This document shows positions 1 through 64,000 of a stretch of DNA of 64,000 nt, piece by piece. Source of the stretch: an uncultured Pelagibacteraceae bacterium (GTDB lineage Bacteria; Pseudomonadota; Alphaproteobacteria; Pelagibacterales; Pelagibacteraceae); the NCBI GenBank assembly GCA_902557995.1, contig CACECL010000001.1:98904-162903 (forward strand). The letters are read 5' to 3'. The notes under the pieces were generated by a model. That model was not told where the DNA came from, ran no database searches, and was given only the letters and a program-made list of their open reading frames with translations. The stretch's first letter is position 1. The number at the start of each line of letters is the position of its first letter. The position numbers and the translations under genes were made by a program.

Positions 1-829
1 CTGCATTCTTAACTAATCTTGATGCTACAGGATTTCCTCTTGGACCCATTTGTCCCGCATTTAATTTATGATCAAATGGAATTGCATCCCCATGACCTGC
101 TGCTGTAACAATAGGTAAATTGCATAGCTCAGCTAATTTTATTACCTCTTTATATTTAGAATTATACTTTATTCCAGCACCAACAATAATTACTGAACAT
201 TTTGAGGACCCAATTAATTTTGCAGCTTTTTTGATATTTTCCTTATTTCCTTTTTGTTTGCTCTCATTTGTGAATGATTGTTTTTTAGTATTAATATTAT
301 AGGAGTTTGAAGCTGCTAATATATTTCTTGGTAAATTTACACAAACTGGTCCTTTTCTAGGTTTCATTGCTAAATTAAAAGCATCACTCATAATTTTTGG
401 AATTATTTTTGAATTTTTTATAGTCCAAGTTTTTTTTGTAATAGGTTTAAACAAAGACTGTTGATCTAAACCTTGAAATGCATCTTCCATTTTATCTTTA
501 GTTGAATACGAACCTGCAATTGCAACAACTGGAGAAAAAGCTGCTTTTGCTTGAGCAACTCCTGTAACTAAATTAGTAGCACCAGGTCCGTTTTGTCCCG
601 CAATAATTACCCCGGGTCTATTGGATGCTCTTGCATAACCATCAGCCATATGTGTGCCAGTTCTTTCGTCTCTGACACCAATAAATTTTATACTTTTCTC
701 ATGATAAAGAGCATCAAACATTTCCATTGTTGCTGAACCAATAAGTCCAAAAACATGCTTTACTCTCTCTTTTTTTAATGATTGAACAGCAGCTTGTCCG
801 CCGCTAATTCTTTTTCGTCTTTTATTCAC
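1..829 (-). CDS. Thiamine-diphosphate-dependent enzyme (acetolactate synthase-like), partial; C-terminus lies outside the window
   Basis: My reverse-strand translation from GTG at 829 reads VNKRRKRISGGQAAVQSLKKERVKHVFGLIGSATMEMFDALYHEKSIKFIGVRDERTGTHMADGYARASNRPGVIIAGQNGPGATNLVTGVAQAKAAFSPVVAIAG, typical of the ThDP-enzyme N-terminal domain. Open through position 1. Start overlaps the stop of the upstream gene (GTGA). Confidence 0.85.
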   Translation of the reverse strand, partial: MNKRRKRISGGQAAVQSLKKERVKHVFGLIGSATMEMFDALYHEKSIKFIGVRDERTGTHMADGYARASNRPGVIIAGQNGPGATNLVTGVAQAKAAFSPVVAIAGSYSTKDKMEDAFQGLDQQSLFKPITKKTWTIKNSKIIPKIMSDAFNLAMKPRKGPVCVNLPRNILAASNSYNINTKKQSFTNESKQKGNKENIKKAAKLIGSSKCSVIIVGAGIKYNSKYKEVIKLAELCNLPIVTAAGHGDAIPFDHKLNAGQMGPRGNPVASRLVKNA

Positions 830-1995
830 GAAACTTTTTTTACTTCAGTATCAAAATCATCTTGGAAGTGAGGCATAACTTTCTCTGTGAAAAGTTTTAT
901 ACTTTTCATACAATCTTTATGCTTCACACCTGGAAAATTAGACCAAACTTGTAAATTTTGTAAATTGAGTTCAGATTTTAATTCATGAATTTTATCAATT
1001 ACATATTCGGGTGTTCCAAATAACATGTTTCTTTTATGTAAAAATTCATAATTTAATAAATCTAATTTACCTTTTGTCTCTGGTAATTCTTCACCTGGAT
1101 CCATATGATTCCCTAAACCTCTCCAATGGCAAACCCATCTCATATAATTTACCATATGTTCACCAGCCTTCTCTTTTGCTTCTTCCATCGTATCTGCAAC
1201 AAACATATCTCTCACAAGTGAAACACCTTCACCAAGTGGTATATTTTTCTTTGTTACTTCTGATCTTTTATTTTTATAAGCTTCAAATTTTGGCTTCAAA
1301 GCTTTTACAGTTGGTATCCACATGATAACATTGATGTTATTTTCAGCGGCCCACTCAATCGATCTAATTCCATCAACCACTTGATGAATTGGAGGATGTG
1401 GCTGTTGATATGGCTGTGGAACAACACTAATTTTTTTCATAGTACTGTCTTCCATATTCATAAATTCTTCACTAGGAGGACTCATATCATGCTGCCAGAC
1501 ATAATTTGGCGAAGGATAAGTATAAAATTCTCCTTGATGACTGAAAAATTTTTCACTCCATGCTTTTTTTAATACTTCTAAAGTTTCAGCAAATAATCTG
1601 AAATTTTTAGCCTGATCTTTTAAATCAGCCTCTTTGTTTAAATTTATTGCTTCTCTACCATAGATTCCTCTTGCTACACCCACTTCAACTCTTCCTTTAG
1701 ACAATTGATCTAAGGTAGCAATATCTTCAGCTAATCTAATTGGATTGTGAAAGGTAATAACGTTTGCTGCCTGACCTATTCTAATATTTTTCGTTCTAGC
1801 AGCTGCATCTGCACCCATCATCAATGGATTAGTACAAGATTCCATTCCCTCATGATTAAAGTGATGTTCTGTAAACCAAATTGAATTCCATTTATTTTGA
1901 TCACAGTATTCTGTGATTTCTTTAGTCTCATCTAACAACTGATGATAAGGTTTGTGTGTCCAGTTTGTGGTGTTACAAAAATAACCAAATTTCAT
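826..1995 (-). CDS. LLM-class flavin-dependent oxidoreductase (luciferase-like monooxygenase)
   Basis: MKFGYFCNTTNWTHKPYHQLLDETKEITEYCDQNKWNSIWFTEHHFNHEG...IRIGQAANVITFHNPIRLAEDIATLDQLSKGRVEVGVARG. The start at 1995 is preceded by aaaggaggcttt, a strong Shine-Dalgarno, so the ORF-track start at 2037 is probably too long. Confidence 0.88.
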   Translation of the reverse strand: MKFGYFCNTTNWTHKPYHQLLDETKEITEYCDQNKWNSIWFTEHHFNHEGMESCTNPLMMGADAAARTKNIRIGQAANVITFHNPIRLAEDIATLDQLSKGRVEVGVARGIYGREAINLNKEADLKDQAKNFRLFAETLEVLKKAWSEKFFSHQGEFYTYPSPNYVWQHDMSPPSEEFMNMEDSTMKKISVVPQPYQQPHPPIHQVVDGIRSIEWAAENNINVIMWIPTVKALKPKFEAYKNKRSEVTKKNIPLGEGVSLVRDMFVADTMEEAKEKAGEHMVNYMRWVCHWRGLGNHMDPGEELPETKGKLDLLNYEFLHKRNMLFGTPEYVIDKIHELKSELNLQNLQVWSNFPGVKHKDCMKSIKLFTEKVMPHFQDDFDTEVKKVS

Positions 1996-2100
1996 AAAGC
2001 CTCCTTTAAAAGTTAATTTAAAGACGACCGATCCCACTTTCGTAAATCTATGAATTTATCGACGAGTTATGTATCGCTTTATATCCAAACATTATAATTA

Positions 2101-3069
2101 CTAACGCTGATATTCAATAAATTTCTTTAAAGATTTATTAAGAAATTTTTCATAAATTTCACCGTTATTTTTGAATTTACTACCATTCAAAAATGATTTG
2201 TTCATTTTGAAATCATAGGAAGGTTCAAAGAAAAAAGGAACAGACAGTCTCTTACTTTTATTCCATAAAACTCTGTGATTTGTTGCTTTAAATTTACCTT
2301 TGCTTAGAAACTCTAATGCCCTTCCCGTATTTACTACTAAAGCATTTTTGTTGAATGGTACATCATACCATTTTTTGTTTTTTCTATTTTGCACTTGCAA
2401 TCCACCTTTTCTATCTTGATAGAGAACTGTAAATATTCCACTATCAACATGTGTTTCACATCCAAGAGCAACCCCATCTTGTTTTGATATTTCCACTGGT
2501 TTTGTTTGGTTAGGGTAATAATTAAATCTTAATGTGCTTAATGTTTTTAATCTTGAAAAAGCTTTACCAGAAATATCAGGATTTTTTTTATTAAGTTTTA
2601 TTACACTTTTAAACAATGTCTCACTCAATCTATAAATTTTATCAAAATATTTGTTTAAAATGCTTATTGAGCTTTTATTTAAACATTTCCCTAGATTAAG
2701 ATGCTCTATGTATTGATTGTTTAGATTTGACGAATATTTTTTAGTTACCTTTAAATCACCTATATCTAAACCTTCTTTTCCATTTACATCATTAGGAAAA
2801 TATCCTCTATATAGATTTTTATTTTTTTTATTCCATTTTTTGGGTGCTAATTTCCTCTTTTTGTTATCTGGTAAATTAAAAAATTTATTTCCCACCCCAC
2901 ATGTTTTTTTAATTACTTTTAAATTAATTCCATGACCTGTAATTTGAAAAAAACCAACTTTGATACAAGCTCTTTCAATTTCTTTAATTGTTTTAAATGC
3001 TCTCTGAGTTTCAAAATTATTTTTAATTAGTGAAGATATATTGATGGTTGGTATATATGTTTTAGTCAT
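2101..3069 (-). CDS. Isopenicillin-N-synthase-family 2-oxoglutarate/Fe(II) oxygenase
   Basis: GCETHVDSGIFTVLYQDRKGGLQVQNRKNKKWYDVPFNKNALVVNTGRALEFLSKGKFKATNHRV...KRLSVPFFFEP: HxD...H facial triad and RxS motif. Confidence 0.88.
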   Translation of the reverse strand: MTKTYIPTINISSLIKNNFETQRAFKTIKEIERACIKVGFFQITGHGINLKVIKKTCGVGNKFFNLPDNKKRKLAPKKWNKKNKNLYRGYFPNDVNGKEGLDIGDLKVTKKYSSNLNNQYIEHLNLGKCLNKSSISILNKYFDKIYRLSETLFKSVIKLNKKNPDISGKAFSRLKTLSTLRFNYYPNQTKPVEISKQDGVALGCETHVDSGIFTVLYQDRKGGLQVQNRKNKKWYDVPFNKNALVVNTGRALEFLSKGKFKATNHRVLWNKSKRLSVPFFFEPSYDFKMNKSFLNGSKFKNNGEIYEKFLNKSLKKFIEYQR

Positions 3070-4019
3070 CTTCTTACTGGTGTTTCTGTTGCAATATATT
3101 GATCTCTAGCTTTTTCTCTAAAGTAAATATAAATTCCAGCAGTTATTATACACGCAACTCCAAACAATGTTCTACCAGATGGAATTTCATTAAATAAAAA
3201 ATATCCAGGTATCATAGACATTATAATTAATGAATATTCAAACAGAGAAACTACAGAAGGAGAAGCAACAATGTAAGCTGAAAATATACAAAGAAATGCA
3301 ATAGAGGCAACAAAACCAAAAAATAAGATAAATTTCCAAGTATATTCAATATTTGAAAACCATTCTCTAAAAATAAACTGCGTAGTTGGATCAAAGTCTG
3401 AGCTATTTAATTGTCCATTTCCCATGAACAAATAAATCAGACCACATAAAATTAGTGCTATTAAATAAAAATAAAATAATTGAGTATTCACGTCATCTTT
3501 ATCAGACGTATATTTTGTTATGGTCATTGATGCTGCGTAAAAAAAAGCACATAATACTGGAAGCAAACTTTTGTATTCAAAGTCAGAAAAGTTTGGGTCT
3601 AGCACAATAAAAACTCCTATGAAACCAAATACAATTGCTGACCATCTTCTTATTCCAATAAATTCTTTCAAAAAAAATTTAGCAAAAATAGATACAAAAA
3701 AAGGACAAGAAAAAAATAAGGCATTTGCAGTTGCTAGTGGCATGTAAGTAAGAGAAATAAAGAAAGCTGAAAACGCTAAAAAGTGAAGAACAACTCTAAT
3801 AATTGTCCAAACAGGATAATAAGTTTTTAGTGAAACTTTCTGATTTCTAAATTTTATGTAACTAAAAAGTAAAATAGCTGCAACAAAATATCTTCCAAAA
3901 AAGATTTCATAAAGTGAGGCTTTTTCAAAAATATATTTAATTAAAGAGTCCTGCATCGCAAATAATGTCATTGCAATGATTATTAAAATAATACCTTTAG
4001 AATTATTATCTTTTGTCAT
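3066..4019 (-). CDS. DMT/EamA-family transporter
   Basis: Ten hydrophobic segments and two EamA-like repeats; overlaps the downstream gene start by 4 bp. Confidence 0.85.
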   Translation of the reverse strand: MTKDNNSKGIILIIIAMTLFAMQDSLIKYIFEKASLYEIFFGRYFVAAILLFSYIKFRNQKVSLKTYYPVWTIIRVVLHFLAFSAFFISLTYMPLATANALFFSCPFFVSIFAKFFLKEFIGIRRWSAIVFGFIGVFIVLDPNFSDFEYKSLLPVLCAFFYAASMTITKYTSDKDDVNTQLFYFYLIALILCGLIYLFMGNGQLNSSDFDPTTQFIFREWFSNIEYTWKFILFFGFVASIAFLCIFSAYIVASPSVVSLFEYSLIIMSMIPGYFLFNEIPSGRTLFGVACIITAGIYIYFREKARDQYIATETPVRR

Positions 4020-4970
4020 TTATCTAAGAGGTTTTTCAGTAGCAATAGATTGATTTTGTGCTTTTTCACGCATAAAAATATAAATACCACTTGATACTAT
4101 TATTAAAATTCCAATCACTGTATTTAATGAAGGAATTTCATCAAAATATAACCATCCTACAAGTGGTGACCAAAATAATATTGAATATTCAAAAGGTGAA
4201 ACAACAGCTGGAGAAGCTATACTGTAAGCAGTAAATAAAAAAAGAAATGCAAGAGTTGCTGTAACTCCAGTTGCAACCATTAAAAGAATATTAGAGTTAA
4301 AATCAACAAACCATTCCCTAAATATAAATTGAGAAGCTGGATGATCCGAATTGTTATATTGACCATCACCAATAATAAAATAAAAAATTATGCTAATAAT
4401 TATTGCGCCAATATAAAATGTAAATGTTTGTGTATAAACACTATCCTTATCAGATGTTTTTTTAATTATTATCATAGATAATGAGTAACAAAGCGCACAT
4501 AAAATAGGTAATAAGCTTAAATAGTTAAAATTACTAAAATCAGGATTTAATGTTACATAAACTCCAATAAATCCAACAACCACAGCAGACCATCTTCTTA
4601 ATCCTATTTCTTCTTTTAAAAACAAATGAGCGAATATTGTAATTAAAAATGGTGTAACAAAAAATAAAGCTGTTGCAGTACCAAGCGGTAATACAGTCAA
4701 AGAAACATAAAAAGAACTGAAACCAAAGAAAAAAAGTATTACACGGGTAAAAGTTAAAAGAGGATATTGGCTTTTAAATACTATTGGTTTTTTTGTAATT
4801 ATTAAAAATAATAAAATAAGCACAAAACTTACCACTGTTCTAATTAAGTAAATTTCATAAAGAGAAACAAAATTATAAATATGCTTCATAATTCCGTCCT
4901 GGACAGAAAAAACTATCATAGCAATCAATATGAAGACTATTCCTTTAGGATTATTGTTTTGAGCGCTCAT
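4020..4970 (-). CDS. DMT/EamA-family transporter, tandem paralogue of 3066..4019
   Basis: Strong colinear similarity to its neighbour (NNxKGIxxxxIAM, LFLKEEIGLRRWSAVVVGFIGVYVTLNPDFS versus FFLKEFIGIRRWSAIVFGFIGVFIVLDPNFS). Confidence 0.87.
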   Translation of the reverse strand: MSAQNNNPKGIVFILIAMIVFSVQDGIMKHIYNFVSLYEIYLIRTVVSFVLILLFLIITKKPIVFKSQYPLLTFTRVILFFFGFSSFYVSLTVLPLGTATALFFVTPFLITIFAHLFLKEEIGLRRWSAVVVGFIGVYVTLNPDFSNFNYLSLLPILCALCYSLSMIIIKKTSDKDSVYTQTFTFYIGAIIISIIFYFIIGDGQYNNSDHPASQFIFREWFVDFNSNILLMVATGVTATLAFLFLFTAYSIASPAVVSPFEYSILFWSPLVGWLYFDEIPSLNTVIGILIIVSSGIYIFMREKAQNQSIATEKPLR

Positions 4971-5033
4971 TTATGCTCTATATCAAAAAAGAATATGTTT
5001 TAAAATTTATTAAATTTGTGCCATATTTAATTT

Positions 5034-6020
5034 ATGATTTCTGAAGAAGATAAAATAATGATGGAAACCCTATATTGGTGGGGTATTCCAACTTTATTTA
5101 GGTGCAAAAATGATCCAGATCCTAAGAATTGTGACATTGCACTAGTTGGTGTTCCTCATAGCACAGGAAATGGAACTACAGAAAGAGATCAACATTTAGG
5201 GCCAAGAGCAGTTAGAAATATTTCTGCAATGTTGAGACGATCTCACTTTGATTACAAAATTGATCCTTGGAAAGAAAATAAAATTCACGATTTAGGAGAT
5301 GTTCCTTTTCCAGAAGCTAATGATAATGAAAAATGTATAGAGAGAATTTCAGCATTTTATGATCATATTGAACAAGCTGAAAAGCCAGTTGTTTCAATTG
5401 GTGGAGATCACTCAGTAACTGGTGGAATTGTTCAAAGTTTAGCTAAAAAAAATTCAAAATTAACTAAAGGAAAAAAAATAACATTTCTTCATTTTGATGC
5501 CCACACAGATTGTTTTGAAAAATTAGATCATTTTTTAGGTGCAAAAAAATCAGCAGCACATTGGGCTTCTTATTTAGTTAAACAAGGGAATGTTGATCCA
5601 CACACAAGTACTCAGATAGGTATAAGAGGAAATCCAAGAACATTAGATTGGTTACAGGCGAGTTACGATATTGGTTATCAAGTAATTACAATGGATGAAT
5701 ATAGAGAATGGGGTCATGAAAAATGTGTGAAAATGATTTTAGATAGACTAGGTGACAATCCAATTTATGTTACCTTCGATTTAGATTGTTTAGATCCAAC
5801 AGTAGCTCCAGGAGTAGCAAATATAGAACCTGCATATAAAGGATTTAATATGGATGAGGCAAGAAAACTTATTCAATGTTTAAAAGGAAAAAATGTTATT
5901 GGTGGTGATGTTGCTTGTTTAATGCCAACAAAAGATAGTCCAAATCAAATTACAGCAATGGTTGCAGCTTCTATAATGTTTGAAATTATTTGTTTAATTT
6001 CAGTTTATCGTAACAAGTAA
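5034..6020 (+). CDS. Ureohydrolase (arginase/agmatinase/guanidino-acid hydrolase family)
   Basis: Mn-binding motifs GGDHSV, HFDAHTD and FDLDCLDPTVAPGV. Confidence 0.87.
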   Translation: MISEEDKIMMETLYWWGIPTLFRCKNDPDPKNCDIALVGVPHSTGNGTTERDQHLGPRAVRNISAMLRRSHFDYKIDPWKENKIHDLGDVPFPEANDNEKCIERISAFYDHIEQAEKPVVSIGGDHSVTGGIVQSLAKKNSKLTKGKKITFLHFDAHTDCFEKLDHFLGAKKSAAHWASYLVKQGNVDPHTSTQIGIRGNPRTLDWLQASYDIGYQVITMDEYREWGHEKCVKMILDRLGDNPIYVTFDLDCLDPTVAPGVANIEPAYKGFNMDEARKLIQCLKGKNVIGGDVACLMPTKDSPNQITAMVAASIMFEIICLISVYRNK

Positions 6021-6022
6021 TT

Positions 6023-7603
6023 TTAATTTAAAATAAATTCGGATGCTCTTTCAGCAATCATTAATGTTGGAGCGTTAAGGTTTCCACTTGTAATTTCAGG
6101 CATTACAGACGCATCAACTACTCTTAGATTTTCAACACCATGAACTTTTAGTTTTTGATCTACAACAGCCATATTGTCTACTCCCATTTTTAAAGTACAA
6201 GATGGGTGGTAAGCAGTCTCAGCTTTAGATCTGATGTATTCTTCGAATACCTTATTAGTTTGGGCATGTTCTCCTGGTCCAATTTCTTTTCCTGCAAAAG
6301 GCTTCAAAGAGTCTTGTCCTAAAATTTTTCTAGCTACATGAATACATTCTATTGTTTGTTTTAAATCATCCTCATGTTCTAGATAATTAAATTGAATTTT
6401 TGGATAATCATAAGGGTTTGAGCTGTTTAAAGTTATATGACCTCTACTTTTTGGATGGTTTGGACTTGCATGTAACTGGTAACCATGCCTATCTGGATCA
6501 ACTAATCCATGATCGATTACAAAGGCAGGAAAAAAATGAAATTGAATATTTGGATACTCTCTTTCTGGAGACGATTTACAAAATCCTCCAGCTTCCAAGA
6601 AAGAAGTAGAACAAGGACCACTTCTATTCAAAAACCATTGAATTCCAATTCTAACCATATTTAACTTATTAACGTATGAGTATAAGGTGTCTTTAGTTTT
6701 ACATTCTTGCTGAACATAAGTTTCTAAGTGATCTTGTAAGTTTTTTCCAACACCCTCTAAGTTATGAACAACATCAATTCCTTTATCTTTTAAGTGTTGG
6801 CTTGGACCAATTCCAGAAAGCATTAGTAATTGCGGTGAATTAATTGCACCTCCACTTAAAATTACTTCTTTATTGGCATAAATCTTTTCGACTTTATTTT
6901 TTATTTTTACTTCAATTCCAATTGCTTTTTTTCCATCAAAAATAATTCTTTCAACAAAAGCTTCTGTAAATACTTTAAGGTTTTTTCTTTTTTTAGCAGG
7001 ATTTAAATAATACTTAGATACACTTGCTCTCTCTCCTTTATGGATAGTAACATCGTACATTCCAAAACCTTCTTGTTCTTTACCATTCATGTCGTTGTTT
7101 ATTTTATAACCAGCTTCACCAGCTGAATCGACAAATGCTTTGAATAAAGGGTTTTTATTTTTAGATTGGTTTACTGGAAGTATTCCACTGCCACCCCGAT
7201 ATTCATTTTCTCCTTCTGACCATGTTTCAATTTTTTTAAAATAGGGAAGAACTTTTTCATAAGACCAATCTTCCAATCCAAATGATGCCCATCTTTGATA
7301 ATCATTCGGATTACCTCTTACGAATACCATTCCATTATGCGCAGAACATCCACCAATCATTTTTCCTCTAGGACAGAATAATCTTCTGTTATGCAAGTGA
7401 GGTTCTGGTTCTGAATAATATTTGTAGTTATACTTTGGATCATGCATTGTGTATAAAATCGCAAGTGGCATGTTGACTTTCCAGATATCACTGGGTTTCC
7501 CAGCTTCAAATATTGCTACATTGTTTTGATCATTTTCTGTTAATCGATTTGCAAGTACACAGCCTGCACTTCCAGCGCCAATGATTAAATAATCGAAATT
7601 CAT
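6023..7603 (-). CDS. GMC-family FAD oxidoreductase, choline-dehydrogenase-like
   Basis: FDYLIIGAGSAGCVLANRL, RGKMIGGCSAHNGMVFVRGNPNDY, LSGGAINSPQLLMLSGIGP, YHPSCTLKMG. Confidence 0.88.
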   Translation of the reverse strand: MNFDYLIIGAGSAGCVLANRLTENDQNNVAIFEAGKPSDIWKVNMPLAILYTMHDPKYNYKYYSEPEPHLHNRRLFCPRGKMIGGCSAHNGMVFVRGNPNDYQRWASFGLEDWSYEKVLPYFKKIETWSEGENEYRGGSGILPVNQSKNKNPLFKAFVDSAGEAGYKINNDMNGKEQEGFGMYDVTIHKGERASVSKYYLNPAKKRKNLKVFTEAFVERIIFDGKKAIGIEVKIKNKVEKIYANKEVILSGGAINSPQLLMLSGIGPSQHLKDKGIDVVHNLEGVGKNLQDHLETYVQQECKTKDTLYSYVNKLNMVRIGIQWFLNRSGPCSTSFLEAGGFCKSSPEREYPNIQFHFFPAFVIDHGLVDPDRHGYQLHASPNHPKSRGHITLNSSNPYDYPKIQFNYLEHEDDLKQTIECIHVARKILGQDSLKPFAGKEIGPGEHAQTNKVFEEYIRSKAETAYHPSCTLKMGVDNMAVVDQKLKVHGVENLRVVDASVMPEITSGNLNAPTLMIAERASEFILN

Positions 7604-8136
7604 ATAAGTTTTGAACTTAACAACTTTTCATAGTCATGAATAGATTTCATTTTTATGTCAGTTCTTTTAGCGGCTTCGTCAAACTTTCTGACTAGAATTG
7701 ATGGCTTAAAGTAAGATTTATTCTCAAACTTTTTACTTTCTTTGTCATTTAAAACTCCGCCTTGTAATTTGAGGCTTATTTTTGACGCATCTGATAAAAA
7801 ATCAAAATATATTTTGTCTCGAGCCAAATAACGTTTAGCCAAAACATGGTATTTAATTGGCTCAACAATTTTTTGTCCAAAAAATTTTTTTAAATACTGA
7901 TATCCAATATTTTCATGCTCTCCATCTAATTTATTTTTAACTAATTCTTCAGGATCTTCTAAAAGAAAATGACCATAGTCATGAAGTAAACATGCACAAA
8001 TTAAATCATCATTACATTTAGCTTTTTCAGCAAGCATTGCTGACTGAATCATATGTTCTGACATAGTTACTTTCTCACCAATGTACAAAGATTTGTTATT
8101 TATAAAATTTGAAATGATTTTATAAATTATTTTCAT
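7600..8136 (-). CDS. HD-domain oxygenase of the PhnZ/TmpB type (phosphonate-degradation-associated HD protein)
   Basis: YIGEKVTMSEHMIQSAMLAE, CLLHDYGH, GEHENIGYQYL, KYHVLAKRYL, SLKLQGGVLNDKESKKFE, RKFDEAAK: full set of H...HD...H...H...D ligands plus the Y/E pair expected of PhnZ-like mixed-valent diiron oxygenases. Confidence 0.8.
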   Translation of the reverse strand: MKIIYKIISNFINNKSLYIGEKVTMSEHMIQSAMLAEKAKCNDDLICACLLHDYGHFLLEDPEELVKNKLDGEHENIGYQYLKKFFGQKIVEPIKYHVLAKRYLARDKIYFDFLSDASKISLKLQGGVLNDKESKKFENKSYFKPSILVRKFDEAAKRTDIKMKSIHDYEKLLSSKLI

Positions 8137-8139
8137 TTA

Positions 8140-8970
8140 TTATTGTGGATGATCCCCTTCAACAGCTATACGATCCATTACTCTTTCAAAACCAAGCCCT
8201 TTATTTGGATAAAAATCAGCAATAGCATAATGCTGAACACTTCTATTATCCCAAATAGCCACTGCATTTTCGGTCCATTTAAATCTACAGGTAAGATCTA
8301 ATCTTGCCTGATGTTCAAATAAATAATTTAATATCTCTTTACTTTCTTCTTTGTCCATACCAACAATTTCTTTTGTGTAAGTCCAATTTACAAAAAGAAT
8401 TTTTTTGCCTGTTTCTGGATGAGTTCTTAAAATTGGATGAGTGTTTGAGTATTCATCCATATTTCCATTACTTTGCATTGCTTTATATTTATCAAGGAAA
8501 AACCCACCTCCAAGTGAAGAATGAACTGCTTTTTTATTTTTAATTTTATTTTTTATCTCTTCTTCTAGGGTCTCCCACGCAAGTTCCATGTTTGAGAAAA
8601 CAGTATCTCCTCCAACTGGTGGAATTTTAATTGATTTTAAAATTACAGCTTTAGTTGGTTTTTCGTTATAGCTAACATCTGAATGCCAACCTTCACCCCA
8701 TTGTGTTTTTTCTTCAGGCTTTTTAATTATTCTTATTATTTCAGGGAATTCACTTAAACCTCTTACATAAGCATGTGTTTCTAATGGTCCAAATTTTGAA
8801 GCTAGAGCAACATGTTGTTCTGATGTCAAAGGTTGATTTCGAAAAAAAATAACTTTGTGTTCTAATAATAAGTTATTTATTTTTTTAAAATTTTCATCTG
8901 AAACGTCAGTCAAGTCAATTCCACTTATTTCAGCACCCAATGCTCCTGATAATAATTTTATATCAATCAT
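8140..8970 (-). CDS. TauD/TfdA-family 2-oxoglutarate-dependent dioxygenase
   Basis: GEGWHSDVSYNEKPTKAVILKS (HxD) and IWDNRSVQHYAIADFYPNKGLGFERVMDR (distal H and R). Confidence 0.9.
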   Translation of the reverse strand: MIDIKLLSGALGAEISGIDLTDVSDENFKKINNLLLEHKVIFFRNQPLTSEQHVALASKFGPLETHAYVRGLSEFPEIIRIIKKPEEKTQWGEGWHSDVSYNEKPTKAVILKSIKIPPVGGDTVFSNMELAWETLEEEIKNKIKNKKAVHSSLGGGFFLDKYKAMQSNGNMDEYSNTHPILRTHPETGKKILFVNWTYTKEIVGMDKEESKEILNYLFEHQARLDLTCRFKWTENAVAIWDNRSVQHYAIADFYPNKGLGFERVMDRIAVEGDHPQ

Positions 8971-9434
8971 TTTTTAAGTTTTCCAATAATGGATAAATTG
9001 TCAGAATTAAATTCATTTTTATTTTCATTTATAAAGTCATCCATAATTTTAATTTTTTCATCTTCAAATTCTGTAACTTTTCTTTTACTTAGATCAATAT
9101 AAAGCGCTAACATTTCAATAGTTGCTGATAATTTTTTTGATGATTTTTCAATCATTTCCATCTTGAAATGTAATCTCTTCTTATCATGATCAAAGAAGGT
9201 TAAAACAATTTCAACTTCATCTCCCTCTTTAACTTCACCATCATATGTAGTGTGAGTTTCAACAACCATGGTACTTCTTTGGGTATTCTTTGCAGATTTT
9301 TCACCCATCTTAAATTTTTCTAGAATTATCTCCCAAGTTTGATCGAAAACTAAGACATAGTAAGCCATGTTCATATGATTATTATAATCAGTCCATTCTT
9401 TTTTGATTGCTTGGTTTGTTATGTGAAAAGACAT
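8967..9434 (-). CDS. Hotdog thioesterase, carnitine-catabolic betainyl-CoA thioesterase type
   Basis: KKEWTDYNNHMNMAYYVLVFDQTWE and TTYDGEVKEGDEVEIVLTFFDHDKKRLHFKMEM; beside BKACE and carnitine dehydrogenase genes. Confidence 0.8.
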   Translation of the reverse strand: MSFHITNQAIKKEWTDYNNHMNMAYYVLVFDQTWEIILEKFKMGEKSAKNTQRSTMVVETHTTYDGEVKEGDEVEIVLTFFDHDKKRLHFKMEMIEKSSKKLSATIEMLALYIDLSKRKVTEFEDEKIKIMDDFINENKNEFNSDNLSIIGKLKK

Positions 9435-9481
9435 TTTTTTATTCCCTCGTCCTTTTTATAATAGTATAAATCTTACTTAAA

Positions 9482-10369
9482 ATGAACAACAAGGTATTCA
9501 TATCATGTGCTGTGACGGGGTCAGGAGATACCGCAAGTAAGCATCCAGATTTACCAAAAACACCAGAACAAATTGCTACAGCATCAATTGAAGCTGCAAA
9601 AGCTGGAGCTGCTATTGCTCATATTCATGTGAGGGAGGAAGATGGAACTCCAAGTAGAAGATTAGAATTATATAAAGAGGTAATCGACAGAATTAGATCA
9701 AGTGATACAGATGTAATATTAAATTTAACAACAGGTATGGGGGGTGATCTTGATATTGGACAAGGTAAAAATCCTTTAGATTTTGGTCCTATGACTGATA
9801 TGGCAAATGTAATGGAAAGAATTGCAAATGCTGAACAATTTCTCCCAGAAATTTGTACTCTAGATGCAGGTACTTTAAATTTTGGTGATAGCTCAGTAAT
9901 CACAGTTAATACACCAAATGATTTAAGAAAAGCAGCAAAGAAATTAAAAGAGATAAAAGTTAAGCCAGAAATAGAAGCTTTTGATTTAGGAAACATGTGG
10001 TTTGGTGCGCAACTATATAAAGAAGGGTTATTAAGTGATCCACCGATGTTTCAAATGTGTTTAGGAATTCCATGGGGAGCACCTGCTACAACATTAGCTA
10101 TGCAAGCCATGAAAGATATAATGCCAAAAGAAGGTGTTTGGTCAGGGTTTGCAATTTCAAAAAATGAAATGCCATTTGTTGCTCAAACTGTTTTGATGGG
10201 AGGTAACCCAAGAGTCGGTTTAGAGGATAATTTATATTTATCTAAAGGTAAATTAGCTACTAATGCTCAATTAGTAGAAAAAGCTGTAAGAATAATAGAT
10301 GAACTTGGATATACCCCAATGACACCAGCAGAAACTAGAGAAAAATTAAAACTTGTTAAACACAAGTAA
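9482..10369 (+). CDS. BKACE-family beta-keto acid cleavage enzyme, probable 3-dehydrocarnitine:acetyl-CoA type
   Basis: VFISCAVTGSGDTASKHPDLPKTPEQIATASIEAAKAGAAIAHIHVREEDGTPSRRLELYKEVIDRIRSSDTDVILNLTTGMGGD; coupled to the next gene. Confidence 0.87.
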   Translation: MNNKVFISCAVTGSGDTASKHPDLPKTPEQIATASIEAAKAGAAIAHIHVREEDGTPSRRLELYKEVIDRIRSSDTDVILNLTTGMGGDLDIGQGKNPLDFGPMTDMANVMERIANAEQFLPEICTLDAGTLNFGDSSVITVNTPNDLRKAAKKLKEIKVKPEIEAFDLGNMWFGAQLYKEGLLSDPPMFQMCLGIPWGAPATTLAMQAMKDIMPKEGVWSGFAISKNEMPFVAQTVLMGGNPRVGLEDNLYLSKGKLATNAQLVEKAVRIIDELGYTPMTPAETREKLKLVKHK

Positions 10370-11310
10370 TGTCATCAATTAAAAAAGTTGCAATAATTGG
10401 AACTGGGGTAATCGGAGCAGGGTGGATCATACGTTGTTTGGCTCATAACAAAATTGTTTATGCATTTGATAAAGACATCAAGTTAAAAAATAATTTATTA
10501 TTAGAAATAAAAAGAACTTGGCCATTTGTAAAAAAACTATTTAATAAAAAAAAATTAAATCTAAATAATTTTCATTTTTTTACCTCAATAGAACAAACGT
10601 TAAAAAACGCAGATTTTATTCAGGAATGTGCAACTGAAAACTATTCTTTAAAAACTAAATTGATGAGCACCATTGGAAAATTTGCAAAATCTAACTCAAT
10701 AATTGCTTCAAGCTCATCGGGTTTGTTACCAACGAGAATTTATTCAAGATGTAAAAATCCAGAAAGAGGAATAATTGGACATCCATTTAATCCTGTTTAT
10801 TTATTGCCTGCAGTAGAAATTGTTCCAGGCAAAAGAACCTCAAAAAAAAATTTAAATTTGGCTAAAAAATTTTATAAATCAATTTCTATGAAACCAATTA
10901 TGGTTAAAAATGAATTACCTGGATATTTGTCTGACAGATTACAAGAAGCTTTATGGAGGGAAGGGCTACATATTATTAATGAGGGATATGCAACTACGGA
11001 AGAATTAGATAGAGCAATTGAAGATGGCCCAGGATTAAGATGGTCTTTGATGGGTACATTTTTAACCTTTCATCTTGCTGGAGGAAAAACTGGAATGAAA
11101 CATATGTTGGAACAATTTGGACCTGCTTTAAAATTACCATGGACTAAATTAAAGGCCCCTAAGTTATCAAAAAAATTATCTTCTAGACTTATTTCAGGAA
11201 CATCAAAACAGGCTAAAGGTAAATCGATTGCAATGATATCTAATATAAGAGACCAGTATTTAGTTGATATTCAAAAATTAAGAAAGAAATATGAAAAAAA
11301 ACTTAGGTAA
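10369..11310 (+). CDS. L-carnitine dehydrogenase (3-hydroxyacyl-CoA dehydrogenase superfamily)
   Basis: KKVAIIGTGVIGAGWIIRCLAHNKIVYAFD, FIQECATENYSLK, GHPFNPVYLLPAVEIVPG, LWREGLHIINEGYATTEELDRAIEDGPGLRWSLMGTF. Confidence 0.87.
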   Translation: MSSIKKVAIIGTGVIGAGWIIRCLAHNKIVYAFDKDIKLKNNLLLEIKRTWPFVKKLFNKKKLNLNNFHFFTSIEQTLKNADFIQECATENYSLKTKLMSTIGKFAKSNSIIASSSSGLLPTRIYSRCKNPERGIIGHPFNPVYLLPAVEIVPGKRTSKKNLNLAKKFYKSISMKPIMVKNELPGYLSDRLQEALWREGLHIINEGYATTEELDRAIEDGPGLRWSLMGTFLTFHLAGGKTGMKHMLEQFGPALKLPWTKLKAPKLSKKLSSRLISGTSKQAKGKSIAMISNIRDQYLVDIQKLRKKYEKKLR

Positions 11311-11311
11311 A

Positions 11312-12100
11312 TTAATCATTTCTTTCAGTGTGACCATCTACAGAAATTACCTGCCCTGATACCTTACTTGAATCGTCTGAAATTAAAAATGCGCACATCT
11401 TTCCTATATCTTCTTCAAGAACCCATTTTTTCATTGAACTCATTGAAATAAATTCTTTTTCAACTGTTTTAGAGGAAACTTTTGTAAATTTTGCTTTATC
11501 TCTTATTACTCTTTTCATTCTTTCACCTTTTATTGAACCAGGGCAAACTGCATTAACTCTTATGTTGAATTTCCCAAGTTCCATTGCCAAAGTTTTGGTA
11601 ATTCCAATGATTGCCCATTTGCTTGCTGCATAAGGGGATCTTAAAGGAAAACCTAGTATACCAGCAGTTGATGAAATATTTATTATTGATCCATTTCTAG
11701 ACTTTTTAATTAAAGGTATGGCTTTCTTAGTAAAATAAAAATGACTATTAACATCTACTTGAATGGTTCTTTCCCAATCCTCAGATTTAAGTTTTTCTAG
11801 TGACCCGATTGGTCCAGCAATTCCAACATTATTTATTAAAGCATCGATTTTTTTTGTTTTCTTATTTATTTTTTTAAATAAATCTGAAACTTGATTTTCA
11901 TCTGAGGCATCACATGCATAGGAGAACAATCTTTTATTTTTTAAAGGATGTTTATTAAGTTTATTTAAAGATTTAGTGTCAATATCACAAAGATAAACAT
12001 ATGCTCCACGTGCAAGACATAATTTAGCTGTAGCTAAACCTATCCCAGACGCTCCTGCAGAAATTATTATTTTTTTATTCTTTAATGATTGGTTAACCAT
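11312..12100 (-). CDS. Short-chain dehydrogenase/reductase
   Basis: Nucleotide-binding ASGIGLA, NNVGIAG, catalytic YAASK. Confidence 0.88.
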   Translation of the reverse strand: MVNQSLKNKKIIISAGASGIGLATAKLCLARGAYVYLCDIDTKSLNKLNKHPLKNKRLFSYACDASDENQVSDLFKKINKKTKKIDALINNVGIAGPIGSLEKLKSEDWERTIQVDVNSHFYFTKKAIPLIKKSRNGSIINISSTAGILGFPLRSPYAASKWAIIGITKTLAMELGKFNIRVNAVCPGSIKGERMKRVIRDKAKFTKVSSKTVEKEFISMSSMKKWVLEEDIGKMCAFLISDDSSKVSGQVISVDGHTERND

Positions 12101-12103
12101 TAA

Positions 12104-13129
12104 TTAAGATTTTGTTAGTGATGTCTGTAGTTCTTTATTTGATATATAACCTTTTACATTTCCACTTTTATCAACAACCTCACAGTTTGAATTTGAACAA
12201 ACAATTTGAGGTAAAAATTCTTCTATAAATTGATCTTCATTAACTTTTATTAAATTAGATTTATCAATATCATTAGCTTCCTCTGTTTTTTTCATAACTA
12301 CTTTGGCTTTAATTACTTTTGCTCTATTTACATCTTTAACGAATGCTTTCACATAATCATCTGCTGGGTTCATTATAATATCTACTGGCGTTCCTACTTG
12401 AACTAACTTACCAGCATTTAATATTCCAATATGATCCCCAAGTCTTAATGATTCATCTAAATCATGAGTAATAAATACGATTGTTTTTTTCAATTCTGAT
12501 TGAAGATCAAGTAATTGTTTTTGCATATCACTTCTAATTAAAGGATCTAATGCACTAAAAGCTTCATCCATTAACATTATATCACTATCTGTAGCTAAAG
12601 CTCTTGCTAAACCTACACGCTGTTGCATACCACCTGATAATTGATTAGGAAATTGATTTTCAAAACCAGTTAAGCCAACAGCTTCAATTTTTTCCATAGC
12701 AGTTCTATCTCTTTCATCCTCAGGTTTACCCTGCATTTCCAAACCATAACCAACATTTTGCAAAACAGTTTTGTGAGGAAATAAACCAAATCTTTGAAAT
12801 ACCATGCTCATTTTATGTCTTCTAAAATCAATGAGCTGTTCTTTATTGAATGACATTACATTTGTTCCTTCAACTAAAATTTCCCCATCAGTTGGATCAA
12901 TCAGTCTGTTAAGATGTCTAATTAGTGTAGATTTTCCTGATCCTGAAAGACCCATACATACAAACGTTTCGCCTTCCTCAATATTCAATGAAACATTATC
13001 AAGTCCAACTGTATGTCCGGTTTGTTCTAAAACCTCTTCTTTGTTGGCACCATCTTTTACCATCGGCATTACAGACTGAGGATTGTTTCCAAAAATTTTG
13101 TAAACATTTTTAATCTCTATTTTAGACAT
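12104..13129 (-). CDS. ProV-type betaine/carnitine/choline ABC transporter ATP-binding protein with C-terminal extension
   Basis: Walker A GLSGSGKST, LSGGMQQRVGLARAL signature, MLMDEAFSALDP Walker B. Confidence 0.9.
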   Translation of the reverse strand: MSKIEIKNVYKIFGNNPQSVMPMVKDGANKEEVLEQTGHTVGLDNVSLNIEEGETFVCMGLSGSGKSTLIRHLNRLIDPTDGEILVEGTNVMSFNKEQLIDFRRHKMSMVFQRFGLFPHKTVLQNVGYGLEMQGKPEDERDRTAMEKIEAVGLTGFENQFPNQLSGGMQQRVGLARALATDSDIMLMDEAFSALDPLIRSDMQKQLLDLQSELKKTIVFITHDLDESLRLGDHIGILNAGKLVQVGTPVDIIMNPADDYVKAFVKDVNRAKVIKAKVVMKKTEEANDIDKSNLIKVNEDQFIEEFLPQIVCSNSNCEVVDKSGNVKGYISNKELQTSLTKS

Positions 13130-14154
13130 TATTTACCTTTCTTTTTTTCTGGAGCTCGTCTTTCTTGTAAAGTTTCTCCGTAAGATTGAGTTATTCTATC
13201 AAGCACGATAGCTAAAAGCACTATCGCAATTCCTGCTTCTGCAGCTCTTCCAACATTTAGCTGCTGTAAACCTAGCAGAACTTCATCACCTAAACCTCTT
13301 GTTCCAATCATTGATGCTATAACCACCATAGATAAAGCCATCATTGTACATTGGTTTATACCTTGCATAATATTGGGTAAAGCTAATGGCATTTGTACAC
13401 CCCATAATTTTTGTTTTTTACTTGCACCAAATGCATCTGCTGCTTCAATTACCTCTTTATCTACAAGTCTTATTCCTAGATCTGTTAGTCTGACCAAAGG
13501 AGGTACTGCATAAATAAATGTAGCAATAATTGCTGGAACAGCACCTAATCCAAAAAGCATTATTCCAGGAATTAAATATACAAATGCTGGAATGGTTTGC
13601 ATTAAGTCAAGAACTGGGAGTATTTTGTTTCTTATCCTTTCAGCTCTAGACATTAAAATTCCGACAGGCATTCCAAATACCAAACAAAGAAAAATACTTA
13701 TTAACATGATGGCTGTGGTTTCGATTGCTTTTTGCCAAAATATTGGATGTAAGAAGCCAATAAAGAAAGTGCAAAAACCAACAAATACAGTTGTTCTTAT
13801 TTTTCTTCCACTTGCAAAATAAGCTATAACTGTAACCCCTAACACTACAGCTGGCCATGGAGCTAATATTAAAAAATTTTTTAAAGCCATCAGCATTGCT
13901 AGTAAAAAATTATTTATTGCTTCAAAAATAAAACCATAAGTTTCATTTAATTTTTTAAAACCAACATTTATCCACTTCATTAATGGAAGGTCTAACCATT
14001 TGGGCCATTTTTGTAGCCAAGAAAAATCGTTTAGTAATTCACCTACATTTTCTGGCTTTCTTTTTGAAGAGCTATAACTAATTATTAGTAGCCAAACAAA
14101 AAAGACTAAAAGACCTATATTAAAAAATAGTTTTTTATTTTTTTTTATATCCAT
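13129..14154 (-). CDS. ProW-type ABC transporter permease
   Basis: EAADAFGASKKQKLWGVQMPLALPNIMQGINQ EAA loop. ATG at 14154 preferred; the track start at 14229 would read through a terminator hairpin and a tandem repeat. Confidence 0.85.
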   Translation of the reverse strand: MDIKKNKKLFFNIGLLVFFVWLLIISYSSSKRKPENVGELLNDFSWLQKWPKWLDLPLMKWINVGFKKLNETYGFIFEAINNFLLAMLMALKNFLILAPWPAVVLGVTVIAYFASGRKIRTTVFVGFCTFFIGFLHPIFWQKAIETTAIMLISIFLCLVFGMPVGILMSRAERIRNKILPVLDLMQTIPAFVYLIPGIMLFGLGAVPAIIATFIYAVPPLVRLTDLGIRLVDKEVIEAADAFGASKKQKLWGVQMPLALPNIMQGINQCTMMALSMVVIASMIGTRGLGDEVLLGLQQLNVGRAAEAGIAIVLLAIVLDRITQSYGETLQERRAPEKKKGK

Positions 14155-14160
14155 TAGATG

Positions 14161-14200
14161 AATTTTTAATCTTAATAATAAATTTTTAATCTTAATAATA
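14161..14200. repeat. Perfect 20-bp tandem duplication AATTTTTAATCTTAATAATA x2
   Basis: Both copies read directly at 14161-14180 and 14181-14200. Confidence 0.97.
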
Positions 14201-14227
14201 AAAGAGCCCTCGAAAAAGGGCTCTTTC
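14201..14227 (-). terminator. Intrinsic-terminator-like hairpin between substrate-binding protein and permease genes
   Basis: aaagagccct-cgaaaa-agggctcttt, followed on the minus strand by a T-rich tract. Confidence 0.8.
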
Positions 14228-14243
14228 AAAATTTAATTATAGA

Positions 14244-15260
14244 TTACAACGCAGCAGTAACTTTAGAAGCTACATCAGCTGGAACCCAGCTTTTCCACAT
14301 TGATTCTGTTTTTAAAAACTCCTTAGCAGTTAATTCCATGTCACCATCCGACTCATCTTCGTAGAATGCCAACATTTTGTTAACGGTAGCTGTTGGAATA
14401 GTGTATTTCTTTAAAAACTCAGTTTCAGCTGGGTGAGCTTTTGCCCAATCAGTTAAAACAGATTTTGTTAAAGCCATATCTCTATATTCACAAGCACAAC
14501 TTTTTTTATAAGCATCAGGACCGTTTGCTTTAATATCTTCTACAACTGCAGACATTTTATTCCAGCAATCAGAATCAAAAGCAGGTTCACTTAGTCTAAC
14601 AAGGTCAACTTTTCCCATTAAACCAGTTGGTGCCCAGTAGTAAGTAAAGATAGGTTTTTTCTTAGCGAAAGCACCAGCAATAGCAGCATCTAATGCACCA
14701 CCAGAACCTGGGTCAAAGTTAGTATAGTATTTATCTAAACCATACTCTATTTGTTTAACCATGTTAACTGTGTAACAAGTCCAACCAGAAATACAGCTAG
14801 TCATTCTACCTTTAGATGGATCTTCAGGATCTTTAAATAGCGCAGCTATTTTTGGATCTTTCATATCTTCTACAGATTTTAAGTTGTATTTATCAGCTGT
14901 TGCCTTATCAACATAAAACGCTTGTTGAGAGTCTGGTGTGTTCACTCCAATATTTTGAATTGTACCAGCTTGTTCATGTGGCTCGTAGTTAGCAATAATA
15001 TTGTCATACCAAACTTCAGTAATAACATCTAACTGCTTATCATAGTGTGCAGCCATGATAGGTGTAGTACTTCCTTTAGTTACTGAAACCTCACAACCAT
15101 AGCCTTTTTCAAGAATAAACTGAGTGATAGCAGTATGAATGTTTGCACTACTCCAGTCGAAATCTCCCAATCTAGCCTTACAGTCACCTGCATTAGCATT
15201 ACTAACAACTAAAGATGATAAAAGGAAAATTGAGATAGTTAATCTTTTTAAAAACTTCAT
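14244..15260 (-). CDS. ProX/ChoX-type periplasmic betaine/choline/carnitine-binding protein
   Basis: N-terminal signal peptide; DFDWSSANIHTAITQFILEKGYGCEV, YDNIIANYEPHE, GRMTSCISGWTCYTVN. Confidence 0.86.
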   Translation of the reverse strand: MKFLKRLTISIFLLSSLVVSNANAGDCKARLGDFDWSSANIHTAITQFILEKGYGCEVSVTKGSTTPIMAAHYDKQLDVITEVWYDNIIANYEPHEQAGTIQNIGVNTPDSQQAFYVDKATADKYNLKSVEDMKDPKIAALFKDPEDPSKGRMTSCISGWTCYTVNMVKQIEYGLDKYYTNFDPGSGGALDAAIAGAFAKKKPIFTYYWAPTGLMGKVDLVRLSEPAFDSDCWNKMSAVVEDIKANGPDAYKKSCACEYRDMALTKSVLTDWAKAHPAETEFLKKYTIPTATVNKMLAFYEDESDGDMELTAKEFLKTESMWKSWVPADVASKVTAAL

Positions 15261-15391
15261 TAAATTATCTCCTTAAGGTTAAGTTTTAATTTGAAGATTT
15301 AATAATGAATAAAGACAAAAAACAAGTCTTGAATCTATAATACAACCCATAATTGAGTTGATTTGGATATCCATTTATATAAAGATTAAGA

Positions 15392-16522
15392 GTGAGTGCA
15401 ATTTCTAAACTTGAAAAAAATTCTACTTATCTAAAAGTTATTTGGAGTGATGGCGAAGAGAGCAAATTCAATTATCTTTGGTTGAGAGATAATTGTCCAA
15501 CAGCTCATGACAAAGACTCAAGACATCGAATGTTTAATATATTGAATGTATCACAAAATATTAATCCAAAAAAATATTCTCTAAGTGCAGACGGAAAATT
15601 AGAGATTGAATGGAGTGAAGGAGATCATACAAGTTATTATGACCCTAAATGGCTAAGAGAAAATTGTTATACTTTAAAACATAAACAAAAGTATATTTCT
15701 CCCTATAAACTTTGGGACAGTTCACTTGAAAAAAATTTAAAGTCTATTCAAATTGATCATGACGAAATTATAAGTTCTGATGACGGATTAATTAAATGGT
15801 TGAGACTTTTGCATCACACCGGGATAGCAATAGTGAAGAATGCACCAGTTGAAAAAAATTCAGGATTAAATGTATTAAATCGAATAAGTCATACTCGTGA
15901 AACATTTTTTAAAACACCTTTTGAAGTAATTAACATTCCAAAACCAAATAATTCGGCATACACAGCTCATGCATTGAGAAATCATATGGATTTACCTTGG
16001 TTTGAAAATCCTCCAGGATATCAATTTTTACATTGTTTGGTAAATTCTGCAAAAGGAGGAGACTCTTCTGCAGTTGATGCTTTTGCAGTGGCAGACTATT
16101 TAAGAAAAAATGAAAAGGAAACTTTTGATATTTTAGTTAATACTCCATTGAAATTTAGAGATAAAGATTATACCCAAGAAGCAATTAGAAGTGTTCATGG
16201 AACAGCAATTTCACTTACAAAAGATGGAGATTATAATGATATTCGATACAGTATTGCAACTTTAGATGCACTTGATTGCCACCCAGATGTAATGGATTCA
16301 ATTTATAAAGCACATCATCGATTTGGTAATCTGTTACATGACACTAAATTTCAAATTAATTTTAGATTAGAGCCAGGTGATATTTTTTCATTTAATAACA
16401 GAAGACTGCTACACGGCAGAACGGAATTTGATCCAAACTCAGGACACAGGCACCTTCAAGGTTATTATATGGATAGGGACGAAATAATTGGTAGATTAAA
16501 TTATCTTAAGCAACAATTATAA
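15392..16522 (+). CDS. Gamma-butyrobetaine hydroxylase/TmpA-like 2OG dioxygenase with N-terminal DUF971-like domain
   Basis: VIWSDGEESKFNYLWLRDNCP then RNHMDLPWFENPPGYQFLHCL (HxD) and NRRLLHGRTEF. GTG start. Confidence 0.83.
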   Translation: MSAISKLEKNSTYLKVIWSDGEESKFNYLWLRDNCPTAHDKDSRHRMFNILNVSQNINPKKYSLSADGKLEIEWSEGDHTSYYDPKWLRENCYTLKHKQKYISPYKLWDSSLEKNLKSIQIDHDEIISSDDGLIKWLRLLHHTGIAIVKNAPVEKNSGLNVLNRISHTRETFFKTPFEVINIPKPNNSAYTAHALRNHMDLPWFENPPGYQFLHCLVNSAKGGDSSAVDAFAVADYLRKNEKETFDILVNTPLKFRDKDYTQEAIRSVHGTAISLTKDGDYNDIRYSIATLDALDCHPDVMDSIYKAHHRFGNLLHDTKFQINFRLEPGDIFSFNNRRLLHGRTEFDPNSGHRHLQGYYMDRDEIIGRLNYLKQQL

Positions 16523-17155
16523 GTTTTCGAATATAAGATTATTGTTTTTATATTTTTTGAATTCAGAATTATTTTTAATTGTATAAAAATATTTTTTAAT
16601 CTTTAGTTTCTGAATTTTTTTGTTTTTGATGTATGATTTATCAAGAATAAAGCAATCTATATTTTTAATTATTGATTTTTTTACTATTGATTTCACAGAT
16701 GTTGGTGGTGAAAAAGATAAACCCACTTTTATTTTATTATTTAGTTTTAAAAGATTAAAAATATTTTGATGTTTAAACGAAATAAATACACATTTTGAAT
16801 ATTTAGATGTTTCATTAATTAGTTTTTTAAGCAATTTTGTTGAGAATTTGGGTTTAATTTCAATAAATAAATAGAATTTATTTTTTGATATCTTTAATAA
16901 ATCTTGGAGTAGGGGAATTGGTTTATTTTGTTTGAGACTTAATTCTTTTAACTGTTCATAATTTAAGTTTTTAATACTTTGTTTTTTTTTGAAAATCCTT
17001 GTTAAAGTAAAGTCGTGATAACAAACAAATTTATTATCTTTAGTTGCATGTAAATCAGTTTCTATTCCAAATCCTTTTTTAAATGATTGTTTAAATGAAT
17101 TTAAAAGGTTTTCTTTATATTTTTTGTTTACAATCCCACGATGGATTAAGTGCAT
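16517..17155 (-). CDS. Glycerophosphodiester phosphodiesterase
   Basis: HRGIVNKKYKENLLNSFKQSFKKGFGIETDLHATKDNKFVCYHDFTLTR...FIEIKPK. Confidence 0.88.
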   Translation of the reverse strand: MHLIHRGIVNKKYKENLLNSFKQSFKKGFGIETDLHATKDNKFVCYHDFTLTRIFKKKQSIKNLNYEQLKELSLKQNKPIPLLQDLLKISKNKFYLFIEIKPKFSTKLLKKLINETSKYSKCVFISFKHQNIFNLLKLNNKIKVGLSFSPPTSVKSIVKKSIIKNIDCFILDKSYIKNKKIQKLKIKKYFYTIKNNSEFKKYKNNNLIFENL

Positions 17156-17161
17156 AAATTT

Positions 17162-18592
17162 TTATTTCCATCCAGTAACAGTTTTAACTTCTAGATACTC
17201 ATCAAGACCCCAAACTCCACCCTCTCTACCATTTCCTGATTGTCTATAACCTCCGAAAGGGGTTCCGGCATCAGCTGCATTGCCATTAATATAAACACAA
17301 CCAGATCTTAATTTTCTAGCAACTCTATGAGCTTTTTCTTTATCTTCTGTTTGTAAATAATTCCCCAAACCATAAGAAGTATCGTTAACAATGTTTACCG
17401 CTTCGTCTTCAGTTTCAAATGGAATAATAGATAGAACTGGACCAAAGATTTCTTCTTTTGCTATTCTCATGTCGTTTGTAACATTTGTAAAAATTGTTGG
17501 TTTTATAAAGTAACCTTTATTTAATCCATTAGGTAACTCTGGACCACCGGCTGCTAACGTTGCTCCTTCTGATATTCCACTTTCAATTAAGTTAATGATC
17601 TTGTTATATTGAGTTTTTGAAATTACAGGACCTATATGATCTCCTTTCTTTGAAGCTTGATCTACTTTTATTTTATTTGCTTCATCAACTGCCTCTTCAA
17701 CTGCTCTTTTGTAGATAGATTTTTCAACCAACATTCTTGTTGGTGCATCACAAGATTGACCAGAATTACTCATAACATTTCTAATGCCATCACGAACAGC
17801 ATTTTTGTAACTATCTGCGAAAACTATATTTCCACCTTTGCCTCCAAGCTCTAAACAAACTCTTTTAATTGTTTCGGCAGCATTTTTTGAAATAAGTCTT
17901 CCAGCACGAGTTGATCCAGTAAAAGAAACCATATCAATATCAGGATGACTAGATATTTGTGTTCCAACACCTGCACCATCACCATTTACTAAATTAAATA
18001 CACCCTTAGGAAATCCAACCTCATCAATCATTTCAGCGAACAACATCCCAGAAATAGGAGCTATCTCTGATGGTTTAAGTATCATTGTACACCCTGTTGC
18101 AAATGCAGGGACAACTTTTAGTGCTATTTGGTTTATTGGCCAATTCCATGGAGTAATTAATCCACATACTCCAATTGGTTCATAACAAATATGATTGTTA
18201 GATTTTTGGTCGAAGTGTTCTTCAAAATTAAATTCTTTCAACCTTAAAATAAAATCTTCTAAATGTGCTTGTCCCGATCCAGTTTGAACATCAGTAGCCC
18301 AATCCATTGGAGCTCCCATTTCTAGTGAAATAGCTTCTGCCATTTCTCCAAATCTTTTTTTATAAACTACTAATAATTTTTCCAGCAAATCCAATCTTTC
18401 TTCTTTGCTAGTTTCTTTCCAGGTTTCAAATGCAGTTTTTGCAGCTCTAACTGCGTTATCAGTGTCTTTTTTTGAACCTAATGAAATAATTGCACAAGGA
18501 TCTTCATTACAAGGATTGATTACCTCAAAATCATTTTTTTCTACTGGGTCAACCCATTTTCCATTTATGTAAAATTTTCTTTTATCTAACAT
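17162..18592 (-). CDS. Aldehyde dehydrogenase family protein
   Basis: TPWNWPINQ, FTGSTRAG, ELGGKGGNIVF, NSGQSCDAPTRML catalytic Cys, EEIFGPVLS. Confidence 0.92.
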   Translation of the reverse strand: MLDKRKFYINGKWVDPVEKNDFEVINPCNEDPCAIISLGSKKDTDNAVRAAKTAFETWKETSKEERLDLLEKLLVVYKKRFGEMAEAISLEMGAPMDWATDVQTGSGQAHLEDFILRLKEFNFEEHFDQKSNNHICYEPIGVCGLITPWNWPINQIALKVVPAFATGCTMILKPSEIAPISGMLFAEMIDEVGFPKGVFNLVNGDGAGVGTQISSHPDIDMVSFTGSTRAGRLISKNAAETIKRVCLELGGKGGNIVFADSYKNAVRDGIRNVMSNSGQSCDAPTRMLVEKSIYKRAVEEAVDEANKIKVDQASKKGDHIGPVISKTQYNKIINLIESGISEGATLAAGGPELPNGLNKGYFIKPTIFTNVTNDMRIAKEEIFGPVLSIIPFETEDEAVNIVNDTSYGLGNYLQTEDKEKAHRVARKLRSGCVYINGNAADAGTPFGGYRQSGNGREGGVWGLDEYLEVKTVTGWK

Positions 18593-18613
18593 TTATTAAT
18601 CTTAACATATTAA

Positions 18614-19555
18614 TTAAATTTCATAGCCTTTTTCTTCTGGTTCATTATCCACAAGCTCATCAGGAAAACCATCGGCTCTAAAATCAATTTTATTTAAATC
18701 TTCCATTCTTTTTACAATCATTGATGACCATGCTCTTGGACCATATTTTTTTTGTCCATCTTTAAATATCTCAACTATCTTTGGAGAAATCTCTAATGGA
18801 ACATTTAATTTCTTTGCTAGATTATCGAATAAGCCAGTATCTTTTAGAACAAGATCCATTGTAAAATTAATATTATAAGAACCATTTAAAATAACCTGAC
18901 TTTCTGTTTCATGAACAAATGAGTTTCCAGATGAAACTGCAATACCCTTAAATGTTTTAGCTAAATCTAAATTTGATTTTTTTGCAACAGTCCATGCTTC
19001 ACCTAATGCTACCAAATGAACTGATGCTAAATAATTTGTTATGACTTTAAGAACTGATGCACTACCTAATTCTCCAGTATGTAATACCTTTCTACCCATT
19101 ATAGTTAAGGCTGGTAAAATTTTTTCGAAAGCTTTTCTTTCTCCACCTACAAATATAGCAATATTACCTGTGGCCGCTCTATGACATCCTCCACTAACAG
19201 GTCCATCTAGTGGGATAGCTTTTTTTGCTATCACCTTATTTCCAAGTCTTTTAACTTCATTCTCATCCGTTGTGCTCATTTCTAACCAAATTTTATTTTC
19301 TGATAAACCATTTAAAATTCCATCTTCACTCTCCATAACTTCTGCAGAAACTTCAGGTGAAGGAAGAGAAGTAATAATTAAATCAGATTGTTCTGCTAAT
19401 TCTTTAGAAGACTTTGCAATTTTAGCTCCATGCTTTTTAAATGAATTTGTTAAACCTTCATCTATATCTTTAACAGTAACATCAAAATTATTTCTTAATA
19501 AACTTCCAGCAAGTTTACCGCCCACATTTCCTAATCCGATAAAACCTATTTTCAT
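18614..19555 (-). CDS. NAD(P)-dependent 3-hydroxyisobutyrate-dehydrogenase-like oxidoreductase
   Basis: KIGFIGLGNVGGKLAGSLLRNNFDVTVKD, DGPVSGGCHRAATGNIAIFVGG. Confidence 0.87.
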   Translation of the reverse strand: MKIGFIGLGNVGGKLAGSLLRNNFDVTVKDIDEGLTNSFKKHGAKIAKSSKELAEQSDLIITSLPSPEVSAEVMESEDGILNGLSENKIWLEMSTTDENEVKRLGNKVIAKKAIPLDGPVSGGCHRAATGNIAIFVGGERKAFEKILPALTIMGRKVLHTGELGSASVLKVITNYLASVHLVALGEAWTVAKKSNLDLAKTFKGIAVSSGNSFVHETESQVILNGSYNINFTMDLVLKDTGLFDNLAKKLNVPLEISPKIVEIFKDGQKKYGPRAWSSMIVKRMEDLNKIDFRADGFPDELVDNEPEEKGYEI

Positions 19556-20424
19556 TTTATTTCCTCTTCTTTTTTATTTTTTGTAAATACAATTAAAATT
19601 ACACCCACTATTATTATTACGCCCCCAATAAATAATTCTGGAGTTGGTTTTTCACCTAAAAGGAAAATTGCAGCTAACAATCCTGTTGGAGGGATACCCA
19701 TAGTAACAATAGGAAGAACTTTATAAAGTGGGTTGTTTTTTAAAACATAATAGAAACAACCGTAAGTAATTGGTTGCATAATGAAACCAATATAAATTGC
19801 AATAATCCAATGATCAACTTTGGCATTAGTTAAATAATTAATTGTATTCCCATCTATTATTGCAGACAGCATAACTAAAACTGGTCCCGAGAATAACGCT
19901 AACCAAGCAACTAAAGCTAATGGATTTATTTCTTTACTTAAAGGTTTAACCATAACTTGTCCAAGAGCCCATACAGCAGATCCTAAAATAGTAAGACCAA
20001 TTCCAATAAATTTTCCATCTAGGTTTGGAGATCCAGTTAAAATATAAACACCTACAAAAGCAATGGCTATTCCAATCAAAGCTCTAATAGTAGGTTTTTC
20101 TTTAAGCATAAAGTAAGCAAAAATAACTCCAAATGGAACTTCTGTTTGAACTAAAAGAACTGCTGCGGAAGCATCAATTAAGTCTAGCCCAGAATAAGTA
20201 ATGCTGTATTGCAAAGTATTAGCCACTAATGATGCAGCAAATATTCTTTTTAGATATCCTTTAGGAATTGGAAACCACCAAATTAATAATGATGCAGCAA
20301 ACATAAATCTTATACCCATTAAAAGAATAGGAGGAAAAGACTCAAAAGCAGGCTTTGCTATTACAAAACCAAAGCCTAAAAAAATAGGCACAAGAGAAGC
20401 AACAAAAGTATCTTTTATATTCAT
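19552..20424 (-). CDS. DMT/EamA-family transporter
   Basis: Two EamA-like repeats, about ten hydrophobic segments. Confidence 0.85.
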   Translation of the reverse strand: MNIKDTFVASLVPIFLGFGFVIAKPAFESFPPILLMGIRFMFAASLLIWWFPIPKGYLKRIFAASLVANTLQYSITYSGLDLIDASAAVLLVQTEVPFGVIFAYFMLKEKPTIRALIGIAIAFVGVYILTGSPNLDGKFIGIGLTILGSAVWALGQVMVKPLSKEINPLALVAWLALFSGPVLVMLSAIIDGNTINYLTNAKVDHWIIAIYIGFIMQPITYGCFYYVLKNNPLYKVLPIVTMGIPPTGLLAAIFLLGEKPTPELFIGGVIIIVGVILIVFTKNKKEEEIK

Positions 20425-20481
20425 GCCTATTTTAATATTAATGATTATTAAAGAACTTGTGATATATTCACTTTTTAAAAT

Positions 20482-21228
20482 ATGAATTCAACAAAAATAG
20501 ATCCAAAGTTTATTGGCCAAGCCAATCCAAGAGTAGGCTTAATTGCGCTTGCAAGTGACTTTATGATTGAAAAAGATTTCATTAATGTGATTAAAAATAG
20601 AAAAATCGACTTCTTTGTAAATCGTATTGAGTGCTACAACCCTCTCACGAAAGAAAACCTCATTAAAATGTCTGATAAAATCACTGAGGTTACAAAAGAC
20701 ATTCTGCCAGATCAAGATTTGGATTGTATAGTTTATGGATGTACTTCGGGGACTATTGCAGCTGGTCATGACTCAATAGAAAAAAAAGTCAAAGTCGCAA
20801 AGCCTATGGCAGAAGTTTCAACTCCTAGCACTGCAGCTATTAAAGCGTTAAAGAAATTAAATATTAAGAAAGTTTCAATTTTTACACCATATAGCAAAAA
20901 ATTAAATGATGATGTTTTAGATTATTTTAAAAGCGAAAGTTTTGAAGTTACTTCAAATTCATATTTTGATATTCAAGATGATTATGACATTGGAAAAGTT
21001 GATCAAGATTATTTGTATGAAGTATTATCAAAAATAGACTTGAATGGAGCAGATGCTTTATTTGTTTCATGCACTGCTTTACCAGTTCTAGAAATTATAG
21101 ATAAATTAGAAAAAAAATTAAATACAATAGTTTTATCTAGTAATCAGGCTTTAATTTGGGATACCCTTGTAAAAATTAAAAAAAATAATTCAGTTGAAGG
21201 GTTTGGAAAATTATTCCAAGTAAATTGA
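20482..21228 (+). CDS. Asp/Glu-racemase-superfamily protein (maleate isomerase / EutA-like)
   Basis: VYGCTSGTIAAGHDSIEKK and LFVSCTALPVLEIIDKLE, two catalytic-type Cys; overlaps the next gene. Confidence 0.8.
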   Translation: MNSTKIDPKFIGQANPRVGLIALASDFMIEKDFINVIKNRKIDFFVNRIECYNPLTKENLIKMSDKITEVTKDILPDQDLDCIVYGCTSGTIAAGHDSIEKKVKVAKPMAEVSTPSTAAIKALKKLNIKKVSIFTPYSKKLNDDVLDYFKSESFEVTSNSYFDIQDDYDIGKVDQDYLYEVLSKIDLNGADALFVSCTALPVLEIIDKLEKKLNTIVLSSNQALIWDTLVKIKKNNSVEGFGKLFQVN

Positions 21229-22397
21229 TGTCATTTAGTAAAGAAGAATACAAACAAAGATTAAAAAAAGTTCAAAAAATGATGCAGGAAAAAGGCATCG
21301 AACTTTTAATTTCACACGATACTAATAATATGAATTATTTAACAGGTTATGATGCATGGTCCTTTTATTATGCTCAATGTGCTATTGTTCATGTAGATGC
21401 AGATGAACCTTTATGTTTTGTAAGAGCACAGGATGCTGGTGGTGCGTATATTACAACTTACTTAAAAAACGAAAGTGTTATTGTTTACGATGAAAATTAC
21501 ATTCATAAATGGCCGAAACATCCTTATGATTATTTAGTTGAAATAATTAAAGAGAGAAAGTGGGACAAACTAAATATTGGTGTTGAAATGGATGCCCATT
21601 ATTTTACTGCATTCTGTTATGAAAAAATTAAACAGGGATTACCAAACGCACAAATAAAGGATAGTGATCGTTTAGTTAATTGGGCAAGGTTGGTTAAATC
21701 TGATGCTGAAATTGATTATATGAAATCTGCTGCAAAAATATCAGAAAAAGGAATGAAAACTGCAATGGAAGTAATTAAACCAGGTGTTAGACAGTGTGAT
21801 GCAGTAGGTGAAATTCAAAAAACATTATTTTATGGTACAGAGAAATTTGGTGGTGAATATTCTAGTATTGCAACTTTACTTCCTACAGGAAAAGGAACTT
21901 CAGCTTCACATTTAACAGCAACTCAAGACAAATTTGTAGAAGGAGAGGCTACAATTATTGAATTATCTGGAGTTTTTAAGAGATACCATGCTCCAATGGC
22001 TAGAACAGTTCTGCTAGGAAAACCTAATCAATTAAAGATTGATACAATGAATAAAACTATCGAAGCACTAAATGCTGGAATTAGTGCAATCAAACCTGGA
22101 AATACAGCAGATGATGTTGCCCAAGCTTTTTGGAAAATTCTAGATAAGTATGGAATAGAAAAAAAATCTCGAACAGGTTATTCAATAGGAATTGGTTATC
22201 CTCCTGATTGGGGCGAACACACTCTTAATATTTATAAGGGAGATATGACAGTTTTAGAACCTAATGTTTGCTTTCATATGATAGCAGTGATGCAGTTCGG
22301 TGATTGGGGCGTTGAAGCATCTGAAGCTATAAGAGTTACAGAGAATGGATCAGAATTGTTCTGTAATTTTCCAAAAGAGCTTCATATAAAGAGTTAA
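21225..22397 (+). CDS. M24 creatinase/aminopeptidase-P-fold hydrolase, DoeA/EutD (ectoine hydrolase)-like
   Basis: NMNYLTGYDAWSFYYAQ, LVNWARLVKSDAEIDYMKSAAKI, KYGIEKKSRTGYSIGIGYPPDWGEHTL; overlaps the EutA-like gene. Confidence 0.8.
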   Translation: MMSFSKEEYKQRLKKVQKMMQEKGIELLISHDTNNMNYLTGYDAWSFYYAQCAIVHVDADEPLCFVRAQDAGGAYITTYLKNESVIVYDENYIHKWPKHPYDYLVEIIKERKWDKLNIGVEMDAHYFTAFCYEKIKQGLPNAQIKDSDRLVNWARLVKSDAEIDYMKSAAKISEKGMKTAMEVIKPGVRQCDAVGEIQKTLFYGTEKFGGEYSSIATLLPTGKGTSASHLTATQDKFVEGEATIIELSGVFKRYHAPMARTVLLGKPNQLKIDTMNKTIEALNAGISAIKPGNTADDVAQAFWKILDKYGIEKKSRTGYSIGIGYPPDWGEHTLNIYKGDMTVLEPNVCFHMIAVMQFGDWGVEASEAIRVTENGSELFCNFPKELHIKS

Positions 22398-22442
22398 TTA
22401 GCTATTGAAATCTATTTACACAAATGTTTTATATTCATCTTT

Positions 22443-23528
22443 ATGTCTAAAAATCCAGAGTTTGTTAAATTTGATAAAGTAGATAAAAGTTATGATGGTA
22501 AGGTTCTTGTCGTCAAAGATCTTCAATTAGATATTGCAGAAGGTGAATTCATAACTATGCTTGGTCCATCTGGTTCAGGTAAGACAACTTGTTTAATGAT
22601 GTTAGCTGGTTTTGAAACGCCAACTCACGGTGAAATATTATTAGATGGAAATATAATTTCGAATATTCCTCCACATAAAAGAGGGATCGGAATGGTTTTC
22701 CAAAACTATGCATTGTTTCCACATATGACAGTTTATGAAAATTTAGCTTTTCCATTAAGAGTAAGAAAAGTTGAAAAAGATGAAATAGATAAAAAAGTTG
22801 ATAAAGCATTATCGATGGTTTCATTAAGTGGTTTCGAAACTAGAATGCCTGCTCAACTTTCTGGTGGTCAGCAACAAAGGGTAGCAGTTGCAAGAGCCCT
22901 AGTATTTGACCCTGCAGTTGTTTTAATGGACGAACCTCTTGGAGCACTAGATAAAAATTTAAGAGAAAGCATGCAATATGAGATAAAACATATTCATGAA
23001 AGTATTGGTGTAACAGTTGTATATGTAACTCATGATCAAAGTGAGGCATTAACTATGTCAAACAGGATTGCAGTATTTAATGATGGAAAAGTTCAACAAC
23101 TTTCAAATCCTGCTGAACTTTATGAGAAGCCAGTAAATTCTTTTGTCGCTGAGTTTATTGGGGAAAATAATACTTTTAATGGAGAGGTAATTGATATTGC
23201 TAAAGACAAATGCAAAGTTAAATTAGAAAATTCAGAAATACTAGCTAATCCAATTTCTGTTAAGTCTAAAGGTGAGAAAACAACAGTCTCATTAAGGCCT
23301 GAAAGAGCATTAATAAATCCAACCGACAAAATGGATAACATGTTTACTGGGAAGATTGAGGAAGTAATCTACCACGGTGATCATACAAGAGTTAGATTAA
23401 ATCTTTTAGGAAGTTCTGAGTTTATTCTTAAAGTTCCTAACAGCACATCCAATTTAGAATTAAAAGTTAGTCAAGACATAAATATTGGGTGGAATAGTGT
23501 TGATGCTAGAGCATTAGATCCAAAATAA
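22443..23528 (+). CDS. PotA-type ABC transporter ATP-binding protein
   Basis: GPSGSGKTT, LSGGQQQRVAVARAL, LMDEPLGALDKNLR and a C-terminal TOBE-like region. Confidence 0.92.
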   Translation: MSKNPEFVKFDKVDKSYDGKVLVVKDLQLDIAEGEFITMLGPSGSGKTTCLMMLAGFETPTHGEILLDGNIISNIPPHKRGIGMVFQNYALFPHMTVYENLAFPLRVRKVEKDEIDKKVDKALSMVSLSGFETRMPAQLSGGQQQRVAVARALVFDPAVVLMDEPLGALDKNLRESMQYEIKHIHESIGVTVVYVTHDQSEALTMSNRIAVFNDGKVQQLSNPAELYEKPVNSFVAEFIGENNTFNGEVIDIAKDKCKVKLENSEILANPISVKSKGEKTTVSLRPERALINPTDKMDNMFTGKIEEVIYHGDHTRVRLNLLGSSEFILKVPNSTSNLELKVSQDINIGWNSVDARALDPK

Positions 23529-23656
23529 TTTCAATTAAAAATATGTATATCTAATATACATTTTAAAGACAAAATCAGCTGTTGACTTCACTTTGGCTAT
23601 TTGTTGTACTTTTACTTATATAAATTAATTTATATCAACGTTTAAACGGAGGAATA

Positions 23657-24778
23657 ATGAGAAAAATAAGTAAACTATTACTAGCTCTTTCTTTTGTTGT
23701 ATCTCTAACTTCTTCAGCCTTTGCTGTTACAGTAGCATCATGGGGTGGAGCTTACACAGAGTCTCAAAAGCTTGGGTATGGTGATCCTACTGCTAAAGCA
23801 CTCGGAGTAGAAATCAACTGGGTTGACTATTCTGGTGGTTTATCAGAAATCAAAGCACAAAAAGAAGCGGGTGCTATCACTTGGGATATCATAGACTTAT
23901 TTGCATTCGATACTATTAACGGATGTGATGAAGGTTTATTTGTTAAATTTGATTTTGACAAAGACTTCCCAGCAGCACCAGATGGAACTCCTGCAAGTGA
24001 AGACTTCTTCACAGGAATGCCAAGCGAATGTGCTGTAGGAAACATTTTGTATTCTTGGAACTATGCGTTCGACACTAGGGTATTTAGCGGTAAAGAGCCT
24101 ACAACTATCAAAGATTTCTTTGATACTAAAAAGTTTCCTGGAAAAAGAGCAATCTACAAAAGTGCTTTAACTAACCTTGAAATCGCTTTAGCTGCTGATG
24201 GAGTTAAAATGGGTAAAGGTGGTGACAGACTTTATAGATTCATGGAAGAAAAAGATGGATACATCGATAGAGCAATGAACAAAATTAAAGCTCTTTGCCA
24301 AGATCCAAATGGAGGATGTGTATTCTGGTCTGCAGGTGCTCAACCACCTGAATTATTAGTTGCAGGTGAAGTTGTAATGGCAACAGGTTGGAATGGAAGA
24401 TTCTTCAACGCTGAAATTGGTGAAGGTGCTCCTATTAAACAAGTATGGGATGGTCAAGGTTTAGACTACGAATATTTCGCACTTGTTGATGGTGGTCCAG
24501 ACCAAGAGAATGCTATGAAAGCTTTAGCTATGATGACTAACACTGAAATGTTAGCTGGTAGTGCAAAATACATTGCATACGCTCCATGGAGAAAATCTTC
24601 TCTTGAAATAATCAAAGCTGGTGAGCCTTGGTATAAAGATGGTAAAACTGAAATGATGCCTCAAATGCCAACAGCTCCTGCTAACACTAAAAATTACTTT
24701 TTAGTTGACCCATTCTTCTGGGCCGATTATGGAACAGAAATTGGTGAGAAGTGGGAAGCAATGAAAGCAGGTCTATAA
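23657..24778 (+). CDS. PotD-type extracellular substrate-binding protein
   Basis: Signal peptide; VTVASWGGAYTESQKLGYGDPTAKALGVEINWVDYSGGLSEIKAQKEAGAITWDIIDL; strong SD acggaggaata. Confidence 0.9.
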   Translation: MRKISKLLLALSFVVSLTSSAFAVTVASWGGAYTESQKLGYGDPTAKALGVEINWVDYSGGLSEIKAQKEAGAITWDIIDLFAFDTINGCDEGLFVKFDFDKDFPAAPDGTPASEDFFTGMPSECAVGNILYSWNYAFDTRVFSGKEPTTIKDFFDTKKFPGKRAIYKSALTNLEIALAADGVKMGKGGDRLYRFMEEKDGYIDRAMNKIKALCQDPNGGCVFWSAGAQPPELLVAGEVVMATGWNGRFFNAEIGEGAPIKQVWDGQGLDYEYFALVDGGPDQENAMKALAMMTNTEMLAGSAKYIAYAPWRKSSLEIIKAGEPWYKDGKTEMMPQMPTAPANTKNYFLVDPFFWADYGTEIGEKWEAMKAGL

Positions 24779-24813
24779 TTTCAGTTTTAAACACTGAATT
24801 TATATAATATATT

Positions 24814-24846
24814 TAGGGCGGTTATTTATAACCGCCCTATTTTTTT
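24814..24846 (+). terminator. Intrinsic terminator after the potD-like gene
   Basis: TAGGGCGGTTA-TTTA-TAACCGCCCTA (perfect 11-bp stem), then TTTTTTT. Confidence 0.93.
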
Positions 24847-26109
24847 ATGAGCTCTGAAACAAAACAAATTTTAACAACTGACGGAATACCTCTAGAGGTC
24901 AGTTTAAAAAAAGCAGAAAAGAAGAATAAGATAAAAGCATTTCTTCTAGTAGCTCCTTTATTATTATTTTTAATCATCACTTATATATTTCCGATTGGAG
25001 AAATGTTTACTAGAAGTATTGATGACAAAATGATTACTAATATGCTTCCAAAAACATTTAAGGAAATGGAAAGTTGGGATGGTCAAGAGCTACCACCAGA
25101 AGAAGTTTTTTCTGCTTTTTATTATGATTATAAAGCACTTGTTGAAAAACAAGAACATGGAAAACTTGGTCAACGATTAAATAAAGAAAAAAACGGCTTT
25201 AATTCAACAACCAAAAGACTGTTTAGAAATATTAAAAGAAAAAAAATTGATGAGTCTATAAGTATCAAAGAACAAATAATTAAAGTACACCCAAATTGGA
25301 ACAAGGTAGAGTATTGGCAGGCGATCAAAAGAACTGCACCACCTTACACTTTAGCAAAATACCTTAAAGGTATGGACATGTATTACGCTCCAGATGGAAG
25401 CATTGTTCAAGTGGATGAAGATAGAAGAATTCATAGAATTCTTTGGCTCAGAACACTAGAAATTGCGTTTTTTGTAACTTTATTTTGTTTTTTAATGGGA
25501 TATCCAATAGCTCACTTATTGGCTACACTACCAATGAAGTATTCAAATCTGTTGATGATTTGTGTTCTTCTTCCATTTTGGACTTCATTATTAGTTAGAA
25601 CCGCAAGTTGGATGATTTTGCTACAACAACAAGGGGTCGTTAATGATTTCTTTGTAATGATAGGATTAGTTGCAGACGATAATAGACCGGAAATGATGTA
25701 CAACAAAGTTGGAACTTACGTGGCCATGACACAAATATTATTGCCTTTTATGGTTCTTCCACTTTACAGTGTTATGAAAACAATCTCACCTAGTTTAATG
25801 AGAGCAGGAAAATCTTTAGGAGGAACTCCTTTCGTCGCATTTTGGAAGGTTTATTTCCCATTAACTATTCCAGGTATAGGAGCAGGATGTTTGTTAGTAT
25901 TTATTTTGGCGATTGGATATTACATTACTCCAGCATTAGTAGGTGGAGCATCTGGGACTTTAATAAGTAATCAAATTGCATTCCATATGAAACAAACTTT
26001 AGATTGGAGCTTTGCTTCTGCGATGGGATTAATGTTGTTAACTGGAGTTTTAGTCATTTATTGGATTTATAATAAACTAGTTGGAGTAGATAATATTAAA
26101 TTAGGATAA
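24847..26109 (+). CDS. PotB-type ABC transporter permease
   Basis: RAGKSLGGTPFVAFWKVYFPLTIPGIGAGCLLVF EAA loop, six hydrophobic helices. Confidence 0.88.
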   Translation: MSSETKQILTTDGIPLEVSLKKAEKKNKIKAFLLVAPLLLFLIITYIFPIGEMFTRSIDDKMITNMLPKTFKEMESWDGQELPPEEVFSAFYYDYKALVEKQEHGKLGQRLNKEKNGFNSTTKRLFRNIKRKKIDESISIKEQIIKVHPNWNKVEYWQAIKRTAPPYTLAKYLKGMDMYYAPDGSIVQVDEDRRIHRILWLRTLEIAFFVTLFCFLMGYPIAHLLATLPMKYSNLLMICVLLPFWTSLLVRTASWMILLQQQGVVNDFFVMIGLVADDNRPEMMYNKVGTYVAMTQILLPFMVLPLYSVMKTISPSLMRAGKSLGGTPFVAFWKVYFPLTIPGIGAGCLLVFILAIGYYITPALVGGASGTLISNQIAFHMKQTLDWSFASAMGLMLLTGVLVIYWIYNKLVGVDNIKLG

Positions 26110-26111
26110 AT

Positions 26112-26966
26112 ATGGCATTACCAAGTTATACAGAAACGCGTTATAGAATTTGGCATTACGTTTATCTAGCTATTTGTTCATTTGTGTTTTTCTTTTTAAT
26201 TGCACCACTATTTGTAATATTTCCATTATCTTTTAACGCTGAAGAATTTTTAGTCTTTTCTGAGGGAATGAAAAATCTTGATCCTGATGCTTTTTCTTTA
26301 AGATGGTACAAGGATATGGTCTATGGAACTAAAAACCCGTGGGGATTAGCTGCAAAAAATAGTTTTATAATTGCAATATTTGCAACTATTGGTTCAATAA
26401 TTTTGGGTACTTTGGCTGCTTTAGGATTGAGTAGTAGGCACATGCCTTATAAAGGAATTATAATGGCCACTCTTATTTCTCCAATGATTGTTCCATTAAT
26501 TATATCAGGTGTTGCAATATTTTTCTTTATGGCAAAAGTAGGTTTAGCAGCAACGCATACAGGAATAGTTTTTGCTCATATAATACTAGGAACTCCATTT
26601 GTTGTAATTACTGTAACTGCAACACTATCTGGATTTGATCATAGTGTAACAAGAGCCGCAGCAAGTTTAGGTAGTAACCCTGTAAACACATTTATGAAAA
26701 TAACTCTTCCATTGATATTACCTGGTGTAATTTCAGGAGGATTGTTTGCCTTTGTGACATCTTTTGATGAAGTTGTGGTGGTGTTATTCCTGGCAGGTTT
26801 AGAGAATACAACTATTCCAATACAAATGTGGACAGGTTTAAGAGAACAGTTGAGCCCGACAATTCTTGCAGTAGCAACCTGTTTAATTCTTTTATCAACT
26901 TTAATTCTTGTAACTGCTGAATTATTAAGAAGAAGATCTGAAAGATTAAGAGGAATAAATAGATAA
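26112..26966 (+). CDS. PotC-type ABC transporter permease
   Basis: RAAASLGSNPVNTFMKITLPLILPGVISGGLFAF EAA loop. Confidence 0.9.
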   Translation: MALPSYTETRYRIWHYVYLAICSFVFFFLIAPLFVIFPLSFNAEEFLVFSEGMKNLDPDAFSLRWYKDMVYGTKNPWGLAAKNSFIIAIFATIGSIILGTLAALGLSSRHMPYKGIIMATLISPMIVPLIISGVAIFFFMAKVGLAATHTGIVFAHIILGTPFVVITVTATLSGFDHSVTRAAASLGSNPVNTFMKITLPLILPGVISGGLFAFVTSFDEVVVVLFLAGLENTTIPIQMWTGLREQLSPTILAVATCLILLSTLILVTAELLRRRSERLRGINR

Positions 26967-27002
26967 TTTACCCAAATAATTTATTCATATATAGAAGTTA
27001 TT

Positions 27003-29225
27003 ATGGAAATTAAAAAAGTTGTAGTTATTGGCTCTGGTACAATGGGTAGTGGTATAGCGGCCCACTTATGTAATGCAGGTGTACCAGTTACCCTTTTAGA
27101 TTTAACAACTGAAATCAGTGAAAAGGCCAGAGAAAGAATACATAAATCTAGACCTCCATTGCTGATAGATAAAAGTAAAATTAACAATATTAATATTGGA
27201 AATATTGAAGAGAATTTTGACGTAGTAAAAGATGCAGATTGGGTTGTAGAGGCAGTAGTAGAAAGAATTGATATTAAACATAATATTTATGAGAAGATAT
27301 TTAAGAACAGAAAAAAAGGTGCAATAGTTTCGTCAAATACATCATCAATTCCAATTAAAGTTCTATCAGAAAAACTAAATGACGAAGAAAAAAAAGATTT
27401 TTGTATCACTCACTTTTTTAATCCTGTTAGATACATGGGATTGTTAGAAATTGTTAAAAATGAAAATAATGATTTGAATAAAATTAATTCTTTAAAGAAA
27501 TTTTGTGAAGTTGAGCTTGGTAAAGGAGCTATAATCTGTAATGATACTCCAGGGTTTTTAGGTAATAGAATTGGTGTTTACGCTATGCAGGTTGCTATGA
27601 CGGAAGCATTCAAAATAAAACTTTCAATAGAAGAAGCTGATGCAGTTTTTGGTAGACCAATGGGTATACCTAAAACAGGAGTATTTGGATTGTATGATCT
27701 AATTGGAATTGATCTGATGGCCGATGTATTAAAAAGCTTTATAAAGGAACTTTCAGATAAAGATAAATTTCAAATTGTTGCAAAAGAAATTCCATTAGTA
27801 AAAAAATTAATTGAGACAGGCTACACCGGCCGTAAAGGAAAAGGCGGCTTTTATAGAATGAATAAAAGTGGAGATAAAAAAATTTTAGAGGCAATTAATT
27901 TAGAAACAGGAGAATATTCAGCAACAAAAAAAATAGATTTAGGAATTGAGACTGTTGACATCAATAATTTAATTAATCGAAAAGATAAGTATGGTGAGTA
28001 TGCTTGGATTGTTATTTCAAAAATAATTAAATATGCATCTTCGCTGGTTCCAGGAATTACTGATAAGTTTAATGATATTGATGAAGCTATGAGACTAGGT
28101 TTTAATTGGGCAATGGGGCCTTTTGAAATGTTGAAATCGATAGGGGTAAAGAATTTCTTTGAAAGAATTGACAACTTTGAAAATAATAAATTTTTAGAAA
28201 ATTTATCAAAAACAAAAGATGAAAATTTCTATGGAGAAAGACAAATTTATACAGATATTCAAACTTTAGGAAAAATAAAACCATCAGCAATTAAAGTAGA
28301 TAAAAATAATTCTGCTGAAATTCATCGATTTAAAGATTTTAATATTGTTGAATTTTCAACAAAAGCCTGTGCATTAGATTATGACTCAATGGATGCACTG
28401 AAAAATGCAACTGACAAACCTTTAATAATAATTAATGAAAGCATGCAATTTTCAGCAGGTGTAAATTTAAGTTATACTATGAATTTTGCTGACAAAGGAG
28501 ATTTTAAATCAATTGAAAAATTCATTAAGTATTTTCAAGATACATGTAAAACTTTAAAATACTCTAAGTACCCAGTTGTATCAGCTCCCTCAGGACTTAC
28601 GCTTGGAGGAGGCTTTGAGGTTTTAGTTCAAAGTAATTTTGTTGCCTCACACACAAATTTAGTTATTGGACTAGTTGAAACTATTGTTGGATTAGTTCCA
28701 GCAGGCGGGGGGTGTAAGGAAATGTTGTGGAGATGGTCACAAACGGAAGAAGCAAAATCAGACCCAGATTATGCACCACTAAAAGTTTTTGATATTATTG
28801 GTTATGCTAAAACAGCCACATCTCCAATCGAGGCTGAGCCATTAAAGTATTTAAGACCAGAAGACAAAAAAATAATGAACAGAAACAGTCTTTTTGAGGA
28901 ATCAAAAAATTTAATTGATCAAAATAATGATTTTGTTCCTCCTGAAGAGTGCAACTTCAAACTTTCTGGAAAGCCGTTGAAAGATAAAATGGTTAAGGTT
29001 TTAGAGAAATTATACAACGAAAAGGTAATTTTAGATCATGGTATGCATGTTGGAACTGAACTTGCAAACGTTTTAAGTGGTGGAGATACTACTATTGAAA
29101 AAGTATTGTCAGAGGATGATTTGTATAAATTAGAACTAGACTCTTTTATGAGATTGATAGAAACAAAACAAACTCAAGAAAGAATTAAACACACATTGTC
29201 GACTGGCAAACCTTTGGTTAATTAG
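27003..29225 (+). CDS. 3-hydroxyacyl-CoA dehydrogenase / enoyl-CoA hydratase fusion
   Basis: N-terminal KKVVVIGSGTMGSGIAAHLCNAGVPVTLLDL; C-terminal crotonase region VVSAPSGLTLGGGFEVLVQSNFV...VGLVPAGGGCKEML. Dehydrogenase module precedes hydratase module. Confidence 0.88.
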   Translation: MEIKKVVVIGSGTMGSGIAAHLCNAGVPVTLLDLTTEISEKARERIHKSRPPLLIDKSKINNINIGNIEENFDVVKDADWVVEAVVERIDIKHNIYEKIFKNRKKGAIVSSNTSSIPIKVLSEKLNDEEKKDFCITHFFNPVRYMGLLEIVKNENNDLNKINSLKKFCEVELGKGAIICNDTPGFLGNRIGVYAMQVAMTEAFKIKLSIEEADAVFGRPMGIPKTGVFGLYDLIGIDLMADVLKSFIKELSDKDKFQIVAKEIPLVKKLIETGYTGRKGKGGFYRMNKSGDKKILEAINLETGEYSATKKIDLGIETVDINNLINRKDKYGEYAWIVISKIIKYASSLVPGITDKFNDIDEAMRLGFNWAMGPFEMLKSIGVKNFFERIDNFENNKFLENLSKTKDENFYGERQIYTDIQTLGKIKPSAIKVDKNNSAEIHRFKDFNIVEFSTKACALDYDSMDALKNATDKPLIIINESMQFSAGVNLSYTMNFADKGDFKSIEKFIKYFQDTCKTLKYSKYPVVSAPSGLTLGGGFEVLVQSNFVASHTNLVIGLVETIVGLVPAGGGCKEMLWRWSQTEEAKSDPDYAPLKVFDIIGYAKTATSPIEAEPLKYLRPEDKKIMNRNSLFEESKNLIDQNNDFVPPEECNFKLSGKPLKDKMVKVLEKLYNEKVILDHGMHVGTELANVLSGGDTTIEKVLSEDDLYKLELDSFMRLIETKQTQERIKHTLSTGKPLVN

Positions 29226-29868
29226 AATTTAACATTCTAAAGGTTTTAATATAATCAGGTCTTAAAACATAAATTGCCTTATTACCCGTTTTAATTTTAG
29301 TTAATATATCTAAACCATAAACTACTTTACCAATTGGAGTATATTCACCTTGATAAATTGGAATTTCTTTTAATGTAATGAAGAATTCACTATCTTCTGT
29401 ATCAAATTCTGTTGCTCTAGCAAAACCAACACTACCCTCCGTAAATTTAAAATCGTTGCTCAGTTCTGATTTTAACAATCCTAATCCAGACTTTCCGCTA
29501 CCAATTTTGGAATAATCTAAATTATTTATATTTCCATACTCGATATCTCCAGCTTGCACAAAAGTATTTTCTGAAACTTTATAAAAAGCAGAACCATCAT
29601 ACATTTTTTGTTCAATTAAAATTTTAAATCTTTCTACTGCTTTAGGAGATGTATCTGGATATAGTTCAATTATTACATTTCCACACTCAACATTCATTAC
29701 AGCAATATTATTTGGTTTATTAAAATTAAGTTTACTTAAATCATTTTTTTCAACAAACAGACATTTATTATTTAATAAAAAAAAAGATGTAAAAGCAAAT
29801 ATTGAAAGACTAATTAAAAATATAAATAAAATTTTTTCTGATTTTGAGGGTTTAATAGTTTTAATCAT
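29218..29868 (-). CDS. Membrane-anchored cyclophilin-type peptidyl-prolyl isomerase
   Basis: One N-terminal hydrophobic segment; GNVIIELYPDTSPKAVERFKILIEQKMYDGSAFYKV...FVQAGDIEYGN. Confidence 0.87.
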   Translation of the reverse strand: MIKTIKPSKSEKILFIFLISLSIFAFTSFFLLNNKCLFVEKNDLSKLNFNKPNNIAVMNVECGNVIIELYPDTSPKAVERFKILIEQKMYDGSAFYKVSENTFVQAGDIEYGNINNLDYSKIGSGKSGLGLLKSELSNDFKFTEGSVGFARATEFDTEDSEFFITLKEIPIYQGEYTPIGKVVYGLDILTKIKTGNKAIYVLRPDYIKTFRMLNSN

Positions 29869-30593
29869 AAAATATTTTTATCTATTTTAACTAAGTTTGA
29901 TTTTATAAAATTCACTTTGTTATTTAGGATTTTGTCGTTATAAATTTTATCTTCAATTTTTTTTTTATCAGTCATTAAAAATGAAAAAATTTCCGCCATA
30001 TCTTCAGAAGGGATAGATTTAGAATATTCTGTTAAAAAACCATCAGTTTTTTCATATAGATCTAAGTTTAATCTATCAGAACAAGTTGAACATTCAGCAT
30101 AATTAAATGATGTTTGATTTAAAGAAGAAAATTTACCCTCATCAAAATGTTCAATGTGAGTATTTTGAATCATATGAAAAATTTCATGGTGTATCATTCT
30201 TTCAAAGTATTTTTTATTAAAATTAATATCTAAAATTAAAGTTCTGTTTTTATTATCAGGTATTCCCCCGGTATTAATTTCAGATATGAATAAATTTTCA
30301 CAAAGCACAATATATTTTAATTTTATCTTATTAAGAAAATTAGAATTATATCGATTAAGATTTTTTTCAATTAAAGGAAATTTTGTATTTAAATTATTTA
30401 TATTAACTTTGTCACAAGTAATGTTCTTATTTGCGCCAATTTTAAAATTACCTTTAGCGCTTAAATAACGAATACTATTATCGTTTTTTAATTTATAAAT
30501 TTCTAAATTTGGAATTTTTATTAAATTATAAATTTCATCAGCATTTACATGCGAAATATGAAAAATAAGAACAAATAAAAATAAAATTTTCAT
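29865..30593 (-). CDS. Secreted protein with HExxH motif, putative zinc metallopeptidase
   Basis: N-terminal signal peptide MKILFLFVLIFHISHVNA; RMIHHEIFHMIQNTHIEHFD...SEDMAEIFSFLM. Confidence 0.6.
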   Translation of the reverse strand: MKILFLFVLIFHISHVNADEIYNLIKIPNLEIYKLKNDNSIRYLSAKGNFKIGANKNITCDKVNINNLNTKFPLIEKNLNRYNSNFLNKIKLKYIVLCENLFISEINTGGIPDNKNRTLILDINFNKKYFERMIHHEIFHMIQNTHIEHFDEGKFSSLNQTSFNYAECSTCSDRLNLDLYEKTDGFLTEYSKSIPSEDMAEIFSFLMTDKKKIEDKIYNDKILNNKVNFIKSNLVKIDKNIL

Positions 30594-30646
30594 TAAATTA
30601 TTATAGACGAATTAGATTAGATAATATTATCTTAGATTATTAAAAA

Positions 30647-31606
30647 ATGAAAAAAGAAAGAAACAAAAATCCAATTCAACCAGTTAGTGGAACTAAAGTT
30701 CCAAGATTTGCTGGCCCAAGTACTTTTGCAAGACTTCCTGAACTAAGAGATGTAGAAAGCTGCGATGTTGCAATTGTTGGAATTCCGTTTGATGCTGGCA
30801 CAAGTTATCGACCTGGTGCAAGATTTGGTCCACAAAGTATAAGACAAGCTTCTAGACATTTGAGAACTAATTATCATCCTAATTATGATGTTGAGCCATT
30901 TAAAATTCAACAAGTTGCTGATGCTGGTGATATCGCTTGCAATCCATTTAGTATTGATGAAGCAATTAAACAAATAGAAGTAGGCGCAACAGATTTACTA
31001 AATAAGGTTGGTGGAATTATAAGTTTAGGTGGAGATCATACTATTGCAGTACCACTGTTACGAGCAATCAATAAAAAAAATAAAGGTCCTGTATCTTTAG
31101 TTCATTTTGATGCCCACTTAGATACTTGGGACACATATTTTGGTGCACCTTATACTCACGGAACTCCATTCAGAAGAGCAAGAGAAGAAGGATTATTTTT
31201 AGATGATGCTTCTATGCATGTTGGAATTCGAGGCCCACTTTATAGTAGAGATGATATTAAAAATGATGAAAGTTTTGGATTTAAAATAATTCATTGTGAT
31301 GAGTTTCAAACAGAAGGAACCGATAAAATATCAGAAAGAATAAGAAAAAGAGTGGGAGATAATCCTCTATACTTATCAATTGATATTGATGTTTTAGATC
31401 CTGCATTTGCTCCAGGCACTGGTACACCTGAAATCGCAGGGATGACCACAAGAGAAATGGTAAATGTTTTAAGAGGTTTATCTGGATTAAATTTAGTTTC
31501 AGCTGACGTTGTTGAAGTTTCTCCAGCATATGATCATGCAGAAGTAACTTCTTTAGCAGCGGCAACTATTGTTTATGAATTAACTAATTTATTTGCAAAA
31601 ACATAA
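30647..31606 (+). CDS. Agmatinase/guanidino-acid hydrolase (SpeB-like ureohydrolase)
   Basis: GIPFDAGTSYRPGARFGPQSIR, LGGDHTIAVPL, HFDAHLDTWD, SIDIDVLDPAFAPGTGTPE. Confidence 0.9.
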   Translation: MKKERNKNPIQPVSGTKVPRFAGPSTFARLPELRDVESCDVAIVGIPFDAGTSYRPGARFGPQSIRQASRHLRTNYHPNYDVEPFKIQQVADAGDIACNPFSIDEAIKQIEVGATDLLNKVGGIISLGGDHTIAVPLLRAINKKNKGPVSLVHFDAHLDTWDTYFGAPYTHGTPFRRAREEGLFLDDASMHVGIRGPLYSRDDIKNDESFGFKIIHCDEFQTEGTDKISERIRKRVGDNPLYLSIDIDVLDPAFAPGTGTPEIAGMTTREMVNVLRGLSGLNLVSADVVEVSPAYDHAEVTSLAAATIVYELTNLFAKT

Positions 31607-31626
31607 AGAAAGGTTAACGTCGAAAC

Positions 31627-33060
31627 ATGTTAGACAAAAAAAATTTTTACATTAATGGAGCGTGGGTTAAGCCAGATAGCTCTGAGGAAATAAAAGTAAT
31701 TGATCCTGCTACAGAAGAAAATTGTGCAGTAATTACTTTGGGGAACAAAGCAGATGTTGATATTGCTGTTAATGCAGCTAAAGATGCCTATGAGTCTTGG
31801 ACCTTTTCTTCTAAAGAAGAAAGAATTGAATTATTAGAAAAACTTTATGCAAATTATAAGAAAAGATGGGCAGATATTGCAAAAGCCATAACTCTTGAAA
31901 TGGGTGCTCCAAAAGATTTTGCAACAAAATTACAAGCAGGCACAGGAGCAAGTCATATTAAATCATTTATTAGATATTTAAAAAATTTTGAATTTGAAAA
32001 ACCTTTAGGAGATCATGCTCCTAACCAAAGATTAATTTATGAACCAAAAGGTGTTTGTGCACTAATAACACCATGGAATTGGCCGATGAACCAAGTTTGT
32101 TTAAAAGTAATGCCAGCAATTGCAGCAGGTTGCACAATGGTTTTAAAGCCATCAGAATTAGCACCACTCTCTTCAATGATACTTGCTGAAATTATTGATG
32201 ATGTAAAATTTCCAAAAGGTGTGTTTAATTTAGTTAATGGTGATGGAGCAACAACAGGTGATGCTCTTACAAGCCATCCAGATATTAATATGATTTCTTT
32301 TACGGGATCAACAAGAGCAGGAGCTTTGATTTCTCAAAATGCCGCTAAAGATTTTAAAAGAGTAAGCTTAGAGTTAGGTGGTAAAGGAGCAAATATTATA
32401 TTTAAAGATGCCGATCCAGAAGCAATTGAAAGAGGAGCTTTAAGATGTTTTAGAAATTCTGGACAATCTTGTAATGCTCCAACAAGAATGTTAGTTGAAA
32501 AATCAATGTATGAAGAGGCTATTGAGAGATTAAAAAAATATACTGAAAATTTTGAGGTGGGAGATCCTAAAAAAGAAGGAGAACATATAGGTCCAGTTAT
32601 TTCAGAAACTCAATACAATAAAATACAAACTTTAATCCAAAAAGGAATAGATGAAGGTGCAAAATTAGTTGCTGGAGGAACAGGTAAACCTGAAGGATTA
32701 GACAAAGGTTACTTTGTTAAACCAACTGTTTTTGCAGATGTAAATAATAATATGGAAGTTGCAAGAACAGAAATTTTTGGACCCGTTTTATCTGTTATTC
32801 CATTTGAAACAGAAGAAGAGGCAATAACAATTGCAAATGATACTGCTTATGGATTGACAAATTATATTCAAACCCAAGACTCTGAAAAAGTACAAAGAGT
32901 TGCAAGAAAATTAAGATCTGGAATGGTTGACGTAAATGGCGCCGGTATTGCAGTTGATGCACCTTTCGGTGGTTTTAAACATTCTGGAATAGGTCGAGAA
33001 GCAGGTGAACACGGTTTAGAAGAGTTTTTAGAAGTAAAAGCCGTAGGTGGTTGGAGTTAA
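31627..33060 (+). CDS. Aldehyde dehydrogenase family protein, close paralogue of 17162..18592
   Basis: Colinear with 17162..18592 throughout (MLDKKNFYINGAWV, TPWNWPMNQVCLKVMPA, NSGQSCNAPTRMLVEKSMYEEA). Confidence 0.92.
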   Translation: MLDKKNFYINGAWVKPDSSEEIKVIDPATEENCAVITLGNKADVDIAVNAAKDAYESWTFSSKEERIELLEKLYANYKKRWADIAKAITLEMGAPKDFATKLQAGTGASHIKSFIRYLKNFEFEKPLGDHAPNQRLIYEPKGVCALITPWNWPMNQVCLKVMPAIAAGCTMVLKPSELAPLSSMILAEIIDDVKFPKGVFNLVNGDGATTGDALTSHPDINMISFTGSTRAGALISQNAAKDFKRVSLELGGKGANIIFKDADPEAIERGALRCFRNSGQSCNAPTRMLVEKSMYEEAIERLKKYTENFEVGDPKKEGEHIGPVISETQYNKIQTLIQKGIDEGAKLVAGGTGKPEGLDKGYFVKPTVFADVNNNMEVARTEIFGPVLSVIPFETEEEAITIANDTAYGLTNYIQTQDSEKVQRVARKLRSGMVDVNGAGIAVDAPFGGFKHSGIGREAGEHGLEEFLEVKAVGGWS

Positions 33061-34235
33061 TTTACTGATTTATCTTTTACACCTTCTAAAAATTTGAGAC
33101 ATTTTTTCATTTCATTTAATTCTATGAACTCGTCAATTTTGTGAGCTTGTTCTATGGATCCAGGTCCACAAACAACTGTACTGATTCCTAATTCTTGAAA
33201 TAAACCAGCTTCTGTTCCAAAAGAAACTACTTCTCTAGAATTATCACCAGTTATATTTGATACAAATTCACATGCTTCAGACTCATCTAATCTATTAAAA
33301 CCAATAACTTCGCCTATCACTTCTTTTTTAATATAAGAATCTGGAAATATTTTTTGCATTTCAGGTAAGAGTACTTCACTTGCGTATTTATCAATTTCAT
33401 TAGTAACAAATTCCCCATCTTCTTTAACAACTGGTCTTGTTTCCCATTCAACACTACATTTATCTGCAATGACATTGTGGGCAATACCACCTTTAATTCC
33501 ACCAATTGATAAAGTTGAATGTGGAGGATCAAAAATACTATCTTTTTGAACTCTTTTTTTTAACTCCTCTCTAATTTCTAAAAGTTTTCCAACATATCTA
33601 GTAGCATATTCAGCTGCATTTACTCCTAAATGTGGTTTAGAACTATGACCCGCAAGTCCTCCAAAGTGAACTGTGTATTCATTCATACCTTTGTGGGCAT
33701 CAATAATTTTCATTTTAGTTGGTTCACCAATTATACAAATTCCATTTTTGATATCTCTTTTTTTTAATTCCTCTATTAATAAAGGAGCTCCAATACATGC
33801 AGTCTCTTCATCAAATGTGTAACAGAAATGTAAGTCTCTATCTAAATTGCTTTCTTTGAAGATAGGTGCATAAGCAAGTGTACATGCGATAAAACCTTTC
33901 ATGTCACATGAGCCTCTTCCATATAATTTATCATTTTTAATAGTTGCAACGAATGGATCACTACTCCAACCTTTAGATACCGGAACCACATCAGTGTGCC
34001 CAGACAATATAATTGGTTTTTTTGTGCTTTGATTTTTTGCTTTTAGAGTTCCAAAAAGATTTACTCTTTTTTTATCATTATCATAAACTTTGAAAGTATC
34101 TATTCCGATGTTATTTAAAATTTTTTCACAATAATCAATCAAATTACTGTTATCTTGACCTGAGATAGTTTTAAATGCGATTAAGTCAGTTAAAATCTTG
34201 ATTGATTTTTCATATAAATTGTTATCTATACTCAT
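33057..34235 (-). CDS. M20-family acetylornithine-deacetylase-like peptidase
   Basis: LSGHTDVVPV, GRGSCDMKGFIACTLA, DEETACIGA, GLAGHSSKPHLGVNA. Confidence 0.87.
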   Translation of the reverse strand: MSIDNNLYEKSIKILTDLIAFKTISGQDNSNLIDYCEKILNNIGIDTFKVYDNDKKRVNLFGTLKAKNQSTKKPIILSGHTDVVPVSKGWSSDPFVATIKNDKLYGRGSCDMKGFIACTLAYAPIFKESNLDRDLHFCYTFDEETACIGAPLLIEELKKRDIKNGICIIGEPTKMKIIDAHKGMNEYTVHFGGLAGHSSKPHLGVNAAEYATRYVGKLLEIREELKKRVQKDSIFDPPHSTLSIGGIKGGIAHNVIADKCSVEWETRPVVKEDGEFVTNEIDKYASEVLLPEMQKIFPDSYIKKEVIGEVIGFNRLDESEACEFVSNITGDNSREVVSFGTEAGLFQELGISTVVCGPGSIEQAHKIDEFIELNEMKKCLKFLEGVKDKSVN

Positions 34236-34259
34236 AAACTTAAAACACTATATTATATT

Positions 34260-34604
34260 ATGATTAAAGAGCAAATTACCTATAATGATTTTGAAAAAGT
34301 AGATATTAGAATTGGTACTGTAATTTCTGTTAAAAAAAATGAAAAAGCTAGAAAACCTTCATTGGTTATCGAAGTTGACTTTGGAAGTGAACTTGGTATT
34401 AAGCAATCATCAGCTCAAATTACTCACTATTATAATGAGGAGAATTTAAAAGGAAAACAAGTTATTGCTGTTTGTAATTTTCCTGAAAAAAATATTGCTG
34501 GAATAGTTTCTCAAGTATTGGTTTTAGGAGCAATTGATGCCGATGGAAAGGTTACACTTGTTCATCCATCTCAAAAAGCAGAAAATGGATTACCGATTGC
34601 TTAA
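34260..34604 (+). CDS. CsaA-like tRNA-binding-domain protein
   Basis: FEKVDIRIGTVISVKKNEKARKPSLVIEVDFGSELGIKQSSAQITHYY. Confidence 0.87.
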   Translation: MIKEQITYNDFEKVDIRIGTVISVKKNEKARKPSLVIEVDFGSELGIKQSSAQITHYYNEENLKGKQVIAVCNFPEKNIAGIVSQVLVLGAIDADGKVTLVHPSQKAENGLPIA

Positions 34605-34606
34605 TA

Positions 34607-35200
34607 ATGCATCCTGAAATTCTTTCTATAACTTTATTTGGAATTGTTGCAGCATTTACTCCTGGACCAAATAATTTCGTTGCCTTCTACTCTGGTTTCA
34701 ATTTTGGTATTCTTAGAACGCTACCACATATAATTGGTGTAACTTTAGGATTTCCATTTTTGTTGCTATGTTTAGCTCTAGGGCTGATAAATATTTTTAA
34801 GCTTTATCCTTTAATCCAAGAAGCGTTAAAATATTTAGGAACTCTATTTTTAATTTATTTAGCATACAAAATTTCTTTTTCAGGACCTTCAGATCAGGGA
34901 AATAAAAATAAAAATCCAATTAAGTTTCATGAAACTTTTATTTTTCAATTTTTAAATCCTAAAGGAGTTATTGCATCAATTATTCTTGTTTCAACTTATA
35001 TTAATCCAGGAGAAACCTTTGTAAGTTATACGACTCAAATTATCTTTATGGCCTTAATTGTTTCAGTGACTAGTATAACTCTGTGGACTTTTTTAGGTAA
35101 ATTTTTCAGGAAATTTGCGACAAATCAGAAATTTATTAATTACTTTAATTATGCTATGTCACTGCTTCTTTTAACAAGCATAATAACTTTTTATTTATAA
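34607..35200 (+). CDS. LysE/RhtB-family exporter
   Basis: AAFTPGPNNFVAFYSGFNFGILRTLPHIIGVTLGFPFLL. Confidence 0.86.
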   Translation: MHPEILSITLFGIVAAFTPGPNNFVAFYSGFNFGILRTLPHIIGVTLGFPFLLLCLALGLINIFKLYPLIQEALKYLGTLFLIYLAYKISFSGPSDQGNKNKNPIKFHETFIFQFLNPKGVIASIILVSTYINPGETFVSYTTQIIFMALIVSVTSITLWTFLGKFFRKFATNQKFINYFNYAMSLLLLTSIITFYL

Positions 35201-35201
35201 T

Positions 35202-37871
35202 ATGACTCCAGGAAACAAAAATTCTTATAATTCACTCAAAAAAATCACAGTTAATGACAAAGAGTATAATTATTACTCGTTAAATGAAGCAGAAAAAAAT
35301 GGACTTGAAGGAATAAATAAACTTCCAAAATCTCTAAAAGTTTTACTAGAAAATTTATTAAGATACGAAGACGACTTAAGTGTAACGAAATCTCAAATAG
35401 AGGCGATTAAAAACTGGCTAAAGGCAAAAAAATCTAAAACTGAAATTGCATATAGACCAGCAAGAGTTTTGCTTCAAGATTATACAGGAATACCTGCGGT
35501 TGCAGATTTAGCTGCAATGAGAGAGGCAGTCAAAGAAAAAAATAAAGATCCAAATACAATCAATCCATTATCTGCAGTTGATCTTGTAATTGATCACTCT
35601 GTACAAGTCGACCAGTCTGCAAAAGCAGATTCTTTTGAAAAAAATGTCGATATAGAATTTGAAAGAAATGGAGAGAGATACTCTTTTTTAAAATGGGGAC
35701 AACAGGCATTTGATAATTTTAGAATAGTTCCACCAGGAACAGGAATTTGTCACCAAGTAAATCTAGAATATTTGTCAAAAGTTGTTTGGTCAGAAGAATT
35801 TAAAGGGGAAAAATATCTTTTTCCAGATACTTTAGTTGGAACAGACAGCCATACAACAATGGTAAATGGCTTATCTGTTTTAGGATGGGGCGTTGGAGGA
35901 ATTGAAGCTGAAGCAGGAATGTTAGGTCAACCAATTTCTATGTTAATACCAGAAGTCATTGGTTTTGAAATGAAAAACAAAATGCCAGAAGGAACCACTG
36001 CAACTGATTTAGTATTAACTGTTGTTAAAATGTTAAGAGATAAAGGAGTGGTTGGTAAGTTTGTTGAGTTTTATGGAGAGGGTTTAAAAAATTTAACACT
36101 AGCAGATAGAGCAACAATTGCAAACATGGCACCAGAATATGGTGCTACTTGTGGTTTTTTTCCTATCGATGAAGAAACATTAAAGTATTTGAAATTTTCT
36201 GGAAGAGATCAACAAACTGTTGATATCGTAGAAAATTATGCCAAGGAACAAGGTTTATGGGCGAGTAACGAAATAGAATTTACTGACATTATATCTTTAG
36301 ATATGTCCACAGTTGTACCAACTATTTCAGGACCTAAAAGACCTCAAGACAAAGTTCTTTTAACAGATGCACCTAGTTCGTTTCAAAAAGTATTGCAGGA
36401 AGCCACAAAAAATAATGAAAAGTCGATTTCGAAAGTATCAAATACAGATTATGAAATTAAAGATGGCTCAATATTAATTGCTGCAATAACTTCTTGTACC
36501 AACACTTCTAATCCAAATGTTCTAATCGGGGCTGGACTATTAGCTAAAAAAGCTATTGAAAAAGGTTTGCAGGTTAAACCCTGGGTAAAAACTTCTCTAG
36601 CACCTGGATCTCAAGTAGTTACAGACTATTTAACAAAAGCTGGATTAAATACTTATTTAGATCAGCTTGGCTTTAATTTAGTTGGGTATGGCTGTACAAC
36701 TTGCATTGGAAATTCAGGACCACTTCCAGAAAATATTGTAGAAGCAATCCAAAAAAAAAATATTTATGCAGTTTCAGTTTTATCTGGAAATAGAAATTTT
36801 GAAGGAAGAATTTCACCACATATAAAAGCTAACTATCTGGCATCACCTCCACTTGTTGTTGCATATGCAATAGCTGGGCATATGGAAGTTGATTTGTACA
36901 AAGATCCACTAGGAAAAGATAAAGAAGGAAAAGATGTTTTTTTAAAAGACATTTGGCCTTCAAACAAAGAGATAGAAGACACTTTAAAAGACTCACTTAA
37001 TGCTGAGATGTTTATAAAAAGATACTCAAATGTTTCTGAGGGTCCAACTCAATGGCAAAAAATTAAGACTGATAAAAGCAGTATCTATAATTGGGATGAG
37101 GGATCAACATATGTAAAAAAACCTCCGTTTTTTGACTCATTACCTGATAAACCAGAAGGATTTAAAGAAATTAAGGACGCAAGACCATTATTAATTTTAG
37201 GTGATATGATCACTACTGACCATATATCTCCAGCTGGTAGTATTCAAAAAGATAGTCCAACTGGTGAGTATTTCATGGAACACCAAATTTTACCTAGAGA
37301 TTATAACTCATATGGTTCAAGAAGAGGTAACCATGAAGTCATGATGCGAGGAACTTTTGCAAATATAAGAATTAGAAATGAAATGGCTCCTGGTACAGAA
37401 GGAGGTTTTACAAAGTTATATCCAGAAGAAAAAGTTCTTCCTGTCTATGATGCAGTAGTTGAATATAAGAAAAGAGGAACAGATTTAGTTGTAATAGGTG
37501 GCAAAGAGTATGGAACTGGATCATCTAGAGATTGGGCAGCTAAAGGAACAAAATTACTAGGTATAAAAGCAGTAATTGCAGAGAGTTTTGAAAGAATTCA
37601 CCGATCTAATTTGATTGGAATGGGAATATTACCATTACAATTTATCGACGATGTAAATAGAAAAAATCTAAAATTAATTGGTTCTGAATTAATTAGTATT
37701 ATAAATATAGAAAAGGGTGTTAATCCCTCAGATGAAGTGACAGTTGAAATTAAATATGCTACTGGCGAAATAAAGAAAATTAAAACTTTATGCAGAATTG
37801 ATACAAAAAATGAATTAGAGTATTATAAAAACGGAGGAATTCTGCAGTACGTCTTAAGGAATATGATTTAG
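35202..37871 (+). CDS. acnA: Aconitate hydratase A
   Basis: Full-length 889 aa; VGTDSHTTMVNGL, AAITSCTNTSNPNVLIGAGLLAKKA, GCTTCIGNSGPL, GGKEYGTGSSRDWAAKGTKLLGIKAVIAESFERIHRSNLIGMG. Confidence 0.97.
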   Translation: MTPGNKNSYNSLKKITVNDKEYNYYSLNEAEKNGLEGINKLPKSLKVLLENLLRYEDDLSVTKSQIEAIKNWLKAKKSKTEIAYRPARVLLQDYTGIPAVADLAAMREAVKEKNKDPNTINPLSAVDLVIDHSVQVDQSAKADSFEKNVDIEFERNGERYSFLKWGQQAFDNFRIVPPGTGICHQVNLEYLSKVVWSEEFKGEKYLFPDTLVGTDSHTTMVNGLSVLGWGVGGIEAEAGMLGQPISMLIPEVIGFEMKNKMPEGTTATDLVLTVVKMLRDKGVVGKFVEFYGEGLKNLTLADRATIANMAPEYGATCGFFPIDEETLKYLKFSGRDQQTVDIVENYAKEQGLWASNEIEFTDIISLDMSTVVPTISGPKRPQDKVLLTDAPSSFQKVLQEATKNNEKSISKVSNTDYEIKDGSILIAAITSCTNTSNPNVLIGAGLLAKKAIEKGLQVKPWVKTSLAPGSQVVTDYLTKAGLNTYLDQLGFNLVGYGCTTCIGNSGPLPENIVEAIQKKNIYAVSVLSGNRNFEGRISPHIKANYLASPPLVVAYAIAGHMEVDLYKDPLGKDKEGKDVFLKDIWPSNKEIEDTLKDSLNAEMFIKRYSNVSEGPTQWQKIKTDKSSIYNWDEGSTYVKKPPFFDSLPDKPEGFKEIKDARPLLILGDMITTDHISPAGSIQKDSPTGEYFMEHQILPRDYNSYGSRRGNHEVMMRGTFANIRIRNEMAPGTEGGFTKLYPEEKVLPVYDAVVEYKKRGTDLVVIGGKEYGTGSSRDWAAKGTKLLGIKAVIAESFERIHRSNLIGMGILPLQFIDDVNRKNLKLIGSELISIINIEKGVNPSDEVTVEIKYATGEIKKIKTLCRIDTKNELEYYKNGGILQYVLRNMI

Positions 37872-37873
37872 TT

Positions 37874-38518
37874 ATGGACGAGGATTTATCAATTATAAAT
37901 ACCAATACTAGAAACGAAAAAATTAAGAATTTTTTTGTAAATAATAAAAATAAAATAATTTCAGTTATAATTATTTTAATAATTATTATAGCAGGTGTTT
38001 TTAGTTACGATAAATATTTAATTAATGAAAAAAAAGATATCTCAGATAGTTATAATTCAATAATCATTGATTATTCTGAAAAAACGAAAAAAAAAACAGC
38101 TAGCAGTCTAATTGAAATTATAAACAAGAAAGATCCAACTTATTCACCTCTATCACTTTATTTTATTATTGATAATAATCTTGTAACTGATCAGTCCAAA
38201 ATCAATTCATTGTTTGATATATTGATAAATGATACTTCATTAGACAGTGAGATTAATAACTTAATTATATACAAGAAGGCACTCTACAATGCAGATAACG
38301 CTCAAGAAAGCGATCTTCTAAATATGTTAAATCCATTGATCAATTCAAAAAGTGTGTGGAAATCACATTCTTTATATTTAATGGCAGAATATTTTTATGC
38401 AAATAATCAAAAACAAAAAGCTAAAGAGTTTTATAATCAAATAATTAGCTTGGAAAATTCTAATCCAGATCTGAAATTAGAAGCTGAAAAAAGATTAAGT
38501 AGAGATTTGAGTGAATAG
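37874..38518 (+). CDS. Single-TM, tetratricopeptide/YfgM-like protein
   Basis: TM segment IISVIIILIIIIAGVFSY followed by helical region; upstream of a BamB-like gene, as yfgM often is. Confidence 0.55.
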   Translation: MDEDLSIINTNTRNEKIKNFFVNNKNKIISVIIILIIIIAGVFSYDKYLINEKKDISDSYNSIIIDYSEKTKKKTASSLIEIINKKDPTYSPLSLYFIIDNNLVTDQSKINSLFDILINDTSLDSEINNLIIYKKALYNADNAQESDLLNMLNPLINSKSVWKSHSLYLMAEYFYANNQKQKAKEFYNQIISLENSNPDLKLEAEKRLSRDLSE

Positions 38519-39806
38519 GTTAATATTTTTATTAATTTTAATTTTTTTAAATAATTGTTCATTAAATGAAGGCTCTAAAATATGGACCAAAGATCAGATA
38601 GAAAAGAATAAGCAAGAAAAGTTAAAAAAAGTATTCAATGAAAATAAAAAAATAATAGAAGAATTTAATAGTGAGTTAAGATTAGAATTAGAAAATATTA
38701 AAACTAACAACAAAATCATTGATAATAAAAACAATTATGGATCACAAAGCTATAGTGGAGATTTTAAAAAAATTGATAGTTTAAAATTTAAAAAATTAAA
38801 AAATATTAATCAATTAAATTATCACCCAATTTTTTTGAATGAAGGTATGATTTTTTTTGAAAATAAAGGAACAATAATAAAATATAGTGAAGATAATAAA
38901 ATTTTATGGAAAAATAATCATTATTCAAAAGCAGAAAAAAAACTTTTTCCTAAACTCTATTTCATTAAAGACAATCAAAATTTAATAGTCGCTGATTCAA
39001 TTTCAAAACTCTATTCAGTTGATATTAATACAGGGAATTTAAATTGGTCAAAATATAATGCATACCCATTTAATTCTAACATTAAAAAATATAATGATAA
39101 ATTTTTTGTCATTGATTATAAAAATACTTTAAGATGCTATTTTATAAATGATGGATCTGAATGTTGGAATGTTAAAACTGAAGGGTCGTTTACTTTATCA
39201 AATACTAAGACATCTTTAATTTTAGTTGATAATAAAATTATATTTAATAACTCTGTAGGTGAAATAACTGCTTTAAATATTGAAACAGGCATGCTTCTTT
39301 GGCAGTTACCCACGCAAAGCAGCAATATCATTTATGAAACTTATAATTTTCAAACGTCAGAATTGGTTTCAGATGGAAATTCAATTTATTTTTCAAATAA
39401 TAAAAATGAATTCTACTCAATTGATGTAAATTCAGGGTCAATAAATTGGATAAATAAAATTAATTCTAATATTTCCCCTATAATTATTGAAAATTTAATT
39501 TTTACTGTTTCAAATGAAGGTTTTTTATTTGTAATTGAAAAAAATAATGGAAATATAATTAGAATTACAGATGCATATATTCAATATAATAAAAAGAATA
39601 GATCTGAAATAAAGCCAATTGGTTTTGCTATTGGAAATAAAAATTTATATTTAACAAATTCAGATGGAAAAATTATCATTGTTGATTTAAGTTTGGGAGA
39701 CATAATTAAAATAGAAAAAGTATCTGGAAATCTTGTATCCAAACCATTAATTTTTGAAAATAATTTATATTTAATTAGAAATGGAAAAATTGATAAGTAT
39801 AATTAA
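38511..39806 (+). CDS. PQQ-repeat beta-propeller lipoprotein (BamB-like)
   Basis: Lipobox-like NRLIFLLILIFLNNCSL; repeated D(I/V)NTGNLNW, NIETGMLLWQ, DVNSGSINW motifs. Confidence 0.72.
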   Translation: MNRLIFLLILIFLNNCSLNEGSKIWTKDQIEKNKQEKLKKVFNENKKIIEEFNSELRLELENIKTNNKIIDNKNNYGSQSYSGDFKKIDSLKFKKLKNINQLNYHPIFLNEGMIFFENKGTIIKYSEDNKILWKNNHYSKAEKKLFPKLYFIKDNQNLIVADSISKLYSVDINTGNLNWSKYNAYPFNSNIKKYNDKFFVIDYKNTLRCYFINDGSECWNVKTEGSFTLSNTKTSLILVDNKIIFNNSVGEITALNIETGMLLWQLPTQSSNIIYETYNFQTSELVSDGNSIYFSNNKNEFYSIDVNSGSINWINKINSNISPIIIENLIFTVSNEGFLFVIEKNNGNIIRITDAYIQYNKKNRSEIKPIGFAIGNKNLYLTNSDGKIIIVDLSLGDIIKIEKVSGNLVSKPLIFENNLYLIRNGKIDKYN

Positions 39807-39808
39807 TC

Positions 39809-40240
39809 ATGATCTTAAAATTTTTAGAGAAGATCGGAAGAAAAAAAGTTGTATTAGATAGAGGACCTTCACACCCAAAATTCCAAGAGGCAAAACCTTG
39901 GATGAATAGATACTATGTTTTGTTCAGAAACAGACCTAAGTGGTTTCCGTTTAATATATTAATTCACGAGATGCTAGATGACGATCATGGTGATGGTGTT
40001 CATAATCATTTATGCCCTTATATCACAATTATTTTAAGGGGAGGATATTGGGAGACCACAAAAGATGGAAAATTTTGGAGAAAGCCAGGTTATATTGGTT
40101 TTAGGTCAGCTAATACTTTTCATAGAGTAGATCTTAAACAAGGAACAAATCCAATGACTATATTTATCCCTGGTCCATTCGGATTGAGAAAGGGTCCACG
40201 ATCAGAATATGGTATCGATTTTAAAACTAAAAGAAATTAA
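39809..40240 (+). CDS. Small cupin-like protein
   Basis: GVHNHLCPYITIILRGGYWET...GYIGFRSANTFHRVDL. Confidence 0.6.
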   Translation: MILKFLEKIGRKKVVLDRGPSHPKFQEAKPWMNRYYVLFRNRPKWFPFNILIHEMLDDDHGDGVHNHLCPYITIILRGGYWETTKDGKFWRKPGYIGFRSANTFHRVDLKQGTNPMTIFIPGPFGLRKGPRSEYGIDFKTKRN

Positions 40241-41295
40241 TGTCCAAATCATTTGAAAAAGAATTTGTATCTTTTTGTGAAAATCAAGATTTAGAAGTAA
40301 ATATAAATCAAATTAATGTTATTAAAAAATTAGAGGATTATTATCAAATTAATTTCAAATCATTTTTATTAAAATTATTTTTAAAAAAATCATCCCAAAA
40401 ATGCTTTTATCTTTATGGAGATGTTGGAGTTGGAAAGACTATGATTCTAAATTTTTTTTTCGATCAGCTAGATAAAAAAAAATTAAGAAAACACTTTAAT
40501 GAATTTATGTTAAATTTTCATGATTTTGCTCATGAAAGAAAAGAAAAAAGTGAAGAAAACATAATAAATTTATTTGTTAAAGATTTAAAATCAAAGGCTT
40601 CTTTAATTTATTTTGATGAATTTCAAGTAACTAATATTGTAGATGCTATGATTTTAGGAAAATTATTCGATCAAATATTTAAAGAGAATATCAAAATAAT
40701 TGTAACTTCTAATACTAAAATCTCAGAACTTTATAAGGACGGACTTCAAAGAGATCAATTTGTTCCATTCATAAAAATAATGCAGGATCAATCTGAAGAG
40801 TATGAACTTAAAATTGAGGATGATTATAGAAAATTAAATGATAACAAACTGCAAAGATATTTTTACCCTCTTAATCAAGAAACAAACTTTAAAATTAATA
40901 AATTTTTTAGAAAAATTACTAAAAATAAAAAAAAATCTACAATTTCATTTAATGTAAAGGGTAGAGATTTTAAAATGGAAAATTTTTATGAAGGCATTTT
41001 AAGAATAAAATTTAATGAATTATGTGATCAAAATTTAGGTGCTGAAGACTATTTAGAGATAATTAAAAATTGTAAATTTATAGTAATTGATCAGATACCT
41101 CAATTTAATGATGTGAATTCAAATCAACAACAACGTTTTATCACTTTGGTAGATGTAATTTATGATAAAGATATTTCATTAGCAGTCACAGCAGATCTAA
41201 ATTTAGATCAAATTACCTCATCAAGATTGTTAGAAAAACCATTTAAACGCACCATTAGTCGTTTGTATGAGCTTACATCGAAGGTGCATAATTAA
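40240..41295 (+). CDS. ZapE/AFG1-family ATPase
   Basis: YLYGDVGVGKTMILNFFFD Walker A, LIYFDEFQVTNIVDAMIL Walker B. Confidence 0.87.
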   Translation: MSKSFEKEFVSFCENQDLEVNINQINVIKKLEDYYQINFKSFLLKLFLKKSSQKCFYLYGDVGVGKTMILNFFFDQLDKKKLRKHFNEFMLNFHDFAHERKEKSEENIINLFVKDLKSKASLIYFDEFQVTNIVDAMILGKLFDQIFKENIKIIVTSNTKISELYKDGLQRDQFVPFIKIMQDQSEEYELKIEDDYRKLNDNKLQRYFYPLNQETNFKINKFFRKITKNKKKSTISFNVKGRDFKMENFYEGILRIKFNELCDQNLGAEDYLEIIKNCKFIVIDQIPQFNDVNSNQQQRFITLVDVIYDKDISLAVTADLNLDQITSSRLLEKPFKRTISRLYELTSKVHN

Positions 41296-41714
41296 TGAAA
41301 CAAGAATTTTACAATCTTCAAATTAAGACTAATGGTCAAAAGTTATATGAATTTACTAATGATACAATTCATTGGATTGGTCAAAATAACTTTAAAAATG
41401 GTATTCTTAATTTAAGTATTCAGCACACAAGCGCCTCATTAATTGTTCAAGAAAATGCAGATCCAGATGTACAAACAGATTTAATAAATTATTTTGATAA
41501 GTTAGCTCCTATGGATAACAAACTATATGTTCATACTACAGAGGGAAAAGATGATATGCCTGCACATATTAAATCTGCATTAACAAATAATCAAATTTCT
41601 TTAAGTGTGAGAGATAGTGAATTGTTGCTTGGAACTTGGCAGGGCATATATTTATTTGAACACAGATTAGAGGCACAAAAAAGAACTATAATTCACCATT
41701 TTATTGGAGAATAA
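41295..41714 (+). CDS. YjbQ-family protein
   Basis: LNLSIQHTSASLIVQENADPDVQTDL...LLGTWQGIYLFEHR. Confidence 0.87.
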   Translation: MKQEFYNLQIKTNGQKLYEFTNDTIHWIGQNNFKNGILNLSIQHTSASLIVQENADPDVQTDLINYFDKLAPMDNKLYVHTTEGKDDMPAHIKSALTNNQISLSVRDSELLLGTWQGIYLFEHRLEAQKRTIIHHFIGE

Positions 41715-41722
41715 AACTAAAT

Positions 41723-43144
41723 TTATTTTTTCTTCAAAGATTGAAACGCATCAAGAGCTGCGGCTCTAGCTTTTTCATGAATAACAATGGGACCGGGGTA
41801 ATCTTTGCCAATAATTGTTTTTATAGCTTCTTGATACTTTAATTCCATTTCCCATGGTTTATGAATAAATTTATTTGGAACATTTTTAATTTCAGGGACC
41901 CATTTTTTTACATAAATACCTTCTTTATCAAATTTTTCACCCTGAAGTATTGGATTGAATATTCTAAAATAAGGCGCTGCATCTGCCCCACAGCCAGCAA
42001 CCCATTGCCATTGAGCAACATTATTTGCTTTGTTAAAATCTAGTAGACAATTTCTAAAATGCTTCTCACCTTCAGTCCAATTAATTCTCAAATGTTTGAC
42101 TAAAAATGAACCAACAACCATTCTTATTCTATTATGCATCCATCCAGTCTCATATAATTCTCTCATACCAGCATCTACAATAGGATAACCGGTCATCCCT
42201 CTTTTCCATGCTTTTAAGAATTTCTCGTTTTTAGCCCAAGGAAATTTATCAAATTCTTTTCTAAAATTTCCTTTTAAGAATTCTGGGAAATAATTAATTA
42301 AACTATGTGAAAACTCTCTCCAACCAAGCTCGTTAATAAATTTTCTATAACCAATTCCTTTTGATTTAATTTCAGAACATTTTTTCCAAATACTCCCTAC
42401 ATGAATTTGACCATGTTTGATGTAAGGAGATAGTTTAGAGGTTCCTTCGATAGATGGTATATCTCGAGAAGTTCCATAATCCTTAATTTTATTTTCAATT
42501 AAATATTTAAGTATTTTTTTTGAATCATTTTCTGAAACTTTCCAATATTTTTCAAATTTTTTATACCAATTTTTTTTTGGTAAAATATCCTTTGGTTCAA
42601 CACACTTTTTAAAATATGAAATCTTTTTTATTTTTTTTTTAACAATATAATTTCTGCTTGATGGTCGATTTAAATAAACTTTTTCCGCATTTCTCCAAAA
42701 AGGGGTAAACACTTTAAAGGGAGTTCCATCATTTTTTGTTATCTCTTGAAATTCATTTAAAATATTTCCTTTGAAATATTTATAATTAATTTCATTTTTA
42801 ATAAATAGGTCACGTATTTTTTTTCCTTTAGCTATAACATCTGGCTCATAAATTTTATTCCAATAAATAGAAAGCTTATCCTTTTTATTAATTTTAGAAA
42901 AAATTTCTAATTCATCACCTTTTACTATTTCAAGGTTAATTTTATAATCCGATAATTCTTTTTTTAAAGTTTCTAGAGATTTAAAAACCCACCATTTTTG
43001 AGCCTCTCTTTTGTCATCAAAATCATTGTTATTATAAATATATAATGCAATTACATTATCATGATTTTGTGATGCAAAAGATAAAGCGGGATTATTTTCA
43101 ATTCTAAAATCCTCTCTTATCCAAAAAATACCTGTGCTGCTCAT
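41723..43144 (-). CDS. Deoxyribodipyrimidine photolyase / cryptochrome family
   Basis: GIFWIREDFRIENNPALSFA; FINELGWREFSHSLINYFPEF; GMTGYPIVDAGMRELYETGWMHNRIRMVVGSFLVKHL. Confidence 0.93.
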   Translation of the reverse strand: MSSTGIFWIREDFRIENNPALSFASQNHDNVIALYIYNNNDFDDKREAQKWWVFKSLETLKKELSDYKINLEIVKGDELEIFSKINKKDKLSIYWNKIYEPDVIAKGKKIRDLFIKNEINYKYFKGNILNEFQEITKNDGTPFKVFTPFWRNAEKVYLNRPSSRNYIVKKKIKKISYFKKCVEPKDILPKKNWYKKFEKYWKVSENDSKKILKYLIENKIKDYGTSRDIPSIEGTSKLSPYIKHGQIHVGSIWKKCSEIKSKGIGYRKFINELGWREFSHSLINYFPEFLKGNFRKEFDKFPWAKNEKFLKAWKRGMTGYPIVDAGMRELYETGWMHNRIRMVVGSFLVKHLRINWTEGEKHFRNCLLDFNKANNVAQWQWVAGCGADAAPYFRIFNPILQGEKFDKEGIYVKKWVPEIKNVPNKFIHKPWEMELKYQEAIKTIIGKDYPGPIVIHEKARAAALDAFQSLKKK

Positions 43145-43148
43145 TGGT

Positions 43149-44279
43149 TTAATTTTGGTTAATTAAATTTTGATACATTTCTTGATCAGTATCTCCCTCA
43201 CAACCAAAAACTAAAACATTAGATTTTTCATTTAGATCTAATTTTTCTTTAATTGCTTGATCTTCACAACTTGTAATCAAACTGATTACACCAGGAGCTG
43301 AATTTTCTCCTGCAATTATTTTATCATCGCTTAAGCTTGAATTTCCAAGTAGTTTCATAGTTTTTGCAATATCATCATCTGGTAAACTAATACAATGTTT
43401 AACTGAATTTTTGAGTATTGCCCATGGGACCAATGATACTTCGCCACAAGACATACCACCCATTAAGCTTTCCCTTTTAATATCTATTTTTTCTATTTTA
43501 CCAGTTTTAATGCTTTCCATTACACATGCTGCGCTATCAGGTTCAACAACTATAATTACTGGAATATGATTTAAATATCTTGCAATACCTGCAACCATAG
43601 CAGCAGCCATGCCACCAACACCTGCCTGTAAAATGATGTGGGTTATTTTCTCCTCTTGGATTTGATCAGCTATTTCTTTCATCATGACTGTATAACCTGC
43701 CATCGTATACTTAGGTACAATCATATAATCTTTCCAAGCAACATCTTGAACTATTTGCCAATTATTTTCAGTAGACTGTTTTATACATTCAATCAATGAT
43801 TTTTCATAATTACCTTTTACTTTAACTACATCTGCTCCAAGATTAGACATAGCTTTGCCTCTTGCATCACTTACAAATTCACTAATAAATATTTTGCATT
43901 TTAATCCCAATCTTCTTGCTCCCCAGGCAACAGATCTTCCATGATTACCTGCAGTAGCTGTTGCTACAACTATATCTTTATTTCCTTTGGTTACTTTTTC
44001 TACTGCATAAGCTCCACCTAAAGCTTTAAAAGATTTTAAATCAAATCTTTTATTTTCATCTTTATAAAAGATTTTGTTTAAATTTAATTCTTTTGAAAGT
44101 TTATTTAAAGAAAGCAGAGGAGTAGGAGAATAACCTTTCCACTTAGAAATACTCTTATAAGCATCATCAATTTCTTCTAAGGTTAAAGAATTAAGAATTT
44201 CTTTTTTATTAAATGAATAATTTTTATTGTCAGTAAATTCTGTGTATTTCCATTGATGACCGTTAGATAATATAGTCAT
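43149..44279 (-). CDS. PLP fold-type II enzyme, diaminopropionate ammonia-lyase-like
   Basis: YKDENKRFDLKSFKALGGAYAVEKV (PLP Lys), ATATAGNHGRSVAWGARRLG, QAGVGGMAAAMVAGIA. Confidence 0.75.
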   Translation of the reverse strand: MTILSNGHQWKYTEFTDNKNYSFNKKEILNSLTLEEIDDAYKSISKWKGYSPTPLLSLNKLSKELNLNKIFYKDENKRFDLKSFKALGGAYAVEKVTKGNKDIVVATATAGNHGRSVAWGARRLGLKCKIFISEFVSDARGKAMSNLGADVVKVKGNYEKSLIECIKQSTENNWQIVQDVAWKDYMIVPKYTMAGYTVMMKEIADQIQEEKITHIILQAGVGGMAAAMVAGIARYLNHIPVIIVVEPDSAACVMESIKTGKIEKIDIKRESLMGGMSCGEVSLVPWAILKNSVKHCISLPDDDIAKTMKLLGNSSLSDDKIIAGENSAPGVISLITSCEDQAIKEKLDLNEKSNVLVFGCEGDTDQEMYQNLINQN

Positions 44280-44282
44280 GTA

Positions 44283-45608
44283 CTAACAATCTAGAGTATT
44301 ATCTTTTTCCCACTTTGTAACATCTTTTGTTTTATCAAAACTATTTTTTGACTTGAATTCATTCATTTCTGAACTTCTTAATTTTATATAACTATTAATT
44401 ACATCATTGCCAAAAGCATCATTCATATCTTTATTATTTTTTAATAAATTTAATGATTGTGCAAGTTCATCAGGTAGTTTGGGTAAGTCTGGATATTTAG
44501 CGTGGTCTTCATACATATTACAATCCAAAGGTTTGCCTGGATCAACGTTATTTTTCAAACCATATAGACCAGCTGCTAAAACACTTGCTTGCAATAAGTA
44601 AGGATTAGCAGAACCATCCATTAATCTTAATTCAAATCTTCCTGGATCAGGAATTCTGATCATGTGTGTTCGATTATTACCTGTATACGAAATACTACTC
44701 GGTGACCACGATGCTCCAGATTTTGTAGGTGGTGCATTTATTCTTCTATAACTATTGATTGTTGGGTTAAAAAACGCAGATAAAGATGAAGCATTTTTAA
44801 TTACTCCACCTAAAAAATTATAGGCCATTTTACTTAATCCAAGTTTATCTTTACTGTCTAAGAATTTATTTTTATTACCCTGCCAAACTGATACGTGAGC
44901 ATGACAACCATTACCGGTTAAATTTCCAAATGGTTTAGGCATAAATGTTGCTCTTAATCCGTGCTTTTCAGCAATTGTTTTTACCATAAACTTAAAAAAG
45001 GTGTGTCTATCTGCAGTTTTTAGGCAATCTGAATAATCCCAATTCATTTCAAATTGACCGTTAGCATCTTCGTGATCATTTTGATAAGGGCCCCATCCCA
45101 TTTCAATCATACAGTCACAAATTTCCTTAATTAAATCATACCTTCTCATTAATGCAGATTGGTCATAACAAGGTTTAGACTGAGTATCTCTTGGATCCGC
45201 AATTGAGTTACCATCAGGTGAAATTAAAAAATATTCACACTCAACACCTGATTTCATTATTAAATTTTGTTTTTTAAGTTTTTTAATTTGATTTTTTAAC
45301 ATTACTCTGGGCGACGCATCTACTGGTTTGCCATTCATCCACAAGTCAGATGCTAACCATCCAACCTCTTTATTCCAGGGAAGTTGAATTAAGCTATCTG
45401 GATCAGGAATTCCAAACATATCAGAATCTGCTGGTGTCATATCTAGCCAAGCAGCAAAACCAGCAAAACCAGCTCCTGCATTTTGCATTTCTTTTATGGC
45501 GTGAGCAGGGACTAATTTTGATCTTAATACACCGAATAAATCTACAAAACTGATTAAAAAATATTTAATTTTTTTTTGCTTAGCAATTTGAAATAAATTT
45601 TTAGCCAC
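44283..45608 (-). CDS. Type III glutamine-synthetase family (GlnT/GmaS-like) ligase
   Basis: GAGFAGFAAWLDMTPADSDMFGIPDPDSLIQLPWNKEVGWLASDL, ECEYFLI, NDHEDANGQFEMNW, GNGCHAHVSVW, NRTHMIRIPDPGRFELRLMDGSANPYL. Confidence 0.85.
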   Translation of the reverse strand: MAKNLFQIAKQKKIKYFLISFVDLFGVLRSKLVPAHAIKEMQNAGAGFAGFAAWLDMTPADSDMFGIPDPDSLIQLPWNKEVGWLASDLWMNGKPVDASPRVMLKNQIKKLKKQNLIMKSGVECEYFLISPDGNSIADPRDTQSKPCYDQSALMRRYDLIKEICDCMIEMGWGPYQNDHEDANGQFEMNWDYSDCLKTADRHTFFKFMVKTIAEKHGLRATFMPKPFGNLTGNGCHAHVSVWQGNKNKFLDSKDKLGLSKMAYNFLGGVIKNASSLSAFFNPTINSYRRINAPPTKSGASWSPSSISYTGNNRTHMIRIPDPGRFELRLMDGSANPYLLQASVLAAGLYGLKNNVDPGKPLDCNMYEDHAKYPDLPKLPDELAQSLNLLKNNKDMNDAFGNDVINSYIKLRSSEMNEFKSKNSFDKTKDVTKWEKDNTLDC

Positions 45609-45625
45609 AACTTAAGTTAACACAA

Positions 45626-45775
45626 TTATTTAAAAAAAGATAAAATTGTTTCTTTGTAATAAATTAAATTTACAACAATAATTACAATTACAGCTAGTAT
45701 TGCACCATACTTGGCTTTAGGAAATGCTACACCTCTCATTTTTGAGGGTCTTAACTCTTCTTTATTATCTTCCAT
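45626..45775 (-). CDS. 49-aa single-TM small protein, below the ORF-track cutoff
   Basis: My translation: MEDNKEELRPSKMRGVAFPKAKYGAILAVIVIIVVNLIYYKETILSFFK*, one hydrophobic helix with a basic flank. Confidence 0.6.
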   Translation of the reverse strand: MEDNKEELRPSKMRGVAFPKAKYGAILAVIVIIVVNLIYYKETILSFFK

Positions 45776-45793
45776 AAATTTAGAATAAAAAAA

Positions 45794-45817
45794 GGGCGCT
45801 ACATTTAAGTAGCGCCC
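45794..45817 (-). terminator. Intrinsic terminator of the amtB transcript
   Basis: gggcgctac-atttaa-gtagcgccc; the minus-strand continuation is TTTTTTTATTC. Confidence 0.92.
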
Positions 45818-45832
45818 AAATTTTAATTGAAA

Positions 45833-46063
45833 TTACCAGTCGGTAATATTGCTTTTGTGATCGTTAGCACTATGTCTTTTTCTAGCAAGTCTTGAAAGTT
45901 CGTCACTTTCAGATTTTGCTGTAAGAATGTGCCAACCTACCCATAAGACTAATGCAATGATTACCAGTATGCCTTCAACAGATCCAGCACCAGGGTAAAT
46001 TGCACCAGCAACTTCTTCTGCTGGCTTATTAAGGTGATCTATCCAGTTTGTAACTGTAGCCAT
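45833..46063 (-). CDS. 76-aa single-TM small protein encoded directly after amtB
   Basis: MATVTNWIDHLNKPAEEVAGAIYPGAGSVEGILVIIALVLWVGWHILTAKSESDELSRLARKRHS; SD-like aaggagg upstream. Confidence 0.75.
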   Translation of the reverse strand: MATVTNWIDHLNKPAEEVAGAIYPGAGSVEGILVIIALVLWVGWHILTAKSESDELSRLARKRHSANDHKSNITDW

Positions 46064-46074
46064 ATTTTCCTCCT

Positions 46075-47475
46075 TTACCTGGTTGCAGATGAAACTGCTT
46101 TTTCATCTTCTTTAGCAGATTCCATCATTTCATAGTCTAATCCAGCTATCTCAACTTCACGTGGGATTCTTAATTTACCCATACCGTTAAGAACTTTAGC
46201 TATGATGTAGCCTGGTATTAGTCCAAGAACAACGAACATTATTAATGCTCCGATGAACTGTCCTAATGGATTAATTGTTGCATAAGTTGTTCCGTCCCAC
46301 ATAGCACCAACACTGTAACCAGATGATGGATAACCATTTAAGACAAAACCACAAATAACAAGACCTACAAATCCAGCATAACCATGTACTGCTACAGCAC
46401 CAACCGCATCATCAATTTTGAACTTACGTTCAACCCAGTAATGTAGTTTGTATGCAATAACAACACCGATCATACCAATGATCATTGCTTGAATTGGGTG
46501 ATATAAATCATTTCCAGCTGAAGCACAGATCACCCCTGCTAGACCACTTGAGTAAGTCCAGAAAGGATCTCCTTTAGCAATCCAATATCCAGCTAATAAT
46601 CCTCCTGATAATGACATCAAGAAGTTAAAAGTAATACCACTAAGCGTAGTAGGTGTTACGTAGATATTTGTTGCTGTCCAGTAAGATATACCTTCCATAC
46701 CATACTCAGGTCCTAGATCGAAAATAGGTATGTTACATGCTGCGTAAAATCCCCAGAAACCAGTATAAATTAAAAATAATCCCACTGTTACTAACCAAGG
46801 ATTTCTTGGTCCAATGTTTCTTGGTTCTCCGCTAGATGAAAACTTACCAATTCTTGGTCCTAAAACCATTAGTACACCTAAAGCAAATCCACCCGCAATT
46901 GCGTGAATTACTCCTGATGCGTAAGCATCGTGATATCCTAGAAGTTTCAACATCCAACCGTCAAAGTGCCATCCCCATGCAGCATCAATTGTCCAAAATA
47001 CAGAACCAATTGCAATTGCTAAAATACCAAATGCAAAGGTCGTTATTCTTTCAATGATTGCTCCAGAAACGATGGAAGCAGCTGTCCAAGAGAAAAGTAA
47101 AAATGCAGCCCAGAAGACACCAGAAATGTGGTCTCCTAAATTGACAGCCATTAAATCACTTGTAGCAGTATACCATGTAGCACTAAATGCAGATTCATCT
47201 GTAACTAGTGCAGCACTTTCATTCATTATTGATGGTGCTAATCCAGGTCCTGTTGGAAAAGCCCAGTAAATCCACCAACCAAATAAAAACCACGTTACTG
47301 TTACTAAAGGTATCAGCATCGTATTTTTCATAAGAGTATGTTGATGGTGCTTGTATCGAGAAGCCCCAACTTCATACATACAGAAACCAACGTGAATTAA
47401 AAACATCAGTACCACTGTCACCCAGTAGTAAAATTCTGTAAATATGGTTGTTAGAGCACCTAACTGATCAGTCAT
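46075..47475 (-). CDS. amtB: Ammonium transporter family protein
   Basis: Eleven or more hydrophobic helices; GDHISGVFWAAFLLFSWTAASIVSGAIIER, GVIHAIAGGFALGVLMVLGPRIGKF, AVAVHGYAGFVGLVICG. Confidence 0.92.
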   Translation of the reverse strand: MTDQLGALTTIFTEFYYWVTVVLMFLIHVGFCMYEVGASRYKHHQHTLMKNTMLIPLVTVTWFLFGWWIYWAFPTGPGLAPSIMNESAALVTDESAFSATWYTATSDLMAVNLGDHISGVFWAAFLLFSWTAASIVSGAIIERITTFAFGILAIAIGSVFWTIDAAWGWHFDGWMLKLLGYHDAYASGVIHAIAGGFALGVLMVLGPRIGKFSSSGEPRNIGPRNPWLVTVGLFLIYTGFWGFYAACNIPIFDLGPEYGMEGISYWTATNIYVTPTTLSGITFNFLMSLSGGLLAGYWIAKGDPFWTYSSGLAGVICASAGNDLYHPIQAMIIGMIGVVIAYKLHYWVERKFKIDDAVGAVAVHGYAGFVGLVICGFVLNGYPSSGYSVGAMWDGTTYATINPLGQFIGALIMFVVLGLIPGYIIAKVLNGMGKLRIPREVEIAGLDYEMMESAKEDEKAVSSATR

Positions 47476-47544
47476 ATTCTCTCTCCATATTAGTTTACGG
47501 AAGCCTATTAAATTTTGTGATTCGATACAAATATAAAAATGTTT

Positions 47545-47572
47545 AAAAACCTAGCTTGTGCACAAGGTTTTT
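47545..47572. terminator. Bidirectional hairpin between amtB and the mgs/glx cluster, containing the palindrome CTTGTGCACAAG
   Basis: aaaaacctagCTTGTGCACAAGgttttt; outer AAAAAC/GTTTTT and inner CTTGTG/CACAAG complementarity. Confidence 0.6.
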
Positions 47573-47599
47573 AAAAAAAATCAACTTTTAATTGAAATA

Positions 47600-48010
47600 T
47601 TAAAATTTTAAATAAGCTTTTTTCAAATCAACAAGTGGATGTTTTGGAGACATTTGAAACTTAACTAAAAGTTCTCTTGCAATCATATCTCTATCTTGTT
47701 GATTGTTTGGGAGTTTAATTGATTTTGGAATTGTTACCCAACCATTCGCATTTCTACAGAACACTGCCGGTCTATCTTCCTCATAACCCATGTGAACATC
47801 TTCCAACCAATTTAAATCATCCCATCCCATCGCTTCTATATATTTTTTTAGAAACGGAGTTATCTTAGAATAGTCTGGTAAAAGATTAACATCATATCTA
47901 TAACCGATTGACTGGCCAATCATTTTTTCTCTGGCTGTCTCTTTTTTTTTACCTAACTGACCTTTGATCTCTTTTGTTTTTGCTACTTTTTTATTTTTTT
48001 TCTTTGGCAT
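47600..48010 (-). CDS. Uncharacterised 136-aa protein in the glx/mgs cluster
   Basis: MPKKKNKKVAKTKEIKGQ...SIGYRYDVNLLPDYSKITPFLKKYIEAMGWDDLNWLEDVHMGYEEDRPAVFCRNANGWVTIPKSIKLP; co-oriented, 8 bp from the next gene. Confidence 0.8.
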   Translation of the reverse strand: MPKKKNKKVAKTKEIKGQLGKKKETAREKMIGQSIGYRYDVNLLPDYSKITPFLKKYIEAMGWDDLNWLEDVHMGYEEDRPAVFCRNANGWVTIPKSIKLPNNQQDRDMIARELLVKFQMSPKHPLVDLKKAYLKF

Positions 48011-48018
48011 AGTTACCT

Positions 48019-49431
48019 CTATATTTTATGGTAGTTATCAACACCAACTGTGTAGTTAGTTCCGGCTAATGGAACTTTAGCTAAAGCTGATGCTTCAGAT
48101 GTTAAAGCAGCTAAATCTTCAGGCTCTAGTGAATGGATATTTGTTTTTCCACAAGCTCTTGCTAAAAGCTGAGCCTCTAAAGTCATCGAGTGAAGATAAT
48201 TATAAACTCTTAATGCTGCATCATCAGGGTTTAATCTTGCTCTTAACTTAGGATCTTGTGTAGCAACTCCTACTGGGCAACGTCCTGTATGGCAGTGATA
48301 ACATTCACCTGCTTTTACTCCCATTTCTTTTTCAAAGTTTGCTTCTGGGATGTCTTTGTTACAATTTAATGCAATCATTGATCCAGTACCAATAGCTATT
48401 GCATCAGCTCCAAGAGCTAAAGCTTTTGCCATATCAGCACCATCTCTAATTCCACCTGCATAAATTAAAGTAACTTTTCCGGTTTTACCCACATCATCAA
48501 TTGCTCTTCTTGCTTCTCTAATTGCTGCAATTCCTGGAATTCCAGTATTAGCAGCAGCAATGTGTGGTCCCGCTCCAGTTGATCCTTCCATTCCATCTAA
48601 ATAAATAGAGTCTGGATCACATTTTGCAGCCATACGCACATCATCATAAACTTTGGATGCGCCTAACTTTAATTGAATTGGCACCTTATTTTTTGTTAAT
48701 TGTCTTAACTCTTCTACTTTTAAAGCTAAATCATCTGGTCCTAACCAGTCGGGGTGCCTTGCTGGAGATCTTTGGTCAATACCCGATGGTAATGATCTCA
48801 TCTCAGCGACTTGGTCAGTAACTTTTTGACCCATTAAGTGTCCTCCCATTCCAACTTTTTGACCTTGTCCAATAAATACTTCAATACCATCTGCTAATTG
48901 TGCATGATGTGGATTAAAACCATATCTTGATTGAATACATTGGTAATACCATTTTTCAGAGTATCTTCTTTCATCAGGTATCATTCCACCTTCACCTGAA
49001 CATGTAGCACTACCAGCCATAGTTGCTCCTCTAGCTAAAGCAGTTTTTGCTTCGTAAGAAAGCGCACCAAAACTCATTCCTGTAATATAAACTGGAATAT
49101 CTAACTCAATTGGATTTTCACATCTTGGTCCAATTACAGTTTTCGTTTCACATTTTTCTCTGTAACCTTCGATTACAAATCTAGTTAGTGTTCCAGGTAA
49201 GAAAACTAAATCATCAAAAGTAGGAATTTTTTTCATCAATGCCATTCCTCGCATTCTGTACCTTCCTAATTGAGATTTAATATGAATGTCGTCTATTACT
49301 TCAGGTGTGAAGATAGCGTTATGACCTAATAAACTTTTATTTCTTTTACCTTCTTCATGTGCATGGACATCAGCTTTTCCACCAACACCTTTTCCATTTT
49401 TTTTAACTTTTTTAGATTTTTTCTTAGGCAT
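48019..49431 (-). CDS. FMN-binding glutamate-synthase-like protein (GlxD / N-methylglutamate synthase subunit C-like)
   Basis: MSFGALSYEAKTALARGATMAGSATCSGEGGMIPDERRYSEKWYYQCIQSRYGF; IQLKLGASKVYDDVRMAAKCDPDSIYLDGMEGSTGAGP; CHTGRCPVGVATQDP. Confidence 0.9.
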   Translation of the reverse strand: MPKKKSKKVKKNGKGVGGKADVHAHEEGKRNKSLLGHNAIFTPEVIDDIHIKSQLGRYRMRGMALMKKIPTFDDLVFLPGTLTRFVIEGYREKCETKTVIGPRCENPIELDIPVYITGMSFGALSYEAKTALARGATMAGSATCSGEGGMIPDERRYSEKWYYQCIQSRYGFNPHHAQLADGIEVFIGQGQKVGMGGHLMGQKVTDQVAEMRSLPSGIDQRSPARHPDWLGPDDLALKVEELRQLTKNKVPIQLKLGASKVYDDVRMAAKCDPDSIYLDGMEGSTGAGPHIAAANTGIPGIAAIREARRAIDDVGKTGKVTLIYAGGIRDGADMAKALALGADAIAIGTGSMIALNCNKDIPEANFEKEMGVKAGECYHCHTGRCPVGVATQDPKLRARLNPDDAALRVYNYLHSMTLEAQLLARACGKTNIHSLEPEDLAALTSEASALAKVPLAGTNYTVGVDNYHKI

Positions 49432-50285
49432 TATATTGCTCCCTTCTTCTCTGTAGGTTCCAAATTGTCATAATTCCAAAGTTTTTTACCAGCTACAATT
49501 TTTTTCATTTTACTAACGTCAAAGTTTTCGCCAATCTCAGCTACTTTTAATTTTCTTTTTAGCCAATCTTGATCGCTTTTAGTTAACTCAGCGTCTACTG
49601 CATCACTACCATATGATCCAATTTCTCCACCTACGAAAATTGTCCCATCATACATAGAGTCACCTAAATTTATTCCCACATCTCCAAGAATAATTATTCT
49701 TCCTCTTTGCATCATAAAACCTGTGAACGCACCTGCATCTCCACCAATAATGATAGTACCACCTTTCATGTCAATCCCGGTTCTGGCACCAACACTACCT
49801 TTGCAAATTAAATCTCCACCTCTAATTGCCGCACCAAAACAAGATCCAGCATTCTTTTCTATCACTACTTTACCAGCCATTAAATTTTCTGCACATGACC
49901 ATCCAACTCTTCCATTAATTCTAACTATTGGACCATCACAAGAGCCCATGCCAAAATATCCTAAACTTCCTTCAAAAATTAAATTAAGTTTATTTAAAAT
50001 ACCAACTCCAAGACTGTGTTTACCTTGTGGGTTTTTTATTACTATTGTTCCATATCCTTGGCTCATTAAGTTATCGATTTCTTTATTAGCCTCAGGCGCC
50101 GTCATGTCTTTAACATCAAGCTCTGTTCTTTTATTAAAATCTACGTCATATGTACCAAAGTAGTACAAGTTTTCTGCTTCATCAGGATTAAAGAATTTTT
50201 GTTGAGTTCTTCCTGTTAAAACCTCAGTATGCATACCCATTGATTGGGCTTTTGACTTTTTAGATACTGTTTTTAGATTTGCCAT
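49431..50285 (-). CDS. GltB3/FwdC-like protein (GlxC / N-methylglutamate synthase subunit B-like)
   Basis: Beta-helix repeats MAGKVVIEKNAGSCFGAAIRGGDLICKGSVGARTGIDMKGGTIIIGGDAGAFTGFMMQRGRIIILGDVG. Confidence 0.9.
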   Translation of the reverse strand: MANLKTVSKKSKAQSMGMHTEVLTGRTQQKFFNPDEAENLYYFGTYDVDFNKRTELDVKDMTAPEANKEIDNLMSQGYGTIVIKNPQGKHSLGVGILNKLNLIFEGSLGYFGMGSCDGPIVRINGRVGWSCAENLMAGKVVIEKNAGSCFGAAIRGGDLICKGSVGARTGIDMKGGTIIIGGDAGAFTGFMMQRGRIIILGDVGINLGDSMYDGTIFVGGEIGSYGSDAVDAELTKSDQDWLKRKLKVAEIGENFDVSKMKKIVAGKKLWNYDNLEPTEKKGAI

Positions 50286-51217
50286 ACTTTTACCTCCCCA
50301 TCAAACGGATCATATGTATCAATTTCTTGTGGCAATACAGATCTAATTGCAATTTCTTCAGATCCCATAGCAACTAAATCATCAGACTCATACAATACCA
50401 ATGGTTTTGCAGCCATTGTATCTTTTGCCATTCCTAAGGAGTCTTTTGTTGCAACAAAGTAAGTAAAAACACCATCTAAACCGGTTAAAGATGCTTTCAT
50501 TCCTTCCTCTAAAGTTGCACCGTCTCTCATTTTTTCAGCAAGGTAAACTGCAATTAATTCCGAGTCACACTCAGACATAAATCTCATACCTTTATTTTCC
50601 AAAACTCTTCTGTTATTCCAATAGTTTGTTAATTGTCCATTATGAACAACAGATACATCGCTAAATGGATATCCCCAGAAAGGATGGGCAGATTTAATAT
50701 CTACACCGGACTCTGTCGCCATTCTAGCATGACCTATAGCATGTGTTCCAACAACTTTATCTAAGCTATACCGATCACAAACCATTTTAGCGTTTCCAAG
50801 ATCTTTAATCACTTCTAAAGATTTACCCATTGAAAGAATTTCTACACCAGGAATACTTTCTATACGTTGTGAAAATTCTAACAGATCTTTAACATTATAA
50901 TCAATTTCATATCTTAAAGAGTAGGGAAGAGTTCTTTCTTCTTTAACTATTTTAGCTCCCATTTCAGCTAATGTTTGATCTACAATTTTTTTTCTTTCAT
51001 CGTAAACAGATACATCCTCCATAACTGATGAACTTCCTTCTCCAACATTTTCTCCAACTTTAAAACGCATGATGAAGTTTTTTCCATCTGTATCGCCATA
51101 TAAAGCGTAACCTGTTGAGTCTTCTCCTCTATGTTTTAATGCTTGAAGCATACCTTGCAATTCACTTCCAACATTTGAAGATTTCCCTCTATGAATTAAA
51201 CCTGCTATTCCACACAT
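50273..51217 (-). CDS. Class II glutamine amidotransferase (GlxB / N-methylglutamate synthase subunit A-like)
   Basis: MCGIAGLIHRG (Cys nucleophile), HARMATESGVDIKSAHPFWGYPFSDVSVVHNGQLTNYW. Confidence 0.92.
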   Translation of the reverse strand: MCGIAGLIHRGKSSNVGSELQGMLQALKHRGEDSTGYALYGDTDGKNFIMRFKVGENVGEGSSSVMEDVSVYDERKKIVDQTLAEMGAKIVKEERTLPYSLRYEIDYNVKDLLEFSQRIESIPGVEILSMGKSLEVIKDLGNAKMVCDRYSLDKVVGTHAIGHARMATESGVDIKSAHPFWGYPFSDVSVVHNGQLTNYWNNRRVLENKGMRFMSECDSELIAVYLAEKMRDGATLEEGMKASLTGLDGVFTYFVATKDSLGMAKDTMAAKPLVLYESDDLVAMGSEEIAIRSVLPQEIDTYDPFDGEVKVWQI

Positions 51218-51249
51218 AAATTTATACCCTTTCTATCTATTTCTGTGAC

Positions 51250-52725
51250 CTACGGTAGACAATCAAGATAAGTATCCAGATCCCATTGTGTTGTTGCACC
51301 AAGAAATCTTTCCCACTCATCGTTTTTGTACCAATGGAAAACTTTATACATTTCATCTGGCATTGCAGATTTGATTACTTCATCCTCTGCCAGCCTATCC
51401 AAAGCCTCACCTAAACTTAATGGAAGTTTTTTTACATCTTTACCAGCTTTTTGAGCTTCATAAATATTTCTAGATTCTGGAGCTGCTGGTTTCATTTTCT
51501 TACTTATACCTTCATCGCAAGCTTTTAATAAAGCAGCACCTAATAGATAAGGATTGTGCATCGAGTCTACTGATCTATACTCAAATCTTCCTGGAGCAGA
51601 AACTCTTAAACCACAAGTTCTGTTTTGATATCCCCAGTCTGCGTAAACAGGAGCCCAAAAACCTTGATCCCATAATCTTCTATAAGAATTTACAGTTGAA
51701 GATCCAAGAGCTGTTAATGCTGGTAAGTGCTTCATGATACCTGCAATTGATTGCAAACCAATTTTACCTGGTAATTGCATATCTTTTGTATCTGGCATGA
51801 AAGTATTAGTTCCACCTTCAACATAACTAAATACTTCTTCTACACCTGGTAGAGTTTTATTTCCAAGTTTGTTAACTTTTATTTTTCCACCTTTCCATAA
51901 AGACATGTTTGTATGACAACCACTAGCAGAAACACCCATAAATGGTTTTGTCATAAAGCAAGCAATTAAATTATGTTCTCTAGCTACTTGAGCACAAATT
52001 TGTCTATAGGTTGACAATCTATCTGCATTTCTTAAAACGTTATCGTAAGTCCAGTTTAACTCTAATTGGCCCGGAGCATCTTCGTGATCTCCTTGAATCA
52101 TATCAAGACCCATTGCTTTTGCGTACTCAATAACCTTCATAAACACTGGTCTTAATGACTCAAATTGATCAATGTGATAACAGAATGGTTTAGAAAAACC
52201 TTTACCTGTAGGTGTTCCATCCTCTTTTTTTGTTAACCACATCATTTCAGGCTCAGTACCAACTCTCAATTCTAGACCATGTTTTTTCTTAAATTCATCC
52301 ATGAAAATTCTTAGATTTCCTCTGCAGTCTGAAGTTAAATGACCGCCTGGATTTTTTCTTTCTTCTCTGTTTCTAAAACAAGTTACAAATACTCTTCCAA
52401 CTCTTTTATCCCATGGTAATTGAACAAAAGTTTCAGGATCAGGTATTCCAACAAGCTCCATAGCCTCTGGTCCATATCCAATGTAATTATTATGACGATC
52501 TAAGAACAAGTTTGCTGTAGCACCGTAAACTAATTGAAATCCTTTTTCAGCTGTTCTTTCCCAGTGATCTGCTGGTATACCTTTACCAACAACTCTACCT
52601 GTTACAGAAATGAATTGATAATAAATATAAGTGATGCCAAGTTCATTAATTTTTTCTCTAACTTTTTTAACTAATTTTGCTCTACCTGGTTGGTTAACGT
52701 GTTTCTCTAGATCTGTCATTTTCAC
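51250..52725 (-). CDS. Glutamine-synthetase-family protein (GlnT or gamma-glutamylmethylamide synthetase candidate)
   Basis: LVGIPDPETFVQLPWDKRVGRVFVTC, GTEPEMMWL, GDHEDAPGQLELNW, GCHTNMSLW, NRTCGLRVSAPGRFEYRSVDSMHNPYL; heads the glxBCD-like genes. Confidence 0.85.
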   Translation of the reverse strand: MKMTDLEKHVNQPGRAKLVKKVREKINELGITYIYYQFISVTGRVVGKGIPADHWERTAEKGFQLVYGATANLFLDRHNNYIGYGPEAMELVGIPDPETFVQLPWDKRVGRVFVTCFRNREERKNPGGHLTSDCRGNLRIFMDEFKKKHGLELRVGTEPEMMWLTKKEDGTPTGKGFSKPFCYHIDQFESLRPVFMKVIEYAKAMGLDMIQGDHEDAPGQLELNWTYDNVLRNADRLSTYRQICAQVAREHNLIACFMTKPFMGVSASGCHTNMSLWKGGKIKVNKLGNKTLPGVEEVFSYVEGGTNTFMPDTKDMQLPGKIGLQSIAGIMKHLPALTALGSSTVNSYRRLWDQGFWAPVYADWGYQNRTCGLRVSAPGRFEYRSVDSMHNPYLLGAALLKACDEGISKKMKPAAPESRNIYEAQKAGKDVKKLPLSLGEALDRLAEDEVIKSAMPDEMYKVFHWYKNDEWERFLGATTQWDLDTYLDCLP

Positions 52726-52788
52726 CCCTCAATGAATTTAATTTACTCAAACGTAGCTGAAAAATTTATTTGTGTCTAGGCTTAGAGT

Positions 52789-54117
52789 CTAGCTCCACGG
52801 AAACGGACTGTTCGAAGTAGGGTGAAGTTCACCCTTCTCGTAACGGTTGAATCTAAATGGTTTTAATAAATCACTTTCAGTACCAAGAATTTCTTTTGCA
52901 ACAAGTTCTCCAACCCCAATCATTTTATAACCATGATTGGCATCTGCAATCATGTAAACGTTTTCAAAAAATCTATCAAAGATTGGAAATGAGTCTGGTG
53001 TCATACATCCAAGTCCGCCCGATGGTCCTTTTCTATATAAATCAGATTTACCCTCAAATCTTTTTTGACAATGCGCTAAAGCTGAACACCACATTTCACT
53101 AAATGCGTCTGTTGTTTGATATTCAGGTGACTCAATTCCATAAGGATCAACATTAACTTGATCAAAATGTTTTTTAACTATGTAAGGGGAAGTTCCCCCT
53201 TGTACACCTAATCCCTCGATATCAGGTTTGTAATAAATTCCCCAAATTTTATCTGTTAATAATTTTTTTGTTTTGTCTGAATATAACGGAGCAGTAGAGT
53301 CTACATGAACCACAGGAGGTTGTTTTCCATCATTTGTTTTTAGAAAATCTGGCTCAACACCAATAACACCTTCTTGTAGCATCCAGTATGTCCACATATC
53401 TGTTTCATGCATTTTACCATCTTTACCTTTAATGTTAGCCCTTTTAGGTAACTCTAACATATTCCAAAAATCTCTAGCCCAAGGTCCTGCACCGATAACA
53501 ACCTGTTCGCACTCAATTGTACCTTTATCTGTTTCTACTCCTGTAACAGCTTGACTGTTACTTCCTTTTTTAAATCCTGTTACTTTTACACCTTTCATAA
53601 CCTGAACCCCGTTTGATGTAGATTTACTTTCAAGTGCTTTAATTGAATCTTTGTTAAATGCGTATCCACCTTTTTTTTCATGAAGTATTGAAGTGATCCC
53701 TTGTGCTTGCCAATCGTCAAAAATACCCTTCATATAATTCGAACAATCTTTTTCACCTTCTATAAATACTGACTCGTATCCAATAGCTTTTTGTTGCTCA
53801 TAAATGCTTGCAACATCTTCATGCATTACCTCAGGTGATATTTGTAAATAACCAACTGGGTTATATTTAAATGCTTTAGGATCACTCTCCCACACAGAAA
53901 CTGAGTGAGCCATAAGCTCCCTCATTGCTGGTTGAAAATAATTATTTCTTACAACACCACAAGCAATTCCGCTTGCACCAGCTGCAGTATCTTTTTTCTC
54001 TAATACAATTATGTCACCAGGATTTTTATATGTTTCAGAAAGTTTCCAAGCAGTACTTAGACCGTGAATTCCACCACCGATTATAACTACTTTTGCTTTC
54101 GAAGGTAATGTCGTCAT
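52789..54117 (-). CDS. DAO-family FAD oxidoreductase (sarcosine/dimethylglycine dehydrogenase-like)
   Basis: KVVIIGGGIHGLSTAWKLSE, GASGIACGVVRNNYFQPAMRELMAHSV, VIGAGPWARDFW, GGLGCMTPDSFPIFDRF. Confidence 0.85.
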   Translation of the reverse strand: MTTLPSKAKVVIIGGGIHGLSTAWKLSETYKNPGDIIVLEKKDTAAGASGIACGVVRNNYFQPAMRELMAHSVSVWESDPKAFKYNPVGYLQISPEVMHEDVASIYEQQKAIGYESVFIEGEKDCSNYMKGIFDDWQAQGITSILHEKKGGYAFNKDSIKALESKSTSNGVQVMKGVKVTGFKKGSNSQAVTGVETDKGTIECEQVVIGAGPWARDFWNMLELPKRANIKGKDGKMHETDMWTYWMLQEGVIGVEPDFLKTNDGKQPPVVHVDSTAPLYSDKTKKLLTDKIWGIYYKPDIEGLGVQGGTSPYIVKKHFDQVNVDPYGIESPEYQTTDAFSEMWCSALAHCQKRFEGKSDLYRKGPSGGLGCMTPDSFPIFDRFFENVYMIADANHGYKMIGVGELVAKEILGTESDLLKPFRFNRYEKGELHPTSNSPFPWS

Positions 54118-54218
54118 GTAAAAACATTATTTTTTGCAAATAGTAATTAATATAATTTTTTATAGAACTAAAAATTATATATATAATTTAGATATTTCGA
54201 TTTTTGTGAAATTTATCG

Positions 54219-54569
54219 CTAATAACTTATATTTTTTAAGGTATCCAGGTATTCATTAAATTCTTTAATAAATGATTCACTAGGTATTATATTTTTTATT
54301 CTTTGGTCTGTTGATGTTTTTTCAAGACGAAAGAATCCTTTTTCACAAGCTTCAGTAATAATTAATGCAGATTTAGGTCTAGATGTTTTAAATAATTTAG
54401 TTTTAAGTTCTTCTACAGATAGTTTTTTATTTTCTTTATGCGCAGACATTACCAACAACATCATATGATAGTGAGAAGGAGATTTTCTAAAAAAATAGTT
54501 ACTAGCTGTATGGGATTGTCTCATTTGATCTTCCCAAAAATCTAATAAAGTCTTTTTTTCTTTTGGCAT
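54219..54569 (-). CDS. Small winged-helix (MarR-like) putative regulator
   Basis: SVEELKTKLFKTSRPKSALIITEACEKGFFRLEKTSTDQRIKNIIPSESFIKEFNEYLD: recognition-helix plus wing pattern. Confidence 0.5.
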   Translation of the reverse strand: MPKEKKTLLDFWEDQMRQSHTASNYFFRKSPSHYHMMLLVMSAHKENKKLSVEELKTKLFKTSRPKSALIITEACEKGFFRLEKTSTDQRIKNIIPSESFIKEFNEYLDTLKNISY

Positions 54570-54574
54570 TTATT

Positions 54575-56914
54575 TTAAGCTCTAACTCTCGATTTAGTTG
54601 GATCGTAGAATGGAAAACCAACAACTTTAGCACCAATCCTTTTTTGATGACCATCGATTTTACCTATTTCAACTTCAGTACCTAATTCAGAGTATTGGAC
54701 ATCTATTCTGCAAAGAGCAATATTTTTATTCAAAGTAGAGGATAGACATCCGCTGGTAACTATACCAACCTGTGATCTTCCAATATGAACACAGTCTCCG
54801 TGGCCTGCTATTTCTTTTCCATTAAGTTCTAGCCCTACCAATTTCTTTTGAGGGTTAGCTTTTCTTTTAATCAATTCCTCTTTACCAATAAAATCTTCTT
54901 CTTTTGTTTTTAATGGAACGGCAAAACCAATACCAGCTTCAAAAGGATCTTGTTGTCCATCAAATTCGTTTCCAAATAAAATTAAACCTGCCTCAATTCT
55001 AAGTTTGTCTAATGCAGCAAACCCAGCTGGTATCAATCCATCATCTTTTCCTGCTTCCATTAATTTATCCCAAACTTCGGGAGCATGTTTTGGATGACAC
55101 CAAATTTCATAACCTAATTCACCAGTGTAACCTGTTCTAGAAACAATTAATGGAATACCTTGAAGTTCCTCTATTCTACAAATTGTAAATCTAAACCAGC
55201 CCAACTCATCTATCGAAGGCTGCGTTGGTGGAGTAAAGATAATTTTTTTTAAAATTTCTCTACTTTTTGGGCCTTGCAAAGATACATTACTAATTTGATC
55301 AGTAGAGTTTTTAACAAAAGCATTAAAATTCTTTTTCTTTGCAATTTCTTTTAGCCATTCTCCACCATACTCATCTCCGCATATCCATCTAAAACCTGTT
55401 TCGCTTAATCTTAAAAGAGTGCCGTCATCGAACATCATTCCATTTTCGTAACACATTGCAGAATACACAACCTGTCCAACAGAAAGTTTTTTAATATTTC
55501 TTGTAAGAGTGTAGTTCATTAACTCTTCAGCATCAGGACCAATTATTTCAAACTTTCTTAAAGAAGATAGATCAATTAATACGGCATCATTTCTACAAGC
55601 ATTGTACTCATTAACCAAACCATGTTTAGTGTAATCATTTGGAAGCCAAAATCCTCTAGCATCAGCAAAGTTTCTAGTTAATTTTGAAGTTCTTTCATAA
55701 AAGCCAGAATTTCTGGTAAGTTTGTTTTCAGAGTCTGTTTTCATTCTAAAACCAAATGACTTTCTAAATTCTTTATTTTTATCGTAAGTTCTAACAAATA
55801 TATTTGTAGGATTCCATGAATTACAAGGATCTATATCGCTTGGACATGCGGTTGTTCCTATTGTTAAATCTTTTAAAGCCTTAAACATTACATAATCACC
55901 TGGTCTTGAATAAGATTCATCAGAAATAACAGAATTTAATCCTCCAGCAGAAGTATTAAAAAATAAATTAATTGCATGCCAACCTTTTTGTTTCTGAACA
56001 CCATATTTTGACATACTTTCAGTTAAATTATCCGAACAGTTTGGGTGTCCAAAATATCCCGCATCTTCATAATACTTTGAAGTACATGCAAGATTAAAAG
56101 TATCGTGTTTTCCAACAGTATCTCTTATTACTTCAACAAGTGGCTCATGATCGGTATCATAAAATTTAGAGAACAAACCTGGTCCTGGGAAAGTATTACC
56201 CATGAATGTTCTCGTGGTTTGCCAGTCTAATCCTTTTTCAATTCCTTTTTCTAATTTTCTTGTATCGAATGCCACAAAGTCAGAACATTGTCTGCCAGTT
56301 GGGCTTATGACTTGAATATAATCTCCTTCTTTAACCTCATAAGATATACAACTTTCTTTATTTATATTTTCTTCATAAACAGGTTCGAAAACAGGATCAG
56401 GAATTATATTTAATTCCTTCTCATTAACAATTTTAGCTCTTTTAACAAATATGGTTAAATCAGTTGGTGGGTTTTGTTTTGTAACATCCATATCTTTGCC
56501 AGGTGCTGAAAATATTGCATAACATTTATCTTTTGATTTTAATTTAATTTTTTCACTGGGTTTTGTGTCTAGATCAAATAAAATTGATGATTTTGAATTT
56601 GAAATTTTTAGATTTCTTTTTTTTAATTGATAGTTGGTTGCTAAAATTGTTTCATCATTACCGCTAAGAATATTTCTTATGAAGTTTTTTTCATTGTTTG
56701 ATTTGAGATTTAATATTCCAAGATCTGAATTTCCATCTTTATCAAAACAAATAATCTCAGATATTTGATTACCTTCATTATTGACAATTTCTATTTCATC
56801 ATCAGGAAAAAGTTGAATACCTGTTAAACCACCACCATTGACAACATGTCTTTCAACTCCAGGTGGTAGAACACTCAAACCAGGATATTTAATTTCTTTG
56901 CTTGTTCCTAACAT
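54575..56914 (-). CDS. DUF1989 (urea-carboxylase-associated)-aminomethyltransferase (GcvT) fusion
   Basis: N-terminal half: YEVKEGDYIQVISPTGRQCSDFVAFDTRKLEKG...TFMGNTFPGPGLFSKFYD; C-terminal GcvT: IDLSSLRKFEIIGPDAEELMNYTLTRNIKKL, VSRTGYTGELGYEIWCHPKHAPEVWDKLM. Confidence 0.85.
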   Translation of the reverse strand: MLGTSKEIKYPGLSVLPPGVERHVVNGGGLTGIQLFPDDEIEIVNNEGNQISEIICFDKDGNSDLGILNLKSNNEKNFIRNILSGNDETILATNYQLKKRNLKISNSKSSILFDLDTKPSEKIKLKSKDKCYAIFSAPGKDMDVTKQNPPTDLTIFVKRAKIVNEKELNIIPDPVFEPVYEENINKESCISYEVKEGDYIQVISPTGRQCSDFVAFDTRKLEKGIEKGLDWQTTRTFMGNTFPGPGLFSKFYDTDHEPLVEVIRDTVGKHDTFNLACTSKYYEDAGYFGHPNCSDNLTESMSKYGVQKQKGWHAINLFFNTSAGGLNSVISDESYSRPGDYVMFKALKDLTIGTTACPSDIDPCNSWNPTNIFVRTYDKNKEFRKSFGFRMKTDSENKLTRNSGFYERTSKLTRNFADARGFWLPNDYTKHGLVNEYNACRNDAVLIDLSSLRKFEIIGPDAEELMNYTLTRNIKKLSVGQVVYSAMCYENGMMFDDGTLLRLSETGFRWICGDEYGGEWLKEIAKKKNFNAFVKNSTDQISNVSLQGPKSREILKKIIFTPPTQPSIDELGWFRFTICRIEELQGIPLIVSRTGYTGELGYEIWCHPKHAPEVWDKLMEAGKDDGLIPAGFAALDKLRIEAGLILFGNEFDGQQDPFEAGIGFAVPLKTKEEDFIGKEELIKRKANPQKKLVGLELNGKEIAGHGDCVHIGRSQVGIVTSGCLSSTLNKNIALCRIDVQYSELGTEVEIGKIDGHQKRIGAKVVGFPFYDPTKSRVRA

Positions 56915-57010
56915 TTTTAAATTTTATTTTTAAGAATAATATAATCAAAACGAGTTGACTATAACTTTAAATAGGAACATACTTTAATTATAAATAATTG
57001 GAGGGTTAAT

Positions 57011-57985
57011 ATGAAAAACAAAAGTTTACCGTTAATTATCGGTGCTGTAGTAATAATAGCTGCTGCAATCTTCTTTATGCAAGGGGGCGATAAAACGGCA
57101 AAGAAATCAGGTGACAGTAGTCAACCTATAGTTATACCAACTCACAATTGGTCAAGTCAAATTGTAATGGCTTATGTAATTGGTGGAATTTTTGAAAGCA
57201 TGGGTAATAATGTAAGTTATGTAAACGCTGACTCACAAGCAGTTTATGAGTCAATAAGAATTGGAGACGTAACTATATCTCACGAGGTTTGGGAGTCTGC
57301 TTTTGGTAAATCATTCACAACTGCTTTAGATAAAGGTGGTTTGTTAGATTGGGGTGATCATGAGGCAAGAACTCTAGAAGATATGGGATATCCAAATTGG
57401 GTTGTTGATAAAGGATTATGCCCAGGTCTACCTGATTGGACTGCTTTAAAAAATCCAGATTGCGCTAAAAATTTTACAACACCTGATTCACCTGATGGAA
57501 AAGGAAGAATGTTGGAAGGTCCGCAAACTTGGCATGGTGACTTAATTCCGCAAAGAGTTGAAGCTCTTGGTTTGGGTGATCTTTGGTGGGTGAAATTTGC
57601 TGGAAGTGCTGATGCACTTTGGGCAGAATTAGCAGCAGCTGAAAAAGAAGGAAGAGGAACAATTATATTTAACTGGACACCAAATTTTACAGATGGTGCT
57701 GGTTTTACTTTTATCGATTTTCCTCCTTATACAGCTGGTTGTAGACCAGAAGATGGTGGAGATGGAAAATGCGGATCACCAGATGGTTATTTAAAAAAAG
57801 CTGTGCATGAAGATTTTCCAAAAACACATCCTGCAGCAGCTGCAGTCTTTAAAAAAATGTCATTCTCTACAAGTCAGATTGGAGCAATGGCTGCTTTAGT
57901 TGATGTTGACAAAATGACTCACGAGGATGCTGCCAAAAAATGGTTAGCTGATAATGAGTCGGTTTGGAAAGCATTTCTTAATTAA
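57011..57985 (+). CDS. Glycine-betaine/proline-betaine ABC transporter substrate-binding protein
   Basis: Hydrophobic N-terminus; PIVIPTHNWSSQIVMAYVIGGIFESMGNNVSYVNADSQAVYESIRIGDVTISHEVWESAFG; SD tggagggtta. Confidence 0.87.
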   Translation: MKNKSLPLIIGAVVIIAAAIFFMQGGDKTAKKSGDSSQPIVIPTHNWSSQIVMAYVIGGIFESMGNNVSYVNADSQAVYESIRIGDVTISHEVWESAFGKSFTTALDKGGLLDWGDHEARTLEDMGYPNWVVDKGLCPGLPDWTALKNPDCAKNFTTPDSPDGKGRMLEGPQTWHGDLIPQRVEALGLGDLWWVKFAGSADALWAELAAAEKEGRGTIIFNWTPNFTDGAGFTFIDFPPYTAGCRPEDGGDGKCGSPDGYLKKAVHEDFPKTHPAAAAVFKKMSFSTSQIGAMAALVDVDKMTHEDAAKKWLADNESVWKAFLN

Positions 57986-58007
57986 GGATAGAAATTAAAA
58001 TTTAAAG

Positions 58008-58040
58008 TCTCCCCCAACTTGTTGGGGGGGATTTTTTTTT
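58008..58040 (+). terminator. Intrinsic terminator after the glycine-betaine SBP gene
   Basis: tctcccccaac-tt-gttggggggga followed by ttttttttt. Confidence 0.95.
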
Positions 58041-58065
58041 GAGAAATTTTGTGTAAAATATATTA

Positions 58066-58443
58066 ATGAAAAAATATTTTCTTATAATATTTTTTAGTTT
58101 TTTAGTCTGCTCATCAGTTTTAGCAAGAAGTACTGGATGTAAAGAAGGTGACTGTGAAAATGGTTTTGGTAAATGGGTTTACACCGATAAAACTACTTAT
58201 GAAGGGGATTGGGTTAATACAAAAAAACATGGGCAAGGCATCGAAACCTGGCCTAATGGCTATATCTATAAAGGGGAATTTAAAAATAGTGAGTGGAGCG
58301 GACAAGGGATTTTAACCTTTCCTGACGGATCTAAGTATGAAGGAGAATGGTACAAAGGTTTTATGAACGGACAAGGAACATTTACTTGGGCAGATGGAAA
58401 ACAAAAATCAGGTATTTGGAAGAACGGTACGTTACAAGAATAA
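58066..58443 (+). CDS. Secreted MORN-repeat protein
   Basis: Signal peptide MKKYFLIIFFSFLVCSSVLA; about four MORN units (YEGDWVNTKKHGQGIETWPNG, YKGEFKNSEWSGQGILTFPDG, YEGEWYKGFMNGQGTFTWADG). Confidence 0.87.
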   Translation: MKKYFLIIFFSFLVCSSVLARSTGCKEGDCENGFGKWVYTDKTTYEGDWVNTKKHGQGIETWPNGYIYKGEFKNSEWSGQGILTFPDGSKYEGEWYKGFMNGQGTFTWADGKQKSGIWKNGTLQE

Positions 58444-58994
58444 TGTCAAAAGAAAATTATTTTAATAAAATAAAAGATTTACCTGAATCTCTTAGACAGT
58501 TTATTGGTTTGATAATTATTACACTAATAGTAATTATATCTTTTAGTATTTTAAATGGAATTTTTGGCCAGGGAGATGACTTGGTAAAAAGAATGAAGTT
58601 AGAAGAAGAAAGAATTGCTGAAGAAAAAAAACTTAGTGAATTAATTTCTAAATTACCTTCTGGAATACTTGTTTCCTTTGATGGTACAGATCATTATAAG
58701 TTGACTGATGAGGTATATGAGCAAGTATGTAAGGCTACAAAACTAATTCCACAAAGAGCAATTATGGGTGCTAATTTTTTAAACTTCAGAGCACATGAGC
58801 TTTATACGATTAATGGAAATAAAATTGATGAAACTTTCGTAAAATGGGACAAAGAAAAAGGTAAATGTTTTGCTGGTTTTACAGTTAGTGGAAATAATGT
58901 AGGTGTTGACGAAAGTATAACTATAAGTGGAGAAGCTTTAAGTTTTTTAAGCACTGGAATTGATACTAGAGTTTATTTTATTAAAAATTTTTAA
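58443..58994 (+). CDS. Uncharacterised single-TM protein
   Basis: MSKENYFNKIKDLPESLRQFIGLIIITLIVIISFSILNGIF...; ATG overlaps the MORN gene stop (TAATG), so the track start at 58347 is unlikely. Confidence 0.7.
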   Translation: MSKENYFNKIKDLPESLRQFIGLIIITLIVIISFSILNGIFGQGDDLVKRMKLEEERIAEEKKLSELISKLPSGILVSFDGTDHYKLTDEVYEQVCKATKLIPQRAIMGANFLNFRAHELYTINGNKIDETFVKWDKEKGKCFAGFTVSGNNVGVDESITISGEALSFLSTGIDTRVYFIKNF

Positions 58995-59060
58995 TGAAGA
59001 AAGGTAACATTATTAACATTTTAATTTAATTGAATTTAAGATAACTTTAAAAAAAAATTT

Positions 59061-60092
59061 ATGTCTGAAACTGTAATTAAATGTGAATCGGTGTACAAAA
59101 TTTTTGGAGAAAATGCCAAAAAGATGCTTGATGAGTCTAATGGCAATGTGGATGCTAAAACTTTTCAAGAAAAAGGGTGTATAGTTGGAGTCAACAATGC
59201 TTCTTTTGAAGTCGCAAAAGGAGAAATGTTAGTAGTTATGGGATTGTCTGGCTCTGGTAAATCAACTTTGCTTAGATGCATATCAAGACTAACAGATGCG
59301 ACAGGTGGAAAAATTTTTATAGAGGGCCAAGATCTACTTCAGCTAAACAATAAAGAATTAATTGAACTTAGAAGAAGCAAAATGGGAATGGTTTTTCAAA
59401 GCTTTGCTTTGCTGCCTCATAAAACAGTTGTTGAAAACATTGCTTTCCCATTGCAGATAAAAGGCATTGAGATTGAAGAGAGTATTAGTAGAGCGATGGA
59501 AATGGTAAAATTAGTCGGACTTGATGGAAGAGAAAACTATTTTCCAAGAGAACTTTCAGGCGGGCAACAACAAAGAGTAGGGATCGCAAGATCATTAGCT
59601 GTGGAACCAGATATATGGTTTTTAGATGAACCTTTTTCTGCATTAGATCCATTAATAAGAAAAGAAATGCAGGATGAATTTTTAAGACTTCAGGAAAAAT
59701 TACAAAAAACAATTATGTTCATTACCCATGATTTTGATGAGGCATTAAAGTTAGCTGATCGAATAGCAATTATGAAAGATGGGATAATTGAACAATTAGA
59801 TACTCCCGCAAATATTGTACTAAATCCTGCAACCGAATATGTAAGAAAGTTTACCGAAGAAGTCCCAAGAGAGAAAGTTTTGGTTATCGAGGATGTAATG
59901 GATTCTTCAAACAAAGTTGACTTGGGTGATTTAAAGGTTTCAAAAGATGATATTATAGAAAATGTTGCAGAAAAAATTCTTACTCAAGAAAAAACAGTAG
60001 GAGTAGTAGACTCTCAGAATAAAATAGTAGGTTCAATTAAACCCTCAAAAATAATTGATACAGTATTTGGAGGAAGAAAAAACGGTAGTTAA
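59061..60092 (+). CDS. Glycine-betaine/proline ABC transporter ATP-binding protein (ProV/OpuAA-type)
   Basis: GLSGSGKSTLLR, LSGGQQQRVGIARSL, FLDEPFSALDP. Confidence 0.92.
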   Translation: MSETVIKCESVYKIFGENAKKMLDESNGNVDAKTFQEKGCIVGVNNASFEVAKGEMLVVMGLSGSGKSTLLRCISRLTDATGGKIFIEGQDLLQLNNKELIELRRSKMGMVFQSFALLPHKTVVENIAFPLQIKGIEIEESISRAMEMVKLVGLDGRENYFPRELSGGQQQRVGIARSLAVEPDIWFLDEPFSALDPLIRKEMQDEFLRLQEKLQKTIMFITHDFDEALKLADRIAIMKDGIIEQLDTPANIVLNPATEYVRKFTEEVPREKVLVIEDVMDSSNKVDLGDLKVSKDDIIENVAEKILTQEKTVGVVDSQNKIVGSIKPSKIIDTVFGGRKNGS

Positions 60093-60095
60093 AAT

Positions 60096-62249
60096 ATGGA
60101 GTATTTAAAAAAATATCCAAAATTATTCCAATGGTTATTTTTATTAGTTGTATTTTTTGCTTTATGCTTTGCTATTGATGTTCCTGAAACTTATAAATTC
60201 ATAAGAGGTCAGGCTGAATTTGTTAAAGATCCAAACCAAAGTGTTTACTTTTTTTTAGGAAAAGAAGTTAGATATTATGCCTTTGATGTATTTTGGAGAT
60301 TACCTCCACTACTAGGATGGCTACCTATCTGGATAAACGATTCTTTATTCTTCTTAATGAATGAGTGGATGCCAATGGAGTTTTGGAATGAAGATACTCA
60401 AGAGTTTAAAACTCGACCATTATTATTAGAGATAAGTAGAAATTTAACTTCGATTATGACTTTTTTAATTGAATTAATTAGAGAGATTCTATTGGGTGGT
60501 TTAGAAACTATAGTTGCATTCACAAGTTGGAATTTTGTTGATGCTTATCCATGGATAAAATTACCTGGTTTGCCTTGGACTATTGTTGCTGCTGGAGCAA
60601 CAATACTTTCATATAAATTAAGTGGAAAAGGATTAGCTTTGTTTGCAGGTTTAACAATGACTTATATTTCAATATTTGGTCAATGGAAACCTTCAATGCA
60701 AACACTTTCATTTATATTGGTAGCAGTTCCATTATCATTCGCTTTTGGTATCAGCTTAGGAATTGCAGCATATAAAAGTAAAAGAGTTGAAAAAGCCTTG
60801 TACCCAATTCTTTTAGTGATGCAAACTATGCCACAATACGCCGTATTAGTTCCTGCCCTAGTTCTATTTGGTGTTGGTGATCATGCAGCTGTAATAATTA
60901 CAATGGTAGTTGCGGTTCCACCTATGATATTATTGACAATATTAGGCTTGAGAGCAATACCTCCAGAAGTTATTGAGGCCGGAAGGATGAGTGGCTGTAC
61001 TAACTGGCAATTAATGTTTAAGGTATTAATTCCAACAGCTAGAAGAGATATTTTAATTGGGGTTAACCAAGTTATTATGGTTTGTTTTTCAATGGCAGTT
61101 ATATCTGCTTTTATTGGTGCCAAAGGTTTAGGATTTAATTTATTGTTAGCTTTGAACCAACTTAATATTGGATTAGCATTGGAAGCAGGATTGTGTATTA
61201 GTTTAATTGCAATTCTTCTTGATAAAATGTCTTTAGCTTGGGCAAATAAACAAACAGATTATTTTGGTAATTTAACATTTTTCCAAAGAAATAAAAACGT
61301 AATATTTTTTGCAGCTTCATTCGTGATTGGAATAATTCTTGCATATGTTGGGACTTATATTTTCAAAGGTAGTTTTAATTACTTGTTTGAAATTCCACAC
61401 AATAAAGGAATATCAACAGCAGATTTTTGGAATAAAGGAGTTGATTGGATTTTTGATACTTTCTTTGTGTATATTAAAGCATTCAATACATGGTTAATTC
61501 AAGATGTGCTTCAGCCGATGAGAGCTTTATATTTAAGAATGCCTGCAGTTGCTACATTGGTTCTAGCAGTTGGAGCAGGATACTTAATTGGAGGAATTCG
61601 ATCAGCGTTAGTTGTTGCTGCATTGACTTTATTTATAGCATTAAGTCCATGGTGGGATAGAGCACTTGTAACGTTATACATGGCAACTTTTGGTGTAGTT
61701 ATTTCTTGTTTAATAGGATTTACAGTTGGAACATTATGTTTTCAAAACAAAAAATCTGCAGCATTTATGCTAGGTGTTTGTGATATATTTCAAACATTCC
61801 CATCATTTGTATATTTAATTCCTGTAATGATGCTTTTTGGAATTACAGATACATCTGTTTTAATTGCTGTAATTGTCTATGCAACAATTCCTGCAACTAG
61901 ATACACAATTGAAGGCTTGAGAAGTGTTCCTGTTGGTCTACATGAAGCTGCAACAATGTCTGGGGTAAATAAATTTCAAAGATTAACAAAAATTGAGTTT
62001 CCATTAGCATTTCCACATATGATGCTTGGTTTAAATCAAACAATAGTTTTTGCTTTATTTATGGTGATAATTGGAGCCTTCATTGGAACAGAGGATCTTG
62101 GTCAATATATTTTAAAAGCACTTTCTGATAAAAACGGAGCAGGGATTGGTTTAACTCTCGGTATCTGCGTTGCGTTTATAGGATTGATTTTTGATAATTT
62201 GATTAGAACTTGGGTTGAAAAAAGAAAAAAACATCTTGGCATAGCTTAG
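60096..62249 (+). CDS. Fused double-permease subunit of a glycine-betaine/proline ABC transporter
   Basis: Two ProW-like EAA loops in one 717-aa chain: EVIEAGRMSGCTNWQLMFKVLIPTARRDILIGVNQ and GLHEAATMSGVNKFQRLTKIEFPLAFPHMMLGLNQ. Confidence 0.9.
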   Translation: MEYLKKYPKLFQWLFLLVVFFALCFAIDVPETYKFIRGQAEFVKDPNQSVYFFLGKEVRYYAFDVFWRLPPLLGWLPIWINDSLFFLMNEWMPMEFWNEDTQEFKTRPLLLEISRNLTSIMTFLIELIREILLGGLETIVAFTSWNFVDAYPWIKLPGLPWTIVAAGATILSYKLSGKGLALFAGLTMTYISIFGQWKPSMQTLSFILVAVPLSFAFGISLGIAAYKSKRVEKALYPILLVMQTMPQYAVLVPALVLFGVGDHAAVIITMVVAVPPMILLTILGLRAIPPEVIEAGRMSGCTNWQLMFKVLIPTARRDILIGVNQVIMVCFSMAVISAFIGAKGLGFNLLLALNQLNIGLALEAGLCISLIAILLDKMSLAWANKQTDYFGNLTFFQRNKNVIFFAASFVIGIILAYVGTYIFKGSFNYLFEIPHNKGISTADFWNKGVDWIFDTFFVYIKAFNTWLIQDVLQPMRALYLRMPAVATLVLAVGAGYLIGGIRSALVVAALTLFIALSPWWDRALVTLYMATFGVVISCLIGFTVGTLCFQNKKSAAFMLGVCDIFQTFPSFVYLIPVMMLFGITDTSVLIAVIVYATIPATRYTIEGLRSVPVGLHEAATMSGVNKFQRLTKIEFPLAFPHMMLGLNQTIVFALFMVIIGAFIGTEDLGQYILKALSDKNGAGIGLTLGICVAFIGLIFDNLIRTWVEKRKKHLGIA

Positions 62250-62253
62250 TATT

Positions 62254-63732
62254 TTGAAAAAATTTATTGTCTCCATTGATCAAGGAACAACCTCATCTAG
62301 AGTAGTTTTGTTTGATACTAAAGGAAACATTAAATTTATTTCACAATATGAATTTAAACAATATTTTCCTAGAAATGGCTGGGTAGAACATAATCCAAAT
62401 GAAATTTGGTTGACAACACTTAAAGCATTAAGACAAGTAATTAAAAAAGCTAAAAGCTTAAAAGGTCATATACTTACTATTGGAATTACAAATCAAAGAG
62501 AAACTACAATCTTGTGGAATAAAAAAACTGGAAAACCTATTTATAATGCGATCGTTTGGCAAGATAGAAGAACCCAGGAATATTGTAAATCTCTAAAGAA
62601 TAAAAATTATGAAAATACTTTCAGAAAAAAAACAGGGTTATTTATAGATCCTTATTTTTCTGCCACTAAAATAAAATGGATTTTAGATAATGTAAAAGTT
62701 TCAAAAAAGTTACTAAAAACTAATAATTTATTGTTTGGTACAGTAGATACCTTCTTAATCTGGAAATTAACTAAAGGTAAACAGCATTTAACCGAAGCTA
62801 CCAATGCAAGTAGAACCATGTTATTTAATATCAATAAAAATAAATGGGATAATGAAATATTACAGAAATTAAAAATTCCAAAGAGTATATTGCCAAAGGT
62901 AAAAAATTCTGCAGATAATTTTGGAAAAACAGACAAGAGAGTTATAGAAAAAGAAATACCCATTTCAGCTGTTTTAGGAGATCAACAAGCAGCTGCTGTG
63001 GGCCAAGCTTGTTTTGAAAAAGGATCTATAAAAAGCACTTATGGTACCGGTGCTTTTGTAATAATGAACACCGGATCAAAAAAAATAAATTCAAAAAATA
63101 AGTTATTAACTACAATTTGTTATCGATTGAATAACAAGACCACGTATGCGCTTGAAGGATCTATTTTCATAGCAGGAGCAGGCGTACAATGGTTAAGGGA
63201 TAAAATTAAATTAATTAACAATGCTTATGAAACTGAAAAAATAGCAAAATCAACAAAAAGTAATAATGAAGTTTATATTGTCCCGGCTTTTAGTGGAATA
63301 GGTGCACCCTATTGGAGACCTGATGCAAGAGGTTTAATAACAGGACTTACAAGAGATAGTGATTGGAAAACTTTAGTGAGAGCAACCGTTGAGTCAGTTG
63401 CTTATCAAAGTTATGACTTATTTTATTCAATGAATAAAGATGGTTTAAAGCCCAGGATAGTAAAGATTGATGGGGGCATGGTAGCTAATAATTGGTTTTC
63501 ACAATTTTTGTCAGATGTAATTAATTTAAAAGTAATTCGACCTAAAGTCTTAGAAACCACTGCTCTCGGAGCAGCTTTATTTGCAGGTTATCAAGTAGGA
63601 GAATTCAAATCATTAAATCAGATTAAAAATACATGGAAGAAAGATAAAGCTTTTAAGCCAAAAATTAATAAAAAACTTAGAAATCATATATTGCATGGTT
63701 GGAAGCAAGCAATTAAAAAAACCTTAGCATAA
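62254..63732 (+). CDS. glpK: Glycerol kinase (FGGY family)
   Basis: FIVSIDQGTTSSRVVLFD, GITNQRETTILWNKKTGKPIYNAIVWQDRRT, GDQQAAAVGQACFEKGSIKSTYGTGAFV; TTG start. Confidence 0.93.
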   Translation: MKKFIVSIDQGTTSSRVVLFDTKGNIKFISQYEFKQYFPRNGWVEHNPNEIWLTTLKALRQVIKKAKSLKGHILTIGITNQRETTILWNKKTGKPIYNAIVWQDRRTQEYCKSLKNKNYENTFRKKTGLFIDPYFSATKIKWILDNVKVSKKLLKTNNLLFGTVDTFLIWKLTKGKQHLTEATNASRTMLFNINKNKWDNEILQKLKIPKSILPKVKNSADNFGKTDKRVIEKEIPISAVLGDQQAAAVGQACFEKGSIKSTYGTGAFVIMNTGSKKINSKNKLLTTICYRLNNKTTYALEGSIFIAGAGVQWLRDKIKLINNAYETEKIAKSTKSNNEVYIVPAFSGIGAPYWRPDARGLITGLTRDSDWKTLVRATVESVAYQSYDLFYSMNKDGLKPRIVKIDGGMVANNWFSQFLSDVINLKVIRPKVLETTALGAALFAGYQVGEFKSLNQIKNTWKKDKAFKPKINKKLRNHILHGWKQAIKKTLA

Positions 63733-63740
63733 AGATAAAA

Positions 63741-64000
63741 ATGAAAAAAATATTAATTGTTGGAGCAGGAGCTATGGGGGCTGCTTTCTCAATACCATTA
63801 CTGGATAACGGTCACTCGGTTGCTTTAACAGAGCTATACAACTTTAAATTATTACAAAAATTAAACTCAAAAAAAAAATATCATCCATCATTAAATATAA
63901 ATTTACCAAAAAAATTAAAAATAAATAAATTTTCAAGTGACATTTTAAATCGCAAATGGGACTTGATTGTAATTGCTGTAAGCTCAATTGGAATAGACTT
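63741..64000 (+). CDS. NAD(P)-dependent glycerol-3-phosphate-dehydrogenase/ketopantoate-reductase-like protein, partial
   Basis: My translation: MKKILIVGAGAMGAAFSIPLLDNGHSVALTELYNFKLLQKLNSKKKYHPSLNINLPKKLKINKFSSDILNRKWDLIVIAVSSIGID, open at the window end. Confidence 0.65.
   Translation, partial: MKKILIVGAGAMGAAFSIPLLDNGHSVALTELYNFKLLQKLNSKKKYHPSLNINLPKKLKINKFSSDILNRKWDLIVIAVSSIGID

Follow-up and report, generated by a model that had tools for sequence, protein, structure and literature searches.

An optional HD-oxygenase module in a SAR11 carnitine/glycine-betaine island and its possible role in trimethylammonium phosphonate cleavage

The cassette and its island setting

In the genome of a SAR11 bacterium (Pelagibacteraceae), a four-gene cassette encoding an HD-domain oxygenase lies within a carnitine/glycine-betaine island, raising the question of which substrate this oxygenase uses and whether the four enzymes make up one pathway. 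SAR11 is a very common ocean bacterium. To address the question we analysed a 64,000-nucleotide stretch of this genome (the window) together with related loci. Four ORFs, all co-directional on the minus strand, were verified: a 4HBT_2 thioesterase of 155 aa, similar to the C-terminal region of carnitine 3-dehydrogenase (8967..9434), a TauD-family 2OG/Fe dioxygenase of 276 aa (8140..8970), an HD-domain oxygenase of the PhnZ/TmpB family of 178 aa (7600..8136) and a GMC oxidoreductase of the choline-dehydrogenase subfamily of 526 aa (6023..7603). Every Pfam assignment (4HBT_2, TauD, HD and GMC_oxred_N/C) was above the cut-off. The thioesterase and TauD genes overlap by 4 bp, TauD and HD are separated by 3 bp, and HD and GMC overlap by 4 bp, bearing out the coordinates, strand and overlapping or near-abutting ends that the earlier note had described for the cluster.

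An agmatinase-like ureohydrolase gene (5034..6020, plus strand) converges on the cassette end and flanks the cassette in many relatives. On the other side are an island ORF (9482..10369, plus strand), an L-carnitine dehydrogenase-like gene without a fused thioesterase domain (10369..11310, plus strand), three genes for a ProX/Opu-type ABC transporter of the betaine/choline/proline type (12104..15260, minus strand), which is a possible importer of island substrates, and a gene for a γ-butyrobetaine-dioxygenase-like (BBOX-like) protein (15392..16522, plus strand, 319 bits). A carnitine/glycine-betaine genomic island has been described in Arctic SAR11 (PMC12421898), and it shares with the window an ABC transporter, carnitine dehydrogenase (CDH), BKACE, BBOX, ALDH and thioesterase, as well as a second dioxygenase, choline dehydrogenase and a DMT transporter; the window ORFs match the published list, with ABC transporter, CDH, BKACE, BBOX, ALDH, thioesterase and choline dehydrogenase occurring together. 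That list has no HD gene, whereas the window has one, and its second dioxygenase is named BBOX(2), whereas the window has the TauD-family gene there, the two being equated by position only. The GMC protein scored 749 bits against PRK02106 (cut-off 605) and 681 bits against BetA (TIGR01810), short of the cut-off of 732, and would oxidize a choline-like alcohol. The thioesterase, judging by its sequence, is probably the betainyl-CoA thioesterase of carnitine breakdown.

Family and loop signature of the HD protein

The HD protein has all of its metal ligands (H28, H52, D53, H74, H97 and D153, in the H...HD...H...H...D pattern), the phosphonate-site residues H56, K101, S118 and R150, and the substrate loop YxxE (Y18/E21), which is missing from MIOX and hydrolases (PMC8177086). 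All of these residues are invariant among the SAR11 HD proteins aligned, the loop throughout the SAR11 clade. The residues listed in the earlier note (Y18, E21, H28, H52-D53, H74, H97, K101 and D153) do align with Y24, E27, H34, H58-D59, H80, H104, K108 and D161 of PhnZ. When the predicted fold was searched against the PDB, the ten best matches were PhnZ/TmpB chains and the next had an E value of 0.14. Because the ligands, the YxxE loop and the phosphonate-site residues are kept and the fold matches PhnZ/TmpB only, we assign the protein to the PhnZ/TmpB oxygenases on residues and on sequence, profile and predicted-fold searches, which agree with one another and sustain the proposed kinship with this family rather than with hydrolytic HD proteins. 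Members of the family use O2 and an Fe(II)/Fe(III) centre to cleave C-P bonds.

Alternatively, the protein might act as MIOX acts on inositol and break a C-C bond, here in a hydroxylated compound related to betaine or carnitine, phosphorus not being involved. The island chemistry concerns amines, and no phosphonate transporter or other phosphorus or phosphonate gene was found beside the cassette or in the island, as this reading would expect; however, the equivalents of PhnZ H62, K108, S126, Q133 and R158 are invariant and MIOX is only a remote fold match (E 0.32), and we regard C-C cleavage as improbable.

Within the family, the HD protein is not a canonical TmpB by its profile score: it reached 154 bits on NF049941 (TmpB), against a cut-off of 300, while true TmpBs in three loci (L149, L159 and L162) scored 312-365 bits. 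The SAR11 HD proteins form a clade of their own (support 100/99), the placement of which is split between TmpB (AU p 0.52) and the phn-type (AU p 0.48), and among NCBIfam models the general Phn-HD one scores highest (163 bits). The score and the split placement would also suit an ordinary PhnZ for 2-aminoethylphosphonate or hydroxymethylphosphonate, present in the island by happenstance. Against this, the loop is TmpB-type, with a Met after the first His ligand (Met35, PhnZ numbering): the window protein has Met25 and Met29 where PhnZ has Gln31 and Ser35, and the PhnZ-type combination of Gln31 and a small residue at 35 is not present. The Met-type loop, an empirical criterion derived in this analysis, occurs in all SAR11 cassette HD proteins, and outside these cassettes it marks loci with a true TmpA neighbour (21/22 versus 0/33). 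In addition, among 101 relatives PhnD was not found in the 12 carriers of a window-type HD, whereas 17 of the 18 genomes with the other HD type have it, and the island has no other phosphonate gene. We regard the ordinary-PhnZ reading as improbable, slightly more so than C-C cleavage. The two-residue loop signature and PhnD co-occurrence tell the two SAR11 HD types apart from sequence alone. Because of the TmpB-type loop and the location in a carnitine/betaine island, we favour a trimethylammonium substrate.

The TauD-family neighbour and the modularity of the cassette

The TauD protein keeps H99, D101, H255, T126, R266, H70 and R270, residues that we take to bind Fe, 2OG and the sulfonate in TauD. 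It is 36% identical to E. coli TauD, with which it has the Fe, 2OG and sulfonate/oxyanion residues in common, whereas the taurine amine-binding residues are substituted (Y73V, D94W and N95G, E. coli numbering) and the PRK09553 score is 232 bits, under the equivalog cut-off of 313. The protein gave no match to NF049936 at E 0.01 and has the TauD domain alone, without a GBBH-like N-terminal domain. By sequence it is a TauD-family enzyme, neither TmpA nor PhnY. The proposed pair of a TauD-type 2OG enzyme and a PhnZ/TmpB-type HD oxygenase therefore holds for the families and their adjacency, but the 2OG member is not that of the known systems and often occurs without HD.

Two other candidates for TmpA were considered. 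The BBOX-like protein of the window scored 273 bits on the TmpA model (cut-off 400) and lacks the TmpA phosphonate contacts N287 and R288, ruling it out. The TmpA-like protein widespread in SAR11 has N187 and N287 replaced and is often present without HD, which weakens it as a general HD partner. True TmpA was found in five of 201 genomes, four of which are HD carriers (p 0.007); in these four of 42 HD carriers it is located elsewhere in the genome, the HD neighbour being TauD-family.

About 40 SAR11 loci carry the whole block, and TauD immediately precedes HD in 34 of the 42 HD-bearing genomes of the genus, so the arrangement is not due to chance, and the expected conservation of the pairing in relatives was found. 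The two genes are nevertheless separable. In 29 of 65 genomes TauD, its pocket unchanged, is present and HD is not, and the reverse holds for three genomes (G010, G873 and G954); G855, where an interrupted TauD copy adjoins HD (locus L252), is therefore not such a case. In G020 and G934, HD adjoins a TmpA-like gene instead of TauD.

These patterns bear on whether TauD supplies the HD substrate. In one alternative, the HD protein is TmpB-like and receives a substrate made by a TmpA/BBOX-family enzyme encoded elsewhere, or imported already hydroxylated, while TauD acts independently, e.g. on taurine betaine or choline-O-sulfate. The occurrence of each gene without the other, the TmpA-like neighbours in G020 and G934 and the enrichment of true TmpA among HD carriers speak for it, whereas the lack of true TmpA in most HD carriers, the replaced contacts of the common TmpA-like protein and the frequent TauD-HD adjacency speak against it, and we consider it rather unlikely, though the strongest competitor. 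No report of TauD acting on taurine betaine was found in the literature searched.

The earlier note had also envisaged all four enzymes as a single pathway from a quaternary-amine phosphonate to betaine and phosphate. Overlapping, co-directional genes and an order conserved in about 40 loci agree with a linear pathway, but thioesterase, TauD, HD and GMC are found in differing subsets among relatives and each is lacking in some cassettes that are otherwise complete; moreover, the thioesterase suits carnitine breakdown, and the known two-enzyme systems work without a thioesterase or GMC. Such a pathway is the least probable of the readings, and in obligate form it is ruled out by the modular gene content. 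Since TauD and HD are separable in relatives, the cassette is not one obligate four-enzyme pathway; it belongs, as a modular component, to the carnitine/glycine-betaine island already known from SAR11.

In 40 HD loci from Alphaproteobacteria other than SAR11, neither TauD nor GMC was found next to HD. What looked like a pairing of HD with GMC on a Saprospiraceae contig (L097) was rejected as an assembly chimera, its first ~130 bases being SAR11. Although the named SAG plates are mostly from the Atlantic, their sampling sites were not taken as a sign of phosphate limitation, there being no background frequency. In two loci of other Alphaproteobacteria (L159 and L165), true TmpA and TmpB are encoded together with BBOX, BKACE and carnitine dehydrogenase in a single operon, a metabolic setting in common with the SAR11 cassette. 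Together with the island setting, these operons uphold the suggested link of an HD-type oxygenase to carnitine/betaine genes.

Proposed function and implications

Compared with TmpA/TmpB of Leisingera caerulea, which convert 2-trimethylaminoethylphosphonate to glycine betaine, the SAR11 HD protein shares the family, fold, ligands and Met-type loop, but it is 37-38% identical to TmpB, and its neighbours are a TauD-family enzyme instead of TmpA, plus GMC and a thioesterase. With PhnY*/PhnZ (2-aminoethylphosphonate to glycine) it shares the fold, ligands, YxxE loop and phosphonate-site residues, whereas Gln31/Ser35 are Met/Met and the cassette has TauD instead of PhnY* and no phosphonate transporter.

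We propose that the HD protein is a TmpB-like, mixed-valent di-iron oxygenase that would oxidatively cleave the C-P bond of a trimethylammonium-bearing 1-hydroxyphosphonate, most likely (R)-1-hydroxy-2-trimethylammonioethylphosphonate, yielding glycine betaine and phosphate. It would be an optional module of the island, with the adjacent TauD as the likeliest supplier of the hydroxylated substrate. TauD would also act alone in HD-less genomes, probably on a sulfonate or sulfate analogue that breaks up once hydroxylated. We give this explanation as a whole a probability of about 0.4; against it stand the HD score far under the TmpB cut-off, the split tree placement, a neighbour that is not TmpA, the separability of TauD and HD, and the true TmpA in four HD carriers. 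In an extension of this view that we consider unlikely, a single TauD-family enzyme would accept the sulfonate analogue of choline as well as the phosphonate analogue and hydroxylate either; as the sulfonate would decay alone while the phosphonate would need the HD oxygenase, one added gene would extend a sulfonate-to-betaine route to yield phosphorus. If so, HD oxygenases would have, in addition to PhnY* and TmpA, a third type of 2OG partner, found in the ocean's most abundant bacteria.

One global survey, which treated phnZ as a 2-aminoethylphosphonate (2-AEP) enzyme, assigned 45% of the marine phnZ sequences to Pelagibacterales (PMC9381506); another survey found that phnZ divides into subclades, the original one alone being 2-AEP specific (PMC8316502). 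What is new here is probably a different, TauD-family 2OG partner for HD and a non-2-AEP identity for much of the SAR11 'phnZ' that has been counted. The cassette probably serves to recover phosphate and betaine from a phosphonate resembling choline, a possible phosphorus-releasing branch added to the known SAR11 betaine island; if the SAR11 HD protein is a TmpB-like betaine enzyme, much of the oceanic 'phnZ' would indicate quaternary-amine phosphonates instead.

The HD protein: family and subtype

The four minus-strand ORFs described in the earlier note, encoding a thioesterase (9434-8967), a TauD-type 2OG/Fe dioxygenase (8970-8140), an HD-domain protein (8136-7600) and a GMC oxidoreductase (7603-6023), were recovered at exactly those positions, with a 4 bp overlap between thioesterase and TauD, a 3 bp gap between TauD and HD and a 4 bp overlap between HD and GMC. 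The closest relatives were Pelagibacteraceae (SAR11) single-cell genomes, with HD protein identities of up to 99%.

The PhnZ/TmpB affinity claimed for the HD protein was borne out by sequence, profile and fold searches. In a phmmer search of all PDB sequences it matched TmpB at E 8e-31 and PhnZ at E 4e-27, and HD hydrolases were absent even with hits allowed to E 10; a profile built from 22 relatives returned TmpB at 1e-71, PhnZ at 3e-51 and all others at 0.011 or worse. An AlphaFold2 model (pLDDT 92, pTM 0.89) agreed: its ten best PDB matches were all chains of PhnZ or TmpB (E 1e-11 to 3e-10), with the first hydrolase at E 0.14 and MIOX at E 0.32. No variation occurs across the SAR11 HD clade in any ligand, in Y18/E21 or at the positions equivalent to PhnZ H62, K108, S126 and R158. 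The protein's assignment to the PhnZ/TmpB family is well supported, and it presumably acts as an oxygenase.

As the NCBIfam scores for the Phn-HD (163, cut-off 214.6), TmpB (154, cut-off 300) and hydroxymethylphosphonate (136, cut-off 300) types all fall short, the protein reaches no equivalog cut-off. Phylogeny placed the SAR11 cassette HDs within the family as a separate clade (support 100/99), for which AU tests accepted a position with TmpB (p 0.52) and one with phn-linked proteins (p 0.48) equally well. Residues 31 and 35 are one sequence feature that does discriminate between HD subtypes: PhnZ-type proteins carry Gln31 and, immediately behind the first His ligand, Ala/Ser/Gly at 35; Met or Ile (rarely Val/Thr) at 31 and Met at 35 are found in the TmpB clade and in every SAR11 cassette HD. 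Of 55 HD loci from other Pseudomonadota, 21 of the 22 with Met35 and none of the remaining 33 had a true TmpA (over 400 bits) within 1.5 kb (Fisher p 3e-14, a value that ignores shared ancestry, most Met35 loci being one clade). The two residues may contact the trimethylammonium group.

SAR11 genomes also carry a second HD type, 38-42% identical to the window HD and mostly beside phnX and phnCDE. Among 101 relatives, PhnD was present in 17 of the 18 genomes with this second type and absent from all 12 carriers of the window type; the sole second-type genome without PhnD (G062) has a Met-type HD. One Met-type HD gene (L166:3781-6867) lacks a TmpA and lies behind genes that by inspection resemble phnJ and phnK of C-P lyase. 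Elsewhere (L201:7445-9087, and likewise in many other SAR11 genomes), a TmpA-like 2OG gene overlaps a divergent 183-aa HD gene, whose product has no Pfam match and a Phn-HD score of only 51 bits; this pair neighbours acyl-CoA synthetase, BKACE, carnitine dehydrogenase and BBOX genes. Kin of the divergent HD occur at L202:7885-8442 and in L205, and genomes of the window's genus have the same HD by purF instead. A contig filed under Saprospiraceae (L097:1-130, JALQTV010000272.1) was rejected as an assembly chimera, whose first ~130 bp are SAR11 HD/GMC sequence joined at a conserved GMC motif.

The TauD partner and modularity of the cassette

The window's 2OG enzyme consists of a TauD domain only, and its closest PDB entries are phenoxypropionate and taurine dioxygenases. 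It keeps H99, D101 and H255, T126 and R266, and H70, R270 and V102 of E. coli TauD, which we take to serve Fe, 2OG and the sulfonate side, respectively, and differs from it by Y73V, D94W, N95G and F206Y. Because polar amine-binding residues are lost and a Trp is gained, a substrate with a quaternary amine is suggested. Apart from position 159 (F/A/S), the pocket residues are identical in 60 copies beside HD and in 18 scored as lacking it, two of which (L255, L256) do have an HD that the motif scan missed.

Window-type HD was found in 42 and TauD in 65 of 201 genomes of the genus. The gene pairing raised in the earlier note recurs in relatives, TauD directly preceding HD in 34 of the 42 carriers; the two genes are strongly associated, TauD being present in 36/42 HD carriers versus 29/159 other genomes (p 5e-16, ancestry uncorrected), but 29 genomes hold TauD without HD. 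Since many genomes are incomplete, single gene absences are weak evidence and gene orders are firmer. These included thioesterase-HD-GMC without TauD at three loci (G010, G873, G954), thioesterase-TauD-GMC without HD at several and thioesterase-GMC alone at three. GMC came next after HD wherever enough of the locus was sequenced, G020 and G934 excepted; in these two, HD adjoins a TmpA-like gene and an EamA transporter, and an HD-less TauD-GMC remains in the island.

True TmpA was detected in five of the 201 genomes, four of them HD carriers (p 0.007); some carriers thus also own the classical hydroxylase, which counts against TauD as the only hydroxylase partner of HD. In 40 alphaproteobacterial HD loci outside SAR11, a BBOX/TmpA-like gene adjoined HD in about half and TauD or GMC in none (0/40), the reference set being one without PhnY* (PhyH family). 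Five SAR11 genomes (L200:3564-9217, L243-L246) have, at one locus, true TmpA in place of the usual TmpA-like gene; the locus also holds EamA transporter and dimethylglycine-dehydrogenase-like genes.

Island setting, thioesterase and GMC

Divergent from the cassette lie BKACE and carnitine dehydrogenase (9482-11310) and, beyond them, an SDR, a ProX/Opu-type ABC transporter, a BBOX-like dioxygenase, GDPD, ALDH and a 3-hydroxyisobutyrate-dehydrogenase-like gene; on the opposite flank, an agmatinase-like gene is convergent with the cassette. Many SAR11 genomes keep, close to the cassette, an isopenicillin-N-synthase-like 2OG oxygenase (2101-3069 in the window) beside two EamA transporters; it had no match among NCBIfam models. 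In some SAR11 genomes (L076, L082, L089, L249, L258) the cassette lies away from BKACE and carnitine dehydrogenase, with neighbours named by sequence inspection only as proteorhodopsin-like, flotillin-like and large dimethylformamidase-subunit-like genes.

The gene set around the window's cassette matches the already known Arctic SAR11 glycine-betaine island, whose gene list includes a thioesterase, a second dioxygenase named BBOX(2) and choline dehydrogenase, and does not list the HD protein (PMC12421898). Also known are phnZ homologs in marine Pelagibacterales (PMC9381506) and phnZ subclades (PMC8316502); we found no description of the TauD-HD pair, or of HD in the SAR11 betaine island, in the literature searched, which lay largely outside subscription journals.

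Among NCBIfam models, the thioesterase best matched a fused carnitine 3-dehydrogenase, in its C-terminal part; at the alphaproteobacterial locus L159 carnitine dehydrogenase carries such a thioesterase fusion, whereas the dehydrogenase of the window is a short form. Two GMC proteins were found in the genome, and the one in the cassette passed the broad choline-dehydrogenase model and missed the BetA equivalog. Given the modular gene orders, the carnitine-dehydrogenase match and the broad GMC score, neither protein need act on the HD product.

A possible route to glycine betaine

What the analysis shows is family, residues, fold, gene order and modularity; the mechanism is a proposal. TauD would hydroxylate the carbon adjoining the substrate's anionic group, and HD would then cut the 1-hydroxyphosphonate at its C-P bond, releasing phosphate and a carboxylate. 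L159 and L165 provide an independent precedent for the grouping: at these loci the operon that encodes true TmpA-TmpB also includes BBOX, BKACE and carnitine dehydrogenase. A trimethylammonium substrate would yield glycine betaine, which the island already makes from carnitine.
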